A stretch of DNA of 54,704 nt from Candidatus Tyrphobacter aquilonaris (GTDB lineage: Bacteria > Vulcanimicrobiota > Vulcanimicrobiia > Vulcanimicrobiales > Vulcanimicrobiaceae). A program made the translations under genes and the position numbers. This document shows, one piece after another, positions 1 through 54,704 of the stretch. The first letter of the stretch is position 1, and every line of letters begins with the position of its first letter. The stretch is taken from positions 1,886 through 56,589 of the forward strand of contig PKZD01000034.1 in NCBI GenBank assembly GCA_003133745.1, read 5' to 3'. Below the pieces are notes generated by a model, which was not told the DNA's origin, searched no databases, and worked only from the letters and a program-made list of their open reading frames with translations.

Positions 1-278
1 CGGGTCCCGACGTATTCGCTCACCGACGCTCGCTCGTCTGGCCCCCGGGTGGAAGACCCTACTGACGTTGCCTTCGGCGGTTTAACCGGACCTTCGCGCT
101 CCGAAGCGAAGCTTCGACTCACTACGTTTCCGGTCGCGACTGATACGCTCGTCGCCCTCCGTTTTTACCGGAGTGGTTGCATGGTAACAAATTCGAAAAA
201 CCAGTTGCAAGAGCGCGAAACGCATACCCACAGGCTCTCCACAGGAATTTTTCCTTATACACCGGACGTGCACAATTC
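1..278. other. non-coding leader region upstream of the hut operon
   Basis: I see no convincing gene in this stretch. Short open frames on both strands have no family resemblance. A perfect stem lies at 102-116 (CGAAGC, three-base loop, GCTTCG). From about 220 to 262 there are three sequences resembling DnaA boxes (ATACCCACA, CTCTCCACA, TTATACACC), each one or two mismatches from TTATNCACA. There is no obvious -35/-10 pair with good spacing. The hut promoter presumably lies here or further upstream outside the window. Confidence 0.5.
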
Positions 279-1802
279 ATGTTGGTTGAACTCGATGGAC
301 GGCATCTAAAACTCGAGCGGATCGAGGCGATTGCGGACGGCGCGCCGGTGCGTCTCGCGGACGCGGCGCGGGAGCGCGTCGTACGGGCGCGCGCCTTCGT
401 CGAGCAGCGCTTTCGCGACGGCGAGGCGATCTACGGCGTCACGACGGGCTTCGGGCGGCTCGCGAACGTTCCGGTCGGGTTGGAAGACGCCGAACGACTG
501 CAAGTCAACCTCGTGCGCAGCCACGCGGCCGGGACGGGGCCGCCGCTCGAGCCGCGTCTGGTTCGGGCCGCCGGCGTGCTGCGCGTGAACTCGCTTGCGG
601 CCGGCCACTCGGGCATCAGGCTCGAAACGCTCGCGCTCTTGATCGAACTGCTCAACCGCGGCGTCACGCCGTACGTCCCCTCGCAAGGCTCCGTCGGTGC
701 GAGCGGCGATCTCGCACCGCTCGCGCACATGACGCTCACGCTCATCGGGGAGGGAGAGGCGTGGTTCCAAGGAGAGCGTCTCCCAAGCGCGGTCGCGCTC
801 GAACGCGCGGGGCTGCAGCCGACCCGTCTTGGTGCGAAGGAAGGCCTCGCGCTCGTCAACGGAACGCAGGTGATGACCGGAATCGCGGCGCTCGGCGTCC
901 TGCGCGCGCAACGGCTCGCCGCCGCGGCCGACGTGATCGGCGCGATGTCGCTCGAAGCATTCCTTGGAACGGATCGCGTCTTCGATCGTCGCATCAACGA
1001 GCTGCGGCCGCACCCGGGGCAGGCGCGCGTCGCCGAAAACCTGCGCGTGCTGCTCGCGGGCTCGCAGATCGTCGAGTCGCATCGAGAGTGCGGGCGCGTG
1101 CAGGATCCGTATTCATACCGCTGCATCCCCGTCGTCCATGGGGCGGTGCGCGATGCCATTGCGTACGCGCGCGGCGTCGTCGAGACGGAGGCGAACTCGG
1201 TCACCGACAACCCGCTCGTTTTCGCGGAGGACGGCGAGTTTCTCTCCGGCGGCAACTTCCACGGCGAACCCGTCGCCCTCGCGATCGACTTCTTGAAGTT
1301 TGCGATCACCGAGCTCGCCTCGATCGGCGAGCGGCGCCTCTACCTGCTGCTCAACGGCGAGGAGCGCGATCTGCCGCTCTTTCTCACCGGGCGCTCCGGC
1401 GTGCAGTCGGGGTTGATGATCGTACAGTACACCGCGGCGGCGCTCGTCAACGAGAACAAAGGCCTCTCATGGCCGTCGAGCGTCGATTCCATTCCCACCT
1501 CCGCGGGACAAGAGGATCACGTGAGCATGGGCATGACCTCGGCAAACATGCTGCTTCGCGTGCTCGACAACGTCGAGGGCGCGCTCGCGTGCGAGTTGCT
1601 CGGTGCGCTCGCCGCGACCGATTTTCGCCGCCCGCTTCGTTCCGGCGCGGGAACGCAGGCGGCCTACGATGCGGCGCGCGAACGCATCGCACCGTGGGGC
1701 GAGGATCGTGCGCCCGCTCCCGATATCGAACGCGGCCGCGAACTCATCGCCTCGGGCACGCTCGTCGCCTCCGCGCAGAGAGGCGCGGGCGTCGAAATCT
1801 AA
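279..1802 (+). CDS. hutH: histidine ammonia-lyase
   Basis: This cytoplasmic enzyme removes ammonia from L-histidine to give urocanate, the first step of histidine breakdown. The 507-residue product matches the usual HutH length of about 510. The Ala-Ser-Gly triplet that cyclises into the MIO electrophile is at residues 141-143, in the context [14 protein letters not shown]. The YGVTTGFG motif near residue 52 is also typical. I chose the ATG at 279 because an in-frame ATG at 177 would add 34 residues unlike any HutH N-terminus. No clear Shine-Dalgarno sequence precedes 279. It is the first gene of a hut operon and its TAA overlaps the hutU ATG by one base. Confidence 0.97.
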
Positions 1803-3442
1803 TGCGGGGATTGAGGGCGCCTCGGGGAACCGAGATGTCGTGCCAAGGTTGGCCGCAAGAAGCGGCGATGCGGATGCTCATGAACAATCTCGATCCGGAG
1901 GTCGCCGAGCGGCCGGACGACCTCGTCGTCTACGGCGGCAACGGACGCGCCGCGCGGTCGTGGGACGCGTTCGAGGCGATCGTGCGCACGTTGCGCCGTT
2001 TGAAAAACGACGAAACGCTCATCGTGCAGAGCGGCAAACCGGTCGCGGTCTTCAAGACGCACGAGCGCGCGCCGCGCGTGCTGATCGCGAACGCAAACCT
2101 CGTGCCGAAATGGGCCGACTACGCGATCTTCCGCGAACTCGAAGCGCAGGGTTTGACGATGTATGGGCAGATGACGGCAGGTTCATGGATCTATATCGGC
2201 ACGCAAGGCATCGTCCAAGGAACGTACGAGACCTTTGCCGAGCTCGCGCGCCGGCACTTCGGCGGAACCCTGCGAGGACGCGTTTGCTTGAGCGCCGGGG
2301 TCGGCGGAATGGGCGGCGCGCAGCCGCTCGCAATCACCATGAACGATGGCATCGCATTGCTCGTCGACGTCGATCGCGCGCGCCTCGAGCGAAGGCGTGA
2401 CCTGCGCTACTTGGATCGCGTTGCGGCTTCGCGTGACGAAGCACTTCGCGAAGTCGAGCGCGCGAAGCGGGACGGCGTCGCAATCTCGATCGGCTACGAA
2501 GGCAACGCAGCGGAGGAGTTTCCCGCGCTCTACGCGCTCGGCTTGCGCCCCGACGCCGTGACCGATCAAACCTCGGCGCACGACATGCTCGATGGCTATG
2601 TGCCGGCGGGACTCACGCTCGAGCAGGCGGCGGAGTTGCGCAAGCGTTCGCCGGAGGAGTACGAACGGCGGGGCCTCGAGAGCGTCGCGAAGCACGTCGA
2701 GGCGATGGTGCAGCTCAAGGACGCGGGCGCAATCGTCTTCGACTACGGCAACAACATTCGCGCGCAGGCGCAGCGCGGCGGCTTTGCGCGCGCCTTCGAG
2801 TTCCCCGGCTTCGTTCCGGCGTTCATTCGTCCGCTCTTCTGCCGTGGCTCGGGACCGTTTCGCTTCGCCGCGCTCTCGGGCGATCCGGCCGACATCGCGC
2901 GCTTAGACGAAGAACTGCTGCGGCTCTTTCCGAACGACGCCTCCCTCCAGCGCTGGATCGCGCTCGCGCGCGAACGAATCGCGTTTCAAGGTTTGCCGGC
3001 GCGCATCTGCTGGCTCGGGTACGGCGATCGCGCGACTGCGGGGCTCGCATTCAACGAACTCGTGCGCAGCGGCGCGGTGAAAGCGCCGATCGTCATCGGA
3101 CGCGATCATCTCGACACCGGCAGCGTTGCCTCGCCGTTCCGCGAAACGGAGAACATGCGCGACGGCAGCGATGCAATCGCCGATTGGCCGATCCTCAACG
3201 CCATGTTGAATACCGCCGCCGGCGCGCACTGGGTGAGCTTTCACCATGGCGGGGGCGTCGGCATCGGCTATAGCCTCCACGCGGGGATGGTCGTCGTCGC
3301 CGACGGATCGGCCGACGCGCGCGAGCGCCTCGAATGCGTGCTCACGACGGACTGCGGCTTAGGCGTCGTGCGCCACGCGGACGCGGGCTACGATTCCGCA
3401 ATCGAGACCGCCGACTCCAAAGGTATTGATTGGCGCTTGTAG
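1802..3442 (+). CDS. hutU: urocanate hydratase
   Basis: Urocanase adds water to urocanate to form 4-imidazolone-5-propionate, using tightly bound NAD as an electrophile. The 546 residues agree with the family length of about 550. Visible signatures are [20 protein letters not shown] near the N-terminus, the nucleotide-binding [10 protein letters not shown] near residue 165, and [16 protein letters not shown] near residue 436. Cys403 in ARICW probably corresponds to the conserved active-site cysteine of characterised urocanases. The ATG at 1802 overlaps the hutH stop (TAATG). An open frame runs much further upstream but is a shadow of hutH. The hutI start lies inside the last codons of this gene. 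Confidence 0.97.
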
Positions 3443-4644
3443 TTCGCGCGCGTGAGGTCGTCACGTGCGACGGCAACGTACTTCAGAACGGCGTGACGTT
3501 CGAGTCGCTTGGGCGCGTGCGCGACGCCGCGATCGTCATCGAAGAGGGACGCATCAGCGCCATCGGCCGCGAGAAGGAGATCGCGGCGCGGATTCCACGC
3601 AATGCCGAAGAAATCGACCTGCGCGATTGCGCTGTCGTTCCTGGATTCGTCGACGCGCACGCGCACCCGCTCTTCGCCGGCGATCGCGAAGCGGATTTCG
3701 CGGCTCGCATGCGCGGCGAGAAGCCGCCGCTCGGGATGCTGCACACGGTGCGCGAGACGCGCGCCGCCCTCGCGGATCCCGCTGCGTTCTATCGCGACAC
3801 GGTGCGGCCGCGATTGCAGGTGATGCTCGCGCACGGCACCACTACTTTGGAGGCAAAAACCGGCTACGCGCTCACGAAGAGGGGCGAGTTCGCGTTGCTC
3901 GACCTCATCGCGGCGCACAAGAACGATCCCGACGTCCCGCACCTCATCTCGACGTTCTTGGGCGTGCACGCGCTCCCGCCGGAGTTTGATTCCTGCGATA
4001 CGTACGTCGACACGCTCATCGCCGACTACATTCCGGAGGCGCGCGCTCACGGCGCGGTCTTCGCCGATGCGTTCTGCGAGCCGGGATACTTCACTGCGGA
4101 GCAGACGCGGCGCTATCTCCTCGCTGCGCTCCGGCAGGGGCTGCGTCTGCGCGTGCACTGCGACGAGATGGCTGACGGCGGCGCCGTGGCGATGGCGGCC
4201 GAGTTGGAAGCGGACGCGCTCGATCACTGCAACTGCATCGACGATGAGGCGGTGAGGAAGATCGCGGAATGCCGCAGCGTCGTCGTGGCATGTCCGGCGA
4301 CGATCGCGTACCTCGATCTCCCGCGGCGCGCGCCCGTGCGCGCGCTTCTCGAACGCGGCGTGACGGTCGCGCTCGCAAGCGACTTCAACCCGGGAACTTC
4401 GCCGTGCTTCAGTCTTCAAACGGTGGCGTACTTCGGGCGCAAACTCTTCGGGTTGGACGCCGCGGAGGCGCTCTACGGCGTCACGCGCGCGGCGGCGCGT
4501 TCGCTGCATTCGGATGCCGGAGCGCTTCGGGTCGGCGGTGCGGCAGATTTCGTCGCGCTGCGAATGGCGTCGCTCGAAGAGTTTGGTTGGCAGTTCGGCG
4601 GCAACCTCGCCGCCCTCGTCGTGAAAAAAGGCCTCCCGGCATGA
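3430..4644 (+). CDS. hutI: imidazolonepropionase
   Basis: This amidohydrolase opens the imidazolone ring to give N-formimino-L-glutamate, the third step of histidine breakdown. The 404-residue length is normal. The metal-binding DAHAHP motif is at residues 75-80. A second histidine lies in [10 protein letters not shown], and SDFNPGTS near the C-terminus is the usual substrate-site segment. The start is a TTG at 3430 that overlaps the end of hutU by 13 bases. No later start keeps the N-terminal beta-strand region. Coupling to hutU and hutF indicates one transcript. Confidence 0.95.
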
Positions 4645-5945
4645 GCGAGCTCGTTCGTTGCGCAAGAGCACTCGTTGGCGGGAGCGAGCGCAACGACTTC
4701 GCCTTCGTCGTTCGCGACGGCGAGATCGTCGACGCGGGCGATTTCAAGCCGCTTCGCGAGCGTCACCCCGAGGCGCCTACGCGCGCATTTCCATCCGATC
4801 GGCTCGTCGTTCCCGGTTTTGTCAACGGGCACAGCCACGCATACCAGATATTGCTGCGCGGTTGGGCCGACGATTGGTCTTTCGAGCGCTGGCGCGACGA
4901 GGCGCTCTACCGCGTCGTTCCGCAACTCGAGCCCGAGGACGTCTACTGGGTCTTCGTTGCCGCATTCTCGGAGATGCTTGCGGCGGGGATCACGACGGTC
5001 GCGGAGTTCTTCTATCTCAACGGCCGCGGAAACGCGCATGCCGAGGCGGCGATTCGCGCGGCGTCGCAAACGGGGATCCGCCTCGTGCTCGCGCGGACGT
5101 GGATGGACGCGCCGCACGCGCCCGAAGTCTTCCGCGAAAGCATCGCGGAAGCGCGAGAGCGAACGCGAGAACTGCGAGCCGCTCATCCCGAAGCGAACGT
5201 TTGCGTCGCGCCGCACTCGCTGCACGGCGCTTCCGAAGCAATGATGCGCGCTGCGGCGGCCTTTGCAGAGGAAGAAGACTGCGACCTGCACATCCACGTC
5301 GCGGAGGCGCAATCCGAAGCGGAGCTCTCGATGTCGCGTTTTGGGAAGTCGCCGGTGCTCGCGCTCGATTCGCTCGGCGTTCTCGGCGCGCGCACGGTGG
5401 CGATCCACGCGATTCACGTGCGCGACGAGGAGAAAGCGCTGCTCGCGCGGCGCGACGTGCGCGTGATCCACAATCCGACGACGAATCTCTATCTCGGCGA
5501 CGGCATCTGCGACGTCGTTGGGTTGCTCGAGCGCGGCATCGTCATGGGGCTCGGCACCGACGCGAACGTGAAGCCCTCCGCGATCGACGAGATGCGCGCG
5601 GCTTCGCACCTGCAGAAGCTCGCGCGCCTCGACGGCGCCGCGCTCGGTGCGAGCACGGCCTTCGACCTCGCGACCGCACAGGGCGCTCGCGCCCTTGGCG
5701 TGAGTGCCGGCGACCTCGCGGCGGGGAACTCCGCCGACTTTCTCGTGCTGGACGCCTCGGCCATCGATCCGTGGTCGCCCCCCGGCAACGCCCTCGTCTA
5801 CCGGGGCGAGGATTGCTGGGTGCAGGCCGCCTTCGTGCGAGGGGCTCGCGCGTACGCGGGCGAGCCGTCGCTTCTATCGCTTGAGGCTCGGCGGCAGTGC
5901 GCCAGGATCGCGCTGCGCTGCGGCGTCGGTAAAGAGTGCGTGTAA
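4641..5945 (+). CDS. hutF: formimidoylglutamate deiminase
   Basis: This amidohydrolase-superfamily enzyme deaminates N-formimino-L-glutamate to N-formyl-L-glutamate and ammonia, the branch used by Pseudomonas-type histidine degraders. The product is 434 residues. The metal-binding segment GHSHAYQ is near residue 63, followed by the characteristic LLRGWADDW stretch. HIHVAEAQSE is in the middle of the protein, and a GLGTDAN segment carries the distal metal aspartate. The ATG at 4641 overlaps the hutI stop (ATGA). No hutG deformylase is present in the window to finish this branch. A separate glutamate formimidoyltransferase gene occurs at 26964-27794, so the cell may use both routes. Confidence 0.93.
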   Translation: MSELVRCARALVGGSERNDFAFVVRDGEIVDAGDFKPLRERHPEAPTRAFPSDRLVVPGFVNGHSHAYQILLRGWADDWSFERWRDEALYRVVPQLEPEDVYWVFVAAFSEMLAAGITTVAEFFYLNGRGNAHAEAAIRAASQTGIRLVLARTWMDAPHAPEVFRESIAEARERTRELRAAHPEANVCVAPHSLHGASEAMMRAAAAFAEEEDCDLHIHVAEAQSEAELSMSRFGKSPVLALDSLGVLGARTVAIHAIHVRDEEKALLARRDVRVIHNPTTNLYLGDGICDVVGLLERGIVMGLGTDANVKPSAIDEMRAASHLQKLARLDGAALGASTAFDLATAQGARALGVSAGDLAAGNSADFLVLDASAIDPWSPPGNALVYRGEDCWVQAAFVRGARAYAGEPSLLSLEARRQCARIALRCGVGKECV

Positions 5946-5949
5946 GCGC

Positions 5950-5978
5950 TTGCACTCGCCCCCAGGCTATGCTATGTT
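5950..5978 (+). promoter_or_regulatory. sigma70-type promoter for the STAS/efflux operon
   Basis: A TTGCAC at 5950-5955 and a TATGTT at 5973-5978 are separated by 17 bases, starting five bases after the hutF stop. A start of transcription near 5985 would leave a short leader holding the ribosome site at 6004-6010. This suggests that the following five genes form a unit separate from the hut genes. Confidence 0.5.
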
Positions 5979-6013
5979 TCGCGTGCGAGTACTTACATGC
6001 TATGAGGAGAGCC

Positions 6014-6325
6014 GTGAAACACCCGGTCCGGGCGAAGAAGCGGGGCGCCGTTACGCTCGAGTTCCACCCGAATGACCCTGCTTTGCAGAAGGTCGTTCTC
6101 GACCATGTCGCCGCGGGCGCTTCCGAGATCATGCTCGCGCTCGATCATCTCGACTCACTCGACGTTCCCGCGCTCCGCGATCTCATCGCGCTGCTGCGTC
6201 GAACACGTGAAGCCGGCGGAACGCTTGCGTTGCTCACGACGAAGCCGCAGATACGCCGGACGCTCGCGGTGACGGCGCTCGATCGACTCTTTTCCGTACG
6301 CTCGGCCGCAGGAGCCGCCGCGTGA
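6014..6325 (+). CDS. STAS-domain protein
   Basis: The predicted 103-residue protein looks like a STAS domain of the anti-sigma-factor-antagonist or MlaB-like class. It alternates strands and helices, with a MLALDHLDSLDVPALRDL segment in the middle that matches the usual conserved STAS loop and helix, including the serine of DSLD. I prefer the GTG at 6014 because a GAGGAGA ribosome site at 6004-6010 sits just before it. An in-frame ATG at 6002 would overlap that site. Its stop overlaps the next start (GTGA), so it is co-translated with an exported protein. STAS proteins occur in partner-switching regulation and in lipid-transport complexes. The sequence alone does not decide between these. Confidence 0.7.
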   Translation: MKHPVRAKKRGAVTLEFHPNDPALQKVVLDHVAAGASEIMLALDHLDSLDVPALRDLIALLRRTREAGGTLALLTTKPQIRRTLAVTALDRLFSVRSAAGAAA

Positions 6326-6975
6326 CGCGCGCGCTGCTCGGCTTGGGGCTCCTGCTCGCCCTCGCGGTTCCCGTCGCGGCGTCGGCGCCTTCGAGGCCGC
6401 GTGACGCCCACGCGGTCATCGAACGCATGATTGCGACGAATCCGACGCTCGTCTCCTATCGCGCGCGCGTGCACATCGCGATCCACATGTTGAACTTTCC
6501 GTACCTCAGCCCCCAACTCGACGGGACCTCGTACTACAAGCGTCCGGGCGCTTACGAGGTCGTCTTCGATCGCGTCCCCTTCTACATGAAAGGCTTCTCG
6601 CGGCTCTTCGAGGACGTCGGCGACGCGGCCACGTGGGAACGCGAGCAGAACGTCGTCCTCTTGGGTACACGGGAGGGGGACGGGCGACCGCTCCTGCTCC
6701 TGCGTATGACGAAGAAGATTCACAGCGACATCCTCGATTACACCGATGCGTACGTCGACGCGCAGACGTATGAGTTGTCGCGCATGGAATGGCACTACCA
6801 CAGCGGCGGCACGATCGTCATCTCGCAGTCATACCGCGAGCAGAGGGGATACTCGATTCCCGCCGGCGAGCACGCGAGCATCGATATCCCGCACGTACGC
6901 GCGGTCGGCGACGTGACGTACGACAGTTACCAGTTGAACGTCGCCGTCAGCCAGGCAATCTTCAGCACGCCATGA
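6322..6975 (+). CDS. exported protein, possibly LolA-like
   Basis: The 217-residue product begins with a clear cleavable signal peptide: MTR, a leucine/alanine-rich core, then an Ala-Ser-Ala site near residue 22. The mature part has alternating strands, such as SYRARVHIAI and SYYKRPGAYEVVF, resembling proteins annotated as outer-membrane lipoprotein-sorting (LolA/LolB-like fold). I cannot point to a diagnostic motif. The GTG at 6322 overlaps the stop of the STAS gene, and the stop at 6973-6975 overlaps the TetR start. Its position with an efflux adaptor and a TolC channel suggests an envelope role. The function is unproven. Confidence 0.6.
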   Translation: MTRALLGLGLLLALAVPVAASAPSRPRDAHAVIERMIATNPTLVSYRARVHIAIHMLNFPYLSPQLDGTSYYKRPGAYEVVFDRVPFYMKGFSRLFEDVGDAATWEREQNVVLLGTREGDGRPLLLLRMTKKIHSDILDYTDAYVDAQTYELSRMEWHYHSGGTIVISQSYREQRGYSIPAGEHASIDIPHVRAVGDVTYDSYQLNVAVSQAIFSTP

Positions 6976-7574
6976 TCGCTGCAAAGACCGCTTCACCCGA
7001 GGAGACGCGCGAGCGCATCCTGACCGCCGCCCGCGAGGTGATCGCGCGGAAGGGCAAGCGCGGCGCGACGACGCGCGAGATCGCGGAGGTTGCCGGCGTG
7101 AACGAAGCGACGCTCTTCCGGCATTTCGGCAGCAAGGACGCGCTCATCATTGAGGTCGCAAAGCATTTTTGCGGCGTTATCGCGTTGCGAGACGTCGCGG
7201 CCCAGCTCCGGGGACCGCTGACCGAGGATCTCCTCGCAATGGGACGCGTCATGCTCGAACGCATGGAGTCGCAGCAGGATATGATCCGCTGGTCGCTCGT
7301 CGAGATCGAGTACGAGAACGACATCTTCGCCTCGACCGCCTGGCGGCCGCAGCTCGCGATCCACGGCGTCATCGTCGAGGTTCTCGAGCGCTACACGGCC
7401 TCGGGCGAACTGCGAGGCGACCCGAAGCAACTCGCGAAGCTCTTCATGGGTCTCATCTTCATGCACGTGCTGGCTCGGCACAAGTTTCCGGACAGCGACC
7501 TCCACGGCGACGCCGAGAGCGCGCTCCAGTACTACGTCGACTTCTTCTTGAATGGAGTAAGGAACAGATCTTGA
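6972..7574 (+). CDS. TetR/AcrR-family transcriptional regulator
   Basis: The 200-residue protein has the canonical TetR N-terminal helix-turn-helix: RILTAAREVIARKG, then TTREIAEVAGVNEATLFRHF, then GSKDALI, covering about residues 15-60. The C-terminal ligand domain is variable, as usual. The ATG at 6972 overlaps the previous stop. Its own TGA overlaps the TTG start of the HlyD-type adaptor. Local TetR proteins normally repress their own efflux operon in response to a ligand, which is the likely role here. The operator cannot be identified with confidence. Confidence 0.9.
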   Translation: MIAAKTASPEETRERILTAAREVIARKGKRGATTREIAEVAGVNEATLFRHFGSKDALIIEVAKHFCGVIALRDVAAQLRGPLTEDLLAMGRVMLERMESQQDMIRWSLVEIEYENDIFASTAWRPQLAIHGVIVEVLERYTASGELRGDPKQLAKLFMGLIFMHVLARHKFPDSDLHGDAESALQYYVDFFLNGVRNRS

Positions 7575-8674
7575 GCGCGGACCTCAAAACGAATCCCCGT
7601 CGCCGCGTCTATATTTTCATCGGAGGTGCGGCCGTCGTCGCGCTCGTGCTAATCTTCGGAGTCCCGTGGCTGCAGTATTCGCTCTCGCATCAGGGAACCG
7701 ACGACGCGCACGTCGATGCAAACACCGTCGAAATCACGAGCAAGATTCCCGAACGCATCGTTCGCATTCTCGTCGACACCGATGAGCCCGTGCGGCAGGG
7801 ACAACTCCTTGTCATCCTCGACAATGCCGACGAACTCGCGAAACTGCAGCAGGCGCAGGCGCAATACGATCTCGCGCTCTCGAACCAGCGCACGACCGTC
7901 ATGCAGGGACAGGGCGGCGTCCAGCAGGCGCAGGCGACCGTCGCGCAGGCGGGCGCGCAGGTCGGCGTCGCCGCGGCCAACCTTCCCGGCTTGGAACAGG
8001 CGTATGCGAAGGCCGCCGCCGATCTCGCGCGCACGGAATCGCTCGTCTCGACCGGCGACATCCCGGCCGAACAGCTCGACGCGGCACGCGCAACTGCGGC
8101 AACCGCGGCATCACAGCTCAACGCCGCGGAGAATCAGGTCGCGAGCGCCCAAGCGCAGGAAGAAGCCGCGCAAGGCGGCACGACGACCGCGCAGGGACGC
8201 CTCGCGCAGGCCGGCGATCCGAGCCAAGTCGAGGTCGCGCGCGCGCAACTCGCGCTCGCGCAACGCAATCTCACGTATACGCGGATCGCCTCCCCGATCA
8301 ACGGTTACGTCGGCGAGAAGAACGCGGAGATCGGCCAAACGGTCTCCGCCGGCATGATGATCATGACGATCGTTCCGACGAACGGCATCTTCATCACCGC
8401 CAACTACAAAGAGACGCAGATGGGCAACATTCGCGTCGGTCAGTCGGTGGACATCAAAGTCGACGCCTATCGCGGCGTGACGTTTCACGGACACGTGCTC
8501 TCGATCAACCCCGCCTCGGAGAACACGTACGCGCTCGTTCCGTCGCAGAACACGAGCGGCAACTTCGTGAAGGTGACGCAACGCGTACCCGTGCGCATCT
8601 CCATTGACGATTCCCGTTCGGATATGCCGCTGCGCCCGGGAATGAGCGTCGAAACGTACATTCAGGTTCATTAA
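7571..8674 (+). CDS. HlyD/EmrA-type membrane-fusion adaptor
   Basis: The 367-residue protein has a short cytoplasmic tail, one membrane helix (about residues 12-32) and a periplasmic adaptor. The first half of the biotinyl-lipoyl domain (GTDDAHVDANTVEI) is followed by a long glutamine/alanine-rich coiled coil. The second half (YTRIASPINGYVGEKNAEIGQTV) and a beta-barrel segment (ITANYKETQMGNIRVGQ) come after it. This order matches EmrA, which links an inner-membrane MFS pump to TolC. The start is a TTG at 7571 overlapping the TetR stop, with GGAGTAAGGA upstream. The TolC-type gene follows after seven bases, but no pump gene is present. Confidence 0.9.
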   Translation: MSADLKTNPRRRVYIFIGGAAVVALVLIFGVPWLQYSLSHQGTDDAHVDANTVEITSKIPERIVRILVDTDEPVRQGQLLVILDNADELAKLQQAQAQYDLALSNQRTTVMQGQGGVQQAQATVAQAGAQVGVAAANLPGLEQAYAKAAADLARTESLVSTGDIPAEQLDAARATAATAASQLNAAENQVASAQAQEEAAQGGTTTAQGRLAQAGDPSQVEVARAQLALAQRNLTYTRIASPINGYVGEKNAEIGQTVSAGMMIMTIVPTNGIFITANYKETQMGNIRVGQSVDIKVDAYRGVTFHGHVLSINPASENTYALVPSQNTSGNFVKVTQRVPVRISIDDSRSDMPLRPGMSVETYIQVH

Positions 8675-8681
8675 AGGCGCA

Positions 8682-10406
8682 ATGAACCTTCGCAGCCTTG
8701 CCCTGGCTCCCGTGCTGATCGTCGCGCTTCTCGGCGCGTTGCCCGGTCGCGCGACGATTCCGTCACCGCCGCCGTCACCGGTGCTGCCGGCCGTACCGAG
8801 CATCGCGCCCGGTTACGAGGCGCCGAACGTGGAACCCGGGAAGCCGCACGTCATCGGCGTCACCGCGCAGCCGTTCGTCGGCATCTCGCTCTCCGACGCG
8901 ATCGGCATGGCGTTGTTGAAGAATCCGGATCTCGCCGTCGCGGCGGGCAATCGGCGCATCGCATTCTACGGAATCGAGGCGGCACGCGGCGCCTTCGACG
9001 TGCGCCTTCAGGTGCAGCCCGAGTACGACCACTCGCTTACGCCGCCGCAAAACCCATTCTTCGCCGGACCGAACTACGGCCCGATCGCTCAGAACGACGA
9101 GTCGATCTCGGGCGGCGTCTCTGGCATCCTGCCCAACGGCCAGCAGTACAGCATCAACATGACGCAGACGCGAACGGCCAACAATGAGATCGTCAACCTC
9201 CTCAACCCGTACTATCCGACGGCGCTTGCCTTTACGCTGACGCAGCCGCTCTTGCGCAACGCCGGAATGAATGCGCCGAAACGCGATCTGCGTCTTGCGG
9301 TGATCAACGCGAATCAGACGTCGGAGCAGACGCTTGCGACGGTCTCGACGAGCATCGAGCAGGTCGAGGACGCCTATTGGGACCTTGCGTCGGCGTGGCG
9401 CAAGGTCGCCATCCAAGAGGAAGCGCTGCGCGAAGCGATCGCGCAGCAGCGCAGCAATATTCGGCTCGCGCGCCAGGGCGTCGGCGCTCCCGTCGACGCA
9501 GTCGAATCCGGCGCTCAAGTCGCCGCCTTCGAAGGCGACGTCTACTCGGCGCTGCAAGACGTCGCGCTGCTGCAGAACCAACTCAAGAGCGATATTGCCG
9601 ACAACCCCGGCGATCCGGTTTGGGAGGCGAACCTCGTTCCCACCTCTCCGGTGTTGCGCATGCCTCCGGTGCCGACGTTTCCGCAACTCGTCGCAGAGGC
9701 GATGCAAAACCGGCCGGAAATTCGACAAAGCCTCGACGCCGCGCTGCAAACCGACGTGAACGTCGCATACGCGCGAAACCAAACGCTTCCGCAAGTCGAC
9801 GTGAAACTCGGATTCACGAGCAACGGCTATGCAGGCCAAGCAATTCCGATCTCGCCGACGAACCCGCTCTATCCGTTCCTCTGCCCGACGACGCCGTGCT
9901 CGTTCGCGGTGCCGCCCGTCCTCGTCGGCGGTTTGGGGCAGTCGTATAACACGCTCTTCAACGGGCGATATCCATACTTCTCCGCAGCCGTCGTCTTCTC
10001 GACGCCGCTTGGCAATCGCACGGCGCGCGCGCTGCTTGCGCAGGCGCGGGAGCAGCAGCGTAACGCGCAGATCCAACTCGATGCCGTCGAGCAGCGCATC
10101 GGCTACGAAGCGCGCAACGCATTGCAAGCGTACGAGGCGGGGCTCGCGCAGTTGGCGGCCGCGCGCGCGGCTCGCCAAGCGAGTGAGGTCGTCTATGCGA
10201 GCGAACTGCGCAAGTTTCACAACGGCACCTCGACGACGTTCCTCGTCCTCGAGCGAGAGGTCCAACTTGCGCAGAACCGTGGGCGCGAGCTGCAGGCGCA
10301 GACCTCGCTGAACAAGGCGATCGTCGAGCTCCAGCGCGTGAGCGGCGCCATCCTCACCGCCAACGGCGTCGACCTCAACACGCTCGGCTCGCAGGCTGGC
10401 CACTAG
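8682..10406 (+). CDS. TolC-family outer-membrane efflux channel
   Basis: The 574-residue product has a signal peptide (cleavage near ALPGRA, about residue 23), a proline-rich linker and two outer-membrane-efflux repeats. The first repeat begins at SLSDAIGMALLKNPDLAVA. The second contains YARNQTLPQVDVKLGF and ends in long helices rich in Ala, Gln and Arg. This is the trimeric channel that opens efflux or type I secretion assemblies to the outside. A TolC channel also implies a diderm envelope. It lies seven bases after the HlyD-type adaptor gene and presumably pairs with it. Confidence 0.93.
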   Translation: MNLRSLALAPVLIVALLGALPGRATIPSPPPSPVLPAVPSIAPGYEAPNVEPGKPHVIGVTAQPFVGISLSDAIGMALLKNPDLAVAAGNRRIAFYGIEAARGAFDVRLQVQPEYDHSLTPPQNPFFAGPNYGPIAQNDESISGGVSGILPNGQQYSINMTQTRTANNEIVNLLNPYYPTALAFTLTQPLLRNAGMNAPKRDLRLAVINANQTSEQTLATVSTSIEQVEDAYWDLASAWRKVAIQEEALREAIAQQRSNIRLARQGVGAPVDAVESGAQVAAFEGDVYSALQDVALLQNQLKSDIADNPGDPVWEANLVPTSPVLRMPPVPTFPQLVAEAMQNRPEIRQSLDAALQTDVNVAYARNQTLPQVDVKLGFTSNGYAGQAIPISPTNPLYPFLCPTTPCSFAVPPVLVGGLGQSYNTLFNGRYPYFSAAVVFSTPLGNRTARALLAQAREQQRNAQIQLDAVEQRIGYEARNALQAYEAGLAQLAAARAARQASEVVYASELRKFHNGTSTTFLVLEREVQLAQNRGRELQAQTSLNKAIVELQRVSGAILTANGVDLNTLGSQAGH

Positions 10407-10448
10407 GCCCTCGCAGGGGCCACCGGGCGGGCGTTCGAAGGCGCCTCC

Positions 10449-11570
10449 ATGATGCAAACGCTCGCTCGTTACGCCGCCGCGCTCGTTTTCAGCGCGGCGT
10501 TCGTTCCCCTTGCCGCCTCGGCATCCTGTCAGGTTTCCGGGGGTAACGCCTCGCAGTTCGCTTCGATCGACCAAGCCGTTCAAGCCTTCATGCAGGCGCA
10601 GAACGTCCATAACTCGGAGTTGGCGATCTCCGAGCACGGTCATCTCGTCTTCTCGCACGCGTACACCTGCGGGAAAGGCCAAGGGCCTGCGACGAGGACG
10701 AGCACGATCTTCCGCCTTGCGAGCAACAGCAAAGCTTGGACGAGTGCCGCAATCTATCAACTCATCCAGCGGGGCACGATCGCGCGCTCGACGCGTGCGT
10801 TCCAGTATCTCGGCCTCACGCAACCGCTTCCGGCCGGCGCCCACGTCGATCCGCGCGTCCTCACGATCACGGTCGGAAATCTGATCGACCACAAGTCGGG
10901 TTGGGACGACACGATCTCGCCCTTTTGGGATCCAACGCACAGCATGCGGACGATCGCGTTGGCATTGCACATGTCGCACGACATCAACCAAGAGCAGATG
11001 GTGCGCTATCAACTTGGGAAAGCGCTGCAGCAAGCACCCGGCGCTCACTATGCGTATTGCAACTTTTGCTACGTCGTCTTGGGGATGATCGTCGCGAAGG
11101 CTTCGGGGATGTCGTATGCCGACTACATCGCGCAGAACGTCGCCGCGCCGATCGGTGTTCATAACGCAGTGATCTCGCCGACGCTCGACCCTCGCCTCTC
11201 CGACGAAGTCGCGCACTACTACTCACTCTACGTCGGAGAAAGCGCGATTTACGTACTCTCCGGCATGCATTTTCCCGATCCGAACGGCGGCGACGGTCTC
11301 ATCCGAGAAGTCGACGCGCCGGCGGGCGGCGTCGCGACGTCAGCGGAGTCCGAGATCAAGCTCATGTACCATTACGCAATCTGGGGCGTGGGGCCGCCGG
11401 CTCCCGGCTCTTCACGCGAAGGTTCAGACGAGGGCACGAACACGTGGGCCGAGCAACGGACCGACGGCAAGAACTGGTCGTTCCTCATCAACACGCGCAA
11501 CTACACGAAGAGCAACGCTTTCGACACCTTCACGACTCAAGTCGATCACCTGCTGAACAGCATCCCCTGA
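10449..11570 (+). CDS. secreted beta-lactamase-family serine hydrolase
   Basis: The 373-residue protein belongs to the class C beta-lactamase/esterase group. After a signal peptide (residues 1 to about 26), the nucleophile motif SxxK appears as SNSK at residues 92-95, in FRLASNSKAWTSAAI. The second motif, YxN, is YCN near residue 200. I do not see a clean third HxG/KTG motif, so substrate range cannot be given. Members include D-aminopeptidases and esterases as well as beta-lactamases. The start is ATG at 10449, or 10452. It ends two bases from the convergent pgl gene with no room for a terminator. It is separated by 42 bases from the TolC gene and may be read with it. Confidence 0.82.
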   Translation: MMQTLARYAAALVFSAAFVPLAASASCQVSGGNASQFASIDQAVQAFMQAQNVHNSELAISEHGHLVFSHAYTCGKGQGPATRTSTIFRLASNSKAWTSAAIYQLIQRGTIARSTRAFQYLGLTQPLPAGAHVDPRVLTITVGNLIDHKSGWDDTISPFWDPTHSMRTIALALHMSHDINQEQMVRYQLGKALQQAPGAHYAYCNFCYVVLGMIVAKASGMSYADYIAQNVAAPIGVHNAVISPTLDPRLSDEVAHYYSLYVGESAIYVLSGMHFPDPNGGDGLIREVDAPAGGVATSAESEIKLMYHYAIWGVGPPAPGSSREGSDEGTNTWAEQRTDGKNWSFLINTRNYTKSNAFDTFTTQVDHLLNSIP

Positions 11571-11572
11571 CG

Positions 11573-12289
11573 CTACGCCGACGCCGCCTCGGTGTCGACG
11601 AGCCATAGCAGTCTGCCGTTCGGTGGATGGACGATCTGCGCCGGATACTGCGTGGGATCGCGCGGGCCTTCGCGCACGGCTTTGAGTGCGGCGGCCTTCT
11701 CTTTTCCCGAAACGCCGAAGACGACTTCACGCGCGCCGTTGATGACCTTTGGCGTGATCGTGAGGCGCCACATCTGCACCGACTCCGCGTAGGTCGCGCG
11801 CACGAGCGCGTCGTCGTCGGTGAGCGGATCGTCGCCCGGAAAGAGTGAGGCGGTGTGGCCGTCGGCGCCCATGCCCAACATCACCAAGTCGAGATGGGGC
11901 GCTTCGCCGAACGTATCACGTAAGAGGCGCGCATACTCCAATGCCGCCTGCTCGGGTGCGATCTCGCCGCGCATGCGGTGAATCTGGGCGTGCGGGATTG
12001 GGACGGCATCGAGCAACGTGCTTTTCGCGGTGTGGTAGTTCGACTGCGGGTTATCCGGCGGCACGCAGCGCTCGTCGCCGAAGTAGACGTGCACCGCCTC
12101 CCAGCGCACGCGCGAGCGGCGTGGCTCCTCGGTGAGCAACGCGTAGGCCGCGCGCGGCGTGCTGCCTCCGGCGAGTGCGACGGTGAATGCCTCGCGCGTC
12201 GCGATGGCATCGCGCGCGGAGAAGACAAAGGCGTCCGCGAGATGTTGGGCGAGCAGTTCGTCGTTGCGAAAAACGTGCAGTTCGCTCAG
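11573..12289 (-). CDS. pgl: 6-phosphogluconolactonase
   Basis: This cytoplasmic enzyme hydrolyses 6-phosphogluconolactone, the second step of the oxidative pentose phosphate route. DevB/Pgl signatures include VALAGGSTPRAAYALL, YFGDERCVPP and LGMGADGHTASLFPG. About 238 residues is the normal length. The frame stays open far upstream into opcA, but that part is a shadow. No ATG, GTG or TTG lies near the expected N-terminus, and the best candidate is a CTG at 12289 just after a GAGGGG ribosome site. If so, the gene begins eight bases after the opcA stop. It is the last gene of the minus-strand pentose-phosphate operon. Confidence 0.9.
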   Translation of the reverse strand: MSELHVFRNDELLAQHLADAFVFSARDAIATREAFTVALAGGSTPRAAYALLTEEPRRSRVRWEAVHVYFGDERCVPPDNPQSNYHTAKSTLLDAVPIPHAQIHRMRGEIAPEQAALEYARLLRDTFGEAPHLDLVMLGMGADGHTASLFPGDDPLTDDDALVRATYAESVQMWRLTITPKVINGAREVVFGVSGKEKAAALKAVREGPRDPTQYPAQIVHPPNGRLLWLVDTEAASA

Positions 12290-12296
12290 AGGCCCC

Positions 12297-13205
12297 TCAC
12301 GAAAGCAGTTGCCCTGCCACGGCGAGCGATTCGCGAAAGACCGGATCCGCTTGGTCGTGCAGGATCGCGCGTTCGAGCAGCGAGGCGACGTCGACATCGT
12401 GAAGCGGCGCCACGCGCGCGGGTCGTTTCTTTGCGCCGGTGACTTCGAGGGTTACGGCCGTGCTATCGCCGTTGCACAACTCGGCCTGGAAGTGTGTCGC
12501 GCGAGATTCGAGCGTGATTCGGAGCACGCGGCGCGCCGTACCCTCGCGTACGATCTCATATGCGATCGTTCGCGCGCCGCGACGAGGGCGAAAAGTCTTA
12601 TCGCCGGTGGGCTCCCAACTCAAACGGCTCGCGAGCCATCCGAGCAGATAGTAGCCCTCTGCATCGGAACCGCACGCGATCGTCACCTTGTTCAAATCGA
12701 AGAGATCCTCGACGAAGGCGCGTTCGTCGAAGAAATCGGCGACGACCTCTTGCCAGGGCGCGAGGCGGAGATAGGCAAGGTCGTGGATCGCCGCGTTCTC
12801 CGGATATTTCTCATGGAAGGCGACGAGATCGCGCAGTGCGCCGTCGTCGTCGCGCGCGCGAGAGCTGTCGAGCAGGATCGTGCGCATCTCCGGCGCGAGC
12901 GCGACGAATCGCGCGTCACCCGCCGTTTGCGGCGCGACCCAGAGGAGAATGGGCGGCACGCCCGCCGGCAGCAGGCTCGCCGCGATCGACTGGAGGCGTT
13001 CCGGGGAACTTCCTTGGACGCCCAACTCGATCCAGTCGTCGCTTCGCTCCTCCGGCTTTTCGGCAATCGCGCCGTTGAGCACGACGACGCACGACGAGTG
13101 TCGTTCGGCGAGCTTTCGCGCGCGCTCGCGCGCCCAATCGGCGAGCCGGTCGTCGTCGACGAAGACGAGCAATGCCATCGTGCAGATGCGAACGTTAACG
13201 CTCAC
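12297..13205 (-). CDS. opcA: OpcA, glucose-6-phosphate dehydrogenase assembly protein
   Basis: OpcA is an allosteric effector and assembly factor of glucose-6-phosphate dehydrogenase, known from cyanobacteria and actinobacteria. The 302-residue product shows the typical split domain. An early segment with WIELGVQGSSPERLQSIAASLLP is followed by PPILLWVAPQ, then a DLAYLRLAPWQEVVADFFD region, and later YYLLGWLASRLSWEP. The GTG at 13205 overlaps the zwf stop (GTGA). An ATG 27 bases later (13178) is the alternative. Placement between zwf and pgl is the usual context. Its presence limits the plausible phyla. Confidence 0.88.
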   Translation of the reverse strand: MSVNVRICTMALLVFVDDDRLADWARERARKLAERHSSCVVVLNGAIAEKPEERSDDWIELGVQGSSPERLQSIAASLLPAGVPPILLWVAPQTAGDARFVALAPEMRTILLDSSRARDDDGALRDLVAFHEKYPENAAIHDLAYLRLAPWQEVVADFFDERAFVEDLFDLNKVTIACGSDAEGYYLLGWLASRLSWEPTGDKTFRPRRGARTIAYEIVREGTARRVLRITLESRATHFQAELCNGDSTAVTLEVTGAKKRPARVAPLHDVDVASLLERAILHDQADPVFRESLAVAGQLLS

Positions 13206-14737
13206 AGCCTGCGCCAGTCGGGAAGGAGCCGCAGTGCGGAATCGGGTCCCTGGCTGCCCGCCGGGTAGTTCGGGAACGAAAAGTCCTTCGTGTTCTCCCA
13301 CACGTCGATGATCGGTTCGATGATCTCCCACGCGAGTTCGACTGCATCCCAGCGCGTGAAGAGGGTTTGATCGCCGCGCATGGCGTCGGCGAGGAGCCGT
13401 TCGTACGCGGGCGGCGAGTGGAAGCCGAAGCCCGTGCCGTAGTTGAAGTCCATGAAGACGCTGCGGATATGACTCTTCGGCCCCGGCACCTTCGCCTCGA
13501 AGCGCAGCGCGATGCCTTCGTCGGGCTCGATTTTGATGACCAACATGTTCGGTTCGATCGCGTCCGTCGATTCGCCGTAGAGACGGTGCGGAATCGGCTT
13601 GAAGGTCACGGCGATCTCGGAGGTCTTGCGCGCGAGCCGCTTGCCCGAACGTAATGAGAACGGCACGCCCGCCCAACGCCAGTTGTCGATGAAGATGCGT
13701 GCGGCCGCAAACGTCTCGGTGTTCGATTGCGGCGAGACGTCGGGTTCTTCACGATAACCCGGAACTTTCTTTCCGTCGACGACGCCGGGCCCGTACTGCC
13801 CGCGCGCAGACATCGTCATGACGTCTTCGTGCCGCGGCGGCGAGATCGCCGAGAAAACTTTATACTTCTCGTTGCGGATCGCATCGGCTTCCGAACTCGC
13901 CGGCGGCTCCATCGCGACGAGCGCGAGCAGGTTGAGGACGTGGTTCTGGATCATGTCGCGGAGCGCGCCGGCAGTCTCGTAGTAGTTGCCGCGATCCTCG
14001 ATGCCGATCGACTCCGCCGACGTGATCTGCACCGACTGCACGTAGTTGCGGTTCCAGATCGGTTCGAAGATCGTGTTCGCAAAGCGCAGGGCCATGATGT
14101 CCTGCACCGGCTCTTTGCCGAGGTAGTGATCGATGCGGTAGACGTCGTGCTCGCCGAAGACCTTCTGAACGGTTGTCTGCAGCGCGCGCGCCGACGCGAG
14201 ATCGGTCCCGAACGGCTTCTCGATGACGATGCGCGTCCAGCCTTGCTCGTTGTTGCGCGGGTCGAGATTCGCGCGGCGCAGCAGTTCGATGATTCCCGGA
14301 AAGACCGAGGGCGGCGTCGCGAGATAGAAGAGGCGGTTCCCGCCGGTCCCGAAGCGCTTGTCGTTCTCTTCGAGCCGCTTGCGCAGTTCCTCGAAGTGTG
14401 AAGTCTGCTTGAAGTCCGCGGTGATATAGCTCAAGCACTGCGCGAAATCGTTCCACAACTCGCCCTGCGGCTTCGAGCCTTCGGGCGCAAACTGCTCGAG
14501 TTGCCCGCGGCAATACTCGCGGAACTCGTCGTCGCTGTACTTCGTCCGTGCGAAACCGACGAGTGCAAAGCCGGTCGGCAGGATGCCGCGCAGGCGCAAC
14601 GCCCAGAGCGCGGGGAGCAGCATGCGCTTGAAGAGATCGCCGCTCGCGCCGAAGAGGACGATGCTGCACGGATCGGCGATACGGTCGCTTTCGATGCCCG
14701 CGCGCAGAGGGTTGGGCGCGGGGAGCGTTTCAAGCAT
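13202..14737 (-). CDS. zwf: glucose-6-phosphate 1-dehydrogenase
   Basis: This enzyme oxidises glucose 6-phosphate to 6-phosphogluconolactone and produces NADPH. The 511 residues match the family. The nucleotide-binding GASGDL is at residues 30-35, and the substrate-site motif RIDHYLGKE is near residue 199. Conserved ESxxDAIEPNML and FxYG-like elements follow in the C-terminal half. The ATG at 14737 lies inside the last codons of gnd, which ends at 14730, so the genes overlap by eight bases. The downstream opcA overlaps its stop, so the pair is made together. Confidence 0.97.
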   Translation of the reverse strand: MLETLPAPNPLRAGIESDRIADPCSIVLFGASGDLFKRMLLPALWALRLRGILPTGFALVGFARTKYSDDEFREYCRGQLEQFAPEGSKPQGELWNDFAQCLSYITADFKQTSHFEELRKRLEENDKRFGTGGNRLFYLATPPSVFPGIIELLRRANLDPRNNEQGWTRIVIEKPFGTDLASARALQTTVQKVFGEHDVYRIDHYLGKEPVQDIMALRFANTIFEPIWNRNYVQSVQITSAESIGIEDRGNYYETAGALRDMIQNHVLNLLALVAMEPPASSEADAIRNEKYKVFSAISPPRHEDVMTMSARGQYGPGVVDGKKVPGYREEPDVSPQSNTETFAAARIFIDNWRWAGVPFSLRSGKRLARKTSEIAVTFKPIPHRLYGESTDAIEPNMLVIKIEPDEGIALRFEAKVPGPKSHIRSVFMDFNYGTGFGFHSPPAYERLLADAMRGDQTLFTRWDAVELAWEIIEPIIDVWENTKDFSFPNYPAGSQGPDSALRLLPDWRRL

Positions 14738-15638
14738 GCGTTTCGCTCTTGACGGCGTGGCCGCCGAACTGGTTTCGTAGTGCCGCGATGACCTTCGCGC
14801 TGAAGGACTCGTCTTGTCGCGATGCGAGGCGCGCGAGCAGCGAGAGCGTGATGACCGGCGCGGGCACGTTCTCGTCGATCGCGGCCTGGACCGTCCAGCG
14901 CCCCTCGCCGGTATCGTCGACGTAGCCCGCGATCTTTTCCAGCTTCGGATCTTCGGCGAATGCGAGGACCGCGAGGTCGAGCAACCACGATCGCACGACG
15001 CTGCCGTGGCGCCACAATTCGGCGAGTTGCTTCAGATCGTAGTCAAACTGCGACTGCTTCAGTATCTCGAATCCCTCGCCGTAGGCCTGGAGCATGCCGT
15101 ACTCGACGCCGTTGTGCACCATCTTCGAAAAATGGCCGGCTCCCGGCGCGCCGACGTGGGCGTAGCCGCCTTCGGGTGCGAGCGTCTTGAAGATCGGCTC
15201 GCACTGCTTCACCGCGGCGGCATCGCCTCCGACCATCAAGCAGTAGCCTTCCTCCAGGCCCCAGACACCGCCGCTCGTTCCCGCGTCGACGAGCGAAACG
15301 CCGTGCTTCTTGCAGCGCTCGTACGCGCGCAATCCCTCCTGATAGTTCGTGTTCCCGCCGTCGATGATGATGTCACCCGGCTTCAAGAGCCCGGCGAGCT
15401 GGTCGATCGTGTCGTCGGTGGGCTTCCCGGCCGGGACCATCACCCAAACGATGCGCGGCGTTTGATCGAGCTTTGTAACGAGATCGTCGAGGCCTTTGGA
15501 ACCGATTGCGCCTCCCGCCACGGCTTGCGCAACGGATTTCTCCGTGCGCGCATAGACGACGACGCGATGCCCGCCACGCAGCAGGCGCGTGACCATGTTG
15601 CCGCCCATGCGGCCGAGACCGACCATTGCAAGTTGCAT
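14730..15638 (-). CDS. gnd: 6-phosphogluconate dehydrogenase, decarboxylating (short form)
   Basis: This enzyme oxidatively decarboxylates 6-phosphogluconate to ribulose 5-phosphate. At 302 residues it is the short GntZ/YqeC-type form rather than the 470-residue classic. It has a Rossmann start (MVGLGRMGGNM), an IIDGGNTNY segment, the substrate-loop DAGTSGGVWGLEEGY and the catalytic-lysine segment HFSKMVHNGVEYG. The C-terminal tail is truncated relative to the long form, as in this subfamily, which is often NAD-linked. The cofactor cannot be fixed from sequence here. It lies nine bases after tal-pgi. Confidence 0.93.
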   Translation of the reverse strand: MQLAMVGLGRMGGNMVTRLLRGGHRVVVYARTEKSVAQAVAGGAIGSKGLDDLVTKLDQTPRIVWVMVPAGKPTDDTIDQLAGLLKPGDIIIDGGNTNYQEGLRAYERCKKHGVSLVDAGTSGGVWGLEEGYCLMVGGDAAAVKQCEPIFKTLAPEGGYAHVGAPGAGHFSKMVHNGVEYGMLQAYGEGFEILKQSQFDYDLKQLAELWRHGSVVRSWLLDLAVLAFAEDPKLEKIAGYVDDTGEGRWTVQAAIDENVPAPVITLSLLARLASRQDESFSAKVIAALRNQFGGHAVKSETHA

Positions 15639-15647
15639 GAACGACTC

Positions 15648-18485
15648 CTACGTGCGGATCGCGAGCGCGTCGTCGATCGCGCCATTGAGTTTGTGTAAGC
15701 CTTCCTCGATACCGCCTTTGAGGTGGACGCGCGCGCCGCGGCGCCCTCGCTGATCGAGCGCTTGCCAATCGCCGAGCGCCTGTGCGGCCAGGAGCGTGCG
15801 AAATCCGACATTCATGCCGGGGATCGGCGGATCGTCGGGTTCGTCGGCGGTGATCTGAAGGATCACGACGCTCGGCGGGCCGCCCTTGTGGAGTTGTCCC
15901 GTCGAGTGCAGGAAGCGGGGACCAAATCCGACCGTCGTTGCGACCCGCTGCGCGTTGCGAATTCGCAGTCGCAACTCGTCGAGCAGCCGCGCATGGCTTT
16001 GGTTGCGCGCGAGATAGGCGGTGATCGCGACGTAGTCGCCACGCTTCACGCCGGCGAGCACGCCGCGCAGGCCATCCGCGTCGCGGTTTCCGGAAAGGAA
16101 GCTCAGCTCGAAATCGTCATTCGTGACCGCGGCCTTCGGCTCGTCGATGCGCCCGGTGTGCGCGTACTGCTCGAGCAACGCCTTCGTGTTGTCTTTGGAC
16201 TCCTGGACGTTCGGCTGATCGAAGGCGTCGATCTGAAGAACTGCTCCCGCCGCGGCGACGGCGATCTCCCAGAGGTAGAACTGCTCGCCGAGATCGTACG
16301 GATCGTTCATCGCGAGGCGAACGATCGGATGCCCCGCACTCTCGAGCGCGCGCAAGCGCTCTTCGGTCTCGCGATCGGGGTTCGGCAGCGTCTCGCCGAC
16401 GTAGACGAAGAGCCGGTCGTCGCCGTAATCCTGCGGCGTTCCGAGCGCCTCGCCTTCGATTGGAACGATTCCTTTGCCGAGCTTGCCGGTCGATTCCGCG
16501 ATCAACTGCTCGGCCCACGCGCCGAAGGCTTGGACCGACGGATGCGTGACGATCGTGACTTTGTCGCGCCCATTCCTTGCGAGTCCGCCCATGACCGCGC
16601 CGAAACGGACGCCGGGCGCGCTCTTTGGATCGATCGACTTGTCGTTCGCGTGCATCGCGCCGAGACTGCGATCGAGAAGAAGGGTGATGTCGTAGCCGGC
16701 GATCGCCGCGGGCACGACGCCGAATGGCGAGAGGGCGGAGTAGCGTCCGCCGATGTTTGGATCGCCCAGGAAAGACGTGCGAAAGTGATTCTTTCGCGCT
16801 TCCTCGAGCAGCGGCGTTCCGGGATCGGTGATCGCGATGAAGTGTTTGCCGGCGTTCGCCGCGCCGACGGCCTTCGCGACCTTCGCGTGGAAATACGCGT
16901 AGAACGCATTCGGCTCCGTCGTCGTGCCGCTCTTACTCGAGATGATGAAGAGCGTGCGCGGGAGATCGATCGAGGATTCCAACTCCGCGATCTGCTGCGG
17001 ATCGGTCGAGTCGAGAACGAGGAGCTTCGGGAATCGCTCGACGTGGCCGAACGTTTCCGAGAGGATGTCGGGCGCGAGCGAACTGCCGCCCATGCCGCAG
17101 ACGACCGCGAAATCGAAGGCGGTGCGGAGGTCCTCCGCGCACGACCGGAGATCCGCGGCCTCTTCGAGTGAGTGCTGGGGCGCCTCGAGCCAGCCCAGCG
17201 CGTGCGCGATGATCGGCGCAGCCGCGGGATCGCTCGTCCAGAGCGTCGGGTCTTTCGCCCACATGCGTTTGAGAAAGTCCTTCGCGGCAAGCTCGTCCAG
17301 CGCCGCGCCATCCTGAGGCCGCCCCTTGTCATCCTGAGCCTGTCGAAGGACAATCGTCACTCGTTCGGAGCCCGACGAAATCTGTTTCTGCTTGTAAACG
17401 ATTGCGCCGAGGAGCGCGGCGTACGAATCCGAGAACGAAGAGACGCCGTCCACCTGGAGTTTGTACGTGACGTCGAACATCGATATGCTTGCATCCGCGA
17501 GCGCGCGAAAATCCTCGCGCGCTTCTTCGACGCCCTGTTCAACGGTATCCGGCACGACGTTGCCGTGGTCGAGCAGCGCTTCGAGCGTGTTCGATGGCAT
17601 CGTGTTCACGGTGTCGGGCCCAACGACGGTTTCGACGTACATGAGATCGGGGTAGTTCGGGTTTTTCGTCGACGTCGAGGCCCAGAGCGGTCGCTGTACC
17701 GCGGCGCCGGCCTCGCGGCACTTCTTGAACGCGTCGCCGTGGAAGAGCTCGCGAAACTTCTGATAGGTGAGCTTCAGCCCCGCGACCCCGGCTTTGCCGA
17801 GCAAGGATTCGAGGTTGCGCTCGCCCTTGTCGATGCGCGCTTGAAGAAGATTGTCGACCGCCGTGTCGATGCGGCTGACGAAGACGGAGTTGACGGAGTT
17901 GATGCCGTCGACGGGAAGGCGCTTGGCGATGCGGCGTTCGAGCCCGCGAATGTACGCGCGCGCGGTCTTTTCGTACATGTCGATCGAGAAAATGAGCGTG
18001 ACGTTGATGTTGAGGCCCGCGAAGATCGCCTCTTCGATCGCGGGAATGCCCTCGTTGGTGCCGGGGATCTTCACCATGAGGTTCGGGCGGTCGACGCGCG
18101 CCCAGAGCTCCTTCGCCATCGCGATCGTTCCGGTCGTGTCGTGCGCGAGCAGCGGCGAGACTTCGAGGCTCACGAAACCGTCGCGCCCGCCTTGCGCCAT
18201 GAAGACCGGCGCGAAGGCGTCGCACGCGTTCTGGATGTCCTCGATCGCGAGATCCCAGAAGAGCGCCTCGGGGTTCTTTTCGCTGCCGATCAGCGAGCGC
18301 AACTGCTCGTCGTAATCGTTTCCGGTGCCGATGGCTTTCTCGAAGATCGTCGGGTTGCTCGTCATGCCGCGCAGGCCCTGATCGATGAGCCGTTTCAGCT
18401 CGCCCGAGGCGAACATGCTGCGCCGGAGGTTGTCGAGCCAAATGCTTTGTCCAACATCGGCGAGTTGTTGCAACTGGTTCTTCAA
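15648..18485 (-). CDS. tal-pgi: bifunctional transaldolase / glucose-6-phosphate isomerase
   Basis: A 945-residue fusion joins two pentose-phosphate/glycolysis enzymes. Residues 1 to about 375 are transaldolase: [13 protein letters not shown], then [13 protein letters not shown], then the Schiff-base lysine in [12 protein letters not shown]. Residues about 390-945 are glucose-6-phosphate isomerase, with a [16 protein letters not shown] sugar-phosphate motif. The joint at residues about 378-388 is encoded by a copy of a dispersed DNA repeat (17326-17351) and reads VLRQAQDDK. The start is a TTG at 18485 overlapping the tkt stop (TTGA). Tal-Pgi fusions of about 950 residues are known in several phyla, so the fusion itself is not new. 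Confidence 0.93.
17326..17351. repeat. dispersed short repeat inside tal-pgi
   Basis: This 26-base copy reads TTGTCATCCTGAGC, then CTGTCGAAGGAC. It differs from the copies at 22551-22620 at one base. A partial second copy (CCATCCTGAGG) lies at 17308-17318. The element sits in frame and encodes the linker between the two enzyme domains of the fused gene. Confidence 0.85.
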
Positions 18486-20488
18486 GCGGTGGTCCTTTCG
18501 GGTGCGAAACGTTCGAGCGCAATCCGCGCGATGTTCTCGGGCGTGAAACCGTAGGCTTTCGCGATCTCCGCGGCGGGCGCGGAGAGGCCGAATCGATCGA
18601 CGCCGAAAGCGTAGCCGCGGTCGCCGACGTAGCGTTCCCAACCGAGTGTCGCGCCCGCTTCGATCGACATTCGCGCGTGCACGTCGCGCGGCAACACGCT
18701 TTCCTTATACGAAACCGATTGTCGGTCGAAGAGCTCCCACGACGGCATCGAGACGACGCGCGTGCGCAAGCCCCGCGCCTCGACGAGTTTCTTTGAATCG
18801 AGCGCGAGCGCGACCTCGGAGCCCGTCGCAATGAAGATCAGGTCCGGCGTTCCCTCGCAGTCTGAGAGGACGTACGCGCCGCGTGAAACGGGCACTTCGC
18901 GCGCGCCGAGGAACGGCAGCTTCTGGCGCGTCAAGACGAGGACCCACGGTCCTTCCTTCGGCTGCACGCAGAGCTTCCACGTCTCGACGACCTCGAGCGC
19001 ATCCGCGGGCCGCACGACGGTCACGTTCGGCGTCGCGCGCAGATGCGCGAGATGCTCGATCGGCTCGTGCGTCGGACCGTCTTCGCCCAAGAAGATCGAA
19101 TCGTGCGTGAAGACGTAGATGACGTGAAGGTTCGTCAGCGCGGAGAGGCGCAGCGCGGGCTTGAGATAATCGAGGAAGTTGAAGAAGGTCGAGCAGAACG
19201 GCATGATGCCGCCGTGCGCGGCGAGGCCGTTCGAGATCGCGGCCATTGCGTGCTCGCGCACGCCGTAGTGCACGTTACGTCCCGCATATTCGCCCGGTTG
19301 GAAGTCGCCGAAGCCCTTCAAGTACGTTTTCGTCGAGGGGTCGAGGTCGGCGGAGCCGCCGAAAAGCTCGGGTAGCGTTCCGGCGATCGCGTTCATCACC
19401 GCGCCGCCGGAATCGCGCGTCGCAACCGAACCGTTCTCTGCGGTGAAGGTCGGCCACGGCAGGTTCGCGGGAAGCGTCGCGTGCTCGACGCGGTCGAACT
19501 GCGCCGCGAGATCCGGGAAGGCGCTCTTCCACGCGTCGAATGCCGAGTGCCATTGCTTGTGTAACTCAGCGCCTTTCTTTCCGATGTCGCGGAAGAACGC
19601 GAGCGCGTCGCCTGGGACGAGGAAATCCGGCTCGAGCGGCCAGTCGAGTTTTTCCTTCGTCTTCTTGACGTTCTCGGGGCCGAGCGGTTCGCCGTGCGAG
19701 CTGAACGAATCTTGTTTCGGCGATCCGTAACCGATGTGGGTGCGAATGAGGATGAAGGAGGGCCGGTCGGGGACGTTCTCCGCGACGGTGAGCGCTTCGT
19801 CGATCGCGTCGACATCGTTGCCGTGCGCGATGTCCACGAACTGCGTGTGCCAACCGCACGCATCGAAACGCGCGATCTGATCGTCGGTGAACGTGATGTC
19901 GGTCGGCCCGGCGAGCGAGGTGCGATTCGCGTCGTAGAGCACGGTCAACTTGCCGAGCTTCAAATGGCCGGCGATCGAGATCGCCTCTTGGCTTATCCCC
20001 TCCATCAAGTCGCCATCGCTCGCGAGGCAATACGTGCGGTGATCGACGATTTCGTGCCCCGGACGATTGTACGTCGCTGCGAGATGCGCCTCGGCCATCG
20101 CGAGACCGATCGCGTTGCCGACGCCCTGGCCGAGCGGACCGGTCGTCACCTCGACGCCGGGAGTGTGCGTCGCCTCGGGATGTCCCGGCGTCTTGCTGTG
20201 CAACTGCCGAAACGCTTTGAGATCGTCGAGCGTCACGTCGTAACCGGTGAGGAAGAGCAGCGCGTAGAGCAGCATCGAGCCGTGGCCCGCCGAGAGCACG
20301 AAGCGATCGCGATTCGGCCAACGCGGTTCCTTCGGATCGAATCGCAGTTTGCGAGACCAGAGCGCGTACGTAAAGGCCGCCGCGCCGAGCGGCAGCCCCG
20401 GATGCCCCGAGTTGGCCTTCTGCACGGCATCGACCGCGAGAAAGCGAATGGTATTGATGCGTAGCTCGTCAGCCGGCGAGTTCGGCAC
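18482..20488 (-). CDS. tkt: transketolase
   Basis: Transketolase moves two-carbon ketol units between sugar phosphates using thiamine diphosphate. The 668 residues are the normal length. Diagnostic segments include [29 protein letters not shown], the TPP-magnesium motif [13 protein letters not shown], and [15 protein letters not shown] in the pyrimidine domain. The GTG start at 20488 follows GGGGAGA at five bases. It is the first gene of the operon tkt, tal-pgi, gnd, zwf, opcA, pgl. A TAGAAT that could serve as a -10 lies at 20528-20533, but I find no good -35. Its stop overlaps the tal-pgi start. Confidence 0.97.
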
Positions 20489-20550
20489 GTGATCTCCCCT
20501 GATAAGTGATGGTGGGCGCCCGCTTAGATTCTACCCGCGCCTCGTGCTGA

Positions 20551-20567
20551 CTACGCTCCCGGCGTAG
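20551..20567. promoter_or_regulatory. inverted repeat between tkt and dapD
   Basis: A perfect six-base stem, CTACGC and GCGTAG around a five-base loop, lies in the 109-base gap between the divergent tkt and dapD genes, just upstream of the possible tkt -10. It could be an operator for either gene or a chance palindrome. There is no T-run to suggest a terminator. Confidence 0.3.
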
Positions 20568-20597
20568 GGGCTTCCCGTTCGGCAGCGTAGCAGGCGC

Positions 20598-21425
20598 ATG
20601 ATGGAGAGGCGCGATCTACAGGGCGCGATCGAGGCGCTGGCCGAGGCGGGAGACGTCCGCGGCGCGGCGGGTGCCGTCGTAGACGAGGTCATCGCGGCGC
20701 TCGACGAGGGCAGGCTACGCGTCGCCGAGCCCGGCCCAGGCGGCAACTGGGTCGTGCACGCGTGGGTGAAGCAGGCGATTCTGCTCTACTTTCGGCGCAG
20801 GGAGGTGGAGTGGATCGGCGAGCGCGGCCACGGGCTCGCCTTTTACGACAAACTTCCGTTAAAGTCGAACTACGATCGACTCGGCGCTCGCTGCGTTCCG
20901 CCCGGCGTCGCGCGCTACGGCAGCTATCTCGGGCGGGGTGCCATTTTGATGCCGGGTTACGTGAACATCGGCGCGTACGTCGACGACGGTAGCATGGTGG
21001 ACACGTGGGCGACGGTCGGCTCGTGCGCGCAGATCGGCAAAGACGTTCATCTCTCCGGCGGCGTCGGCATCGGTGGCGTGCTCGAGCCGCCGCAGGCGCT
21101 GCCGGTCATTGTCGAAGACGGCGCCTTCATCGGTTCGCGTTGCGTCGTCGTCGAAGGCGTGCGCGTCGAGAGCGAAGCCGTGCTCGGCGCCGGCGTCGTG
21201 CTCACGGCATCGACGCCGATCGTCGACGTGCGCGGCGAACGCGCCGAAATCACGAAGGGACGCATCCCGTCGCGCGCCGTCGTCGTTCCCGGTACGCTGC
21301 CGAAAAAGTTTCCGGCGGGCGAGTACGCGACGCCTTGCGCGCTTGTCATCGGAACGCGCAGCGAGTCGACGGACCGCAAAGTTTCACTCGAGCGCACACT
21401 CCGCGAGCACGATATCGCGGTGTGA
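20598..21425 (+). CDS. dapD: tetrahydrodipicolinate N-succinyltransferase
   Basis: DapD transfers succinyl from succinyl-CoA to tetrahydrodipicolinate in the succinylase branch of lysine and diaminopimelate synthesis. The 275-residue length is standard. The left-handed beta-helix is obvious from hexapeptide repeats (AYVDDGSMVDTWATVGSCAQIG, then VHLSGGVGIGG, then AFIGSRCVVVEGV). The substrate-binding KSNYDRLGARCVPPGVARYG and the C-terminal TLPKKFPAGEY segment are also present. The start is ATG at 20598 or 20601. The next gene begins one base after its TGA. Confidence 0.95.
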   Translation: MMERRDLQGAIEALAEAGDVRGAAGAVVDEVIAALDEGRLRVAEPGPGGNWVVHAWVKQAILLYFRRREVEWIGERGHGLAFYDKLPLKSNYDRLGARCVPPGVARYGSYLGRGAILMPGYVNIGAYVDDGSMVDTWATVGSCAQIGKDVHLSGGVGIGGVLEPPQALPVIVEDGAFIGSRCVVVEGVRVESEAVLGAGVVLTASTPIVDVRGERAEITKGRIPSRAVVVPGTLPKKFPAGEYATPCALVIGTRSESTDRKVSLERTLREHDIAV

Positions 21426-21426
21426 C

Positions 21427-22545
21427 GTGAACCCTCGCGTTCTCGAGATCTCCACTTCGCTCATCCGGCGGGTCTCGTCGCTCAAGCGTCCGTCGTCGAT
21501 CGACCTCGGCTTGGGCGAGCCTTCGCTCATGCCCAATCTCGCGCACTTCGATGCTGCGATGGAGTTTGTGCGGGAGCACGGCGCGCGATACACGCCAAAC
21601 GCCGGCGACCCCGAGTTGCGCGAGATGATCGCGCGCCATTATGCGTATCCGGGGCGCGGGCAAGCGGAGAACGTCTGCGTGAACGTCGGTTCGCAGGAGG
21701 CGATGTACGCGGCGCTCCTCGCGCTGCTCGATCCGGCGAACGATGAACTGCTCATCGTCGAGCCCACTTTTCCGTCGTACGCAAAGATGGCGACGCTGCA
21801 CGGCGTGACCGTCCGCGGCGTCGCGATGAGCGAGAGCGACGATTTCGCGATCGACGCAGAGCGCATCGCTGATGCGATGGGTGAACGCACGCGGGCGATC
21901 GTGCTCTGCTCGCCGTGTAATCCCACCGGACGCGCCATTTCGGCGGATCAGGCGGCGTCGCTCGTCCGCGCGCTCGAGCGGCGTGGCGGCGAAATCGCCT
22001 TGATCCACGATGAGATCTACCGTGAGCAGCATTTCGGCGAGCGCGTCGACCTCGCGCGCCTCTATCCGCAGAGCATCGCGATCAACTCGCTCTCGAAGAG
22101 CAATGCGCTCACGGGCTTGCGATTGGGCTGGAGCATCGGCCCGGAGGCCTTCATCGCACAGGCTATCAAAGTGCACGCCTGGATCGCCTCCTGCACCGAC
22201 GCCTTTGCGCAGCGCGTCGCAATGCACGTCTTCGCGAGCAACGCGGTCGAAGAGCACGCCGGATGGTATCGCGCGCGGCAGCCGCAGATCATTGCCGCGC
22301 TACGCGAGAGCGGCCTGCGCTTTATCGTGCCAGACGGCGCCTTCTACGCGTGCGTGCGGTTGCCCGACGGAATGGACTCGCTTGCGACAGCCCTCGCGCT
22401 TGCGGAGGAACGCGACGTCATTGCGATCCCGGGAATCGCGTTCGGCGCGTGCTTCGAAGGTTGGCTGCGCCTGAGTTGGGTTGCTCCGCTCGACGATTTC
22501 CGCGAAGGCCTCGCTAGGATCGCAACATTCCGAACCGCGGCCTAA
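21427..22545 (+). CDS. dapC: class I/II aminotransferase, probable N-succinyldiaminopimelate aminotransferase
   Basis: The 372-residue PLP enzyme has fold-type I features: a YTPNAGDPELREMIA segment, SPCNPTGR, HDEIYRE, and a Schiff-base lysine at K224 within NSLSKSNALTGLRLGW. Placement directly after dapD, with a GTG start one base beyond its stop, supports the succinyl-diaminopimelate aminotransferase step. Close relatives include aspartate and other aminotransferases, so the substrate is inferred from context. The gene ends five bases before a tandem repeat cluster. Confidence 0.85.
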   Translation: MNPRVLEISTSLIRRVSSLKRPSSIDLGLGEPSLMPNLAHFDAAMEFVREHGARYTPNAGDPELREMIARHYAYPGRGQAENVCVNVGSQEAMYAALLALLDPANDELLIVEPTFPSYAKMATLHGVTVRGVAMSESDDFAIDAERIADAMGERTRAIVLCSPCNPTGRAISADQAASLVRALERRGGEIALIHDEIYREQHFGERVDLARLYPQSIAINSLSKSNALTGLRLGWSIGPEAFIAQAIKVHAWIASCTDAFAQRVAMHVFASNAVEEHAGWYRARQPQIIAALRESGLRFIVPDGAFYACVRLPDGMDSLATALALAEERDVIAIPGIAFGACFEGWLRLSWVAPLDDFREGLARIATFRTAA

Positions 22546-22550
22546 CCGAA

Positions 22551-22620
22551 TTGTCATCCTGAGCTTGTCGAGTTGTCATCCTGAGCTTGTCGAGTTGTCA
22601 TCCTGAGCTTGTCGAAGGAC
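22551..22620. repeat. three tandem copies of the dispersed repeat
   Basis: A 22-base unit (TTGTCATCCTGAGC, then TTGTCGAG) occurs three times head to tail at 22551, 22573 and 22595. The last copy ends in GTCGAAGGAC, so it has the full form seen at 17326. The units are otherwise identical. The element fills the gap between dapC and the remnant antitoxin gene. Related short intergenic repeats are common in many bacterial genomes; the mechanism of spread is not visible here. Confidence 0.92.
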
Positions 22621-22639
22621 GGCGATGGCGTCCCGTTTG

Positions 22640-22879
22640 CTACCCGGCGTCCTTGAGCCGCTTTCGCGCCCGCCGTCTCACCTCGTCAAGGATGCGATCG
22701 TCAGGAATGAGTTCGTCCCGTTCTGCTGACTCGATCCCGTCGGCTACGGCTTCACGCAACAACTCGAGCTTGTCGAGATCCTCCTGCATCATGAGACGAA
22801 GACCGTCGCGCATAACTTCTTCGAGCCCATCTCTCGCATTCCAGCACGGTTGGCGTTTTTCGCCAAGGCGACTTTCCGG
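22640..22879 (-). pseudogene. ParD-type antitoxin remnant
   Basis: On the minus strand a frame runs from just after the aldehyde dehydrogenase stop to 22640. Its C-terminal part resembles ParD/RHH antitoxins: MRDGLRLMMQEDLDKLELLR, then EAVADGIES, then a basic tail ILDEVRRRARKRLKDAG. An ATG at 22813 would give only 57 residues. The normal N-terminal ribbon-helix-helix half is missing or scrambled, although NARDGLEEVMRDGLRLM looks like a decayed form of the usual ParD segment. No ParE toxin follows; the repeat cluster starts 20 bases downstream. I read it as a broken toxin-antitoxin locus. A shortened working protein cannot be excluded. Confidence 0.6.
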
Positions 22880-22882
22880 TCT

Positions 22883-24271
22883 CTAGCTGCGGGCGGGGCC
22901 GATCCAAACGCTTTGAGCGTTCGCGAACTCGTGGATGCCGAAATGCGATAACTCGCGCCCGAAGCCGCTCGCCTTCACGCCGCCGAACGGCAGGCGCGGA
23001 TCGCTTGCGACCATGCCGTTGATCCAGACGTTGCCGGCTTGGACGCGCGCTGCGAGCACCTGCGCGCGCTCGACGTCGCTCGTCCAGATATTGCAGCCAA
23101 GGCCGAACTTCGAAGCATTCGCAAGCGCCACGGCATCGTCGGCATCGCGCGCGCGAATCACCGCGGCGGCCGGCCCGAAAACCTCTTCATCGAACATCGG
23201 CATGCGCGGCAGAACCTCCGCGACGATTGTCGGTTCGTAGAAATAGCCGACGCGATCGGCGAAGCGGCCGCCGCAACGCAGCCGTGCGCCGCCTGCGAGC
23301 GTCGCCTCCACTTGCCTGTGCAGCGTCTCGCGTAGATCCTCGCGCGCGCAAGGCCCGAGTTGCGTCGAATCCTCCATGGGGTCGCCCATGCGCAGCGCCT
23401 TCACGGCGGTGGTGAAGCGCTCGAGAAACTCGTCGTAGACGGCGGCTTCGACGATGAAACGCTTTGCGGCGATGCAGCTCTGTCCGTTGTTCTGGAAGCG
23501 CGCCGTCACGGCGGTTGCAACCGCCGCCTCCATCTCGACGTCCGCGAGCACGATGAAGGCATCGGAGCCGCCGAGTTCGAGCACGCATTTCTTCAATGCG
23601 CTGCCCGCGGCGGAGGCGACGGCGACGCCCGCGCGTTCGCTTCCGGTCAGCGTCACGGCCGCGACGCGCGGATCGGCGATGCGGCGATCCGCCTCCTCGT
23701 TCGTGATGAGCAGCACCTCGAGCGGCGAGCCGCCTTCGAAAGTCCCCTCGAAAACCTCGGCGACCTCGAGTGCGCAGCGCGTCGTGCGCTCTGCATGCTT
23801 GAGCAGGAGCACGTTCCCCGCAAGCAACGCGGGCGCGCCCGCGCGGAAAATCTGCCAGTACGGAAAGTTCCACGGCATGATTGCGAGGAGCGGCCCGAGC
23901 GGGCGAAATGCCACATAGCTACGCGTCGCGTTCGTCATCGCCGGTTCATCGGCGAGCAATGCGGGGCCGTGCTCCGCGAAATACTGACAGCCATTCGCGC
24001 ACTTCTCGACCTCCGCGCGCGCCTGCACGATGGGTTTTCCCATCTCGCGCGTCGCGGTCGCGGCGAGGCGATCGCGTCGCTCGCGCAGCCGCTCACCGAT
24101 CTTGCGGAGGGTTGCCGCGCGCACCGCGATGGGAGCTTCGCTCCAGGCGCGCTGCGTGCGCGTCGCTCGATCGAGGCGTTCGTCGATTTCAGCAGGCGTC
24201 GCATACGCAATGCGCTCCAGCGCTTTTCCGCTCGTCGGGTCGACGGTCTCGATCGCGTCGAGCACTCTCAT
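22883..24271 (-). CDS. aldehyde dehydrogenase, succinate-semialdehyde dehydrogenase-like
   Basis: The 462-residue enzyme is an NAD(P)-dependent aldehyde dehydrogenase most like the short Sad/GabD group that oxidises succinate semialdehyde. The catalytic cysteine is C266 in NNGQSCIAAKRFIV. The glutamate lies in LELGGSDAF, and the cofactor region PWNFPYWQIFRA precedes it. The EEVFGP and LPFGGVKASGFGRE segments are conserved. The ATG at 24271 overlaps the M16 protease stop (ATGA). A second ATG at 24292 lies within the upstream gene and is less likely. No GABA aminotransferase is nearby, so the substrate is not fixed. Confidence 0.85.
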   Translation of the reverse strand: MRVLDAIETVDPTSGKALERIAYATPAEIDERLDRATRTQRAWSEAPIAVRAATLRKIGERLRERRDRLAATATREMGKPIVQARAEVEKCANGCQYFAEHGPALLADEPAMTNATRSYVAFRPLGPLLAIMPWNFPYWQIFRAGAPALLAGNVLLLKHAERTTRCALEVAEVFEGTFEGGSPLEVLLITNEEADRRIADPRVAAVTLTGSERAGVAVASAAGSALKKCVLELGGSDAFIVLADVEMEAAVATAVTARFQNNGQSCIAAKRFIVEAAVYDEFLERFTTAVKALRMGDPMEDSTQLGPCAREDLRETLHRQVEATLAGGARLRCGGRFADRVGYFYEPTIVAEVLPRMPMFDEEVFGPAAAVIRARDADDAVALANASKFGLGCNIWTSDVERAQVLAARVQAGNVWINGMVASDPRLPFGGVKASGFGRELSHFGIHEFANAQSVWIGPARS

Positions 24272-26967
24272 TGCGTTCCTTGCGTCGCCCACGGCCCCGA
24301 GGGGCCCGCGTAGATTTGAATCAACCGGTCGGGCTCCAAGTAGCGTCGCGCGACGCGCAGGACGTCGGCGGCGGTGATGTGTGCGAGCTCCGCGTTACGA
24401 TCCCGATAGTAGGTCAAAGGAAGACCGTACTCGGAGATGTCGAGCAATTGCTGCGCTTGACCGTCGGCGGAGGCTTCAGCGAGCAACGCGTCGCCGACGA
24501 GGCGCAGTTTTGCTTCCTGCAATTCGGTCGCGCTGACCGGTTCTCGCTGCAGACGGCGCAGTTCGTCGCGCACGAACGCGACCGCCGACTGCACGTGCTC
24601 CGGCGCCGCCTCGAGTTCGATCTGGAAGTCACCGCGATCGCGATCCGCGGTGAGCGAGCTATCGGCGCTGTAGATGAGGCCGCGCTTCTGACGCAGCTCT
24701 TGCCAGAGGCGCGACTCGAATGCGCCTGATGCGCCGAGGATCTGATTGAGGACGAGGAAGGCATCGTAGTCAGGCGAGGTCCGCGCCATGGCGGGTTGCC
24801 CGAGCCGCACGAAAACCTGGTTTGCTTCCGTGCCGATGTACGCATCGGCCGCGCGCGCCGCAGGGAACGGCTCCTGGCGCACGTTCGGCGCCTCGCCGAT
24901 GCGCTGCCACGCGCCGAACGCGCTCTCGAACGCCGCGCGCACTTGCTGCGGCGTCACGTCGCCGACGACCGCAATCGTCGTGAGGTCCGGGCGCCAGTAG
25001 CGCCCGACAAACGCGAGCAGATCGTCGCGCGTGATCGATGAGACGGTGTCGGCGTTCGGCCGGCGCAACGCCGGATCGTCCGGCGCGAGAAGATGCTCTT
25101 GGTAGAGATGATCGATCGCTTGGCCCGAGATGTTCGCCTCCGCCGTCAGGCTGTTGGCGATTTGGCCGCGATCGCGCGAAAACCACGGCTCCGGAAACGC
25201 GGGATGCTCTTCCCCGTCCGCGACGATCGCGACGATCCGCTCGAAGTCGCGCCCGAGGCCTTTCGCCGAGAAATCCTGGCCGAAGTCGATCTGCGCGCCC
25301 ATGTCGTCGATCGCTTGACGCCTTGTGTCGAAGGGTTCGTTCGTGCTTCCGTAGTCGGCGAGATCGGAGCCGAGGCGGACCATGCCCTCCTCGCCCGGCG
25401 GTTCAAAGCCTGGAGAGGACGCGATGTGTCCCATGAGGGTGAACGTCGGGCGGTCGCGCTTCTCCTGGACGATGACGCGCAGGCCGTTTGGAAGGGTGAA
25501 GGTCGTCGGCGAGAGCGTGCTGTGCTCGATACTCGGCGTGCTGAGCTCCGCGCGAATCGAGGCAGGCTCGATGATCGGACCGTTGGGAACGCGCGACGAG
25601 AAATCGTCGCTGATTGTCGCGTTTGATTTGCCCGAGTTGCGTCGCGGAGGCGAAGCGTTCGGGCGCAGATGCCCGATGACCGTCGGCGTGCGCAAGTAGC
25701 GGCGCGCCGCATCGAGGAGCGATTCCGGCGTAAGCGCCGCGAGACGCTCGTCTTCGTCGTGGATGCGCTCGCCGACGAGGCCGTACGTGTAGCCGGCGAG
25801 ATCGCCGAATCCTTGAATCGAATCTTCGGAGAAGAGGCGCTGCGCGATCGTGATCGAGCGCGCTTGCTCGACGAGGCTCGGCGAAAAGCCGGTCGCGAGC
25901 ACGTTCTGCATCGTCGCGTCGAAGACGCTCTGCGCTTCCTCTCCCGTATGTCCCGGGTTCAAGATGATGAAGACGTTCAGCAAACCGCCTTTGAGCTGCG
26001 TGTCGCTTTCGGCTTCGATCGTCAGCGCGATGTTCGTATCGACGAGCGCTTGGTGAAACGGCGAGCGTTCGTTCTCGATGAGCGTCGCGAGCGTGCTCAC
26101 CGCCGGCTCGCCCGACTCCGTGTCGCCTGGAACCGCATACGCGAGATCGAGAATTTCAAATGGGAACGGGAACGCCGCTTCGACGACCGCGCCGCTTGCC
26201 GGGGTCGGATCGATGTAGTGATGCTGCGGGATCGGATGCGCGGGGATCGCGGCGAAGAGCTGCTCCGCTCTGCGGAAGACCGTTGCATGATCGACGTCGC
26301 CGGCTACGACGAGCACCGCGTTGTTCGGCGCGTACCACTCATGGTAGTAGCGTGCGATGTCGGCAGCGGTCGCGCGCTCGACGTCACTGCGGTAGCCGAT
26401 CGGCACGCGCCCGTTCGGCTGATCGGGATAGGCGGCGGCACGAACGCGGGAGAGCAGATCGAAGAAGGGCGAGCCCGCGTCATCGTCGAGCTCCGAGAGC
26501 ACGGCGCCGCGTTCGATGTTCCAATCCGATTGACGCAGCAGCGCGTGCTGCATGCGATCCGCTTCGATTGCGAGCGCGACGTCGAGTTTGTCGGCCGGCA
26601 TGACAAAGTACAATTCGGTGTCGTCGTAGTCGGTCTGGCCGTTCATCTCGGCACCGAGCCGCTCCGTGATGTCGTCGAGCCCGCCCGCAGAGATGTGCGC
26701 GGAGCCGCGGAACATCATGTGCTCGAGGGCGTGCGCAAGCCCGGTCTTTCCGGCGGTCTCGTCGAGCGAACCGAAGCGATACCACATCGCGCACTCCACG
26801 ACGGGCGCGGCATGGTCCTCGACGACGATGACCTGCAAGCCGTTGCGAAGGTGCGTCGTGTAGACGCCGGGATCGCCGGCGGCGACCGCCTGGGCGAACA
26901 CGCTCGCGCGAGGCATCGCGAGGAGAAGGAAAATGGAAACGGCCGCGGCCGCACGCGCAAAGTTCAT
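24268..26967 (-). CDS. exported M16-family zinc metalloprotease, two-domain
   Basis: The 899-residue protein has a signal peptide (residues 1 to about 26) and two M16 halves. The N-terminal half carries the inverted zinc motif HALEH at residues 79-83, with a downstream glutamate-rich helix. The C-terminal half (from about residue 470) keeps the fold, with LPNGLRVIVQEKRDRPTF, but lacks a zinc motif, as in pitrilysin-like pairs. It probably degrades peptides in the periplasm. It starts at ATG 26967, overlapping the end of the formimidoyltransferase gene by four bases, and its stop overlaps the aldehyde dehydrogenase start. Such proteins are usually 850-950 residues. Confidence 0.9.
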   Translation of the reverse strand: MNFARAAAAVSIFLLLAMPRASVFAQAVAAGDPGVYTTHLRNGLQVIVVEDHAAPVVECAMWYRFGSLDETAGKTGLAHALEHMMFRGSAHISAGGLDDITERLGAEMNGQTDYDDTELYFVMPADKLDVALAIEADRMQHALLRQSDWNIERGAVLSELDDDAGSPFFDLLSRVRAAAYPDQPNGRVPIGYRSDVERATAADIARYYHEWYAPNNAVLVVAGDVDHATVFRRAEQLFAAIPAHPIPQHHYIDPTPASGAVVEAAFPFPFEILDLAYAVPGDTESGEPAVSTLATLIENERSPFHQALVDTNIALTIEAESDTQLKGGLLNVFIILNPGHTGEEAQSVFDATMQNVLATGFSPSLVEQARSITIAQRLFSEDSIQGFGDLAGYTYGLVGERIHDEDERLAALTPESLLDAARRYLRTPTVIGHLRPNASPPRRNSGKSNATISDDFSSRVPNGPIIEPASIRAELSTPSIEHSTLSPTTFTLPNGLRVIVQEKRDRPTFTLMGHIASSPGFEPPGEEGMVRLGSDLADYGSTNEPFDTRRQAIDDMGAQIDFGQDFSAKGLGRDFERIVAIVADGEEHPAFPEPWFSRDRGQIANSLTAEANISGQAIDHLYQEHLLAPDDPALRRPNADTVSSITRDDLLAFVGRYWRPDLTTIAVVGDVTPQQVRAAFESAFGAWQRIGEAPNVRQEPFPAARAADAYIGTEANQVFVRLGQPAMARTSPDYDAFLVLNQILGASGAFESRLWQELRQKRGLIYSADSSLTADRDRGDFQIELEAAPEHVQSAVAFVRDELRRLQREPVSATELQEAKLRLVGDALLAEASADGQAQQLLDISEYGLPLTYYRDRNAELAHITAADVLRVARRYLEPDRLIQIYAGPSGPWATQGTQ

Positions 26968-27794
26968 ACGCTCCTATCTTCAACGCCGAGGGCATAGAGC
27001 GCTGCCGATTGCACGGCGGCAAGCGGAATGCATCCGATCAGCTCGCTTCGCCGGACCTCGACCCCGCGCTCGGCGGCGAGGGCGCGAATGATCTCCACGA
27101 CGCGGTAGAGGGGCGTCGCCCGCTCGTCCGTCACGTTGAGCGAGACTTGCACGACGTCGTCTCGCAGTTGAAAAGCAAGCGCGCGTAGCGAGCGCAAGCC
27201 GCCGTGACGTTCGCGAATCAAGCGAGCGATGTGCCGAGCCACGCCGAGGTCTCCGGTTGCCAGGTCGACGTTGAAAGCAACGAGGACATCGCGTGCGCCG
27301 ATCGCAATCGCGCCCGCGCGCTCATGCATCGCGACGTCTCCGATGTCGGGCGGGCCGGAAGGCTTCGGGCGTACGTCAGCGAGCAGGCGGCGCTCCGGTC
27401 GCAGCGCGGCCTCGCCGTAATAATAGGAAGGGATGCGAAAACGCTCCCAGATCTGCGCCCCGGCCTCATGTGCCAGCGCGACTGCCTCCGCCATGGTTGC
27501 CGAGCCCAGCGGAACGAACGGCAGCACGTCGAGCGCCCCCATCCGCGGGTGCAAGCCCCCGTGTCGCCGCAGGTCGATGCGATCGAGCGCGATCTCAGCG
27601 AGCACGATCGAGGCGTCGAGGACCTGCCGTCTCTCCCCCGCGATCGTCAAGACGCTGCGATTGTGCGCGGCGTCGCTCGTGCGGTGCAGCACGCGTGCGC
27701 CGCAACGCTCCACCGCCGAGACGCAGAGATTGAGCGTTCGCGAAACGCGCCCCTCGGAGATGTTCGGTACGCACTCGAAGATTCGCGCGCTCAA
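26964..27794 (-). CDS. ftcD: glutamate formimidoyltransferase
   Basis: This enzyme moves the formimino group of N-formimino-L-glutamate to tetrahydrofolate, giving glutamate. The 276-residue product is the transferase half only, without a cyclodeaminase domain. VPNISEGR is at residues 9-16 and LRRHGGLHPRMGALDVLPFVPL is in the middle, containing the catalytic histidine region. The start is a TTG at 27794 that overlaps the radA stop. It is some 21 kb from the hut operon, which has HutF instead, so two ways of handling formiminoglutamate may coexist. No fchA cyclodeaminase gene is in the window. Confidence 0.88.
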   Translation of the reverse strand: MSARIFECVPNISEGRVSRTLNLCVSAVERCGARVLHRTSDAAHNRSVLTIAGERRQVLDASIVLAEIALDRIDLRRHGGLHPRMGALDVLPFVPLGSATMAEAVALAHEAGAQIWERFRIPSYYYGEAALRPERRLLADVRPKPSGPPDIGDVAMHERAGAIAIGARDVLVAFNVDLATGDLGVARHIARLIRERHGGLRSLRALAFQLRDDVVQVSLNVTDERATPLYRVVEIIRALAAERGVEVRRSELIGCIPLAAVQSAALYALGVEDRSV

Positions 27795-29104
27795 AGCATC
27801 CTTTGAATGGCCGCAGAGATATCGGGTGCGTTCGCGGGCGAGACGATGCCGGCGTAACCGAGTTTGCGCGCCTCGGCTTCGCGCCGCGCCGCCGCGCTCA
27901 CGGGGCGCAACTCGCCCGAGAGCCCGACTTCGCCGAAGGCGACCACGTCGTTGGGAAGCGCGACGTTGCGAAATGCGGAGGCGATCGCGAGCGCGATCCC
28001 GAGGTCAGCGGCGGGCTCGACGACGCGCAACCCGCCGGCAACCGAGACATAGACGTCGTGCGAGCCGAGCTGCATGCCCGCGCGGCGTTCGAGCACGGCG
28101 AGAATCATCGCGAGCCGCTGCTGGTCGACGTTGTTCGCGAGACGCCGCGGCGTTCCGTAACTCGTCTCGCCGACGAGGGCCTGCACCTCGATCAGCACCG
28201 GACGCGAGCCGAGGATGGAAGCGACGATGCACGAGCCGCTCGGACGCTGCGCGCGCTGTGCGACGAACAACTCCGACGGGTTGGCGACCTCGCGCAGACC
28301 GGTGTCGTGCATCGCGAAGACGCAGATCTCGTCGATCGATCCGAAGCGATTCTTGTACGCGCGCAGAATCCGGTACTCGCCGTTCGCGTCACCTTCGAAA
28401 TAGAGGACGGTGTCGACGAGGTGTTCGAGCAGGCGCGGTCCCGCGATTGCGCCGTCTTTCGTCACATGGCCGACGATGAGCGTCGCGCACCCCGTTCGCT
28501 TGGAGAACTCCATGAGCGCTTGCGTGGCATCGCGAACCTGCGTGATGCTCCCGGCGTAGGATTCGGATTCCGGAAGCCAAACCGTTTGGATCGAATCGAC
28601 GATCAATGCGAGCGGTGCGATGCGTTCGAGTTGATCGAGCGTCGCACGCAGGTTCGTCTCCGCGAGCACGAGGATGGGGGCGTCGACGTGCAGGCGTCCC
28701 GCGCGCAGTTTGATCTGCGCCGCCGATTCCTCGCCGCAGAGATAGACGACCGGCCCGCGCCCGGCGATCTGTGCCGCGACCTGAAGGGCGAGCGTCGATT
28801 TCCCGGCACCCGGCGCGCCGCCGAGCAGGATGAGGCTTCCCGGGACGATGCCGCCGCCGAGCACGGCGTCGAACTCCGGCATGCCGGTGCGAATGCGAGC
28901 GACGCGCGTGACGTCGATCTCGTGCAGCGGCGTCGGAGCGTCGCCGTTCCGTGAAACGCTGCGCGATTTTCCGCGCGCGGGCGCGACGGTGAAGGGACGC
29001 TCGTCGAAAGAGTTCCACGCCTCGCACTGCGGACAGCGGCCGAGCCATCGCGGCGATTCGAAACCACATGCCGAGCAGGAGTAGACCGATCGCGCTTTCG
29101 CCAT
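27791..29104 (-). CDS. radA: DNA repair protein RadA/Sms
   Basis: RadA is a RecA-like ATPase that drives branch migration during recombination repair. The 437-residue protein begins with a C4 zinc finger (C10, C13, C24, C27). Walker A GGAPGAGKST follows near residue 93, then the RadA-specific KNRFGS motif (in YKNRFGSIDE) and a C-terminal Lon-like domain with DVYVSVAGGLRV and GEVGLSGELRPV. I start at the ATG at 29104. The frame continues upstream to 29197 through a repeat element, but those residues are not RadA-like. It is the first gene of a minus-strand operon with ftcD, the M16 protease and the aldehyde dehydrogenase. Confidence 0.95.
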   Translation of the reverse strand: MAKARSVYSCSACGFESPRWLGRCPQCEAWNSFDERPFTVAPARGKSRSVSRNGDAPTPLHEIDVTRVARIRTGMPEFDAVLGGGIVPGSLILLGGAPGAGKSTLALQVAAQIAGRGPVVYLCGEESAAQIKLRAGRLHVDAPILVLAETNLRATLDQLERIAPLALIVDSIQTVWLPESESYAGSITQVRDATQALMEFSKRTGCATLIVGHVTKDGAIAGPRLLEHLVDTVLYFEGDANGEYRILRAYKNRFGSIDEICVFAMHDTGLREVANPSELFVAQRAQRPSGSCIVASILGSRPVLIEVQALVGETSYGTPRRLANNVDQQRLAMILAVLERRAGMQLGSHDVYVSVAGGLRVVEPAADLGIALAIASAFRNVALPNDVVAFGEVGLSGELRPVSAAARREAEARKLGYAGIVSPANAPDISAAIQRML

Positions 29105-29135
29105 CCGATGGCGCGCATTCGCGCGACATGCGTTT

Positions 29136-29178
29136 TTGTCATCCTCTATGCTGCGCCGAAGGCGCGAAGTCGAAGGAC
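29136..29178. repeat. longer variant of the dispersed repeat
   Basis: This 43-base element begins with TTGTCATCCT and ends with AGTCGAAGGAC, the same ends as the copies at 17326 and 22595. Its centre differs (CTATGCTGCGCCGAAGGCGCG), with a GCGCC/GGCGC inverted repeat. It sits in the divergent gap between radA and cmk, a typical intergenic position. Confidence 0.6.
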
Positions 29179-29195
29179 CGCCAAAGGCCTGACGC

Positions 29196-29885
29196 ATGAG
29201 AGCGCTTCACGTCGCGATCGACGGGCCCGCCGCAAGCGGGAAGACGACGGTCGCGCGAGGTCTCGCGGCTCGTCTGCACCTGCTCTATCTGGACACCGGC
29301 GCGATGTATCGCGCCCTCACGTTTCTCGCGCTGCAGACGCGCACGGAGGCCGACAACGCTGCCGCCCTTCGGCATCTGTGCGAGGCCGGGCTCATCCGCG
29401 TCGAGCTCGACGCCGCCGCGCCGCTCGGTTTTCGTGTCTTCGCGGGTGACGCCGAGCTCGGTGAGGCGGCGCTGCAGTCGAACGAAGTCACCGCGATCGT
29501 TTCGACGGTTGCGGCGCATCCGGCCGTGCGGGAGGCGATGGTTGCCGCCCAGCGTGCGATCGCCGCGCGGGGAAGCGTCGTGATGGCGGGGCGTGACATC
29601 GGAACCGTCGTGCTGCCCGACGCGCCGGTGAAGATCTTCCTCACCGCCTCCGTCGATGCGCGCGTCGAGCGCCGCCGCGCGCAGCTTGCGCGTGCCGGCG
29701 TGGACTCGTCGACGCATCTGCTGAAAGAGGAGATCGAGGAACGCGATCGCCTCGACGCGGGACGTGCGGTTGCACCGCTCCTTGCCGCACCCGACGCGCG
29801 CACGATCGACTCGAGCGAGATGTCGGCCGATCAAGTCGTGGAGACGATCGCCGCAATCGTCGAAGGCGTCCGCGCAGAGGCGTAA
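29196..29885 (+). CDS. cmk: cytidylate kinase
   Basis: Cmk phosphorylates CMP and dCMP with ATP. The 229-residue product has a P-loop AIDGPAASGKTT near residue 8, followed by YLDTGAMYRALT. MAGRDIGTVVLPDAPVKIFLTAS and RRRAQL motifs come later, as in bacterial Cmk. The start is ATG 29196, the first gene of a plus-strand operon. The stop TAA overlaps the plsC start. The order cmk, plsC, ispH is a known association in bacteria. Confidence 0.95.
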   Translation: MRALHVAIDGPAASGKTTVARGLAARLHLLYLDTGAMYRALTFLALQTRTEADNAAALRHLCEAGLIRVELDAAAPLGFRVFAGDAELGEAALQSNEVTAIVSTVAAHPAVREAMVAAQRAIAARGSVVMAGRDIGTVVLPDAPVKIFLTASVDARVERRRAQLARAGVDSSTHLLKEEIEERDRLDAGRAVAPLLAAPDARTIDSSEMSADQVVETIAAIVEGVRAEA

Positions 29886-30478
29886 TGCCTTACGCAATTG
29901 CGAAGTTTCTCATCCATGCGGTCGCGCGCGTTCTTTGGCGCGTGCGCGTCTACGGAGCGGAAAACGTTCCGCTCGAAGGGCCCTTGATCGTCGCCTGCAA
30001 CCACATCTCGCTCCTCGATCCACCGATCCTCGGAGCGTTTTGTCCGCGCATGCTCCACTACATGGCCAAACAAGAGCTTTTCGAAATCTTTGGGTTCGGC
30101 GCGCTCATTCGTTCCTTTGGAGCCTATCCGGTTGATCGCAAGCGCAATGCCGCGGGCGCGATCAAGCGGTCGGTCGAGGTGCTGCGCTCCGGGGGCGCCA
30201 TCGGCATCTTCCCGGAGGGTGGCCGGAACCTGACCGGGGACGTCGAGGCGCGGCAAGGGGCCGCGCTCCTAGCCTCGCTGGCGAAGGCGCCGGTCGTGCC
30301 CGCCGCGATCGTGGGGAGCGCGCGGGCCACCCGGCTAGGTGCGATGAAAGTCGCATTCGGCCCGCCGATGAGCCTGGATCCCGCCCGGAAAGCAACTCGC
30401 GACGATTTAGCGAAGTTCACCGATGCGATCATGAGGGAAATACGGACGCTGGCGGAGAGCATCGATGGAAATCCGTAA
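29885..30478 (+). CDS. plsC: 1-acyl-sn-glycerol-3-phosphate acyltransferase
   Basis: PlsC acylates lysophosphatidic acid to phosphatidic acid at the membrane. The 197-residue protein has the NHxxxxD catalytic motif as NHISLLD, the FPEGGR substrate-binding motif, and a PVVPAAIVGS segment. A hydrophobic N-terminus (IAKFLIHAVARVLW) likely anchors it. The ATG at 29885 overlaps the cmk stop by one base. The ispH start lies 14 bases before its own end. Confidence 0.92.
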   Translation: MPYAIAKFLIHAVARVLWRVRVYGAENVPLEGPLIVACNHISLLDPPILGAFCPRMLHYMAKQELFEIFGFGALIRSFGAYPVDRKRNAAGAIKRSVEVLRSGGAIGIFPEGGRNLTGDVEARQGAALLASLAKAPVVPAAIVGSARATRLGAMKVAFGPPMSLDPARKATRDDLAKFTDAIMREIRTLAESIDGNP

Positions 30479-31310
30479 GGCGAAGGTCCAAGGCTTCTGC
30501 TTCGGCGTTGCAATCACGCTGAAAAAAGCGGAGGAGGCAATCGCGGCGCGCGACGACGTGACGACGCTCGGCCACGTCGTGCACAACCCGCAGATGGTCG
30601 AATCGCTCGCGCAGCGCGGTTTGAAGGACGCCGCCTCCGTCGACGAGGTGCAGGCCGGCGCGCTCTTCGTGCGCGCCCACGGCCTCCCGGTCGAAGTGCT
30701 GCAGAAGGCGGAGGAGAAGGGCCTCGAGATCCTCGATGCGACCTGTCCGATGGTGACGAAGATTCACGTGCAAGCCGAGCGCCTCAAAGGCGACGGCTAC
30801 AAGATCGTCGTGATCGGCGATCCTAAGCACCCGGAGGTCAAAGGAACGCTGAGCCACGTGCCGGGCGCGTGGTGCATCGAGACCGTCGAAGACGTCGCGT
30901 CGCTGCCGAAATCGAGCAAGGTCGGCGTCGTCGTGCAATCGACGTACTCGCGCGAGCGTTTTAGCGCGATCGTTCGCGCGCTCTCCGAGAAGTATTATGA
31001 AGTTCGCGCCGTCAACACGATCTGCACCGACACGAACAACCGGCAGAGCGAGGCGTTGCGCCTTGCAGACGAGGTCGAGGTGATGGTGGTCGTCGGCGGC
31101 AAGACTTCGGCGAATACGAAGCATCTGGCGGAGCTTTCAGAAGTGCACGGCGCGCGCGCGCACCACATCGAGGGTCCCGACGAAGTGCGCCCGGAGTGGT
31201 TCGAGGGCGTACGCGTCGCGGGGCTGATGTCGGGCGCTTCGACGCCCGGATGGCTCGTCGACCAGGTCGAGGCGCGCATGTTCGAACTCGCGCCCAAGTC
31301 CGCGGCGTAG
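30465..31310 (+). CDS. ispH: 4-hydroxy-3-methylbut-2-enyl diphosphate reductase
   Basis: IspH (LytB) makes IPP and DMAPP in the last step of the MEP isoprenoid pathway, using a 4Fe-4S cluster. The 281-residue protein keeps the three cluster cysteines at C12 (GFCFGV), C94 (DATCPMV) and C187 (NTICTDTNNRQ). GHVVHNPQMVE and SGASTPGWLVDQV are also conserved. The start at 30465 overlaps plsC by 14 bases. The start codon is ATG with the upstream sequence lying inside plsC. Confidence 0.95.
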   Translation: MEIRKAKVQGFCFGVAITLKKAEEAIAARDDVTTLGHVVHNPQMVESLAQRGLKDAASVDEVQAGALFVRAHGLPVEVLQKAEEKGLEILDATCPMVTKIHVQAERLKGDGYKIVVIGDPKHPEVKGTLSHVPGAWCIETVEDVASLPKSSKVGVVVQSTYSRERFSAIVRALSEKYYEVRAVNTICTDTNNRQSEALRLADEVEVMVVVGGKTSANTKHLAELSEVHGARAHHIEGPDEVRPEWFEGVRVAGLMSGASTPGWLVDQVEARMFELAPKSAA

Positions 31311-31326
31311 TTCTCCCGCTAACCGC

Positions 31327-34300
31327 GTGAAGGCCACGGCGAACCCCGGAACGCCGGCTCGCGAGGCAGCGCTTTCGTGGGCGTTCCCCGCGCTGCTCGT
31401 CGTCGGCCTCTTGATCCGCCTCGCGTACCTCCACGCGCAAGGCTTCCGCAACGACATCGCGAGCTTCGAAGCGTGGGCGCTCACGCTCGTCGCGCACGGT
31501 CCGAGCCACTTCTACGGGGCGACGAGCTTCCTCGACTACCCGCCCGGATATTTCTACATCCTCGGAATCGTCGGCTGGGTCTGGTCGGGATTCTTCAGCG
31601 CGCACGATCCGGGTTACAATATCCTCGGCGCGCTCGTAAAGGTGCCGGGAATCATCTTCGATCTCGGCGTCGGCACGCTGCTCTACGTGCTCGTCCGGCG
31701 TTTTGCTTCGCCATGGTGGGCGTTCGGCGCCGCCGCGCTCTACTTGCTCAATCCGGCGGTGATCTTTGTCTCCGCACTCTGGGGACAGGTCGACTCGGTC
31801 GCGGCGTTCTTCGCGCTCCTCGCAATCTACGCGCTGCTGCGCAGCGACGATTTCGAGCCGCCGCGTGCGACGATCTGGATCGCGGGCGCGTGGGTCGCGC
31901 TCGCCTATTCGCTGCTCGTGAAGCCGCAGGCAGCGGTCTTGATCCCGTTGATGATCGCCTTCGCCTTCACCGATCGACAGCGTCTTGCGTTGCGCGTTCG
32001 CGCGACGGCCTATGGCATCATCGCCGGCATCCTCGTCACGATCCTGCTCGTCGAACCGTTCCATCCGTCGAATCCGATCGCAGCGATTGCGTGGCTGCTC
32101 GAACGGCTGAGCTTCGGCACGAACGTCTACCCGTACAACACGGTGAACGCGTTCAACCTTTGGGCGCTTTCGATCCACGGCGGCGCGAAGTTTTGGCAGC
32201 CCGACAATGCGCGCACGTTCTTCGTCCAGCAAGCGACGTGGGGAATCGTGCTCGTCGTCGTCGCGGTCGCGCTGATCGTCTGGCGTTACGTCCAGGCGAA
32301 GACGCCGCGGGCGCTTCTCGAGGCTAGCGCGCTCGCGCTGCTTGCGTTCTTCACGCTCGCAACGCGCATGCACGAGCGGTACGTTTACGACGGCATGCTC
32401 TTCGTGATCGCGTGCCTACCGCTCGCGCGGCGCTATCTCGGGTGCGCGCTCGCGCTCACGGTCGTATTCTGGTCCAACCTCGTCTATTCGTGGCAGTACA
32501 TTGCGATCATGACCTCTGCTCCGCAGGGGGGCGTCGACGCATCGAACCTCTGGGGTCCGTGGACGACACCGCTCGTGCTCACGAACGTCGTCGTGTTCTT
32601 CTACCTCGGCTACGTGTACTTGGGATCGAGCGACGAAACGGCGGGCGCTTCGGCCGCAGCGGCTCCCGCGGAAGAGGCGCGCGCGCGAAGCTGGTACGAT
32701 CCCCGCGAGGGCTTGGCGACATTGCGCAAGCCGCTCGACTACGTCGTGATGGGCGCTCTCGGCCTTGGGAGCTTTCTGCTGTCGTTAGCGATTCCCACAT
32801 GGTATTGGTATCCGAAGGACAAGATCTTCGACGAAGTCTACTTCGCGCGCGCCGCTGAAGAGTACTTGCGGAACATGCGGATCTACGAGAACACACATCC
32901 GCCGCTCACGAAGCTCCTCATCACGGTCTCGACGTTGCTGTTCGGCGGCCTTCACGGCGGCGATAACTCGCACGGCTGGCGATTCCTCGACGTGGTATTC
33001 GGCGCGCTCGTCGTGATGCTGCTCTTCGCCTTTGCGAAGCGCGTGACGGGTTCGACAGTTTGGGCCGCGCTGGCAGCGGCGTTCCTCGCGTTCGACGGCA
33101 TGCATTACGTGCAATCGCGGATCGCGACGCCCGAAGGCTTCGTCGTCTTCTTTGCGCTCGCCGCCGCCTACGCGTTCTACCGTTTCTGGATCGCCTCGCA
33201 ATCCGAGGAGCGTCCGCACGTTGTCGTGCCCCCGGCGATGCACGTCGCGGGTGCCCTCGCTGCGATCGCGGCGGGCGTTCTCGCGATGCTGCTTGTTGAC
33301 GTCGCGCAGCACGCGATCTTCAAATGGCCGTGGTTTACGCCCTGGATGACCTCGGGCTCCACGTCGGGACCCGGCGCGCTGATCATCGGGTTGTTCTATT
33401 TCGCCTGTGGTTTTTATCTGATCGTCCGGAACGTCGCCTTCCCGAGCCTGTTCGGCGACGGTACGCGCGAGCTCACGTTTGCCGATGGTTCCTATGGGCT
33501 CGAAGGAGCGGACGGCACCGAGATGCACACCGTCGACGGGGGCGTGGTCGCAAAGGGCAAACCGCGTCGCGGCGAGCTCACGCAGAGCAGAGGCGGCGGG
33601 CTCGCTCTATCCCAGGACGAGTTGGAGATTACCTATCGCGCCGACAGCGTGGAGTACGCAACGCCCGTCGGCACCGCGAGCTACGCGAATGCGCGGACGA
33701 CGAGCGGCGCGGCGGTCGAAGTCGGGCGGAGCGCAAAACTCTGGCTGCTGCTCTTCACTTTAGCGCTCGGCGTGCTCGTGAGCTCGAAGTGGTACGGCGT
33801 CATGGGCTTCGGGGTGAGCTTCGTCATTCTGATCGGAATCTTCTTGCAGCGCTACTTCTTTGCAAAGCGTCCGGCTCTCTGGGGAAATCCCAACGGTTTC
33901 TGGCTCGACGGTGCGCTCGTGACGATCGTCTTCGTCGCGATGACCGTCTACGGCTTGGTCTGGGTTCCGGACCTCGTGCGTCAGGCCCCCGATCCCAACG
34001 AAGTGCACAACATCAACGACGTCGTGATGCGGCAATACAGCATGTACGATTACCACGCTCACCTGACGGCCACGCATCCCTACGCATCGAAGTGGTTCGA
34101 ATGGCCGTTCGATTACGTTCCGGTCGCGTACTACTACGAAGATCATCGGGATCAGGACCGCACGCAGAGCAATCCCGACAAGCAGTGCTGCATCTACGAA
34201 GTCACCTCGATGCCGAACCCGCTCAACATGTGGTTCGGCCTCTTCTGCGTGCCCTTCATCGGTTTTCTCGCCTGGCGCGAGCGCAACAAGGGCTATGCGC

Positions 34301-34632
34301 TGCTCATCGTCACGTATCTGCTGCAATGGTTGCCGTGGATGAGATCACCTCGTCTCGCGTGGGAGTATCATTTCTACGTAAACATTCCGTTGATCTGTCT
34401 CTGCAACGCCATCGTCTTGCAACGGATCTGGCAGTGGTCGCGCGCCGCCGGCTTGAGCCCCGACGAGAGCAGGAACCGTCGCCTGATCGGCACGACGGCA
34501 GTCTGCGGCATCTCGGGGATCATCGTGGCGTCGTTCGTATTCTTCTTCCCGGTGCTCTCGGCGTGGCCGCTCACCTACGATGCGTGGCACGCCCGGATGT
34601 GGCTGCCGACCTGGATTATCGGGCCGGGCTGA
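31327..34632 (+). CDS. tandem GT-C glycosyltransferase, C-terminal half protein-O-mannosyltransferase-like
   Basis: This 1101-residue polytopic membrane protein appears to join two GT-C enzymes. Residues 1 to about 440 look like a polyprenyl-phosphate-dependent mannosyltransferase-type half, with an acidic first loop (FRNDIASFEAW, residues 40-50) and DYPPGYFYI near residue 70. Residues about 470-1101 match the PMT/GT39 family. The first-loop DE is in KIFDEVYFARAA (about residue 502), HPPLTKL is near residue 525, and FDGMHYVQSRIATPEGF follows. A soluble beta-rich insert of about 100 residues (about 705-800) lies between membrane segments. The start is GTG 31327, 16 bases after ispH. Its end overlaps the convergent gene by 17 bases. 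Likely role: mannosyl transfer on the outer face of the inner membrane. Confidence 0.8.
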   Translation: MKATANPGTPAREAALSWAFPALLVVGLLIRLAYLHAQGFRNDIASFEAWALTLVAHGPSHFYGATSFLDYPPGYFYILGIVGWVWSGFFSAHDPGYNILGALVKVPGIIFDLGVGTLLYVLVRRFASPWWAFGAAALYLLNPAVIFVSALWGQVDSVAAFFALLAIYALLRSDDFEPPRATIWIAGAWVALAYSLLVKPQAAVLIPLMIAFAFTDRQRLALRVRATAYGIIAGILVTILLVEPFHPSNPIAAIAWLLERLSFGTNVYPYNTVNAFNLWALSIHGGAKFWQPDNARTFFVQQATWGIVLVVVAVALIVWRYVQAKTPRALLEASALALLAFFTLATRMHERYVYDGMLFVIACLPLARRYLGCALALTVVFWSNLVYSWQYIAIMTSAPQGGVDASNLWGPWTTPLVLTNVVVFFYLGYVYLGSSDETAGASAAAAPAEEARARSWYDPREGLATLRKPLDYVVMGALGLGSFLLSLAIPTWYWYPKDKIFDEVYFARAAEEYLRNMRIYENTHPPLTKLLITVSTLLFGGLHGGDNSHGWRFLDVVFGALVVMLLFAFAKRVTGSTVWAALAAAFLAFDGMHYVQSRIATPEGFVVFFALAAAYAFYRFWIASQSEERPHVVVPPAMHVAGALAAIAAGVLAMLLVDVAQHAIFKWPWFTPWMTSGSTSGPGALIIGLFYFACGFYLIVRNVAFPSLFGDGTRELTFADGSYGLEGADGTEMHTVDGGVVAKGKPRRGELTQSRGGGLALSQDELEITYRADSVEYATPVGTASYANARTTSGAAVEVGRSAKLWLLLFTLALGVLVSSKWYGVMGFGVSFVILIGIFLQRYFFAKRPALWGNPNGFWLDGALVTIVFVAMTVYGLVWVPDLVRQAPDPNEVHNINDVVMRQYSMYDYHAHLTATHPYASKWFEWPFDYVPVAYYYEDHRDQDRTQSNPDKQCCIYEVTSMPNPLNMWFGLFCVPFIGFLAWRERNKGYALLIVTYLLQWLPWMRSPRLAWEYHFYVNIPLICLCNAIVLQRIWQWSRAAGLSPDESRNRRLIGTTAVCGISGIIVASFVFFFPVLSAWPLTYDAWHARMWLPTWIIGPG

Positions 34633-36223
34633 GGCGCCAAGCCCAGACGTTCCAGAACGGGCCTGTCGGAGAGACGCTTTCGCCGCGTAAGCGGCTGCTG
34701 AATGCGTCGATCTCGCGCGTCTCGTAGATCAACTCGATCGGCAGTTGCTGCGCGAGGATTCGCTCGATCTGCACGTAGATTGCTTTGCGCCGCGCGGGAG
34801 CGTACGTTTGCAGCGCGGCGATCATGAGCGTGTCGACGCGGGGGTCGCAGAAGCGCGACTTGTTGTACCCGTTCGGTGGAACGTGCGAGCAGGCAAACTG
34901 ATCGATCACATCGGGGTCGTTGCCGTTCTCAAACGGGTAGAGCGCCATCTGGAACTTGCCGCCGTAGACCGGGCCATCTTCCTCCGCCGGCGCGACGAAC
35001 GTGTCGACGTCGAAGTCCTTCAGCTCGACGTCGACGCCGATCGCGAGCTCGTACTGGCGAAACGCGGTGGCAAATATCTCGTCGCCGGTGACCGCGGCTT
35101 GAAAGATCAAGAGTGGCCGCAACTCCACGCCGTTCTTGCGCCGGATCCCATCGGGTCCGAGCCGCCAGCCCGCCGCATCGAGCAGCCGTTTCGCGTGCTC
35201 GGGGTCGTAGCGCACGTCCGGATAGGCGCGCTCGTCATACGCCCATTGAAAGAGGCCGCGGCCGGCGTCGTGCGGCTGCTCGGCGCCGCGATACGATTTG
35301 TTCACGAGCGCCTGCATGTCGATGGCCTGCGCGAGCGCCCGCCGCACGCGCACGTCGCTCGTGATCGGATCCTGCGTGTTGAAGAGGAGCGCCCCGACCT
35401 CGTTGAGGGCCGTGAGCGTCGTGCGCACGCCCGGCACGCTTCGCAGCGTCGGGAAATTGTTCGTATCGAGATCGTCGAAGAATGCATCGGCTTCGCCCGT
35501 GCGGAGCTGGTTGATCGCGGTGTTGCCGTCTGCGACAAAGCGAATCGTCAGGTGCGCGATGCCCGGTCTTCCGCGGAAATAGAGTGGGTTCGCTTCCATC
35601 TCGACGCGGTCGCCGCGCAGCCAGCGCCGCACGACGAAGGGCCCCGACCCAAGCGGCTGCGCGTCGAAGGGGATGTCGTTGAAGTTCGAATATGCGGCGA
35701 GCACGTGCTTCGGCAAGATGGGAAAATCTTCGCCGGAGAGCACGAGCGAGACGAGCGGCGCGAACGGATAGCGCAGCTTGAGGACGAGCGTATACGGGTC
35801 CGGAGCGGTTGCGGAGATGATGCGGTCGTAGCCGTAGCGCGATTGCACGTTGTTGTCGCGATCGAGAATCGCGGCGATCGTGTAGACGCAGTCCGCGGCG
35901 GTCAGCGGTTTGCCGTCGGAGAAGCGAACGCCGCGGCGCAAGCGATAGAGGATCGTGCGTCCGTCCTTGCTGATGCCGCCGTTCGCGTAGGTCGGCACCG
36001 CGGTCGCGACGTCTCCGACGAGCTCTCCCTTGTCGTTCCAGGTCGTGAGGTAGGAGAAGAGCAGTTGCCCCCACTCCATCGTGCTCGTGCCGTTTTCGAG
36101 TTCGGGGTTGAGCGAGCGCGGCTCACGCTGCTGTACGATGACGAACTCGCCGGGCTGCGCCACGTAGCGGTGCGTGCATGCGGCGAGCGCCACGCAAATC
36201 AGTGCAAACGCAAGGCCTCTCAT
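34616..36223 (-). CDS. family-5 extracellular solute-binding lipoprotein (peptide/oligopeptide type)
   Basis: The 535-residue protein has a lipoprotein signal with lipobox LAAC at residues 13-16. An SBP_bac_5 domain follows: REPRSLNPELENGTS, LRRGVRFSDGKPLTAADCVYTI, and a C-terminal VRYDPEHAKRLLDAAGW segment. Such proteins capture peptides or nickel complexes for ABC importers. No permease or ATPase gene lies beside it, so it is an orphan here. It starts at ATG 36223, ten bases after the argB stop, and may share that transcript. It overlaps the end of the GT-C gene on the other strand. Confidence 0.88.
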   Translation of the reverse strand: MRGLAFALICVALAACTHRYVAQPGEFVIVQQREPRSLNPELENGTSTMEWGQLLFSYLTTWNDKGELVGDVATAVPTYANGGISKDGRTILYRLRRGVRFSDGKPLTAADCVYTIAAILDRDNNVQSRYGYDRIISATAPDPYTLVLKLRYPFAPLVSLVLSGEDFPILPKHVLAAYSNFNDIPFDAQPLGSGPFVVRRWLRGDRVEMEANPLYFRGRPGIAHLTIRFVADGNTAINQLRTGEADAFFDDLDTNNFPTLRSVPGVRTTLTALNEVGALLFNTQDPITSDVRVRRALAQAIDMQALVNKSYRGAEQPHDAGRGLFQWAYDERAYPDVRYDPEHAKRLLDAAGWRLGPDGIRRKNGVELRPLLIFQAAVTGDEIFATAFRQYELAIGVDVELKDFDVDTFVAPAEEDGPVYGGKFQMALYPFENGNDPDVIDQFACSHVPPNGYNKSRFCDPRVDTLMIAALQTYAPARRKAIYVQIERILAQQLPIELIYETREIDAFSSRLRGESVSPTGPFWNVWAWRLSPAR

Positions 36224-36233
36224 CTCGGCGCCT

Positions 36234-37097
36234 TCATTCTAGCGGCGGCGGAGTCCGGCGTGAACCGATCACCGTCGCGTCCCCCGCGAGCGCCGAGGCG
36301 ATCGTCTCAGGCCTTGCGGCGCAGATATATGCGGCGATCGCACCGCCGGCGACCGCGTCGGCGGCGGCATCGAGCTTCGGTTTCATGCTCGATCGGCAGG
36401 CATCGCTCACCGCGAACGCGCGGGCCTCGTCCGGCGTGAAGCGGTCGATCCCGGAGGCCGGATCGTCGGGATCGCGGAGCACGCGCGCGACGTTCGTCAC
36501 GACGACGAACGCCCGCGCACGCAGTGCCGCGGCAATCGCGGCGGCCGCAAGGTCCGCGTTGACGTTGTAGGCCTGCTTCCCATCTCGAGAGACGGCGAGC
36601 GGAGCGATGACGGGAATGCAACCGGCATCAAGGAGCGCGCGTACGACGTGCGGCGTGCATTCGACGATCTCCCCGACGAAGCCGAGATCGCTGCCACCGG
36701 CGCTTTGCAGCCTCCGGGCGATGAGCGTCGGGCCGTCCTGGCCGCTCATGCCGACCGCATGGATGCCGAGTGCGAGCGCCGCGCGCACGAGACGCTTGTT
36801 GAGCGTCGCGCAGAGCACGGCCTCCACGACCTCGAGCGTCGCCGCATCGGTGACGCGTTGGCCGTCGATTCGTTCCGTGGCAATGCCGTGCCGCTCGAGG
36901 GCGCGGTCGATCTCGGGGCCTCCGCCGTGAACGAGCACGATTTGTTCGCCTCGCTCGTGCAGCGCGGCAATCTCGGCAAGGAGCGGATCGGCGGCGCCGG
37001 CGCCGTCGAGCGCGGCGCCACCGTATTTTACGACGAGAATGGATTCACCACCGGGCCGGAGCCGAGTCTTTGGAAATCGCGAACATTTCTCGTGCAA
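36234..37097 (-). CDS. argB: acetylglutamate kinase
   Basis: ArgB phosphorylates N-acetylglutamate, the second step of arginine synthesis. Signatures are VVKYGGAAL at the start, VLVHGGGPEIDRAL in the nucleotide and substrate region, and a C-terminal GGSDLGFVGEI, then AYNVNADLAAAAIAAAL. The start is uncertain. A TTG at 37097 gives 287 residues, but its first 20 resemble nothing in the family. The only closer option is an ATT at 37040, just before VVKYGG and after a GGTGGTG. Either way the gene begins inside vapC, by 70 or 13 bases. It is on the opposite strand from the other arg genes. Confidence 0.9.
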   Translation of the reverse strand: MHEKCSRFPKTRLRPGGESILVVKYGGAALDGAGAADPLLAEIAALHERGEQIVLVHGGGPEIDRALERHGIATERIDGQRVTDAATLEVVEAVLCATLNKRLVRAALALGIHAVGMSGQDGPTLIARRLQSAGGSDLGFVGEIVECTPHVVRALLDAGCIPVIAPLAVSRDGKQAYNVNADLAAAAIAAALRARAFVVVTNVARVLRDPDDPASGIDRFTPDEARAFAVSDACRSSMKPKLDAAADAVAGGAIAAYICAARPETIASALAGDATVIGSRRTPPPLE

Positions 37098-37462
37098 ACC
37101 TGGAGATCGGCAACCTTGGCTGTAGCCGCGATTTGCGCAACGATGGCAAGCCGGCGTTCGTCGTCGCCGCGGAGGCCTTGCAAGATATGCCCCCACGTGA
37201 CCGCTGCTGCCGCACCGAACGGGAGAATGCGTTCGCCGAAGCGTTCCGGCAGCGCATGCTCCAGGAAGTGGCGTTGCATTACCATAGCGCGTCCCGCGGA
37301 TTGGGCACGGTCGATTCCCTTCGCGATCTCTCCCAGCGTGATCACGCTCAAGTGGAGGTCTCGCTCGTCTACTTTCTCGACCCACTCGCGCACTCCGCGA
37401 TCGCCTTTCTCGCCTTTGACCAGCTCGCTGACGACGTTCGTGTCGAGGAGCCAGCCGCTCAT
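37028..37462 (-). CDS. vapC: PIN-domain toxin, VapC family
   Basis: VapC toxins are ribonucleases that cleave tRNA or rRNA when not bound by antitoxin. The 144-residue protein has the PIN acidic residues: D7 in LLDTNVVSEL, E45 in TLGEIAKGI, and late residues in VCTRNVRDF. It ends with VVNPF, a typical VapC C-terminus, so the gene seems complete. The ATG at 37462 overlaps the antitoxin stop (ATGA). Its last codons overlap the start of argB in another frame, an unusual arrangement. Confidence 0.92.
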   Translation of the reverse strand: MSGWLLDTNVVSELVKGEKGDRGVREWVEKVDERDLHLSVITLGEIAKGIDRAQSAGRAMVMQRHFLEHALPERFGERILPFGAAAAVTWGHILQGLRGDDERRLAIVAQIAATAKVADLQVCTRNVRDFQRLGSGPVVNPFSS

Positions 37463-37701
37463 AACTCCGCGTCTCCTCGTTCGGCTGCCGAGATGCGACG
37501 GATCTCCACGTCCCCGAGGCCCGATCGAGCAAAGAAGCTGACCAGTGGTTCGACACGGTGATTCAATCTCTCGAACTCTTCTTGAGAGAGAACGACGGCC
37601 GAGCGGCGCCCCCGCTTTGTGATCGCCTGTGGGGCCCGGCGAGCTTCCTCCACCAATTCACTCAGACGATCTTTGGCTTCACGAATGGACCATTCACGCA
37701 T
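37459..37701 (-). CDS. Phd/YefM-family antitoxin
   Basis: The 80-residue product is a prevent-host-death type antitoxin. MREWSIREAKDRLSELVEEA forms the N-terminal DNA-binding part, ITKRGRRSAVVLSQEEFERL is conserved, and a variable C-terminal tail binds the toxin. It precedes the VapC-type toxin with a four-base overlap, the usual antitoxin-toxin order. A promoter at 37708-37735 places the transcript start at or near its ATG. An AATGGCCATT palindrome sits inside that promoter. Confidence 0.92.
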   Translation of the reverse strand: MREWSIREAKDRLSELVEEARRAPQAITKRGRRSAVVLSQEEFERLNHRVEPLVSFFARSGLGDVEIRRISAAERGDAEL

Positions 37702-37707
37702 GGAGCC

Positions 37708-37735
37708 ATCATAGCCCTAATGGCCATTGTGGCAA
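37708..37735 (-). promoter_or_regulatory. promoter of the toxin-antitoxin pair
   Basis: On the minus strand TTGCCA (37735-37730) and TATGAT (37713-37708) are 16 bases apart. The predicted transcript start is about base 37701, at the antitoxin ATG, so the message may lack a leader. Fit to the sigma70 consensus is good. Confidence 0.55.
37719..37728. promoter_or_regulatory. palindrome, probable toxin-antitoxin operator
   Basis: AATGGCCATT is a perfect ten-base palindrome between the -35 and -10 of the toxin-antitoxin promoter. Antitoxins of this family repress their own promoters by binding such sites, so it is a good operator candidate. Confidence 0.45.
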
Positions 37736-37757
37736 GCAAGGGCAGGGGCGAGGGGCC

Positions 37758-37790
37758 TTGCATAATAATGCGGTGTATGCATAAATATAC
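37758..37790 (+). promoter_or_regulatory. argF promoter with probable ArgR box
   Basis: TTGCAT at 37758-37763 is followed, after 17 to 18 bases, by ATAAAT/TAAATA at 37781-37787. Transcription would start next to the argF ATG at 37796. GTATGCATAAATATAC (37775-37790) has GTAT/ATAC arms around an AT-rich centre and resembles an ARG box. GCATAATAATGC (37760-37771) may be a second half of the operator. ArgR is encoded by the second gene of this operon. Confidence 0.45.
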
Positions 37791-37795
37791 CTACC

Positions 37796-38770
37796 ATGAT
37801 TGCTTTTGCAGCGGAGCCGGCGACCCTCTTCGGGCGGCATCTGCTCGAGGTCACGGACTTGAGCCGCGACGAGCTCGCGCGCCTGCTGCGCCTCGCGCAG
37901 TACCTCAAAGTCCAGGGGCGCGGCGAGCAGCGGACGCTCCTGCGCGACCGTACTCTCGCCATGCTTTTCGAAAAGCCGTCGCTGCGCACGCGAGTCTCCT
38001 TCGAGGTCGCGATGACGCAGTTGGGCGGCGAGGTGCTCTTCGCGCAGGGCGCGGAGTTCATGGTCGGCAGTCGTGAGTCGCCGGAAGACGCGGCGCGCAC
38101 CCTCTCGCGCTACGTGGACGTGATCGCGGTGCGTACGCACGCGCACGAGCCGCTGCAGCGCTTCGCGCACGCCTCGACCGTTCCCGTGATCAATGCGCTC
38201 TCCGCGCGCGCGCATCCGTGTCAGGCGATCGCCGACGTTCTGACGATGCGCGAACGCTTCGGCGACGTGGCGGGTTTGCGCATCGCTTACGTCGGCGATG
38301 CGCGGAACAACGTCGCGGCCTCGCTCGCGGAGGCTGCGGTCACCCTCGGCGCCACCGTACAGTTCGGCTGTCCGCCGACGCACCGTCCGTCGGAATCGTA
38401 CCTTGCGAAGCTCGACGCGCTCGGCGAGAGCAGCGGCGGCGCGACGCGCGCGTTCAGCAATGCGGTGCGCGCGGTTCGCGGAGCGGACGTCGTTTACACC
38501 GACGTGTGGACGTCGATGGGAGAGGAGCGGTACCGCGAGCGCAACGACGCGATGCTCCGGCCGTACGCCGTCACGGAAGAACTCTTCGCCTTTGCGAAGC
38601 CGAACGCGATCTTCATGCACTGCCTGCCCGCGCACCGCGGCGAGGAGGTCGTTGCGGGCGTGATCGACGGGCCGCGCAGCGCAGTCTTCGATCAAGCCGA
38701 GAACCGCATGCACGCGCAAAAGGCTCTGCTGCTCGCATTGCTCACCGAACTGAAAGGGCTGCCCATATGA
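37796..38770 (+). CDS. argF: ornithine carbamoyltransferase
   Basis: ArgF makes citrulline from ornithine and carbamoyl phosphate. The 324-residue enzyme has the carbamoyl-phosphate motif FEKPSLRTRVSFE, then HPCQAIADVLTM, a TDVWTSMGEE segment, and the ornithine-site FMHCLPAHRGEEV. It starts at ATG 37796 with no Shine-Dalgarno sequence and a promoter so close that the message may be leaderless. It leads the operon argF-argR-argG-argH-argC-argJ-argD. Its TGA overlaps the argR ATG. Confidence 0.96.
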   Translation: MIAFAAEPATLFGRHLLEVTDLSRDELARLLRLAQYLKVQGRGEQRTLLRDRTLAMLFEKPSLRTRVSFEVAMTQLGGEVLFAQGAEFMVGSRESPEDAARTLSRYVDVIAVRTHAHEPLQRFAHASTVPVINALSARAHPCQAIADVLTMRERFGDVAGLRIAYVGDARNNVAASLAEAAVTLGATVQFGCPPTHRPSESYLAKLDALGESSGGATRAFSNAVRAVRGADVVYTDVWTSMGEERYRERNDAMLRPYAVTEELFAFAKPNAIFMHCLPAHRGEEVVAGVIDGPRSAVFDQAENRMHAQKALLLALLTELKGLPI

Positions 38771-39234
38771 AGGAAGATCGTCAACGCGCCGTGCTGACGC
38801 TCGTCGCAACGCGGCCCGTGCATTCGCAAGAAGAACTCGTGGCGCTCCTCCAGCGGCAAGGCTTCGACGTCACGCAGGCGACCGTATCGCGCGACATCAA
38901 GGAGCTCGGCTTGGCAAAGGTGCCGATTCGCGAGAACGGCGGCGACATCTTCAAATACGTCGTGCCGAGCGCGGCGGTGAACTACGTGAGCCGGCTCCAT
39001 CGTGCGGTTGCGGAGCTCGTGAGCAGCGTCGAGGGGAGCGTGAACATGATCGTGCTGCGCACTCCGCCGGGGAGCGCAATGCTCGTTGCTTCCGCGATCG
39101 ACGAGGCGGGATGGCCCGAAGTGCTCGGCACGATGGGCGGCGACGACACCGTGCTCACGGTCGTACGATCGCCCGAAGAGATGCCCGTCATCAAACAGCG
39201 TTTTCTCGACTTGAAAGGAAGTACCGCCGCGTGA
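38767..39234 (+). CDS. argR: arginine repressor
   Basis: ArgR represses arginine synthesis genes when arginine is bound. The 155-residue protein has the N-terminal winged helix (SQEELVALLQRQGFDVTQATVSRDIKELGL, about residues 20-50). The C-terminal hexamer domain carries the arginine-binding VLGTMGGDDTVLTVV. It starts at ATG 38767, overlapping the argF stop, and its TGA overlaps the argG GTG. Encoding the repressor inside the operon suggests autoregulation through the box ahead of argF. Confidence 0.95.
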   Translation: MKEDRQRAVLTLVATRPVHSQEELVALLQRQGFDVTQATVSRDIKELGLAKVPIRENGGDIFKYVVPSAAVNYVSRLHRAVAELVSSVEGSVNMIVLRTPPGSAMLVASAIDEAGWPEVLGTMGGDDTVLTVVRSPEEMPVIKQRFLDLKGSTAA

Positions 39235-40478
39235 GCAAGATCGTTCTCGCCTACTCCGGAGGCCTCGACACTTCGGTGTTGCTTAAGAAGCTGATTCTCG
39301 AAGGCAATGACGTGATCGCAATGACCGCCGATCTCGGCGAGAGCGACGCGTCGACCGCGCTTTCGACGGGTTCGGCGAGCGGCGATCCCGCCGCCGAACT
39401 CGAACTCGTGCGCGAGAAGGCGATCGCGCTCGGCGCCTGCGACGCTGTCGTCATCGACGCGCGCGAGCGCTTCGTGAGCGAGTACGCGTATTGCGCGCTG
39501 CGCGCAAACGCGAAGTACGAGGGCATCTATCCGCTCTCGGCGGCGCTTTCGCGTCCGCTGATCGGCGCGCTCCTCGTCGAGACCGCCCACGCGATGGGCG
39601 CGGATACGGTCGCGCACGGATGTACGGGCAAGGGCAACGATCAGGTGCGCATCGAGTTAGCGGTCCGCGCGCTCGATCCGAGCCTCAAGGTGCGCGCCCC
39701 GCTACGCGAGCATCCGCTCTCGCGGCCGGACGCGATGGCGTTTGCCGCGGAGCACGCCATCCCGCTCAAGCATACGGCGGAAAAACCATACTCGATCGAC
39801 GCGAACCTTTGGGGCCGCTCGATCGAGGCGGGCATCCTCGAAGATCCTTGGAACGCGCCGCCCGAAGACGTCTACGCGTGGACGGCATCACCGCAGCGTC
39901 GACCCGCCGAGCCCGATGAGGTCGTCGTAACCTTTGAAGGCGGCGTTCCGTCGTTCGACGGTGACCGGGGACCCGCGATGATCGCGAAACTCAACGTGCT
40001 CGCGGGACGGCACGGCGTCGGGCGGATCGATCTCGTCGAAGACCGCGTGATCGGGATGAAATCGCGTGAAGTTTACGAGGCGCCCGCGGCGGTGGCGCTC
40101 GTTGCGGCGCATCAGGCGCTCGAGCGACTCGTGCTCACGCGCGATGAGTTGCGATTCAAAGCGGCGTGCGATCAGAAGTACGCCGAGCTGACCTACGACG
40201 GCTTGTGGATGTCGCCGCTGCGCACGGCCCTCGATGCGTTCAACGCGACGAGCGCGCAGCGCGTGAGCGGCGAGGTCCGCGTGCGGTTGCACCAAGGCAA
40301 CGCGACGGTCGTCGGCATTCGTTCGCCGTTCGCGCTCTACGACGAGACGCTCGCGACGTACGGACAGGGCGATGCCTTCGATCACCATGCCGCGGACGGA
40401 TTTATCCGCCTGCACGGCTTGCCGCTCGATCTCGTTGCGAGAACGGGAAAACGTTCCTTGGCGATGGACACGGCGTGA
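39231..40478 (+). CDS. argG: argininosuccinate synthase
   Basis: ArgG condenses citrulline and aspartate with ATP. The 415-residue product has the PP-loop AYSGGLDTSVLL at the N-terminus, then YPLSAALSRPLIG, HGCTGKGNDQVRIE and YSIDANLWGRSIEAG. All are standard for the family. The start is a GTG at 39231 that overlaps the argR stop (GTGA). The open frame further upstream is a shadow of argR. argH begins within its stop. Confidence 0.97.
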   Translation: MSKIVLAYSGGLDTSVLLKKLILEGNDVIAMTADLGESDASTALSTGSASGDPAAELELVREKAIALGACDAVVIDARERFVSEYAYCALRANAKYEGIYPLSAALSRPLIGALLVETAHAMGADTVAHGCTGKGNDQVRIELAVRALDPSLKVRAPLREHPLSRPDAMAFAAEHAIPLKHTAEKPYSIDANLWGRSIEAGILEDPWNAPPEDVYAWTASPQRRPAEPDEVVVTFEGGVPSFDGDRGPAMIAKLNVLAGRHGVGRIDLVEDRVIGMKSREVYEAPAAVALVAAHQALERLVLTRDELRFKAACDQKYAELTYDGLWMSPLRTALDAFNATSAQRVSGEVRVRLHQGNATVVGIRSPFALYDETLATYGQGDAFDHHAADGFIRLHGLPLDLVARTGKRSLAMDTA

Positions 40479-41881
40479 CGAAGACGGCCCTGCAATGGGG
40501 CGGGCGCTTCGCGCAACCGCCCGACGCGACATTGCTCGCCTTCGGCTCCTCGCTCGAAGAGGACCTCGTGCTCGCACCCTTCGACGTGCGCTGCTCGCTC
40601 GCGCACGTCGCAGCTCTCTCCGGCGGAAGCATCGTCGCTTCGAACGTCGCGAGCGCGCTGCGCGAAGCGCTCGCTCGGATCGCAAGCGAGATCGAGCGAG
40701 ACGAGTTCGCGTCCGTCGCGCGCGCGTGCGGTGCCGAGGACGTGCACGGCGCGATCGACGCGCGCGTACGCGAACTCTGCTCGAACGGCGAGGGCGAATG
40801 GCTGCACGCGGGACGCAGCCGCAACGATCAGGTTGCGACGACGCTGTTGCTCTACGCTCGCGAGCGCGCGGAAGAGGGCGCAACGGTTTCGCTCGAGATC
40901 GCGCGCACGGTGGTTGCGAGCGCGAAGGAAGAACTGGCGGCGGGAACGCGCTTGGCCGCAACGACGCATTGGCAGCCTGCGCAGCCGGTGCTGCTCGCGT
41001 TTTGGCTCGTCGCCGCCGCCGAGCCGTTCGTGCGCGCCGCGCGACGCTTTGCAGCGTGCGCGAAAGCCGCACGCGCGTCCTCGCCGCTCGGCTCGGCGGC
41101 GCTCGCGGGCTCGACGCTGCCGCTCGATCGCATCGCGGCGGCGAAGGAGTTGGGCTTCGATGCGCCCTCACGCAATGCGATGGATGCGATCGGCACGCGC
41201 GATGAAGTACTCGACGTTGCGCACGCGGTCGCGCGCGCGGTCACCGATGCGTCGCGCGTTGCGGGCGAGCTCGTCATCTGGTGCACGCCCGCGTTCGGGT
41301 ACGCGCGCTTGGGCGATGCATCCTCGACCGGATCGAGCCTGATGCCGCAGAAGCGCAACCCCGATCCCTTCGAGTTGGTCCGGGCGAGCGCGGCGGAGCT
41401 CGTCGGCGCGTATGCGGGCGCGCTCGGGACCCTGGGCGGCCTTCCGCTCTCGTACCATCGCGATCTGCAGCAGACGAAACGATTGGCGATTGCCGCGATC
41501 GAGCGCGGGATCGCGACGCTGCGCGCGTTCGCGCGAGCGATCGCCGACGTCCGTTTCAATCGCGAACGGATGAACGCGCAGGCTGCCGGCGGATACGTGG
41601 TGGCGACCGACGTCGCGGATGCGCTCATCCTCGCGGGCATCTCGGCGCGGCACGCGCATGCGCTCGTCGGCGCCGCGGTTGCAACCGCGGAGCGGGAGGG
41701 GCGAGCGCTTACGACGGCTGATCTCGCCGCGCTCGCAAAGGAAGCGGGGCTCGCGACGCTCGATGCGCCGCTCGACGCATCCGCGTCAGTGCGCGCGAAG
41801 CGCACGACCGGCTCCACGAACCCCGATGAGGTGGCGAAGAGCATTCGCGCGATCGAAGAAGAGATGCGGTCCTTCAAATGA
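40475..41881 (+). CDS. argH: argininosuccinate lyase
   Basis: ArgH splits argininosuccinate into arginine and fumarate. The 468-residue enzyme of the fumarase superfamily begins with ALQWGGRFAQPPD and has GEWLHAGRSRNDQVATT and TTHWQPAQPVLL. The signature loop GSSLMPQKRNPDPFEL carries the catalytic serine region. The GTG at 40475 overlaps the argG stop. Its final codon and stop overlap the argC ATG. Confidence 0.96.
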   Translation: MTKTALQWGGRFAQPPDATLLAFGSSLEEDLVLAPFDVRCSLAHVAALSGGSIVASNVASALREALARIASEIERDEFASVARACGAEDVHGAIDARVRELCSNGEGEWLHAGRSRNDQVATTLLLYARERAEEGATVSLEIARTVVASAKEELAAGTRLAATTHWQPAQPVLLAFWLVAAAEPFVRAARRFAACAKAARASSPLGSAALAGSTLPLDRIAAAKELGFDAPSRNAMDAIGTRDEVLDVAHAVARAVTDASRVAGELVIWCTPAFGYARLGDASSTGSSLMPQKRNPDPFELVRASAAELVGAYAGALGTLGGLPLSYHRDLQQTKRLAIAAIERGIATLRAFARAIADVRFNRERMNAQAAGGYVVATDVADALILAGISARHAHALVGAAVATAEREGRALTTADLAALAKEAGLATLDAPLDASASVRAKRTTGSTNPDEVAKSIRAIEEEMRSFK

Positions 41882-42843
41882 GCGTGCACATTTGGGGAGC
41901 GAGCGGCTACGCGGCGGCGGAGGTCGTGCGTTTCCTCGAGCGCCATCCGTTCGTCGAGTTGGGTGCGCTCGAAAGCCGCAGCCATGCGGGGCAACTCCTC
42001 GGCGATCATTTTCCGCTGCTCCGCAACTCTGAGCGGCGTTTCGACGAGCCGGGGAGTGTGATCGAACGAGCGCGGCCGAACGACGTCGTGTTCGCGGCGG
42101 GCGCGCACGGCGAAGCGAAGTCGTTGATTCCCGCGCTGCTTGAGGCGAGCGTGCGCGTCATCGATCTCTCCTCCGACCATCGGCTCGACGCGACGGCCGC
42201 CTACGGCCTCACGGAGTGGAATCGCGCGGCGATCTCCCAAGCCGCGCTCGTCGCGAATCCCGGCTGCTACGCGACCGCCGCGTTGCTCGCGCTCTTGCCG
42301 CTCGCATCCCTCGGCGCGCCGTTGCAGGTGATCGTCGATGCGAAGAGCGGGATCACCGGCGCCGGACGAAATCCGGCTGTCGGTTCGCTCTTCGCCGAAG
42401 TGAGTGGTGAGATTCGTCCGTACGCGCTCGATGGTCACCGGCATCAACCGGAGATGGAGCGCGCGCTGCACGTTCACGGCTTGACGGCACCTTTGCTCTT
42501 CACGCCGCACGTCGTCCCGCTCTCGCGCGGCATGCTTGCCGATGCGTACGTCCTCTACGCGAAGCCCCCGTCGCTCGATGCCGTGCGCGCTGAGTTCGAG
42601 AAGGCGTACGGCGGAAGCCCGTTCGTTCGCGTGCTCGATGGAGTGCGCGTTCCGAGTGCGGCGGCGGTCGCTGGCGGCAACGGAGCGGAGCTTTGCGTCG
42701 ACCTGTGCGGCAATGCGGTGCGCGTACTCTGCGCGATCGACAATTTGGGCAAGGGGGCCGCAGGTCAGGCCGTGCAAAACCTCAACGTCATGCTCGGATA
42801 TCCGGAGGAGACTTCGCTTTGTGATCGTGCAATCGTTGCCTGA
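41878..42843 (+). CDS. argC: N-acetyl-gamma-glutamyl-phosphate reductase
   Basis: ArgC reduces N-acetylglutamyl phosphate to the semialdehyde with NADPH. The 321-residue protein has an N-terminal Rossmann segment (IWGASGYAAAEVVRFL) and the catalytic C130 in NPGCYATAALLAL. DAKSGITGAGR and HRHQPEME follow. The ATG at 41878 overlaps the argH stop (ATGA). argJ begins 23 bases before its end. Confidence 0.96.
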   Translation: MSVHIWGASGYAAAEVVRFLERHPFVELGALESRSHAGQLLGDHFPLLRNSERRFDEPGSVIERARPNDVVFAAGAHGEAKSLIPALLEASVRVIDLSSDHRLDATAAYGLTEWNRAAISQAALVANPGCYATAALLALLPLASLGAPLQVIVDAKSGITGAGRNPAVGSLFAEVSGEIRPYALDGHRHQPEMERALHVHGLTAPLLFTPHVVPLSRGMLADAYVLYAKPPSLDAVRAEFEKAYGGSPFVRVLDGVRVPSAAAVAGGNGAELCVDLCGNAVRVLCAIDNLGKGAAGQAVQNLNVMLGYPEETSLCDRAIVA

Positions 42844-44062
42844 GGGAAAGAACGGAACGCTCGTCGAGCCTCGCCTCTTGGCGATGCGAGGCGGGTTGGG
42901 AAATGTTCCGGGCCTGCGTCTCGCCGGCGTGCATGCCGGCATCAAGCCGCGCAAGCGCGACTTGGCGGTCATCGTATTCGAGCAGCCGCAGGTCTGCGCG
43001 TCGGTCATCACGACGAACGAGATCAAAGCGGCGCCGCTGCTCGTGAGCGCAGAGCACCTCGCGTCATCGGGCTCCGCGGTACGTGCCGTCGTCTGCAACT
43101 CGGGGTGCGCGAATGCGTGCACGGGCGAACGCGGCGAGCGTGATGCGCGCGCGACGGCGCGCCAAACGGCGGCGCTGCTCGGAGTGGGGGCGAAGCAGGT
43201 CGTCGTTGCGTCGACCGGCGTGATCGGCGTGCCGTTGCCGATGGACCGTTTGCAGAAAGGCTTGGAACGCGCGATCGAGCAGCTCGAGAGCGGGGGAAAG
43301 TCCGCGCACGATGCCGCCGAAGCGATCATGACGACCGACCGCGTGCCGAAGATGGCGGCGTACGCCTTCTATCGCGGCAAGGCGAAGCACGTCGTCGGCG
43401 GAATCGCGAAGGGCTCCGGGATGATCGCGCCGTCAATGGCGACGATGCTCGCGTTTGTTGCAACCGATCTCCCGCTCTCGCAGCAGGCGCTGCAGCGCGC
43501 GCTGGCGCCCGCGGTCGACGAAAGCTTCAACATGATCTCCGTCGACGGCGACATGTCGACGAACGACGCCGTCTATGCGTTCGCGCCCGCGGGAGCCGGT
43601 GAGGCGCCGCCGGAGTTCGCCGAGGCGCTGCGGCGCGTCTGCCTCGATCTTGCGCACGCGATGGTCGCCGACGGCGAAGGCGCGACGAAGACGATGACGG
43701 TACGCGTCACCGGTGCGCGAGACGTTGCGCAGGCACGCGCGATGGCGCGCGGCGTGATCAACAGCAACCTCGTGAAGACCGCGCTCTACGGCGAAGATCC
43801 GAACTGGGGACGCATCGTCTCCGCGGCGGGCTCGGCGCGCGCGGGACTCGATCCGCGCACGTGGTCGCTGCTCCTCAACGGTAAGAACTGGGTCGATGTC
43901 GGCGGCGTCGAGTCGCTCTCCGAAGCCGAAGCGCACCGCGAACTCGAAGAGACGAACGTCGAGGTCGAGTTGCGCCTCGGGATCGGCAATGCGGAGGCAA
44001 CCGGCTGGTGCTGCGACCTCTCTCGCGATTACGTGCGCATCAATGCCAACTATCGAACGTAG
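42821..44062 (+). CDS. argJ: bifunctional ornithine acetyltransferase / N-acetylglutamate synthase
   Basis: ArgJ recycles the acetyl group from N-acetylornithine to glutamate and may also make N-acetylglutamate from acetyl-CoA. The 413-residue precursor has the self-cleavage region KGSGMIAPSMATML, with the nucleophile T208. SVDGDMSTND and the LYGEDPNWGRI segment are conserved, and it ends with the typical NANYRT. The start is GTG 42821 or 42827, after GGAGGAG at 42804-42810. With it present no separate argE or argA is needed for the cycle; neither is in the window. Confidence 0.93.
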   Translation: MIVQSLPEGKNGTLVEPRLLAMRGGLGNVPGLRLAGVHAGIKPRKRDLAVIVFEQPQVCASVITTNEIKAAPLLVSAEHLASSGSAVRAVVCNSGCANACTGERGERDARATARQTAALLGVGAKQVVVASTGVIGVPLPMDRLQKGLERAIEQLESGGKSAHDAAEAIMTTDRVPKMAAYAFYRGKAKHVVGGIAKGSGMIAPSMATMLAFVATDLPLSQQALQRALAPAVDESFNMISVDGDMSTNDAVYAFAPAGAGEAPPEFAEALRRVCLDLAHAMVADGEGATKTMTVRVTGARDVAQARAMARGVINSNLVKTALYGEDPNWGRIVSAAGSARAGLDPRTWSLLLNGKNWVDVGGVESLSEAEAHRELEETNVEVELRLGIGNAEATGWCCDLSRDYVRINANYRT

Positions 44063-44068
44063 CGCGTC

Positions 44069-45259
44069 GTGAGCGAGGCCCTCTTGCCGACCTATAATCG
44101 GGCGCCCGTGACGATCGTCTCCGGGCACGGTTGCGAACTCGTCGATTCCGAGGGAAGGCACTACCTCGATTTCATCGCGGGCATCGCCGTCTGTGCGCTC
44201 GGCCACACGCATCCGGCGATCACCGAGGCAATCGAAGCCCAAGCGCGGCGTTTGCTGCACGCAAGCAATCTCTACTCGCACGAGCCCTCGGGAACGCTCG
44301 CGCGGGAGCTCGCGCGGCGCTCGGGGATGGCGCGCGTCTTCTTTTGCAACTCCGGAACGGAGGCAAACGAAGCGGCGATCAAGCTCGCGCGCAAGGCCGC
44401 CTTCCGGCGCAATGAGGCCCGGCGCACGACGATCCTCGCGTGCACGGGCTCCTTTCACGGCCGCACGCTCGGCGCGCTCGCGGCGACGGAGAATCCGAAG
44501 TACCGCGAGGGATTCGGGCCGCTGCCGAACGGTTTTGCGTTCACCGCCTTCAACGATGTGAGCGAACTGGAGCGAAACCTCGACGACCGAGTTGCGGCGT
44601 TCATCGTCGAGCCGGTGCAGGGTGAGAGCGGCATCCATCCTGCCGACGTCGAGTTCTTACGCGCGGCGCGGCGCCTCTGCGACGAGCGCGGAGCGCTGCT
44701 GATCTTCGACGAGATTCAGTGCGGCATGGGCCGAAGCGGCCCGCTCTTCGCATTCCAGCATTTTGGAGTGCGCCCCGATGTCGTCACGATCGCGAAAGCG
44801 CTTGCAAACGGATTGCCGATCGGCGCGATGCTCGTGAGCGAGCACGTTGCGCAGACCTTCGAGCCAGGCGATCACGGCTCGACGTTCGGCGGATCGCCGG
44901 TTCCGGCGGCGGCTGCGCTCGCGCACCTGCGCGTGCGCGACGAGTTGGACTTGGAACGCCGCGTCTCCGAGCGTTCGACGCAGCTATTCGACGCGTTGCG
45001 CGAGCTTGCGCGGAGGCACGCGGACGTCTTCGATGCGCCGCGTGGACTCGGGCTGCTCGTCGGCCTGCCCGTCCGCACGCCCTTCGAGGCGAAGACGATT
45101 CAGGCGGCGGCGCGCGAGCGCGGCCTGCTCGTCGGCACCGCCGGCGGTAATACCATCCGTCTTGCGCCGCCGCTCATCGTCGACGGCGAGCAGATTCAAC
45201 GCGCCGTGACACTGCTCGACGACTGCATCGTTACGTTGAAGAGCGAACCGCCCGGCTGA
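44069..45259 (+). CDS. argD: acetylornithine aminotransferase
   Basis: ArgD is a PLP enzyme that makes N-acetylornithine from the semialdehyde and glutamate. The 396-residue product has GIAVCALGHTHPAI, FCNSGTEANEAAIKLARK, GSFHGRT, FDEIQCGMGRSG and the PLP lysine K243 in TIAKALANGLPIGA. The start is GTG 44069, six bases after argJ. It is the last gene of the arg operon. Its 3' end overlaps the convergent regulator gene by 29 bases. Confidence 0.94.
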   Translation: MSEALLPTYNRAPVTIVSGHGCELVDSEGRHYLDFIAGIAVCALGHTHPAITEAIEAQARRLLHASNLYSHEPSGTLARELARRSGMARVFFCNSGTEANEAAIKLARKAAFRRNEARRTTILACTGSFHGRTLGALAATENPKYREGFGPLPNGFAFTAFNDVSELERNLDDRVAAFIVEPVQGESGIHPADVEFLRAARRLCDERGALLIFDEIQCGMGRSGPLFAFQHFGVRPDVVTIAKALANGLPIGAMLVSEHVAQTFEPGDHGSTFGGSPVPAAAALAHLRVRDELDLERRVSERSTQLFDALRELARRHADVFDAPRGLGLLVGLPVRTPFEAKTIQAAARERGLLVGTAGGNTIRLAPPLIVDGEQIQRAVTLLDDCIVTLKSEPPG

Positions 45260-46598
45260 AGAAGTAGGGGCGCAACGCTGAAAAACGCGAGTCGTACGCG
45301 ATGCGCGCGCGTAAAGACGCCGTGGGCATCCGGCGCAGCACGGCGAGCGCCATGCTCCGGCTGCCGTTGGCATCGAGCGCGACGGCGAGGTTCTCGGGGT
45401 TGACGTCGTTTGGGCGGTTCAGTGCGACGGCGAGCGCGCGGCGCGCTTGCACGTCATGATGCGTGCGCGCGTAGACGTACGAGAGAAGCGCAGAGCCCTC
45501 GGCGCGTTGCTCGCTCGTCGCGGTCATGCGTCGGAACGCGGCGATCGCGCGGTCGTCGTTCCCTCGCGCTTCGTAGGCAAGGCCAAGTGATTCGAAGACG
45601 TCGTTGCGGTCGTGCGAGAGATCGAGCGCCTCACGCGCGTAGGCGATCGCTTCTTGGAAGTGCCCGGTCTGGAGCGCGGCACTGCTCGTCCACGCGAGCG
45701 CGCTGACGCAGAGCGGGTCGATCGTAATCGAATAGCGGAGTTCTCGGTAGCTCGCCCGCGCAAGGCCGGCCTCGAGCAAGGCGCTGCCGTACCACTGATG
45801 CGCGGACGCCGAATGAGAATCGAGCGCAATGGCGCGTCGCAGATCGCGCAGCCCCTGCGCGAACGCAGTCCCATCGGGCATGGAGAGGGTCGTCGTGATC
45901 AGGCCCGTCACCGCGTAGGCGTCGCTATTGCCGGGATCGAGTGCGAGCGCTTGTCGCGCATATGCGCGGGCGCGCGCGTAGTATGTCGCAGGCGCCGCGA
46001 CGCCGTATCCGTAATCCGCCATGGTCGCGTCGGCCGCCGCCATCGCCGCGTAGTTCCGAGCGTCGGTGGGATCGGCGTCGATCGCGAGCGAGAAGTAGCG
46101 CAGGCTCGTCTCGATGCCCACTCTCGTTCGCATATCCCAGTAGTAGTGACCGACGGCGTAGAGTTGCTGCGACGTCATCACCGCGGGCGCGCGCGCGGAA
46201 GAAAACGGCATCATGACGACCGCGGCGAGCGCGAACGCGAGCGCCGCGGTGAGGACGGGTCGCCGGCTGCGATGCGGTTGCGCGACCGGTTGCGTGAAGC
46301 GATAGCCTCGGCGGGGCACGGTTTCAATGGCGCCGGCATTCCACGCGCGCAGCGTCTTTCGGAGCACGTGCACGTTCTGCGAAAGGTTGCCCTCGGTCAC
46401 GTATCCCTCGGGCCAGACCCGATCGAGCAGCTCGCCCTTCGTGCACAGCTCACCACGACGCTCGATGAGGGCGAGGAGCGTCTCGACGACCTTCGGCCCG
46501 AGCGCAAGAGCCTCACCGCTTCGGAGCAGCACGAGGCGCCGTTCGTCCAAGACGAAGGGCCCGAATGTGTAGAGGTTTTCAGATGTTTCTGAGGACAT
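45231..46598 (-). CDS. membrane-bound winged-helix regulator with TPR repeats
   Basis: The 455-residue protein has three parts. An OmpR/PhoB-type winged helix lies at residues about 10-105 (FVLDERRLVLLRSGEALALG, then EGNLSQNVHVLRKTLR, then VPRRGYRF). A single membrane helix follows at about residues 115-135. The outer part has several tetratricopeptide-like repeats (YARQALALDPGNSDAYAVTG, AYAREALDLSHDRNDVFESLG). This resembles CadC/ToxR-type one-component regulators. It ends inside the argD 3' end and starts two bases from a divergent envelope-protein gene, its likely target. Confidence 0.88.
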   Translation of the reverse strand: MSSETSENLYTFGPFVLDERRLVLLRSGEALALGPKVVETLLALIERRGELCTKGELLDRVWPEGYVTEGNLSQNVHVLRKTLRAWNAGAIETVPRRGYRFTQPVAQPHRSRRPVLTAALAFALAAVVMMPFSSARAPAVMTSQQLYAVGHYYWDMRTRVGIETSLRYFSLAIDADPTDARNYAAMAAADATMADYGYGVAAPATYYARARAYARQALALDPGNSDAYAVTGLITTTLSMPDGTAFAQGLRDLRRAIALDSHSASAHQWYGSALLEAGLARASYRELRYSITIDPLCVSALAWTSSAALQTGHFQEAIAYAREALDLSHDRNDVFESLGLAYEARGNDDRAIAAFRRMTATSEQRAEGSALLSYVYARTHHDVQARRALAVALNRPNDVNPENLAVALDANGSRSMALAVLRRMPTASLRARIAYDSRFSALRPYFFSRAVRSST

Positions 46599-46600
46599 TG

Positions 46601-48871
46601 ATGCGACGCTCCATGAGAGTATTTACCGGAATGAGGCGAATGGCCCTCGCGCTCGCCATGCTGACGGCGCTCGTTCCCGGCGGGCGAGTGCGCGCCGCCG
46701 TGCCCCAAACCTTCAACTTCTCCGTCGTGCGGGCGCCTCATCCGCTCGCCCTCGATCCGACGTTGCACGATCCGGCCTGGCAGACGGGGCTCGTGCCCGG
46801 GGGCACCTGGGAAAACCTGACCACGCGATCCCCGGCATTGCAAGGAACGCAGGCATTTCTGCTCTACGACGACCGGTATCTCTACGTCGCTTTTCGCGCG
46901 CAGCAGGCCGGCGTCCCGATTATCGGGACGCAGAGCACGAACGATGCCGGCTTCGGGAGCGACGACTTCGTCGGCATCGGCGTCGATCCGAGCGGCGCCG
47001 GAACGCAGGCGTATTACTTTGAGACGACGCCGCTCGGGACGCGGTATGAATCGGCGAACGAAAACGTGCGCTACCGCCCGACGTGGCAGGCGGCGGCCGT
47101 TCGAACCGCCGACGGGTGGAGCGCCGTGATGATCATCCCGCTCGACATTCTGCGCATCCCGCGCTCGGGATCGCAGAGCTGGCGCTTCCAGTTCGTGCGA
47201 GCCGTCGCGGCGAAGGGCGAGCACTACGTTTGGGCGTTCGACGGCCTTATGGCCGACGCGCCGGCCGGCACGTGGCCGACCTTCGCCGACACGCGTTGGT
47301 GGGCCGCAGGCGGCGGCATCCGCATCGCATCGACCGCGGCGGCGCGTCCGCATCCGGTGGCAAACGTCTACGCGCTCGAGAGCGTCGGGCGCGACCGCGA
47401 TCTCTTCGAACAAGCGAATGGGACGTTCTTGCCCGAATCGGTCCGCCACTTCGGCATCGACGTGAGCGTGCCGCTAACGCCGACGATCAACTTCGTCGGA
47501 ACGCTCGATCCGGATTTTTCGAACGTCGAGATCGATCAGCAAACGATCGCGCCGCAAGAGTTTCGCCGGCAACTCACGGAGTATCGCCCGTTTTTCTCAC
47601 AAGGCGCCGTCTTCTTGAACGCGACGACGGCCGGTCGTACGGCGGCCGGCGCCTTTTCCACGAACTCAAACTACGTCTTCTACTCCCCCGACATCGGACC
47701 GTTCGATCGAGGCGCGAAGGTCGAGGGCACGTTTGGGGATCAAAGCTTCGGCCTCCTGAGCTTTCGGGGTTACGACGAAACGACGGGGAACACGTTCGAT
47801 GATGAAGCCTTCGGCTACGAACACGCGTTGCCGGACCGCTCGTTTCTCTATTGGACCGACGGTGCGCTCGCGCACCACAGCGTCGCGGGGGACGACTCGA
47901 CGATCGAAGGCGGCGTCGAGGCACGCAACCTGCACTCCGGCCTCATCGGCTACGTCGACTATGCGTTCGAGAACGGGAGCTGGGTACCGCAAGGGCACGC
48001 GAACCAGTTGGAATCCTTCGTCGACGTGCACAAGCCGAACTACGAGCTCAACGCGGCCTACCTCGATATTTCGCCCAATTACAATCCCATCGACGGATAC
48101 ACCGCGAACTCCGATATTCGCGGGCCGATGGGGATCATGGATTTCACCGGCGGCTCGTCGCCGGGGATCAAGAATTGGTTTGCATTCATCGAAGGCGATC
48201 GCTTTGAGGACGAGAGCGGCGCCGTGCATCAGGCGGACAGCGGCCTCTTCGTCGACGCGACCTTCACGAATAGGTTCTCGCTCGACGGCGCGGGCCCGTC
48301 GACCGGCGAGTTGCGCTCCTACGCGATCCCGTCTGGGCCCGCGTGCACGGGGCCAAGCATCGGAGTATCATACTTCACGGGCTATCCGTGCTATCGCGAC
48401 GGCGTGACGCAGCCCTTCGATCTCATGAGCGTGCCGGTCGGATACGGCGACGGAACGCCGTCGCCCGTCGATGCCGATTACGCTTGGGGCACGTTCGGAA
48501 GCAACGGCGTGCACTTGTTCTCGCTGACGACGGCGCGCGTGATCGCCCGGAGGATCACGCTCGGGCTCGAGTACGACGGAACCTACGAGCGGGCGCTTTC
48601 GACGGGCGTTCTCGACTCGCAGTGGCTGCGCCGCGTCTCGCTGGGAGTCAACCTCACGAGCGGGAGCACGTTCACGCTCTCGTTACGCTCGATCAACGGA
48701 TACGGCGGATTTGCACCGGCGGTCGGCACCGATTTCGCTGCGGCATTTCAAGAGCGCTTTCGCAACGGCGACGAGCTCTATGTGAACTTCGGGACGCCGG
48801 CGGCGGCGGCGACGTTGGATCGCTTGATCGTGAAGTTCATCTTCCACTCGGGCGGCGACACCGGAACGTAA
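46601..48871 (+). CDS. DUF5916-type outer-membrane protein with CBM9-like domain
   Basis: The 756-residue protein has a signal peptide (MRRMALALAMLTAL, ending near RVRAA). A carbohydrate-binding-family-9-like domain follows (LDPTLHDPAWQTG, then FLLYDDRYLYVAFRAQ). A long strand-rich C-terminal region contains LDPDFSNVEIDQQTIAPQEFRRQLTEYRPFF, typical of DUF5916, and suggests a barrel. The ligand is unknown. I choose ATG 46601 because GAGGAC stands five bases before it. Later in-frame ATGs at 46613 and 46631 are possible. It is divergent from the regulator at 46598. Promoters must lie inside the opposing genes. Confidence 0.72.
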   Translation: MRRSMRVFTGMRRMALALAMLTALVPGGRVRAAVPQTFNFSVVRAPHPLALDPTLHDPAWQTGLVPGGTWENLTTRSPALQGTQAFLLYDDRYLYVAFRAQQAGVPIIGTQSTNDAGFGSDDFVGIGVDPSGAGTQAYYFETTPLGTRYESANENVRYRPTWQAAAVRTADGWSAVMIIPLDILRIPRSGSQSWRFQFVRAVAAKGEHYVWAFDGLMADAPAGTWPTFADTRWWAAGGGIRIASTAAARPHPVANVYALESVGRDRDLFEQANGTFLPESVRHFGIDVSVPLTPTINFVGTLDPDFSNVEIDQQTIAPQEFRRQLTEYRPFFSQGAVFLNATTAGRTAAGAFSTNSNYVFYSPDIGPFDRGAKVEGTFGDQSFGLLSFRGYDETTGNTFDDEAFGYEHALPDRSFLYWTDGALAHHSVAGDDSTIEGGVEARNLHSGLIGYVDYAFENGSWVPQGHANQLESFVDVHKPNYELNAAYLDISPNYNPIDGYTANSDIRGPMGIMDFTGGSSPGIKNWFAFIEGDRFEDESGAVHQADSGLFVDATFTNRFSLDGAGPSTGELRSYAIPSGPACTGPSIGVSYFTGYPCYRDGVTQPFDLMSVPVGYGDGTPSPVDADYAWGTFGSNGVHLFSLTTARVIARRITLGLEYDGTYERALSTGVLDSQWLRRVSLGVNLTSGSTFTLSLRSINGYGGFAPAVGTDFAAAFQERFRNGDELYVNFGTPAAAATLDRLIVKFIFHSGGDTGT

Positions 48872-48874
48872 GCG

Positions 48875-49207
48875 CTAGTTCTTCGCATTCGGAACGAGAG
48901 CGAGGATGATTCCGGCGATTGCGGCGAGCGGCGCCCACCATTGCATCGGAATCCAAAAGAGCGAATGGCGGCGGCGCAGCACGACCCGCTGCCCCGTCTG
49001 CGGATCGACGAGCACGCGATCCTGCGCGGGATCGTTCAAGCGAATGCCGACGATCCAAGTCGCAATCGCCGAGGCGACGAGTCCCACGCCGGCGCCGATC
49101 CCCATGGCGTTCTCTCCGCCGATCGCCTCGCCGGCAACTCCCCCGATGACGCCGAAGATCAGCGCGAAGAGTACGACCAATATCCCCCAACCACTCCAAA
49201 TGATCAT
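48875..49207 (-). CDS. small membrane protein of unknown function
   Basis: The 110-residue product has an N-terminal hydrophobic hairpin rich in glycine (IIWSGWGILVVLFALIFGVIGG, then AGVGLVASAIATWIVGI). A short polar stretch with DPQTGQRVVLRRRHSLFWIP and a last helix (WAPLAAIAGIILALV) follow. This predicts three membrane segments. I do not recognise a family. The ATG at 49207 overlaps the tsaD stop (ATGA), so it is co-translated with tsaD. It ends three bases from the convergent DUF5916 gene. Confidence 0.6.
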   Translation of the reverse strand: MIIWSGWGILVVLFALIFGVIGGVAGEAIGGENAMGIGAGVGLVASAIATWIVGIRLNDPAQDRVLVDPQTGQRVVLRRRHSLFWIPMQWWAPLAAIAGIILALVPNAKN

Positions 49208-50223
49208 GCACGCCCCCTGGACGATAGCGAGAACGATAGGTTTGGATCGGCGCTCAGCGTAAGCGGATCCACGATTGCCGCATCGCGCTGGTAGTAGGCC
49301 GCCGCCGCGATCATTGCCGCGTTGTCCGTGCAGTATTGCGGCGGCGGAATCAACGCCTCGACGCCGTTGCGCGCGCTCCACTCGCGCAGCGCGGCTTGCA
49401 GCGCCGAGTTCGCGGCGACGCCGCCGGAGAGAACGACCGCGGCATAGTCGCGTTGCGCGAACGCCGCGGCGACGCGCGCAATGAGCACGTCGACGACGGC
49501 GGCCTGGAACGAGGCGGCGACGTCTTCTTTCTTGGCGCGCTTTCCGTCTTCGGATTCCAGAAAGTAGCGCACGGAGGTCTTCAGCCCGGAGAAGGAGAGG
49601 TCGAGCGTGCCGCGATCCGGGCGATGACGCGGAAACGCATGCGCGCGCGGGTCACCACGCTGCGCGAGGAGATCGAGCTCCGGGCCGCCTGGATAGGGCA
49701 ACCCGAGAAGGCGAGCGGTCTTGTCGTACGCTTCGCCTGCGGCATCATCTTTGGTTCGACCGAGGATCTCCATGCGCGTCGGTGATTCCACGCGCACGAC
49801 CTGCGAGTGGCCGCCCGAGACGAGCAGCGCGAGAAAGGGATACTGCGGCTCCGCGCGATCGAGGAAGGCGGCGAAGATATGTCCGTGCAGATGGTTGACG
49901 CCGTAGAGCGGCTTTTCGAGTGCAAAGGCAAGCGCTTTCGCGCTCGCGACGCCGACGACGAGGCTGCCGATCAGTCCCGGTCCGCATGTGACCGCGATGC
50001 CGTCAACCTCTTCGAGCGCCAGCTTCGCTCGGGCGAGCGCATCCTCGACGGCGGCGGAGAGCAGCGCGACGTGCTGCCGGCTCGCGATCTCCGGCACGAT
50101 GCCGCCGTACTTGGCATGGAAGGCGTCTTGATCGGTCGAGACCGATGCGAGCACGTGACGGCCGTCGCGAACGAGCGCGGTCGCGGTGTCGTCGCAGGAG
50201 GTTTCGATGCCGAGCAGCAGCAT
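49204..50223 (-). CDS. tsaD: tRNA threonylcarbamoyladenosine synthase subunit TsaD
   Basis: TsaD transfers threonylcarbamoyl to A37 of ANN-decoding tRNAs. The 339-residue ASKHA protein begins MLLLGIETSCDDTATAL. It has the metal-binding histidines in GVNHLHGHIFAAFLD, the segment LLVSGGHSQVV, and a C-terminal VVLSGGVAANSALQ, ending with PPPQYCTDNAAMIA. The ATG at 50223 fits. A longer upstream frame is a shadow. It lies ten bases after the Crp-type gene and overlaps the next gene. Confidence 0.96.
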   Translation of the reverse strand: MLLLGIETSCDDTATALVRDGRHVLASVSTDQDAFHAKYGGIVPEIASRQHVALLSAAVEDALARAKLALEEVDGIAVTCGPGLIGSLVVGVASAKALAFALEKPLYGVNHLHGHIFAAFLDRAEPQYPFLALLVSGGHSQVVRVESPTRMEILGRTKDDAAGEAYDKTARLLGLPYPGGPELDLLAQRGDPRAHAFPRHRPDRGTLDLSFSGLKTSVRYFLESEDGKRAKKEDVAASFQAAVVDVLIARVAAAFAQRDYAAVVLSGGVAANSALQAALREWSARNGVEALIPPPQYCTDNAAMIAAAAYYQRDAAIVDPLTLSADPNLSFSLSSRGRA

Positions 50224-50233
50224 GGGCCGGTCA

Positions 50234-50968
50234 TCACTTCGTCTTGCTGATCGAATATCCCATGATCGTCTTCCACGCGCGTTCCGCGGCTTCGTAGCAC
50301 TCGCACGATGCGCTTTCGAGGCCTTTGCGATCGAGAACGACGATTTGACCGCGCGTGTAGGAGATGAATCCGGATTCCTGTAACGCGGAAGCCGCGAGCG
50401 TGACGCCCGCACGCCGAACCCCGAGCATCTGGCTCAGGAGGTCTTGCGTCAGGAGGACGAGATCCTCGGCAACCCGATCGTGCGCCATGAGGAGCCAGCG
50501 CGCGCAGCGCTGGTCGATCGTGTGGAGACTGTTGCATCCCGCGGATTGCGCGATCGTCACGATGGTCGCTTGCGTGTAGCGCAGGCAGTACGCCGCGAGC
50601 TCCGGAACGCTTTCGAGCGCCGAGCGAAAGTTGTCAATGGGGATGGACTCGGCCGAGTCGGGGACTTGAACGGTGCAGCGGTGAACGGAGCGCGCCTGAT
50701 CGAGCACAATCGCGTAGCCCGACATGCCTTCACGGCCGACGAGTCCGATTTCAGCCGTCTTGCCGTCGGACATATCGGCGACAACCGAGATGATGCTGTC
50801 GATCGGAAAGAAGACCGTATCGATGATTGCGCCGGCTGCATAGACTTGGTGGCCGCGTTCGAGGTGAACGCGCTCGAGCGACGGTCGCAGCGCGGCGAAT
50901 GCGGCGGAGGGCATCGCATCGAGGAAGACGTTGCCCGTCGTGGGACCTGCGAAGGAAAGCTTTGGCAC
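50234..50968 (-). CDS. Crp/Fnr-family transcriptional regulator
   Basis: The 244-residue protein has an N-terminal cyclic-nucleotide-like beta barrel (VYAAGAIIDTVFFPIDSIISVV, GLVGREGMSG). The C-terminal helix-turn-helix spans about residues 175-225 (LLSQMLGVRRAGVTLAASAL, then GFISYTRGQIVVLDRKGLE). It belongs to the group with a degenerate effector pocket, not FNR, because no iron-sulfur cysteine set is seen. The start is GTG 50968. It is separated by 200 bases from a plus-strand gene and lies ahead of tsaD, perhaps in the same transcript. Confidence 0.85.
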   Translation of the reverse strand: MPKLSFAGPTTGNVFLDAMPSAAFAALRPSLERVHLERGHQVYAAGAIIDTVFFPIDSIISVVADMSDGKTAEIGLVGREGMSGYAIVLDQARSVHRCTVQVPDSAESIPIDNFRSALESVPELAAYCLRYTQATIVTIAQSAGCNSLHTIDQRCARWLLMAHDRVAEDLVLLTQDLLSQMLGVRRAGVTLAASALQESGFISYTRGQIVVLDRKGLESASCECYEAAERAWKTIMGYSISKTK

Positions 50969-51168
50969 CGAGCGCCGCCTTGCCGATCATAGAAATCAGC
51001 GGCTTTTGGGCATCTCGGTAAGGGGCGAGCGGTTGGCTCTATGATGAAACCGGGCGGCCGCGCGATGTTAGTGCGCCGAGTACCATACCGTTCTTTCAAG
51101 CGCCGGGAATGCCTGTTTGCCGAGCGACTCGGGTGGAACTTTCGGTGGCCGCTGCGAAACGAGGCTCG

Positions 51169-51816
51169 ATGGAGAATGTGACCGAGATTTTGCGCCTCCC
51201 CTCACCCGCTCCCAAGCCGCAGTCGCTCGCCTTTGACGGGCAACTGTTATGGATGGGCTCGATTGCGACGAATCGACTCTACGCGTTGCGTCCGACGCAG
51301 TGGACCGTCGAAGAGGAAGCCGTGGCTCCGGGCAAGCCTTACGGCATGGCTGTCGTCGGCGACGAACTCCGCGTGATCTGCGGCGAAGGCGCGGAGGACC
51401 ACCGCATGGTGCGCCGCTTCGTGCCCGGCCATGGGTTCAAGACCCAAGGCGCTTTCCAGTGCCCCGACGACACAGGTTCGCAGCTCGGCTACGACGGGGA
51501 TTTGCTCTACGTCAGCCAGTGGTACAACCGGCGCATCGTCGGCGTCGACGAGAAGGGCGATGTCGTGACGGTTATCGCGGTGCCGCACGGGATCTGCGGG
51601 CAAGTGATCGTCGACGGACGCTTCTACTTGCTGACGACCGACGACGAAGAGACGGAAGGTTATTGGCTCACGCGCGTCGACGCACGGAATGGCTCACCGA
51701 AATCCGAAGACATCGCGCGCGTGCCGTTTGCCGCGCGCGGGCTCGCGTTCGACGGCTCGAAGTTCTGGACGAACCACCGCGAGCACGACGAGGTCGTCGC
51801 TTTCGCGAAGCCGTAA
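51169..51816 (+). CDS. beta-propeller-like protein of unknown function
   Basis: The 215-residue protein shows strand-rich repeats of the kind found in small propellers: QSLAFDGQLLWMGSIATNRL, GSQLGYDGDLLYVSQWYNRR, IVDGRFYLLTTDDEE, then GLAFDGSKFWTNHREHDE. Each has an aspartate-glycine turn followed by a hydrophobic strand. It has no signal peptide. The ATG at 51169 follows a GAGG; a longer frame from 51109 lacks a ribosome site. It resembles glutamine-cyclotransferase-like propellers loosely, and I cannot name a function. A hairpin terminator follows. Confidence 0.65.
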   Translation: MENVTEILRLPSPAPKPQSLAFDGQLLWMGSIATNRLYALRPTQWTVEEEAVAPGKPYGMAVVGDELRVICGEGAEDHRMVRRFVPGHGFKTQGAFQCPDDTGSQLGYDGDLLYVSQWYNRRIVGVDEKGDVVTVIAVPHGICGQVIVDGRFYLLTTDDEETEGYWLTRVDARNGSPKSEDIARVPFAARGLAFDGSKFWTNHREHDEVVAFAKP

Positions 51817-51846
51817 GGGCCTCGCCCTGAGGCGAGACCCTTATTG
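51817..51846 (+). terminator. hairpin terminator
   Basis: GGGCCTCGCC and GGCGAGACCC form a ten-base stem with one mismatch around a CTGA loop, followed by TTATTG. It directly follows the stop of the propeller-like gene and lies before the end of a convergent lipoprotein gene, so it could serve both directions. The T-run is weak. Confidence 0.55.
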
Positions 51847-51852
51847 CAGCTT

Positions 51853-52269
51853 CTAGTGGACGGTTCCCGAGGTCGTCGTGATGCCGACGCTGACCGTCGT
51901 CGCGTGGGAGTTGGAATCCGTGACGTTGATCTGACACGAACCGGCGGCGACCGAGGTCACCGTGACCGTGAGGCTCGGGCCGGTTCCGCTTGACGGCGTG
52001 AACGTTGCGACGCCACTGCAGTTCGTGCTTGCGGCGGTGAGTGTTCCGGAATAGCCGGACTCACTTGCGGTGAACTGCTGCTGCGCGCCCGCCGTCGTGT
52101 ACGTCAGGGTCGAGGGTGTCGCCGCAAGCCCGGTCGCGCCGCTCGGCGGGATCGAGATGTAGGTCGGACTGCCCGAGCCGTTGCAGCCGGCGAGGAGCCC
52201 TGCGGCGAGGATCGCCGCGACGGAGAACGCGCTCCGAATGCGCATGGTCGTGCCTTTCATGTTCTTCAT
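51853..52269 (-). CDS. small lipoprotein with one Ig-like domain
   Basis: The 138-residue product has a lipoprotein signal (lipobox LLAGC ending at C29 if translation begins at 52269). A short serine/proline linker and a single strand-rich domain resembling bacterial Ig-like domains follow (LTYTTAGAQQQFTASESGY, SLTVTVTSVAAGSCQINVTD). In-frame ATGs at 52260 and 52245 are alternative starts. The ATG at 52269 overlaps the upstream gene stop by one base (TGATG), so the two lipoproteins are made together. Confidence 0.75.
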   Translation of the reverse strand: MKNMKGTTMRIRSAFSVAAILAAGLLAGCNGSGSPTYISIPPSGATGLAATPSTLTYTTAGAQQQFTASESGYSGTLTAASTNCSGVATFTPSSGTGPSLTVTVTSVAAGSCQINVTDSNSHATTVSVGITTTSGTVH

Positions 52270-53936
52270 CAGTACACCAGCTTTCCGATTCGGCCCGGAT
52301 TCAGGCCCGTGCCTGGTTCGCAGAACCAGAGCGAGCCGTCGGGCGCAACCGCGATGCCCCTGAGGCCGAGCCCCGTAACGGGCGACGTATATTCGCTCAT
52401 CGTACCGCCGGTCGTGACGCGGCCGATGCGGTCGAGTCCGTTCTCCGTGAACCAGAGCGCGCCGTCTTTGCCGACGACGATGCCGACCGGTTCCGAGTTC
52501 GGCGTAAGCGTCGGGAACTCGCCTGTCACGCTGAACGAGCTCGGCGAGAGACGGCCGATGTTGCCCGTGCCGTTCTCCGTGAACCAGAGGTTGCCGTCAG
52601 GCCCCCGGACGATCTGCTCGGGAACCGTTCCCGTCGTGAGCGAGATCTCGCTCTGCGTGGTGAAGAGGTTTGCGATGCGGCCGATCTTGTCCACCGCGCT
52701 CTCGGTGTAGTAGATGTTGTTGTCCGGGGCCGTCGAGATCCCGAACGGACCGGAATTTGCGGTTGGAATGCTCGTCTCGCCCGCAACGCCCGAGCTGATT
52801 CCCTGGAAGCCGACGCGGCTCGAGCCGTTGGCGACGTACCAGATATTGCCATCGAGTCGGTCGACGAGCCCGAGCGGATTGTCGGGCGGCGGCGGCGCGA
52901 AGAGCGTCGAGTACTCGGTGAAGGCGCCGGCCGTCGTGACCCTGGCGATCTTGCTCGTACCGGGAGACGGGGTCGTCGAGAACTCGGTGAACCAAAGGTT
53001 CCCGTCCGATGCGCCGATGATCATCTGTGGCTGTGCATTCGCCGTCGGGACCGTGAACTCGGTGACGACGCCCGCGGGTGTGATGCGCGCGACGGCGCCG
53101 CCCGGATTTTCGGTGAACCACATGTTCCCGTCGCTTCCCGCCGCGATCCATTGCGGGCGGTTCGTCGAAACGGGAATCGAGAACTGGTAGAAGGTCGGCG
53201 TCGGCGCGAAGGTGGCGGCGACACTGGCAACGCCCGTTGCCGCAGCGACGACGGTGGCGCTCGAGAGCGTGCCGCCGTTGTAGGTGAGGGTCGCGGTCGT
53301 CGAGGGGCCCGACAGCGTGTTCGTCGAGAGCGAGAGCGTCCCACTGCTCGCCGGATCGTTGATGGTCAGGTTGATCGGCGTGCTGTAGTTTCCCGGAGAG
53401 ACGATGACGTTGCCGTCGGCGTCCTTCCCGGCGACGTTCACGTTGACCGTTGCGGGTACGCCCGCGTTCGGGCTCGCATTCGAGAAGCTGATTGACAGCG
53501 ACGCGATAATGCCGTTCAACGTCGCGGAGATCGTATTGGCGGTGTTCGCGACGATCTGCTGCGTGATCGCGGCCGTCGCAAGCTTGTTGCCGCCGCCGTT
53601 CGGCTCGTCGTACGTCGTAAAGACGAAGGTGTCCGTTCCCACGGGAGCATTGATGACGAGCGTGCTCCCTGGCGAGTTCAGGAACTGCTCCGTGCCGCCG
53701 TTGACGGTGATGCCGACGCTCTGAGCCGTCGCGCCGACATACTGCGGTGTGCGGGTAGAGGTCGAGTTCGTGCCGTCATTGTTCCAGTGCATGGTGAACG
53801 TGACTTGAGCCTGGGCGGCCACGCTGCCGCCGTGGCTTGAAGTGCCTGTCGACGGAAGCGAACCAGCGCCGCCACCGCCAGAGCAGGCTGCGAGCGCTAA
53901 GAGCGCCGCAGCTGCGATATATCTCCGCAAAAGCAT
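52269..53936 (-). CDS. lipoprotein with Ig-like region and virginiamycin-B-lyase-type beta-propeller
   Basis: The 555-residue protein has lipobox LAAC at residues 15-18. A serine/glycine linker and an Ig-like strand-rich region (about residues 60-250) come next. Seven propeller units follow, each with a core like DGNLWFTE (GSDGNMWFTE, ASDGNLWFTE, RLDGNIWYVA, APDNNIYYTE, GPDGNLWFTE, GKDGALWFTE, APDGSLWFCE). Seven units fit one propeller as in virginiamycin B lyase. I do not claim lyase activity, since many such surface proteins have other roles. The ATG at 53936 has GGAGG ten bases before it. The open frame further upstream is unrelated. Confidence 0.82.
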   Translation of the reverse strand: MLLRRYIAAAALLALAACSGGGGAGSLPSTGTSSHGGSVAAQAQVTFTMHWNNDGTNSTSTRTPQYVGATAQSVGITVNGGTEQFLNSPGSTLVINAPVGTDTFVFTTYDEPNGGGNKLATAAITQQIVANTANTISATLNGIIASLSISFSNASPNAGVPATVNVNVAGKDADGNVIVSPGNYSTPINLTINDPASSGTLSLSTNTLSGPSTTATLTYNGGTLSSATVVAAATGVASVAATFAPTPTFYQFSIPVSTNRPQWIAAGSDGNMWFTENPGGAVARITPAGVVTEFTVPTANAQPQMIIGASDGNLWFTEFSTTPSPGTSKIARVTTAGAFTEYSTLFAPPPPDNPLGLVDRLDGNIWYVANGSSRVGFQGISSGVAGETSIPTANSGPFGISTAPDNNIYYTESAVDKIGRIANLFTTQSEISLTTGTVPEQIVRGPDGNLWFTENGTGNIGRLSPSSFSVTGEFPTLTPNSEPVGIVVGKDGALWFTENGLDRIGRVTTGGTMSEYTSPVTGLGLRGIAVAPDGSLWFCEPGTGLNPGRIGKLVY

Positions 53937-54061
53937 TGGGATGGGGCCTCCAAGAGTAGCAAGAAAGAAGGACCGGTTACGGACCATCCTAATCCGCGCT
54001 TCATCTCGGAACACCTTCCGCTCGCCCGGAAGCTCCGGCAGTCGCTTGCCCACCGAGTAAC

Positions 54062-54704
54062 CTAAGGGGAACGAAGCTCGTCGGCGCGGCGCTCCGGGGT
54101 GACGAAGTAGCCGATCCCCGTCAGAACGATGACCGCGAGAAAGACGACGAACGCGATCGTCGCGAGCGCGCTCGCATAGTTCGGTAGTCCGTTCGGCATC
54201 GCGAAGCGCGTTTTCGCGATCGTCGCTTCGAACTGGGCGGCACCCGCGGAGATGAGGTTCCCAATCTGGTAGGTGAACCCGGGAAAGGTGCCGCGCGCGC
54301 CGCCGGGCGAGATCTCGTTGAGGTGCGCAGGGATGATGCCCCAAGCGCCCTGCACCATGAACTGGATGAGAAAGCCGCCGATCCCGAGCAAGGCAGTCGT
54401 CGGCGAAAACGCCCAGAGCGGAATCATCAAGACACCGAGTGCCGCCGCGATCAGAATCCCGGCGCGCCGGCCGATTCGCTGCGAGAGCGCGCCGAAGCAG
54501 AGTCCGCCCGCGATCGCGCCGATGTTATAGACGATCGCAAGCCAAGCGACCGTTCCGGTGGCGAAGCGTCGCTGCTGCTCCAAGAACGTGGGGTAGATAT
54601 CTTGCGTGCCGTGGCTCAGGAAATTGAACGCGGCCATGAGCAACACGGTGTAGACGAAGAGCGGGGCGTAGCGCGCGATCGCGCCGATGCTCGGCACCGG
54701 CGCG
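54062..54704 (-). CDS. MFS transporter, C-terminal part (runs off the window)
   Basis: The last 211 or so residues of a major-facilitator transporter are visible, with about six membrane helices. The segment between helices contains LSQRIGRRAGILIAAALG, the second-half version of the MFS A-motif. The stop is at 54062. The coding frame continues beyond the window end, so the true start is not seen. The sequence around SHGTQDIYPTFL resembles the sugar-acid or sialate type MFS group, but the substrate is unknown. Confidence 0.85.
   Translation of the reverse strand, partial: APVPSIGAIARYAPLFVYTVLLMAAFNFLSHGTQDIYPTFLEQQRRFATGTVAWLAIVYNIGAIAGGLCFGALSQRIGRRAGILIAAALGVLMIPLWAFSPTTALLGIGGFLIQFMVQGAWGIIPAHLNEISPGGARGTFPGFTYQIGNLISAGAAQFEATIAKTRFAMPNGLPNYASALATIAFVVFLAVIVLTGIGYFVTPERRADELRSP

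Follow-up and report, generated by a model that had tools for sequence, protein, structure and literature searches.

A fused GT-C/PMT membrane protein of Eremiobacterota as a candidate enzyme for starting and extending protein O-glycans

The open reading frame at positions 31327–34632 of the window (the whole stretch of 54,704 nucleotides analysed here) raises the question of whether one polypeptide can hold two membrane-embedded glycosyltransferases and, if so, what such a pair would do together. The frame begins with GTG, 16 bases past the stop codon of ispH, and encodes 1101 residues, which the first-pass annotation had read as two fused GT-C glycosyltransferases with a soluble insert. In the full-length AF2 model (mean pLDDT 87.5) the protein consists of two complete GT-C folds, both apparently catalytic, and by sequence and model it looks like a pair of sugar-adding enzymes that are separate proteins in mycobacteria and yeast.

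A frame or assembly artefact was ruled out because dozens of genomes carry the protein in one open frame; nor is the fusion a matter of chance, since the single-ORF form is kept at 32–71% identity over three families. Conservation of the N-terminal half is on a par with that of the C-terminal half (mean column identity 49% versus 43%), and the motifs singled out by the first-pass annotation (D43, D70-YPPG-Y75, FDEVYF and HPPLTKL) are mostly invariant across 39 homologues.

Two GT-C modules in one open reading frame

The elements of the two halves, all on the + strand, are as follows.

31327..34632 (+), fused GT-C/PMT protein, 1101 aa (ORF, domain profiles, homologues, AF2 model)
31327..32661 (+), N-terminal GT-C half, residues 1–445, 12 TM helices, ALG6/PIG-M/GT87-like (profiles, AF2, Foldseek)
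31453..31455 (+), D43, putative base for catalysis, tip of juxtamembrane helix 1 (invariant, stand-alone homologues included)
31534..31551 (+), DYPPGY (70–75), first periplasmic loop (alignment conservation)
31780..31794 (+), WGQVD (152–156), second periplasmic loop, GT-C signature (alignment conservation)
31921..31926 (+), KP (199–200), K invariant, candidate donor-phosphate ligand (by presumed equivalence to PimE K195)
32368..32382 (+), MHERY (348–352), periplasmic, HERY invariant, candidate donor-phosphate site (by presumed equivalence to PimE H321/H322)
32626..32733 (+), linker between the halves, residues 434–469, predicted cytoplasmic and partly disordered (436–450) (AF2, charge rule)
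32734..34629 (+), PMT (GT39) half, residues 470–1101 (Pfam, PDB sequence and fold matches)
32827..32844 (+), FDEVYF (501–506), catalytic DE motif of PMT (alignment)
32896..32913 (+), HPPLTK (524–529), PMT EL1 motif; HPPLTKL is 524–530 (alignment)
33118..33135 (+), R598 to E603, EL2 acid (alignment)
34351..34362 (+), RLAW (1009–1012), EL5 Rx2(F/W/Y) motif of PMTs (alignment)

The C-terminal half matched both PMT domains of Pfam above their curated cut-offs (PF02366, PMT, 61.8 bits; PF16192, PMT_4TMC, 67.5 bits), and both are present in all 39 aligned members. Its PDB matches, by sequence and by fold, are Pmt4 and Pmt1-Pmt2, with which it shares the fold and the EL1 motifs; Pmt4 is the best of these (Foldseek E 2.7e-9). 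The PMT motifs (DE and HPPxxK in EL1, an Arg in EL2, Rx2(F/Y/W) in EL5) are all in place, with D502, E503, H524 to P526, K529, R598 and R1009 invariant. With the bacterial PMT (GT39) of Mycobacterium tuberculosis (Rv1002c, MtPMT) it has in common PF02366 and PF16192, the DE motif, HPPxxK, the EL5 Rx2(F/Y/W) motif, the lack of a MIR domain and probably the donor, polyprenyl-P-mannose. It departs from MtPMT in the second GT-C module fused to it, in an extra hairpin and a beta insert, predicted to be cytoplasmic, between TM4 and TM5, and in its score on the bacterial Pmt equivalog model NF058602 (62 bits, far under the 800-bit cut-off). On domains and fold we have filed this half as a variant PMT and not as a Pmt ortholog.

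A further difference concerns the acidic residue of EL2. Mutagenesis of MtPMT has shown that D74, D176, R441 and Y444 matter, and the D176E substitution almost abolishes activity (PMC12331936); the counterparts in the fused protein are D502/E503, E603, R1009 and W/F1012. Glu603 thus stands in place of Asp176, and does so in every member of the class, fused or stand-alone, whereas the residue is Asp in PMTs from other classes of the phylum, in yeast Pmt4 and in MtPMT. The acidic role of the position may nevertheless be kept, and the class may have compensated for the replacement or may use a different donor sugar.

For the N-terminal half, the claim of an acidic first loop of its own and a YPPG motif was borne out, with D43 and D70-YPPG-Y75 both present and conserved. 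Modelled alone by AF2 (pLDDT 89.1, pTM 0.91), this half has the fold and the Asp in the first periplasmic loop by which the GT-C superfamily is recognised. Foldseek placed ALG6 first (E 4.7e-6, TM 0.61–0.65) and ALG3 next, and a fold search with the full-length model also matched GPI mannosyltransferase I, PimE and GPI transamidase. The best fold matches (ALG6 of GT57, ALG3 and GPI mannosyltransferase I, TM about 0.6) are eukaryotic ER enzymes of lipid-linked glycan and GPI synthesis whose sequence similarity to the N-half is marginal: a PDB search with a profile of this half reached GPI mannosyltransferase 1 at 4e-6, and the ALG6/ALG8 family PF03155 (GT57) was matched by 12 of the 39 members (best 6e-5), the window sequence giving no match. 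The N-half passes the cut-off of Pfam PMT_2 in the genome scan and scores around that of GT87 (PF09594; 18.9 bits by hmmscan and 26.4 bits in the genome scan, cut-off 25); it is no clear GT87 member, ALG6 and ALG3 being nearer by modelled fold.

Within the 39 fused proteins D43, YPP, WGQxD, K199, N277, D293 and MHERY are invariant or almost so, and this signature is largely kept in 12 relatives within the phylum that consist of the single domain or carry it in another fusion. Because it persists in relatives outside the fusion, we regard the N-half as a second, complete GT-C enzyme module with its own conserved putative active site; the idea that it is a mere extension of a long PMT fold was ruled out by its own fold, its own signature and the existence of stand-alone relatives. 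Comparison with PimE (GT87), which extends mannose on mycobacterial mannoproteins and on PIMs, suggests roles for these residues. The two share the GT-C fold, an Asp, putatively catalytic in the N-half, placed at the tip of juxtamembrane helix 1 and, presumably, a polyprenyl-P-mannose donor, although PimE is a separate protein with an HH motif where the N-half has HER. In PimE, D58 is the base and K195 and H322 lie near the donor phosphate (PMC12041525). Judged by position, D43 should match D58, and K199 and H349-E350-R351 should lie near the donor phosphate like K195 and H322.

Predicted topology and the beta insert

In the AF2 model 12 TM helices were counted in the N-half, and the C-half has the 11-TM core of PMTs with two extra helices. 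With the N terminus inside, K+R amount to 17.3 per 100 residues in short inside loops versus 6.8 in short outside loops. Since the helix number of the N-half is even, its active site and that of the PMT half are both predicted to face the periplasm. Three further elements belong to the C-half.

33232..33453 (+), extra two-helix hairpin, residues 636–709 (AF2, alignment)
33454..33723 (+), beta-meander insert, residues 710–799, G-box-like, TM4-TM5 loop (AF2, charge rule, alignment, profile)
33961..34218 (+), EL4, residues 879–964, TM7-TM8 periplasmic loop, the MIR site of eukaryotic PMTs, here without MIR

The beta-rich insert had been placed at about residues 705–800, and this was confirmed at 710–799 as a single-sheet beta-meander of ten strands, predicted to be folded with a pLDDT of about 90–95. 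Its supposed position at the site of the MIR domains was not upheld. In the alignment with Pmt4, query residues 493–622 correspond to Pmt4 71–212, followed by two weak pieces, 805–838 (Pmt4 225–259) and 899–941 (Pmt4 545–588); the insert therefore takes the place of a 12-residue loop (Pmt4 212 to 225), while the equivalent of MIR would fall between query 838 and 899. This placement in the TM4-TM5 loop is model-free and agrees with the topology reading. Pmt4 and Pmt1-Pmt2 carry their MIR domains in the lumenal TM7-TM8 loop (about 879–964 here), a loop without MIR in the fused protein, for which searches with Pfam and PDB profiles gave no MIR match. The prediction puts the insert on the cytoplasmic side between PMT TM4 and TM5, away from the exported acceptor, whereas the active site and acceptor groove of PMTs are periplasmic (PMC12331936), so that the suggestion that it recognises the protein acceptor had to be set aside. 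In the literature searched we found no PMT described with a soluble domain that faces the cytoplasm.

A profile of the insert matched the G-box of CPAP in the PDB (4bxq, E 7e-9). The resemblance to the CPAP/SAS-4 G-box (TCP), in the single-layer beta-meander and the YPDG repeats, extends over about 35 positions and need not mean common descent; the insert is far smaller, bacterial and set within a membrane enzyme. Pfam Tcp10_C was matched by seven of the 39 members, the window sequence scoring 11.8 against a cut-off of 36 bits. Among the 41 relatives searched the insert is confined to this protein, at one per copy. The hairpin is a separate and dispensable element, because three deep members of family f3 retain the insert without it.

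Distribution, neighbourhood and history of the fusion

We searched 149 genomes of the phylum (Eremiobacterota), 117 of them from the three families of the class. The fusion was found in 112 of these 117, including every genome at least 90% complete; the five without a match are assemblies 56–81% complete. At about 40 extracted loci clear of contig ends both halves lie in one unbroken frame. All but one of the relatives in public genomes carry the label Candidatus Eremiobacterota, and a plasmid search returned only matches to the C-half, in actinobacteria. More than one fused paralogue is present in G089, G109, G038, G037 and genomes of genus g37, some of them cut by contig ends. The window itself also holds a 768-aa ORF (46565–48871, +) that has no Pfam match at 1e-5.

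Upstream of the fusion the window contains three conserved neighbours.

29196..29885 (+), cytidylate-kinase-like gene (cmk) (name read from the sequence)
29885..30478 (+), plsC-like acyltransferase gene (identity confirmed)
30465..31310 (+), ispH (identity confirmed)

A radA-like gene followed by cmk-like, plsC, ispH and fusion genes is constant across all three families (the radA-like and cmk names come from reading the sequence alone), which argues for vertical inheritance of the fusion. In most genomes a gene for a trans-type polyprenyl diphosphate synthase lies between ispH and the fusion (L040:4958-5956 and its equivalents); the window (31310 to 31327) and its genus have none there, and this linkage to isoprenoid genes was accordingly set aside as weak functional evidence.

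The PMT tree groups the class's fused and stand-alone proteins on a single branch, separate from PMTs of other classes (SH-aLRT 99), with the stand-alone PMTs nested within the fused proteins. The nesting rules out the stand-alone forms as ancestors of the fusion, which is therefore old in the class and has released a lone PMT at least four times. The insert was lost in three of the four separations of the PMT from the N-half, the hairpin being mostly retained; these losses make the insert seem tied to the fusion and suggest a role for it in the two-enzyme arrangement and not in PMT catalysis, although four events (p 0.25) are too few for significance. Probably the sheet supports this arrangement, either as a clamp on the halves or on the linker or as a docking site for a cytoplasmic partner such as the donor synthase.

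Other arrangements also occur in the phylum. A 619-aa stand-alone PMT that retains the beta insert (L130:1610-3466, -) is the exception among the four separations and adjoins a fused copy; ten further stand-alone PMTs of the class have lost the insert. A 950-aa protein (L129:2017-4866, +) joins a relative of the N-half (63–478) to another second half, GT-C-like by eye. A 1146-aa GT-C and PMT fusion from another class (L166:4473-7910, +) has a very divergent N-half and no insert; GT-C and PMT fusions may thus have arisen twice or may predate the class, and the architecture may be wider than the class.

Possible functions of the fused protein

In actinobacteria a PMT starts the chain with one mannose, which is then lengthened by PimE or by other enzymes of GT87, and both steps draw on polyprenyl-P-mannose on the periplasmic side (PMC12757957). 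As the same two kinds of enzyme are joined here, with both sites predicted to be periplasmic and a Dpm1-type synthase present in the genome (PDB 5mlz match, E 4.5e-52), the most economical reading is of a bifunctional membrane-bound protein O-glycosylation enzyme whose PMT half starts the glycan and whose N-half extends it, a reading for which we hold belief and doubt to be about evenly balanced. The PMT half would place one mannose from polyprenyl-P-mannose on Ser or Thr residues of exported proteins; one or more further mannoses would then be added in the periplasm by the N-half from the same donor pool, while the cytoplasmic G-box-like sheet would clamp or dock as proposed above. The first-pass annotation had suggested that a single chain builds and then transfers a short glycan; the one-protein route remains plausible, but 'start and extend' is the better order, because PMTs move one sugar directly and no pre-built glycan. 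More tentatively, the protein could be a single-chain O-glycan synthase whose sheet ties its two halves together or binds the polyprenyl-P-mannose synthase; synthesis of the donor would then be physically joined to initiation and extension. Co-occurrence with the donor synthase was ruled out as specific support, the Dpm1 homologue being phylum-wide (133 of 149 genomes, fusion-free ones included). Starting and extending is also limited by the stand-alone paralogues of both the PMT and the N-half, with which coupling of the activities would be dispensable, and by Glu603, which sits where MtPMT needs Asp176.

The main alternative, which we consider appreciably less probable, is that both enzymes are active with a shared donor and a shared site but with different acceptors, proteins for the PMT half and a lipid or wall glycan for the N-half. 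The nearest folds and profiles of the N-half do act on lipid-linked glycans or glycolipids, PimE itself works on PIM lipids (PMC12041525), stand-alone relatives of the N-half exist, and the nearby plsC and ispH genes are a hint of lipid metabolism; against this, no lipid-glycan pathway genes were recognised beside the locus within the window, and a class-wide fusion is simplest if the reactions are consecutive. A transfer of glucose or some other hexose from polyprenyl-P, compatible with starting and extending, seems rather unlikely. It would account for the class-wide Glu603 and the low equivalog score and would suit ALG6, the nearest fold to the N-half, which is a glucosyltransferase, but a Dpm1-type synthase is present and the PMT domains score above cut-off.

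An N-half without catalytic activity, serving for instance as a built-in partner that replaces the Pmt dimer interface, is improbable. GPI transamidase, in which PIG-U is an inactive GT-C fold, was among the fold matches, and eukaryotic PMTs act as dimers (PDB 6p25, 9i5k); however, D43, D156, K199, N277, H349, E350 and R351 persist in every or almost every fused protein and in the stand-alone relatives, and an inert half should have lost some of them. That the insert is a MIR-like module recognising the exported acceptor we judge very improbable indeed: it is predicted to be folded and is beta-rich, but its loop, its side of the membrane and the lack of a MIR match all speak against this, as does its loss from PMT paralogues that retain every PMT active-site residue.

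PMT and PimE-type enzymes are known separately; of a GT-C and PMT fusion we found no description in the open-access literature searched. By the Rosetta-stone argument, a lineage-wide fusion of this kind would couple initiation and extension of protein O-mannose genetically; it would offer a compact, testable bacterial system, and O-glycosylation would be expected to be general in this phylum, of which almost nothing has been cultured.

What the first reader, a model, noticed from the sequence alone, without database searches (positions are those of the whole stretch)
37028..37097. argB starts inside a vapC toxin gene in another frame
The VapC C-terminus is intact and reads through the region encoding the first residues of ArgB (VVKYGG). 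No ATG, GTG or TTG lies near the expected ArgB N-terminus. The only choices are a TTG 57 bases upstream giving an odd extension, or an ATT just before the conserved strand. This would tie an essential biosynthetic enzyme to expression of a toxin-antitoxin pair, which could make the module hard to lose.
Basis: partly seen in the sequence, partly recalled or inferred. Interest (0 to 1): 0.6.

Follow-up and report, generated by a model that had tools for sequence, protein, structure and literature searches.

The report
Toxin-antitoxin pair inserted inside argB's start
In this uncultured bacterium a two-gene toxin-antitoxin cassette landed inside the first codons of the arginine gene argB, so the enzyme's old start was cut off and its translation must now begin, probably from an unusual codon, inside the toxin gene, whose own active site looks broken.

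Summary
ArgB's reading frame enters vapC with no ATG/GTG/TTG closer than a TTG 57 bases upstream of an ATT, and vapC's TAA stop is made of argB's Val-Lys codons. Relatives explain it. All 7 held congeners have argB and argF head to head without vapBC, and 66 of 68 family argB loci have a standard start within 19 codons of the invariant Lys. In the window the ancestral argB 5' end (two ARG-box-like palindromes, ATG, about 11 codons) still sits beside argF, cut off by a vapBC insertion of about 715 bp with CTCG at both junctions. The flanks match 47/47 and 45/47 relatives; the inserted edges match 0/47 and 2/47. ArgB is undamaged, is the only argB found, and the arginine pathway is otherwise present. 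Most likely start: ATT (37040-37038), behind GGTGGTGA, coupled to vapC translation (inferred). The module would be held by captured start signals, not by poison. A new variant of a known kind (TA insertion).

The parts
36234..37040 (-). argB body, counted from the ATT; no standard start codon at its 5' end
   Evidence: TIGR00761 207.8 bits, cut-off 151.3; 0 departures at columns conserved in at least 97% of the other 67 family members
37038..37040 (-). ATT, proposed start codon of argB, 4 codons before the invariant Lys
   Evidence: sequence; inferred from position, not shown
37045..37052 (-). GGTGGTGA, Shine-Dalgarno-like, made of VapC's Val-Val-Asn codons
   Evidence: duplex energy -6.4 against -2.2 for the TTG; 48 of 516 positions in the stretch do as well
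37095..37097 (-). TTG, alternative start of argB, 23 codons before the Lys
37028..37462 (-). vapC, PIN toxin; its stop (37030-37028) lies in argB's Val-Lys codons
   Evidence: PF01850 E 5e-10; sequence
37139..37141 (-). vapC codon 108, GTT (Val) in place of the catalytic Asp
   Evidence: 30 of 32 homologs Asp; aligned to FitB D104 and Shigella VapC D98
37459..37701 (-). vapB, Phd/YefM antitoxin; its stop overlaps the vapC ATG (ATGA)
   Evidence: PF02604 E 8.7e-13
37708..37735 (-). promoter-like site of the insert, TTGCCA-16-TATGAT
   Evidence: 1 found in the region, shuffles mean 0.2; a consensus match only
37034..37037 (-). CTCG at the right junction (argB body side)
37749..37752 (-). CTCG at the left junction (argF side)
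37717..37782 (-). orphaned old argB 5' end: ATG and about 11 codons, then inserted DNA up to a TAG
   Evidence: left flank matches 47 of 47 relatives above shuffles
37759..37791 (.). two ARG-box-like palindromes shared by argF and the old argB (name recalled)
   Evidence: 2 matches to TGCATAATTATGCA with up to 3 mismatches in the whole window, 0.22 expected
37796..38770 (+). argF, divergent neighbour
   Evidence: NF001986 387.5 bits, TIGR00658 363 bits, both over cut-off

Best explanation
A vapBC cassette of about 715 bp, with its own promoter-like site, inserted inside the 5' coding end of argB after about codon 11, at a CTCG, by a short target duplication or microhomology. It left argB's old start and operator beside argF. 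The two genes exchanged end signals: vapC stops in argB's Val-Lys codons and argB must start inside vapC. Most likely, ribosomes translating vapC open the structured junction and initiate again at ATT 37040, placed 7 bases after the GGTGG of GGTGGTGA, giving fMet-Leu-Val-Val-Lys. VapC has lost a catalytic Asp, so the pair is held by argB's need for this DNA rather than by toxicity. Shown: the insertion relative to relatives, an intact ArgB frame, Val108, the absence of a near standard start. Inferred: use of ATT, coupling, loss of toxicity.
For: No vapC hit in any of the congeners' argB loci, which have argB and argF head to head. Breakpoints map to about 37758-37741 and 37043-37033 for most of 14 relatives. 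Left flank above shuffles in 47 of 47 relatives, right flank in 45 of 47, insert edges in 0 and 2 of 47. Lower G+C of vapB and vapC (0.588, 0.614) than argB and argF (0.696, 0.678). ArgB undamaged, pathway present. 30 of 68 family loci have a standard start 4 or 5 codons before the Lys, the length an ATT start gives. L087 independently lacks any usable standard start. infC ATT and sigR GTC are documented non-standard starts (PMC5472188, passages).
Against: No expression data. The Shine-Dalgarno match is not exceptional (48 of 516 positions as good) and is mostly paired in the naked RNA. A TTG exists upstream. The insertion may be too recent for decay of argB to show. L039 of the same genus also has Val at that VapC position, so a variant active site is not excluded.
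Confidence: 0.58

Rival explanations
1. Same insertion, but ArgB starts at TTG 37097 inside vapC, with an N-terminal extension of 19 residues.
For: TTG is a standard start and the frame is open from it.
Against: Weak Shine-Dalgarno (-2.2); the extension is VapC's DNA read in another frame; no family locus needs a start more than 19 codons from the Lys except the window.
Confidence: 0.22
2. argB was silenced by a recent insertion, and the cell lives on outside arginine or the assembly caught a minority variant.
For: No near standard start; the start is cut off; there is one genome of the species and no reads.
Against: No stop, no frameshift, 0 departures at conserved columns; the other arginine genes are present.
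Confidence: 0.13
3. One reading: an active toxin-antitoxin pair that addicts the cell and is tied to argB.
For: Both genes are open, with ATGA overlap and a promoter-like site.
Against: Val108 in place of the catalytic Asp.
Confidence: 0.04
4. Assembly chimera: vapBC from elsewhere joined wrongly between argF and argB.
For: A metagenome-type assembly in 82 contigs; no reads available.
Against: Two clean junctions on one 68-kb contig whose flanks rebuild the relatives' argB; vapC occurs once in the genome.
Confidence: 0.03

Closest known systems
Chromosomal TA insertions between operon genes of E. coli: ccd in the folA-apaH interval, TA pairs in relA-mazG (PMC7167474, passages)
   Same: A TA pair absent from relatives sits between two ordinary genes, at a place that also takes small repeats
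   Different: There the insertions are described as intergenic; here the insertion lies inside the first codons of a gene, takes its start away and shares end signals with it
VapBC type II toxin-antitoxin (VapC1 of H. influenzae, FitB, Shigella VapC)
   Same: PIN toxin after a small DNA-binding-type antitoxin, overlapping genes
   Different: Catalytic Asp replaced by Val; a biosynthetic gene must start within vapC
Non-standard start codons: infC (ATT) and sigR (GTC) (PMC5472188, passages)
   Same: No standard start at the proper place; a purine-rich site in front (for sigR an AGGAGGTG that itself contains the misannotated GTG)
   Different: Here the start is only inferred and arose by insertion of another module

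Membership tests
VapBC type II toxin-antitoxin | PIN-domain toxin | tested here: met
   PF01850 40.5 bits, cut-off 23.6
VapBC type II toxin-antitoxin | small antitoxin gene directly upstream, overlapping | tested here: met
   PF02604 48.3 bits, cut-off 29.8; ATGA overlap
VapBC type II toxin-antitoxin | conserved catalytic acids of the PIN active site | tested here: not met
   D7 and E45 kept, D108 replaced by V. I therefore file it as VapBC-derived, probably disarmed
VapBC type II toxin-antitoxin | toxicity neutralised by VapB | not testable with these tools
   needs expression in a laboratory strain
tRNA(fMet)-specific VapC | passes the curated family model | tested here: not met
   NF047863 49.2 bits, cut-off 140; NF010285 24.6 bits, cut-off 143
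Acetylglutamate kinase ArgB | passes TIGR00761 and keeps the invariant residues | tested here: met
   207.8 bits, cut-off 151.3; all 30 invariant columns and 0 departures at columns conserved in at least 97% of the others
Genes with a non-standard start (infC/sigR-like) | no ATG/GTG/TTG at the conserved 5' end | tested here: met
   nearest is a TTG 23 codons before the Lys
Genes with a non-standard start (infC/sigR-like) | ribosome-binding site in front of the proposed codon | tested here: inconclusive
   GGTGGTGA, -6.4, matched by 48 of 516 background positions
Genes with a non-standard start (infC/sigR-like) | initiation at that codon shown by experiment | not testable with these tools
   needs N-terminal peptides or start mutagenesis

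The most novel reading that the evidence does not exclude
Start-signal capture as a way to keep a TA module: a disarmed vapBC is held because the enzyme gene it broke now uses the toxin gene's Val-Val-Asn codons as ribosome-binding site and an ATT as start, so that argB output is set jointly by ArgR, by VapBC autoregulation and by IF3-limited initiation.
Probability: 0.3. Interest if true: 0.7.

Novelty: new variant of a known kind. Interest (0 to 1): 0.5.

Why it matters
How chromosomal TA modules move and integrate is called unelucidated in a review (PMC7167474, passage), and why they persist is debated (my knowledge). Here both junctions can be read against the empty site of relatives: the module broke into a biosynthetic gene, the two genes now share start and stop signals, and the toxin looks disarmed. 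Persistence without toxicity, through dependence of a neighbour's translation, can be tested directly with reporters. It is also a warning for annotation: a caller limited to ATG, GTG and TTG would give argB a wrong start or a 440-codon frame.

Tried and rejected
Second argB elsewhere: none above cut-off. Programmed frameshift fusing VapC to ArgB: looked at by eye, no slippery heptamer seen before the stop; not computed. A tRNA(fMet)-cutting VapC that stimulates initiation at elongator codons (described for enteric VapC in PMC3905216, passage; the original paper is not held): attractive for an ATT start, but the family models score far below cut-off and the active site is broken; I give it a few percent. 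Donor of the module: best homologs 40-44% identical, none near. The genome's own 16S 3' end: not found (one search gave the 5' half; one search found the CCTCC tail in 1 of 8 genus genomes, G004). Literature: the searches listed nothing, judged by titles and starts of abstracts, on a TA module inserted in argB or supplying a gene's start; the library lacks most subscription journals, so this is weak evidence of absence.

Rows dropped. One search used 32 homologs from fetched loci only; one search listed more matches than were fetched, L037 fell outside the E cut-off, and L001 and L003 are copies of the window; L034 and L049 look like the same gene. One search aligned 14 relatives; its breakpoints tie over several bases, L019 gave no sensible breakpoint, and L008 and L010 gave shifted ones. 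One search kept the 47 relatives with the argB Lys 40-160 nt from argF's start; the others (no argF on the stretch, larger distance, or, as computed there, L010) were left out. One search examined 71 loci, of which 68 are of the family (window included).

Full report
What is there. On the minus strand vapB (37701-37459), vapC (37462-37028) and argB (stop at 36234) follow one another; argF (37796) points the other way. VapB is a Phd/YefM antitoxin and VapC a PIN protein. ArgB passes its family cut-off and is the only argB to do so in the held genome. The ArgB frame runs open into vapC. Before the invariant Lys of KYGG the codons are GGT GGT GAA TCC ATT CTC GTC GTA; the nearest standard starts are a TTG at 23 and a GTG at 56 codons. 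vapC's TAA is formed by bases of argB's GTA AAA.

Where it comes from. The seven congeners G001-G007 have argB and argF head to head, with no vapC hit between. The interval carries two palindromes like TGCATAATTATGCA, which I read as ARG boxes (name recalled; argR is the gene after argF). In many relatives the argB frame has an ATG or GTG at the first box or between the two and reads through the second. In the window that sequence is still beside argF: ATG CAT ACA CCG CAT TAT TAT GCA AGG CCC CTC, then foreign DNA; the argB body resumes about 715 bases on, at CTC GTC GTA AAA. A split alignment puts the breakpoints there for most of 14 relatives. Control: the 49-base left flank scores above shuffles (p <= 0.01) in 47 of 47 relatives and the 38-base right flank in 45 of 47, while the insert's two edges do so in 0 and 2 of 47. 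CTCG stands at both junctions, as a short target duplication or microhomology would leave it. The insert has lower G+C than its neighbours and a promoter-like site of its own.

An insertion-prone site. The same place, between the second box and the argB body, holds short extra stretches that look like dispersed repeats in L016, L069, L084 and L087 (read by eye). A review says the same of E. coli TA sites: REP sequences can occupy the folA-apaH interval that carries ccd (PMC7167474, passages).

Is ArgB working? Its sequence shows no damage: 0 departures at columns conserved in at least 97% of the other 67 family members, against 0-2 in congeners. argF, argR, argG, argH and argC, argJ and argD are present. 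This argues for use but cannot exclude a recent knock-out.

How would it start? 30 of 68 family loci have a standard start 4 or 5 codons before the Lys, so fMet-Leu-Val-Val-Lys from the ATT would have a normal length. GGTGGTGA lies at a suitable distance; its duplex energy (-6.4) beats that before the TTG (-2.2) and the GTG (-2.3), but 48 of 516 positions in the stretch do as well. In the naked RNA these bases are mostly paired, so ribosomes translating vapC would help; that is inference. The CCTCC tail of 16S rRNA was seen in one congener only. L087 gives an independent case: between its in-frame stop and the argB Lys there is no ATG, GTG or TTG except a GTG directly before the Lys, and a CTG stands where L083, L084 and L086 have TTG. 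infC (ATT) and sigR (GTC) are documented non-standard starts repressed by IF3 (PMC5472188, passages).

Is the toxin live? Residue 108 is Val (GTT); 30 of 32 homologs have Asp, L039 of the same genus has Val and L066 has Gln. The position aligns with FitB D104 and Shigella VapC D98. In H. influenzae VapC1 the equivalent D99 is required: D99G came out of a screen for non-toxic mutants, and D99N is non-toxic but still forms a complex with VapB1 that binds the promoter (PMC4229260, passages). So this VapC is probably not toxic but may still regulate. Because vapC must be read through to reach argB, a harmless VapC would be favoured whenever argB has to be made in quantity; that is speculation.

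Host. L034, from a record titled Candidatus Eremiobacterota palsa_1484, has the same VapC sequence and downstream DNA as L049 of G078, a genome of the window's family. The host is therefore probably an Eremiobacterota bacterium.

Verdict. Observation confirmed; interpretation half right. The tie between argB and the module is real in the DNA, but it seems to rest on captured signals, not on a live toxin.

Noticed in passing
L087 (G077:C1:753700-756600), argB 5' end: An argB without a usable ATG, GTG or TTG: in-frame stop 10 codons before the Lys, and a CTG where close relatives have TTG; an extra repeat-like stretch lies just upstream.
   Followed up: partly
L016, L069, L084, L087: between the second ARG-like box and the argB body: Short extra stretches that look like dispersed repeats at the same site where vapBC sits in the window.
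   Followed up: partly
L008 and L010, argB codons just after KYGGAAL: In-frame extra stretches of roughly 20-30 residues in a loop of ArgB, which look like translated repeats.
   Followed up: no
L039 (G002:C81:13100-13519), same genus: A VapC 41% identical to the window's that also has Val at the catalytic Asp position.
   Followed up: no
window 37776-37774 (-): ACA stands where many relatives have a second start codon between the two boxes; it may be decay after the insertion.
   Followed up: no
window 37782-37717 (-): The orphaned argB start now opens a 21-codon frame that ends 15 bases before vapB's ATG and could act as a leader.
   Followed up: no
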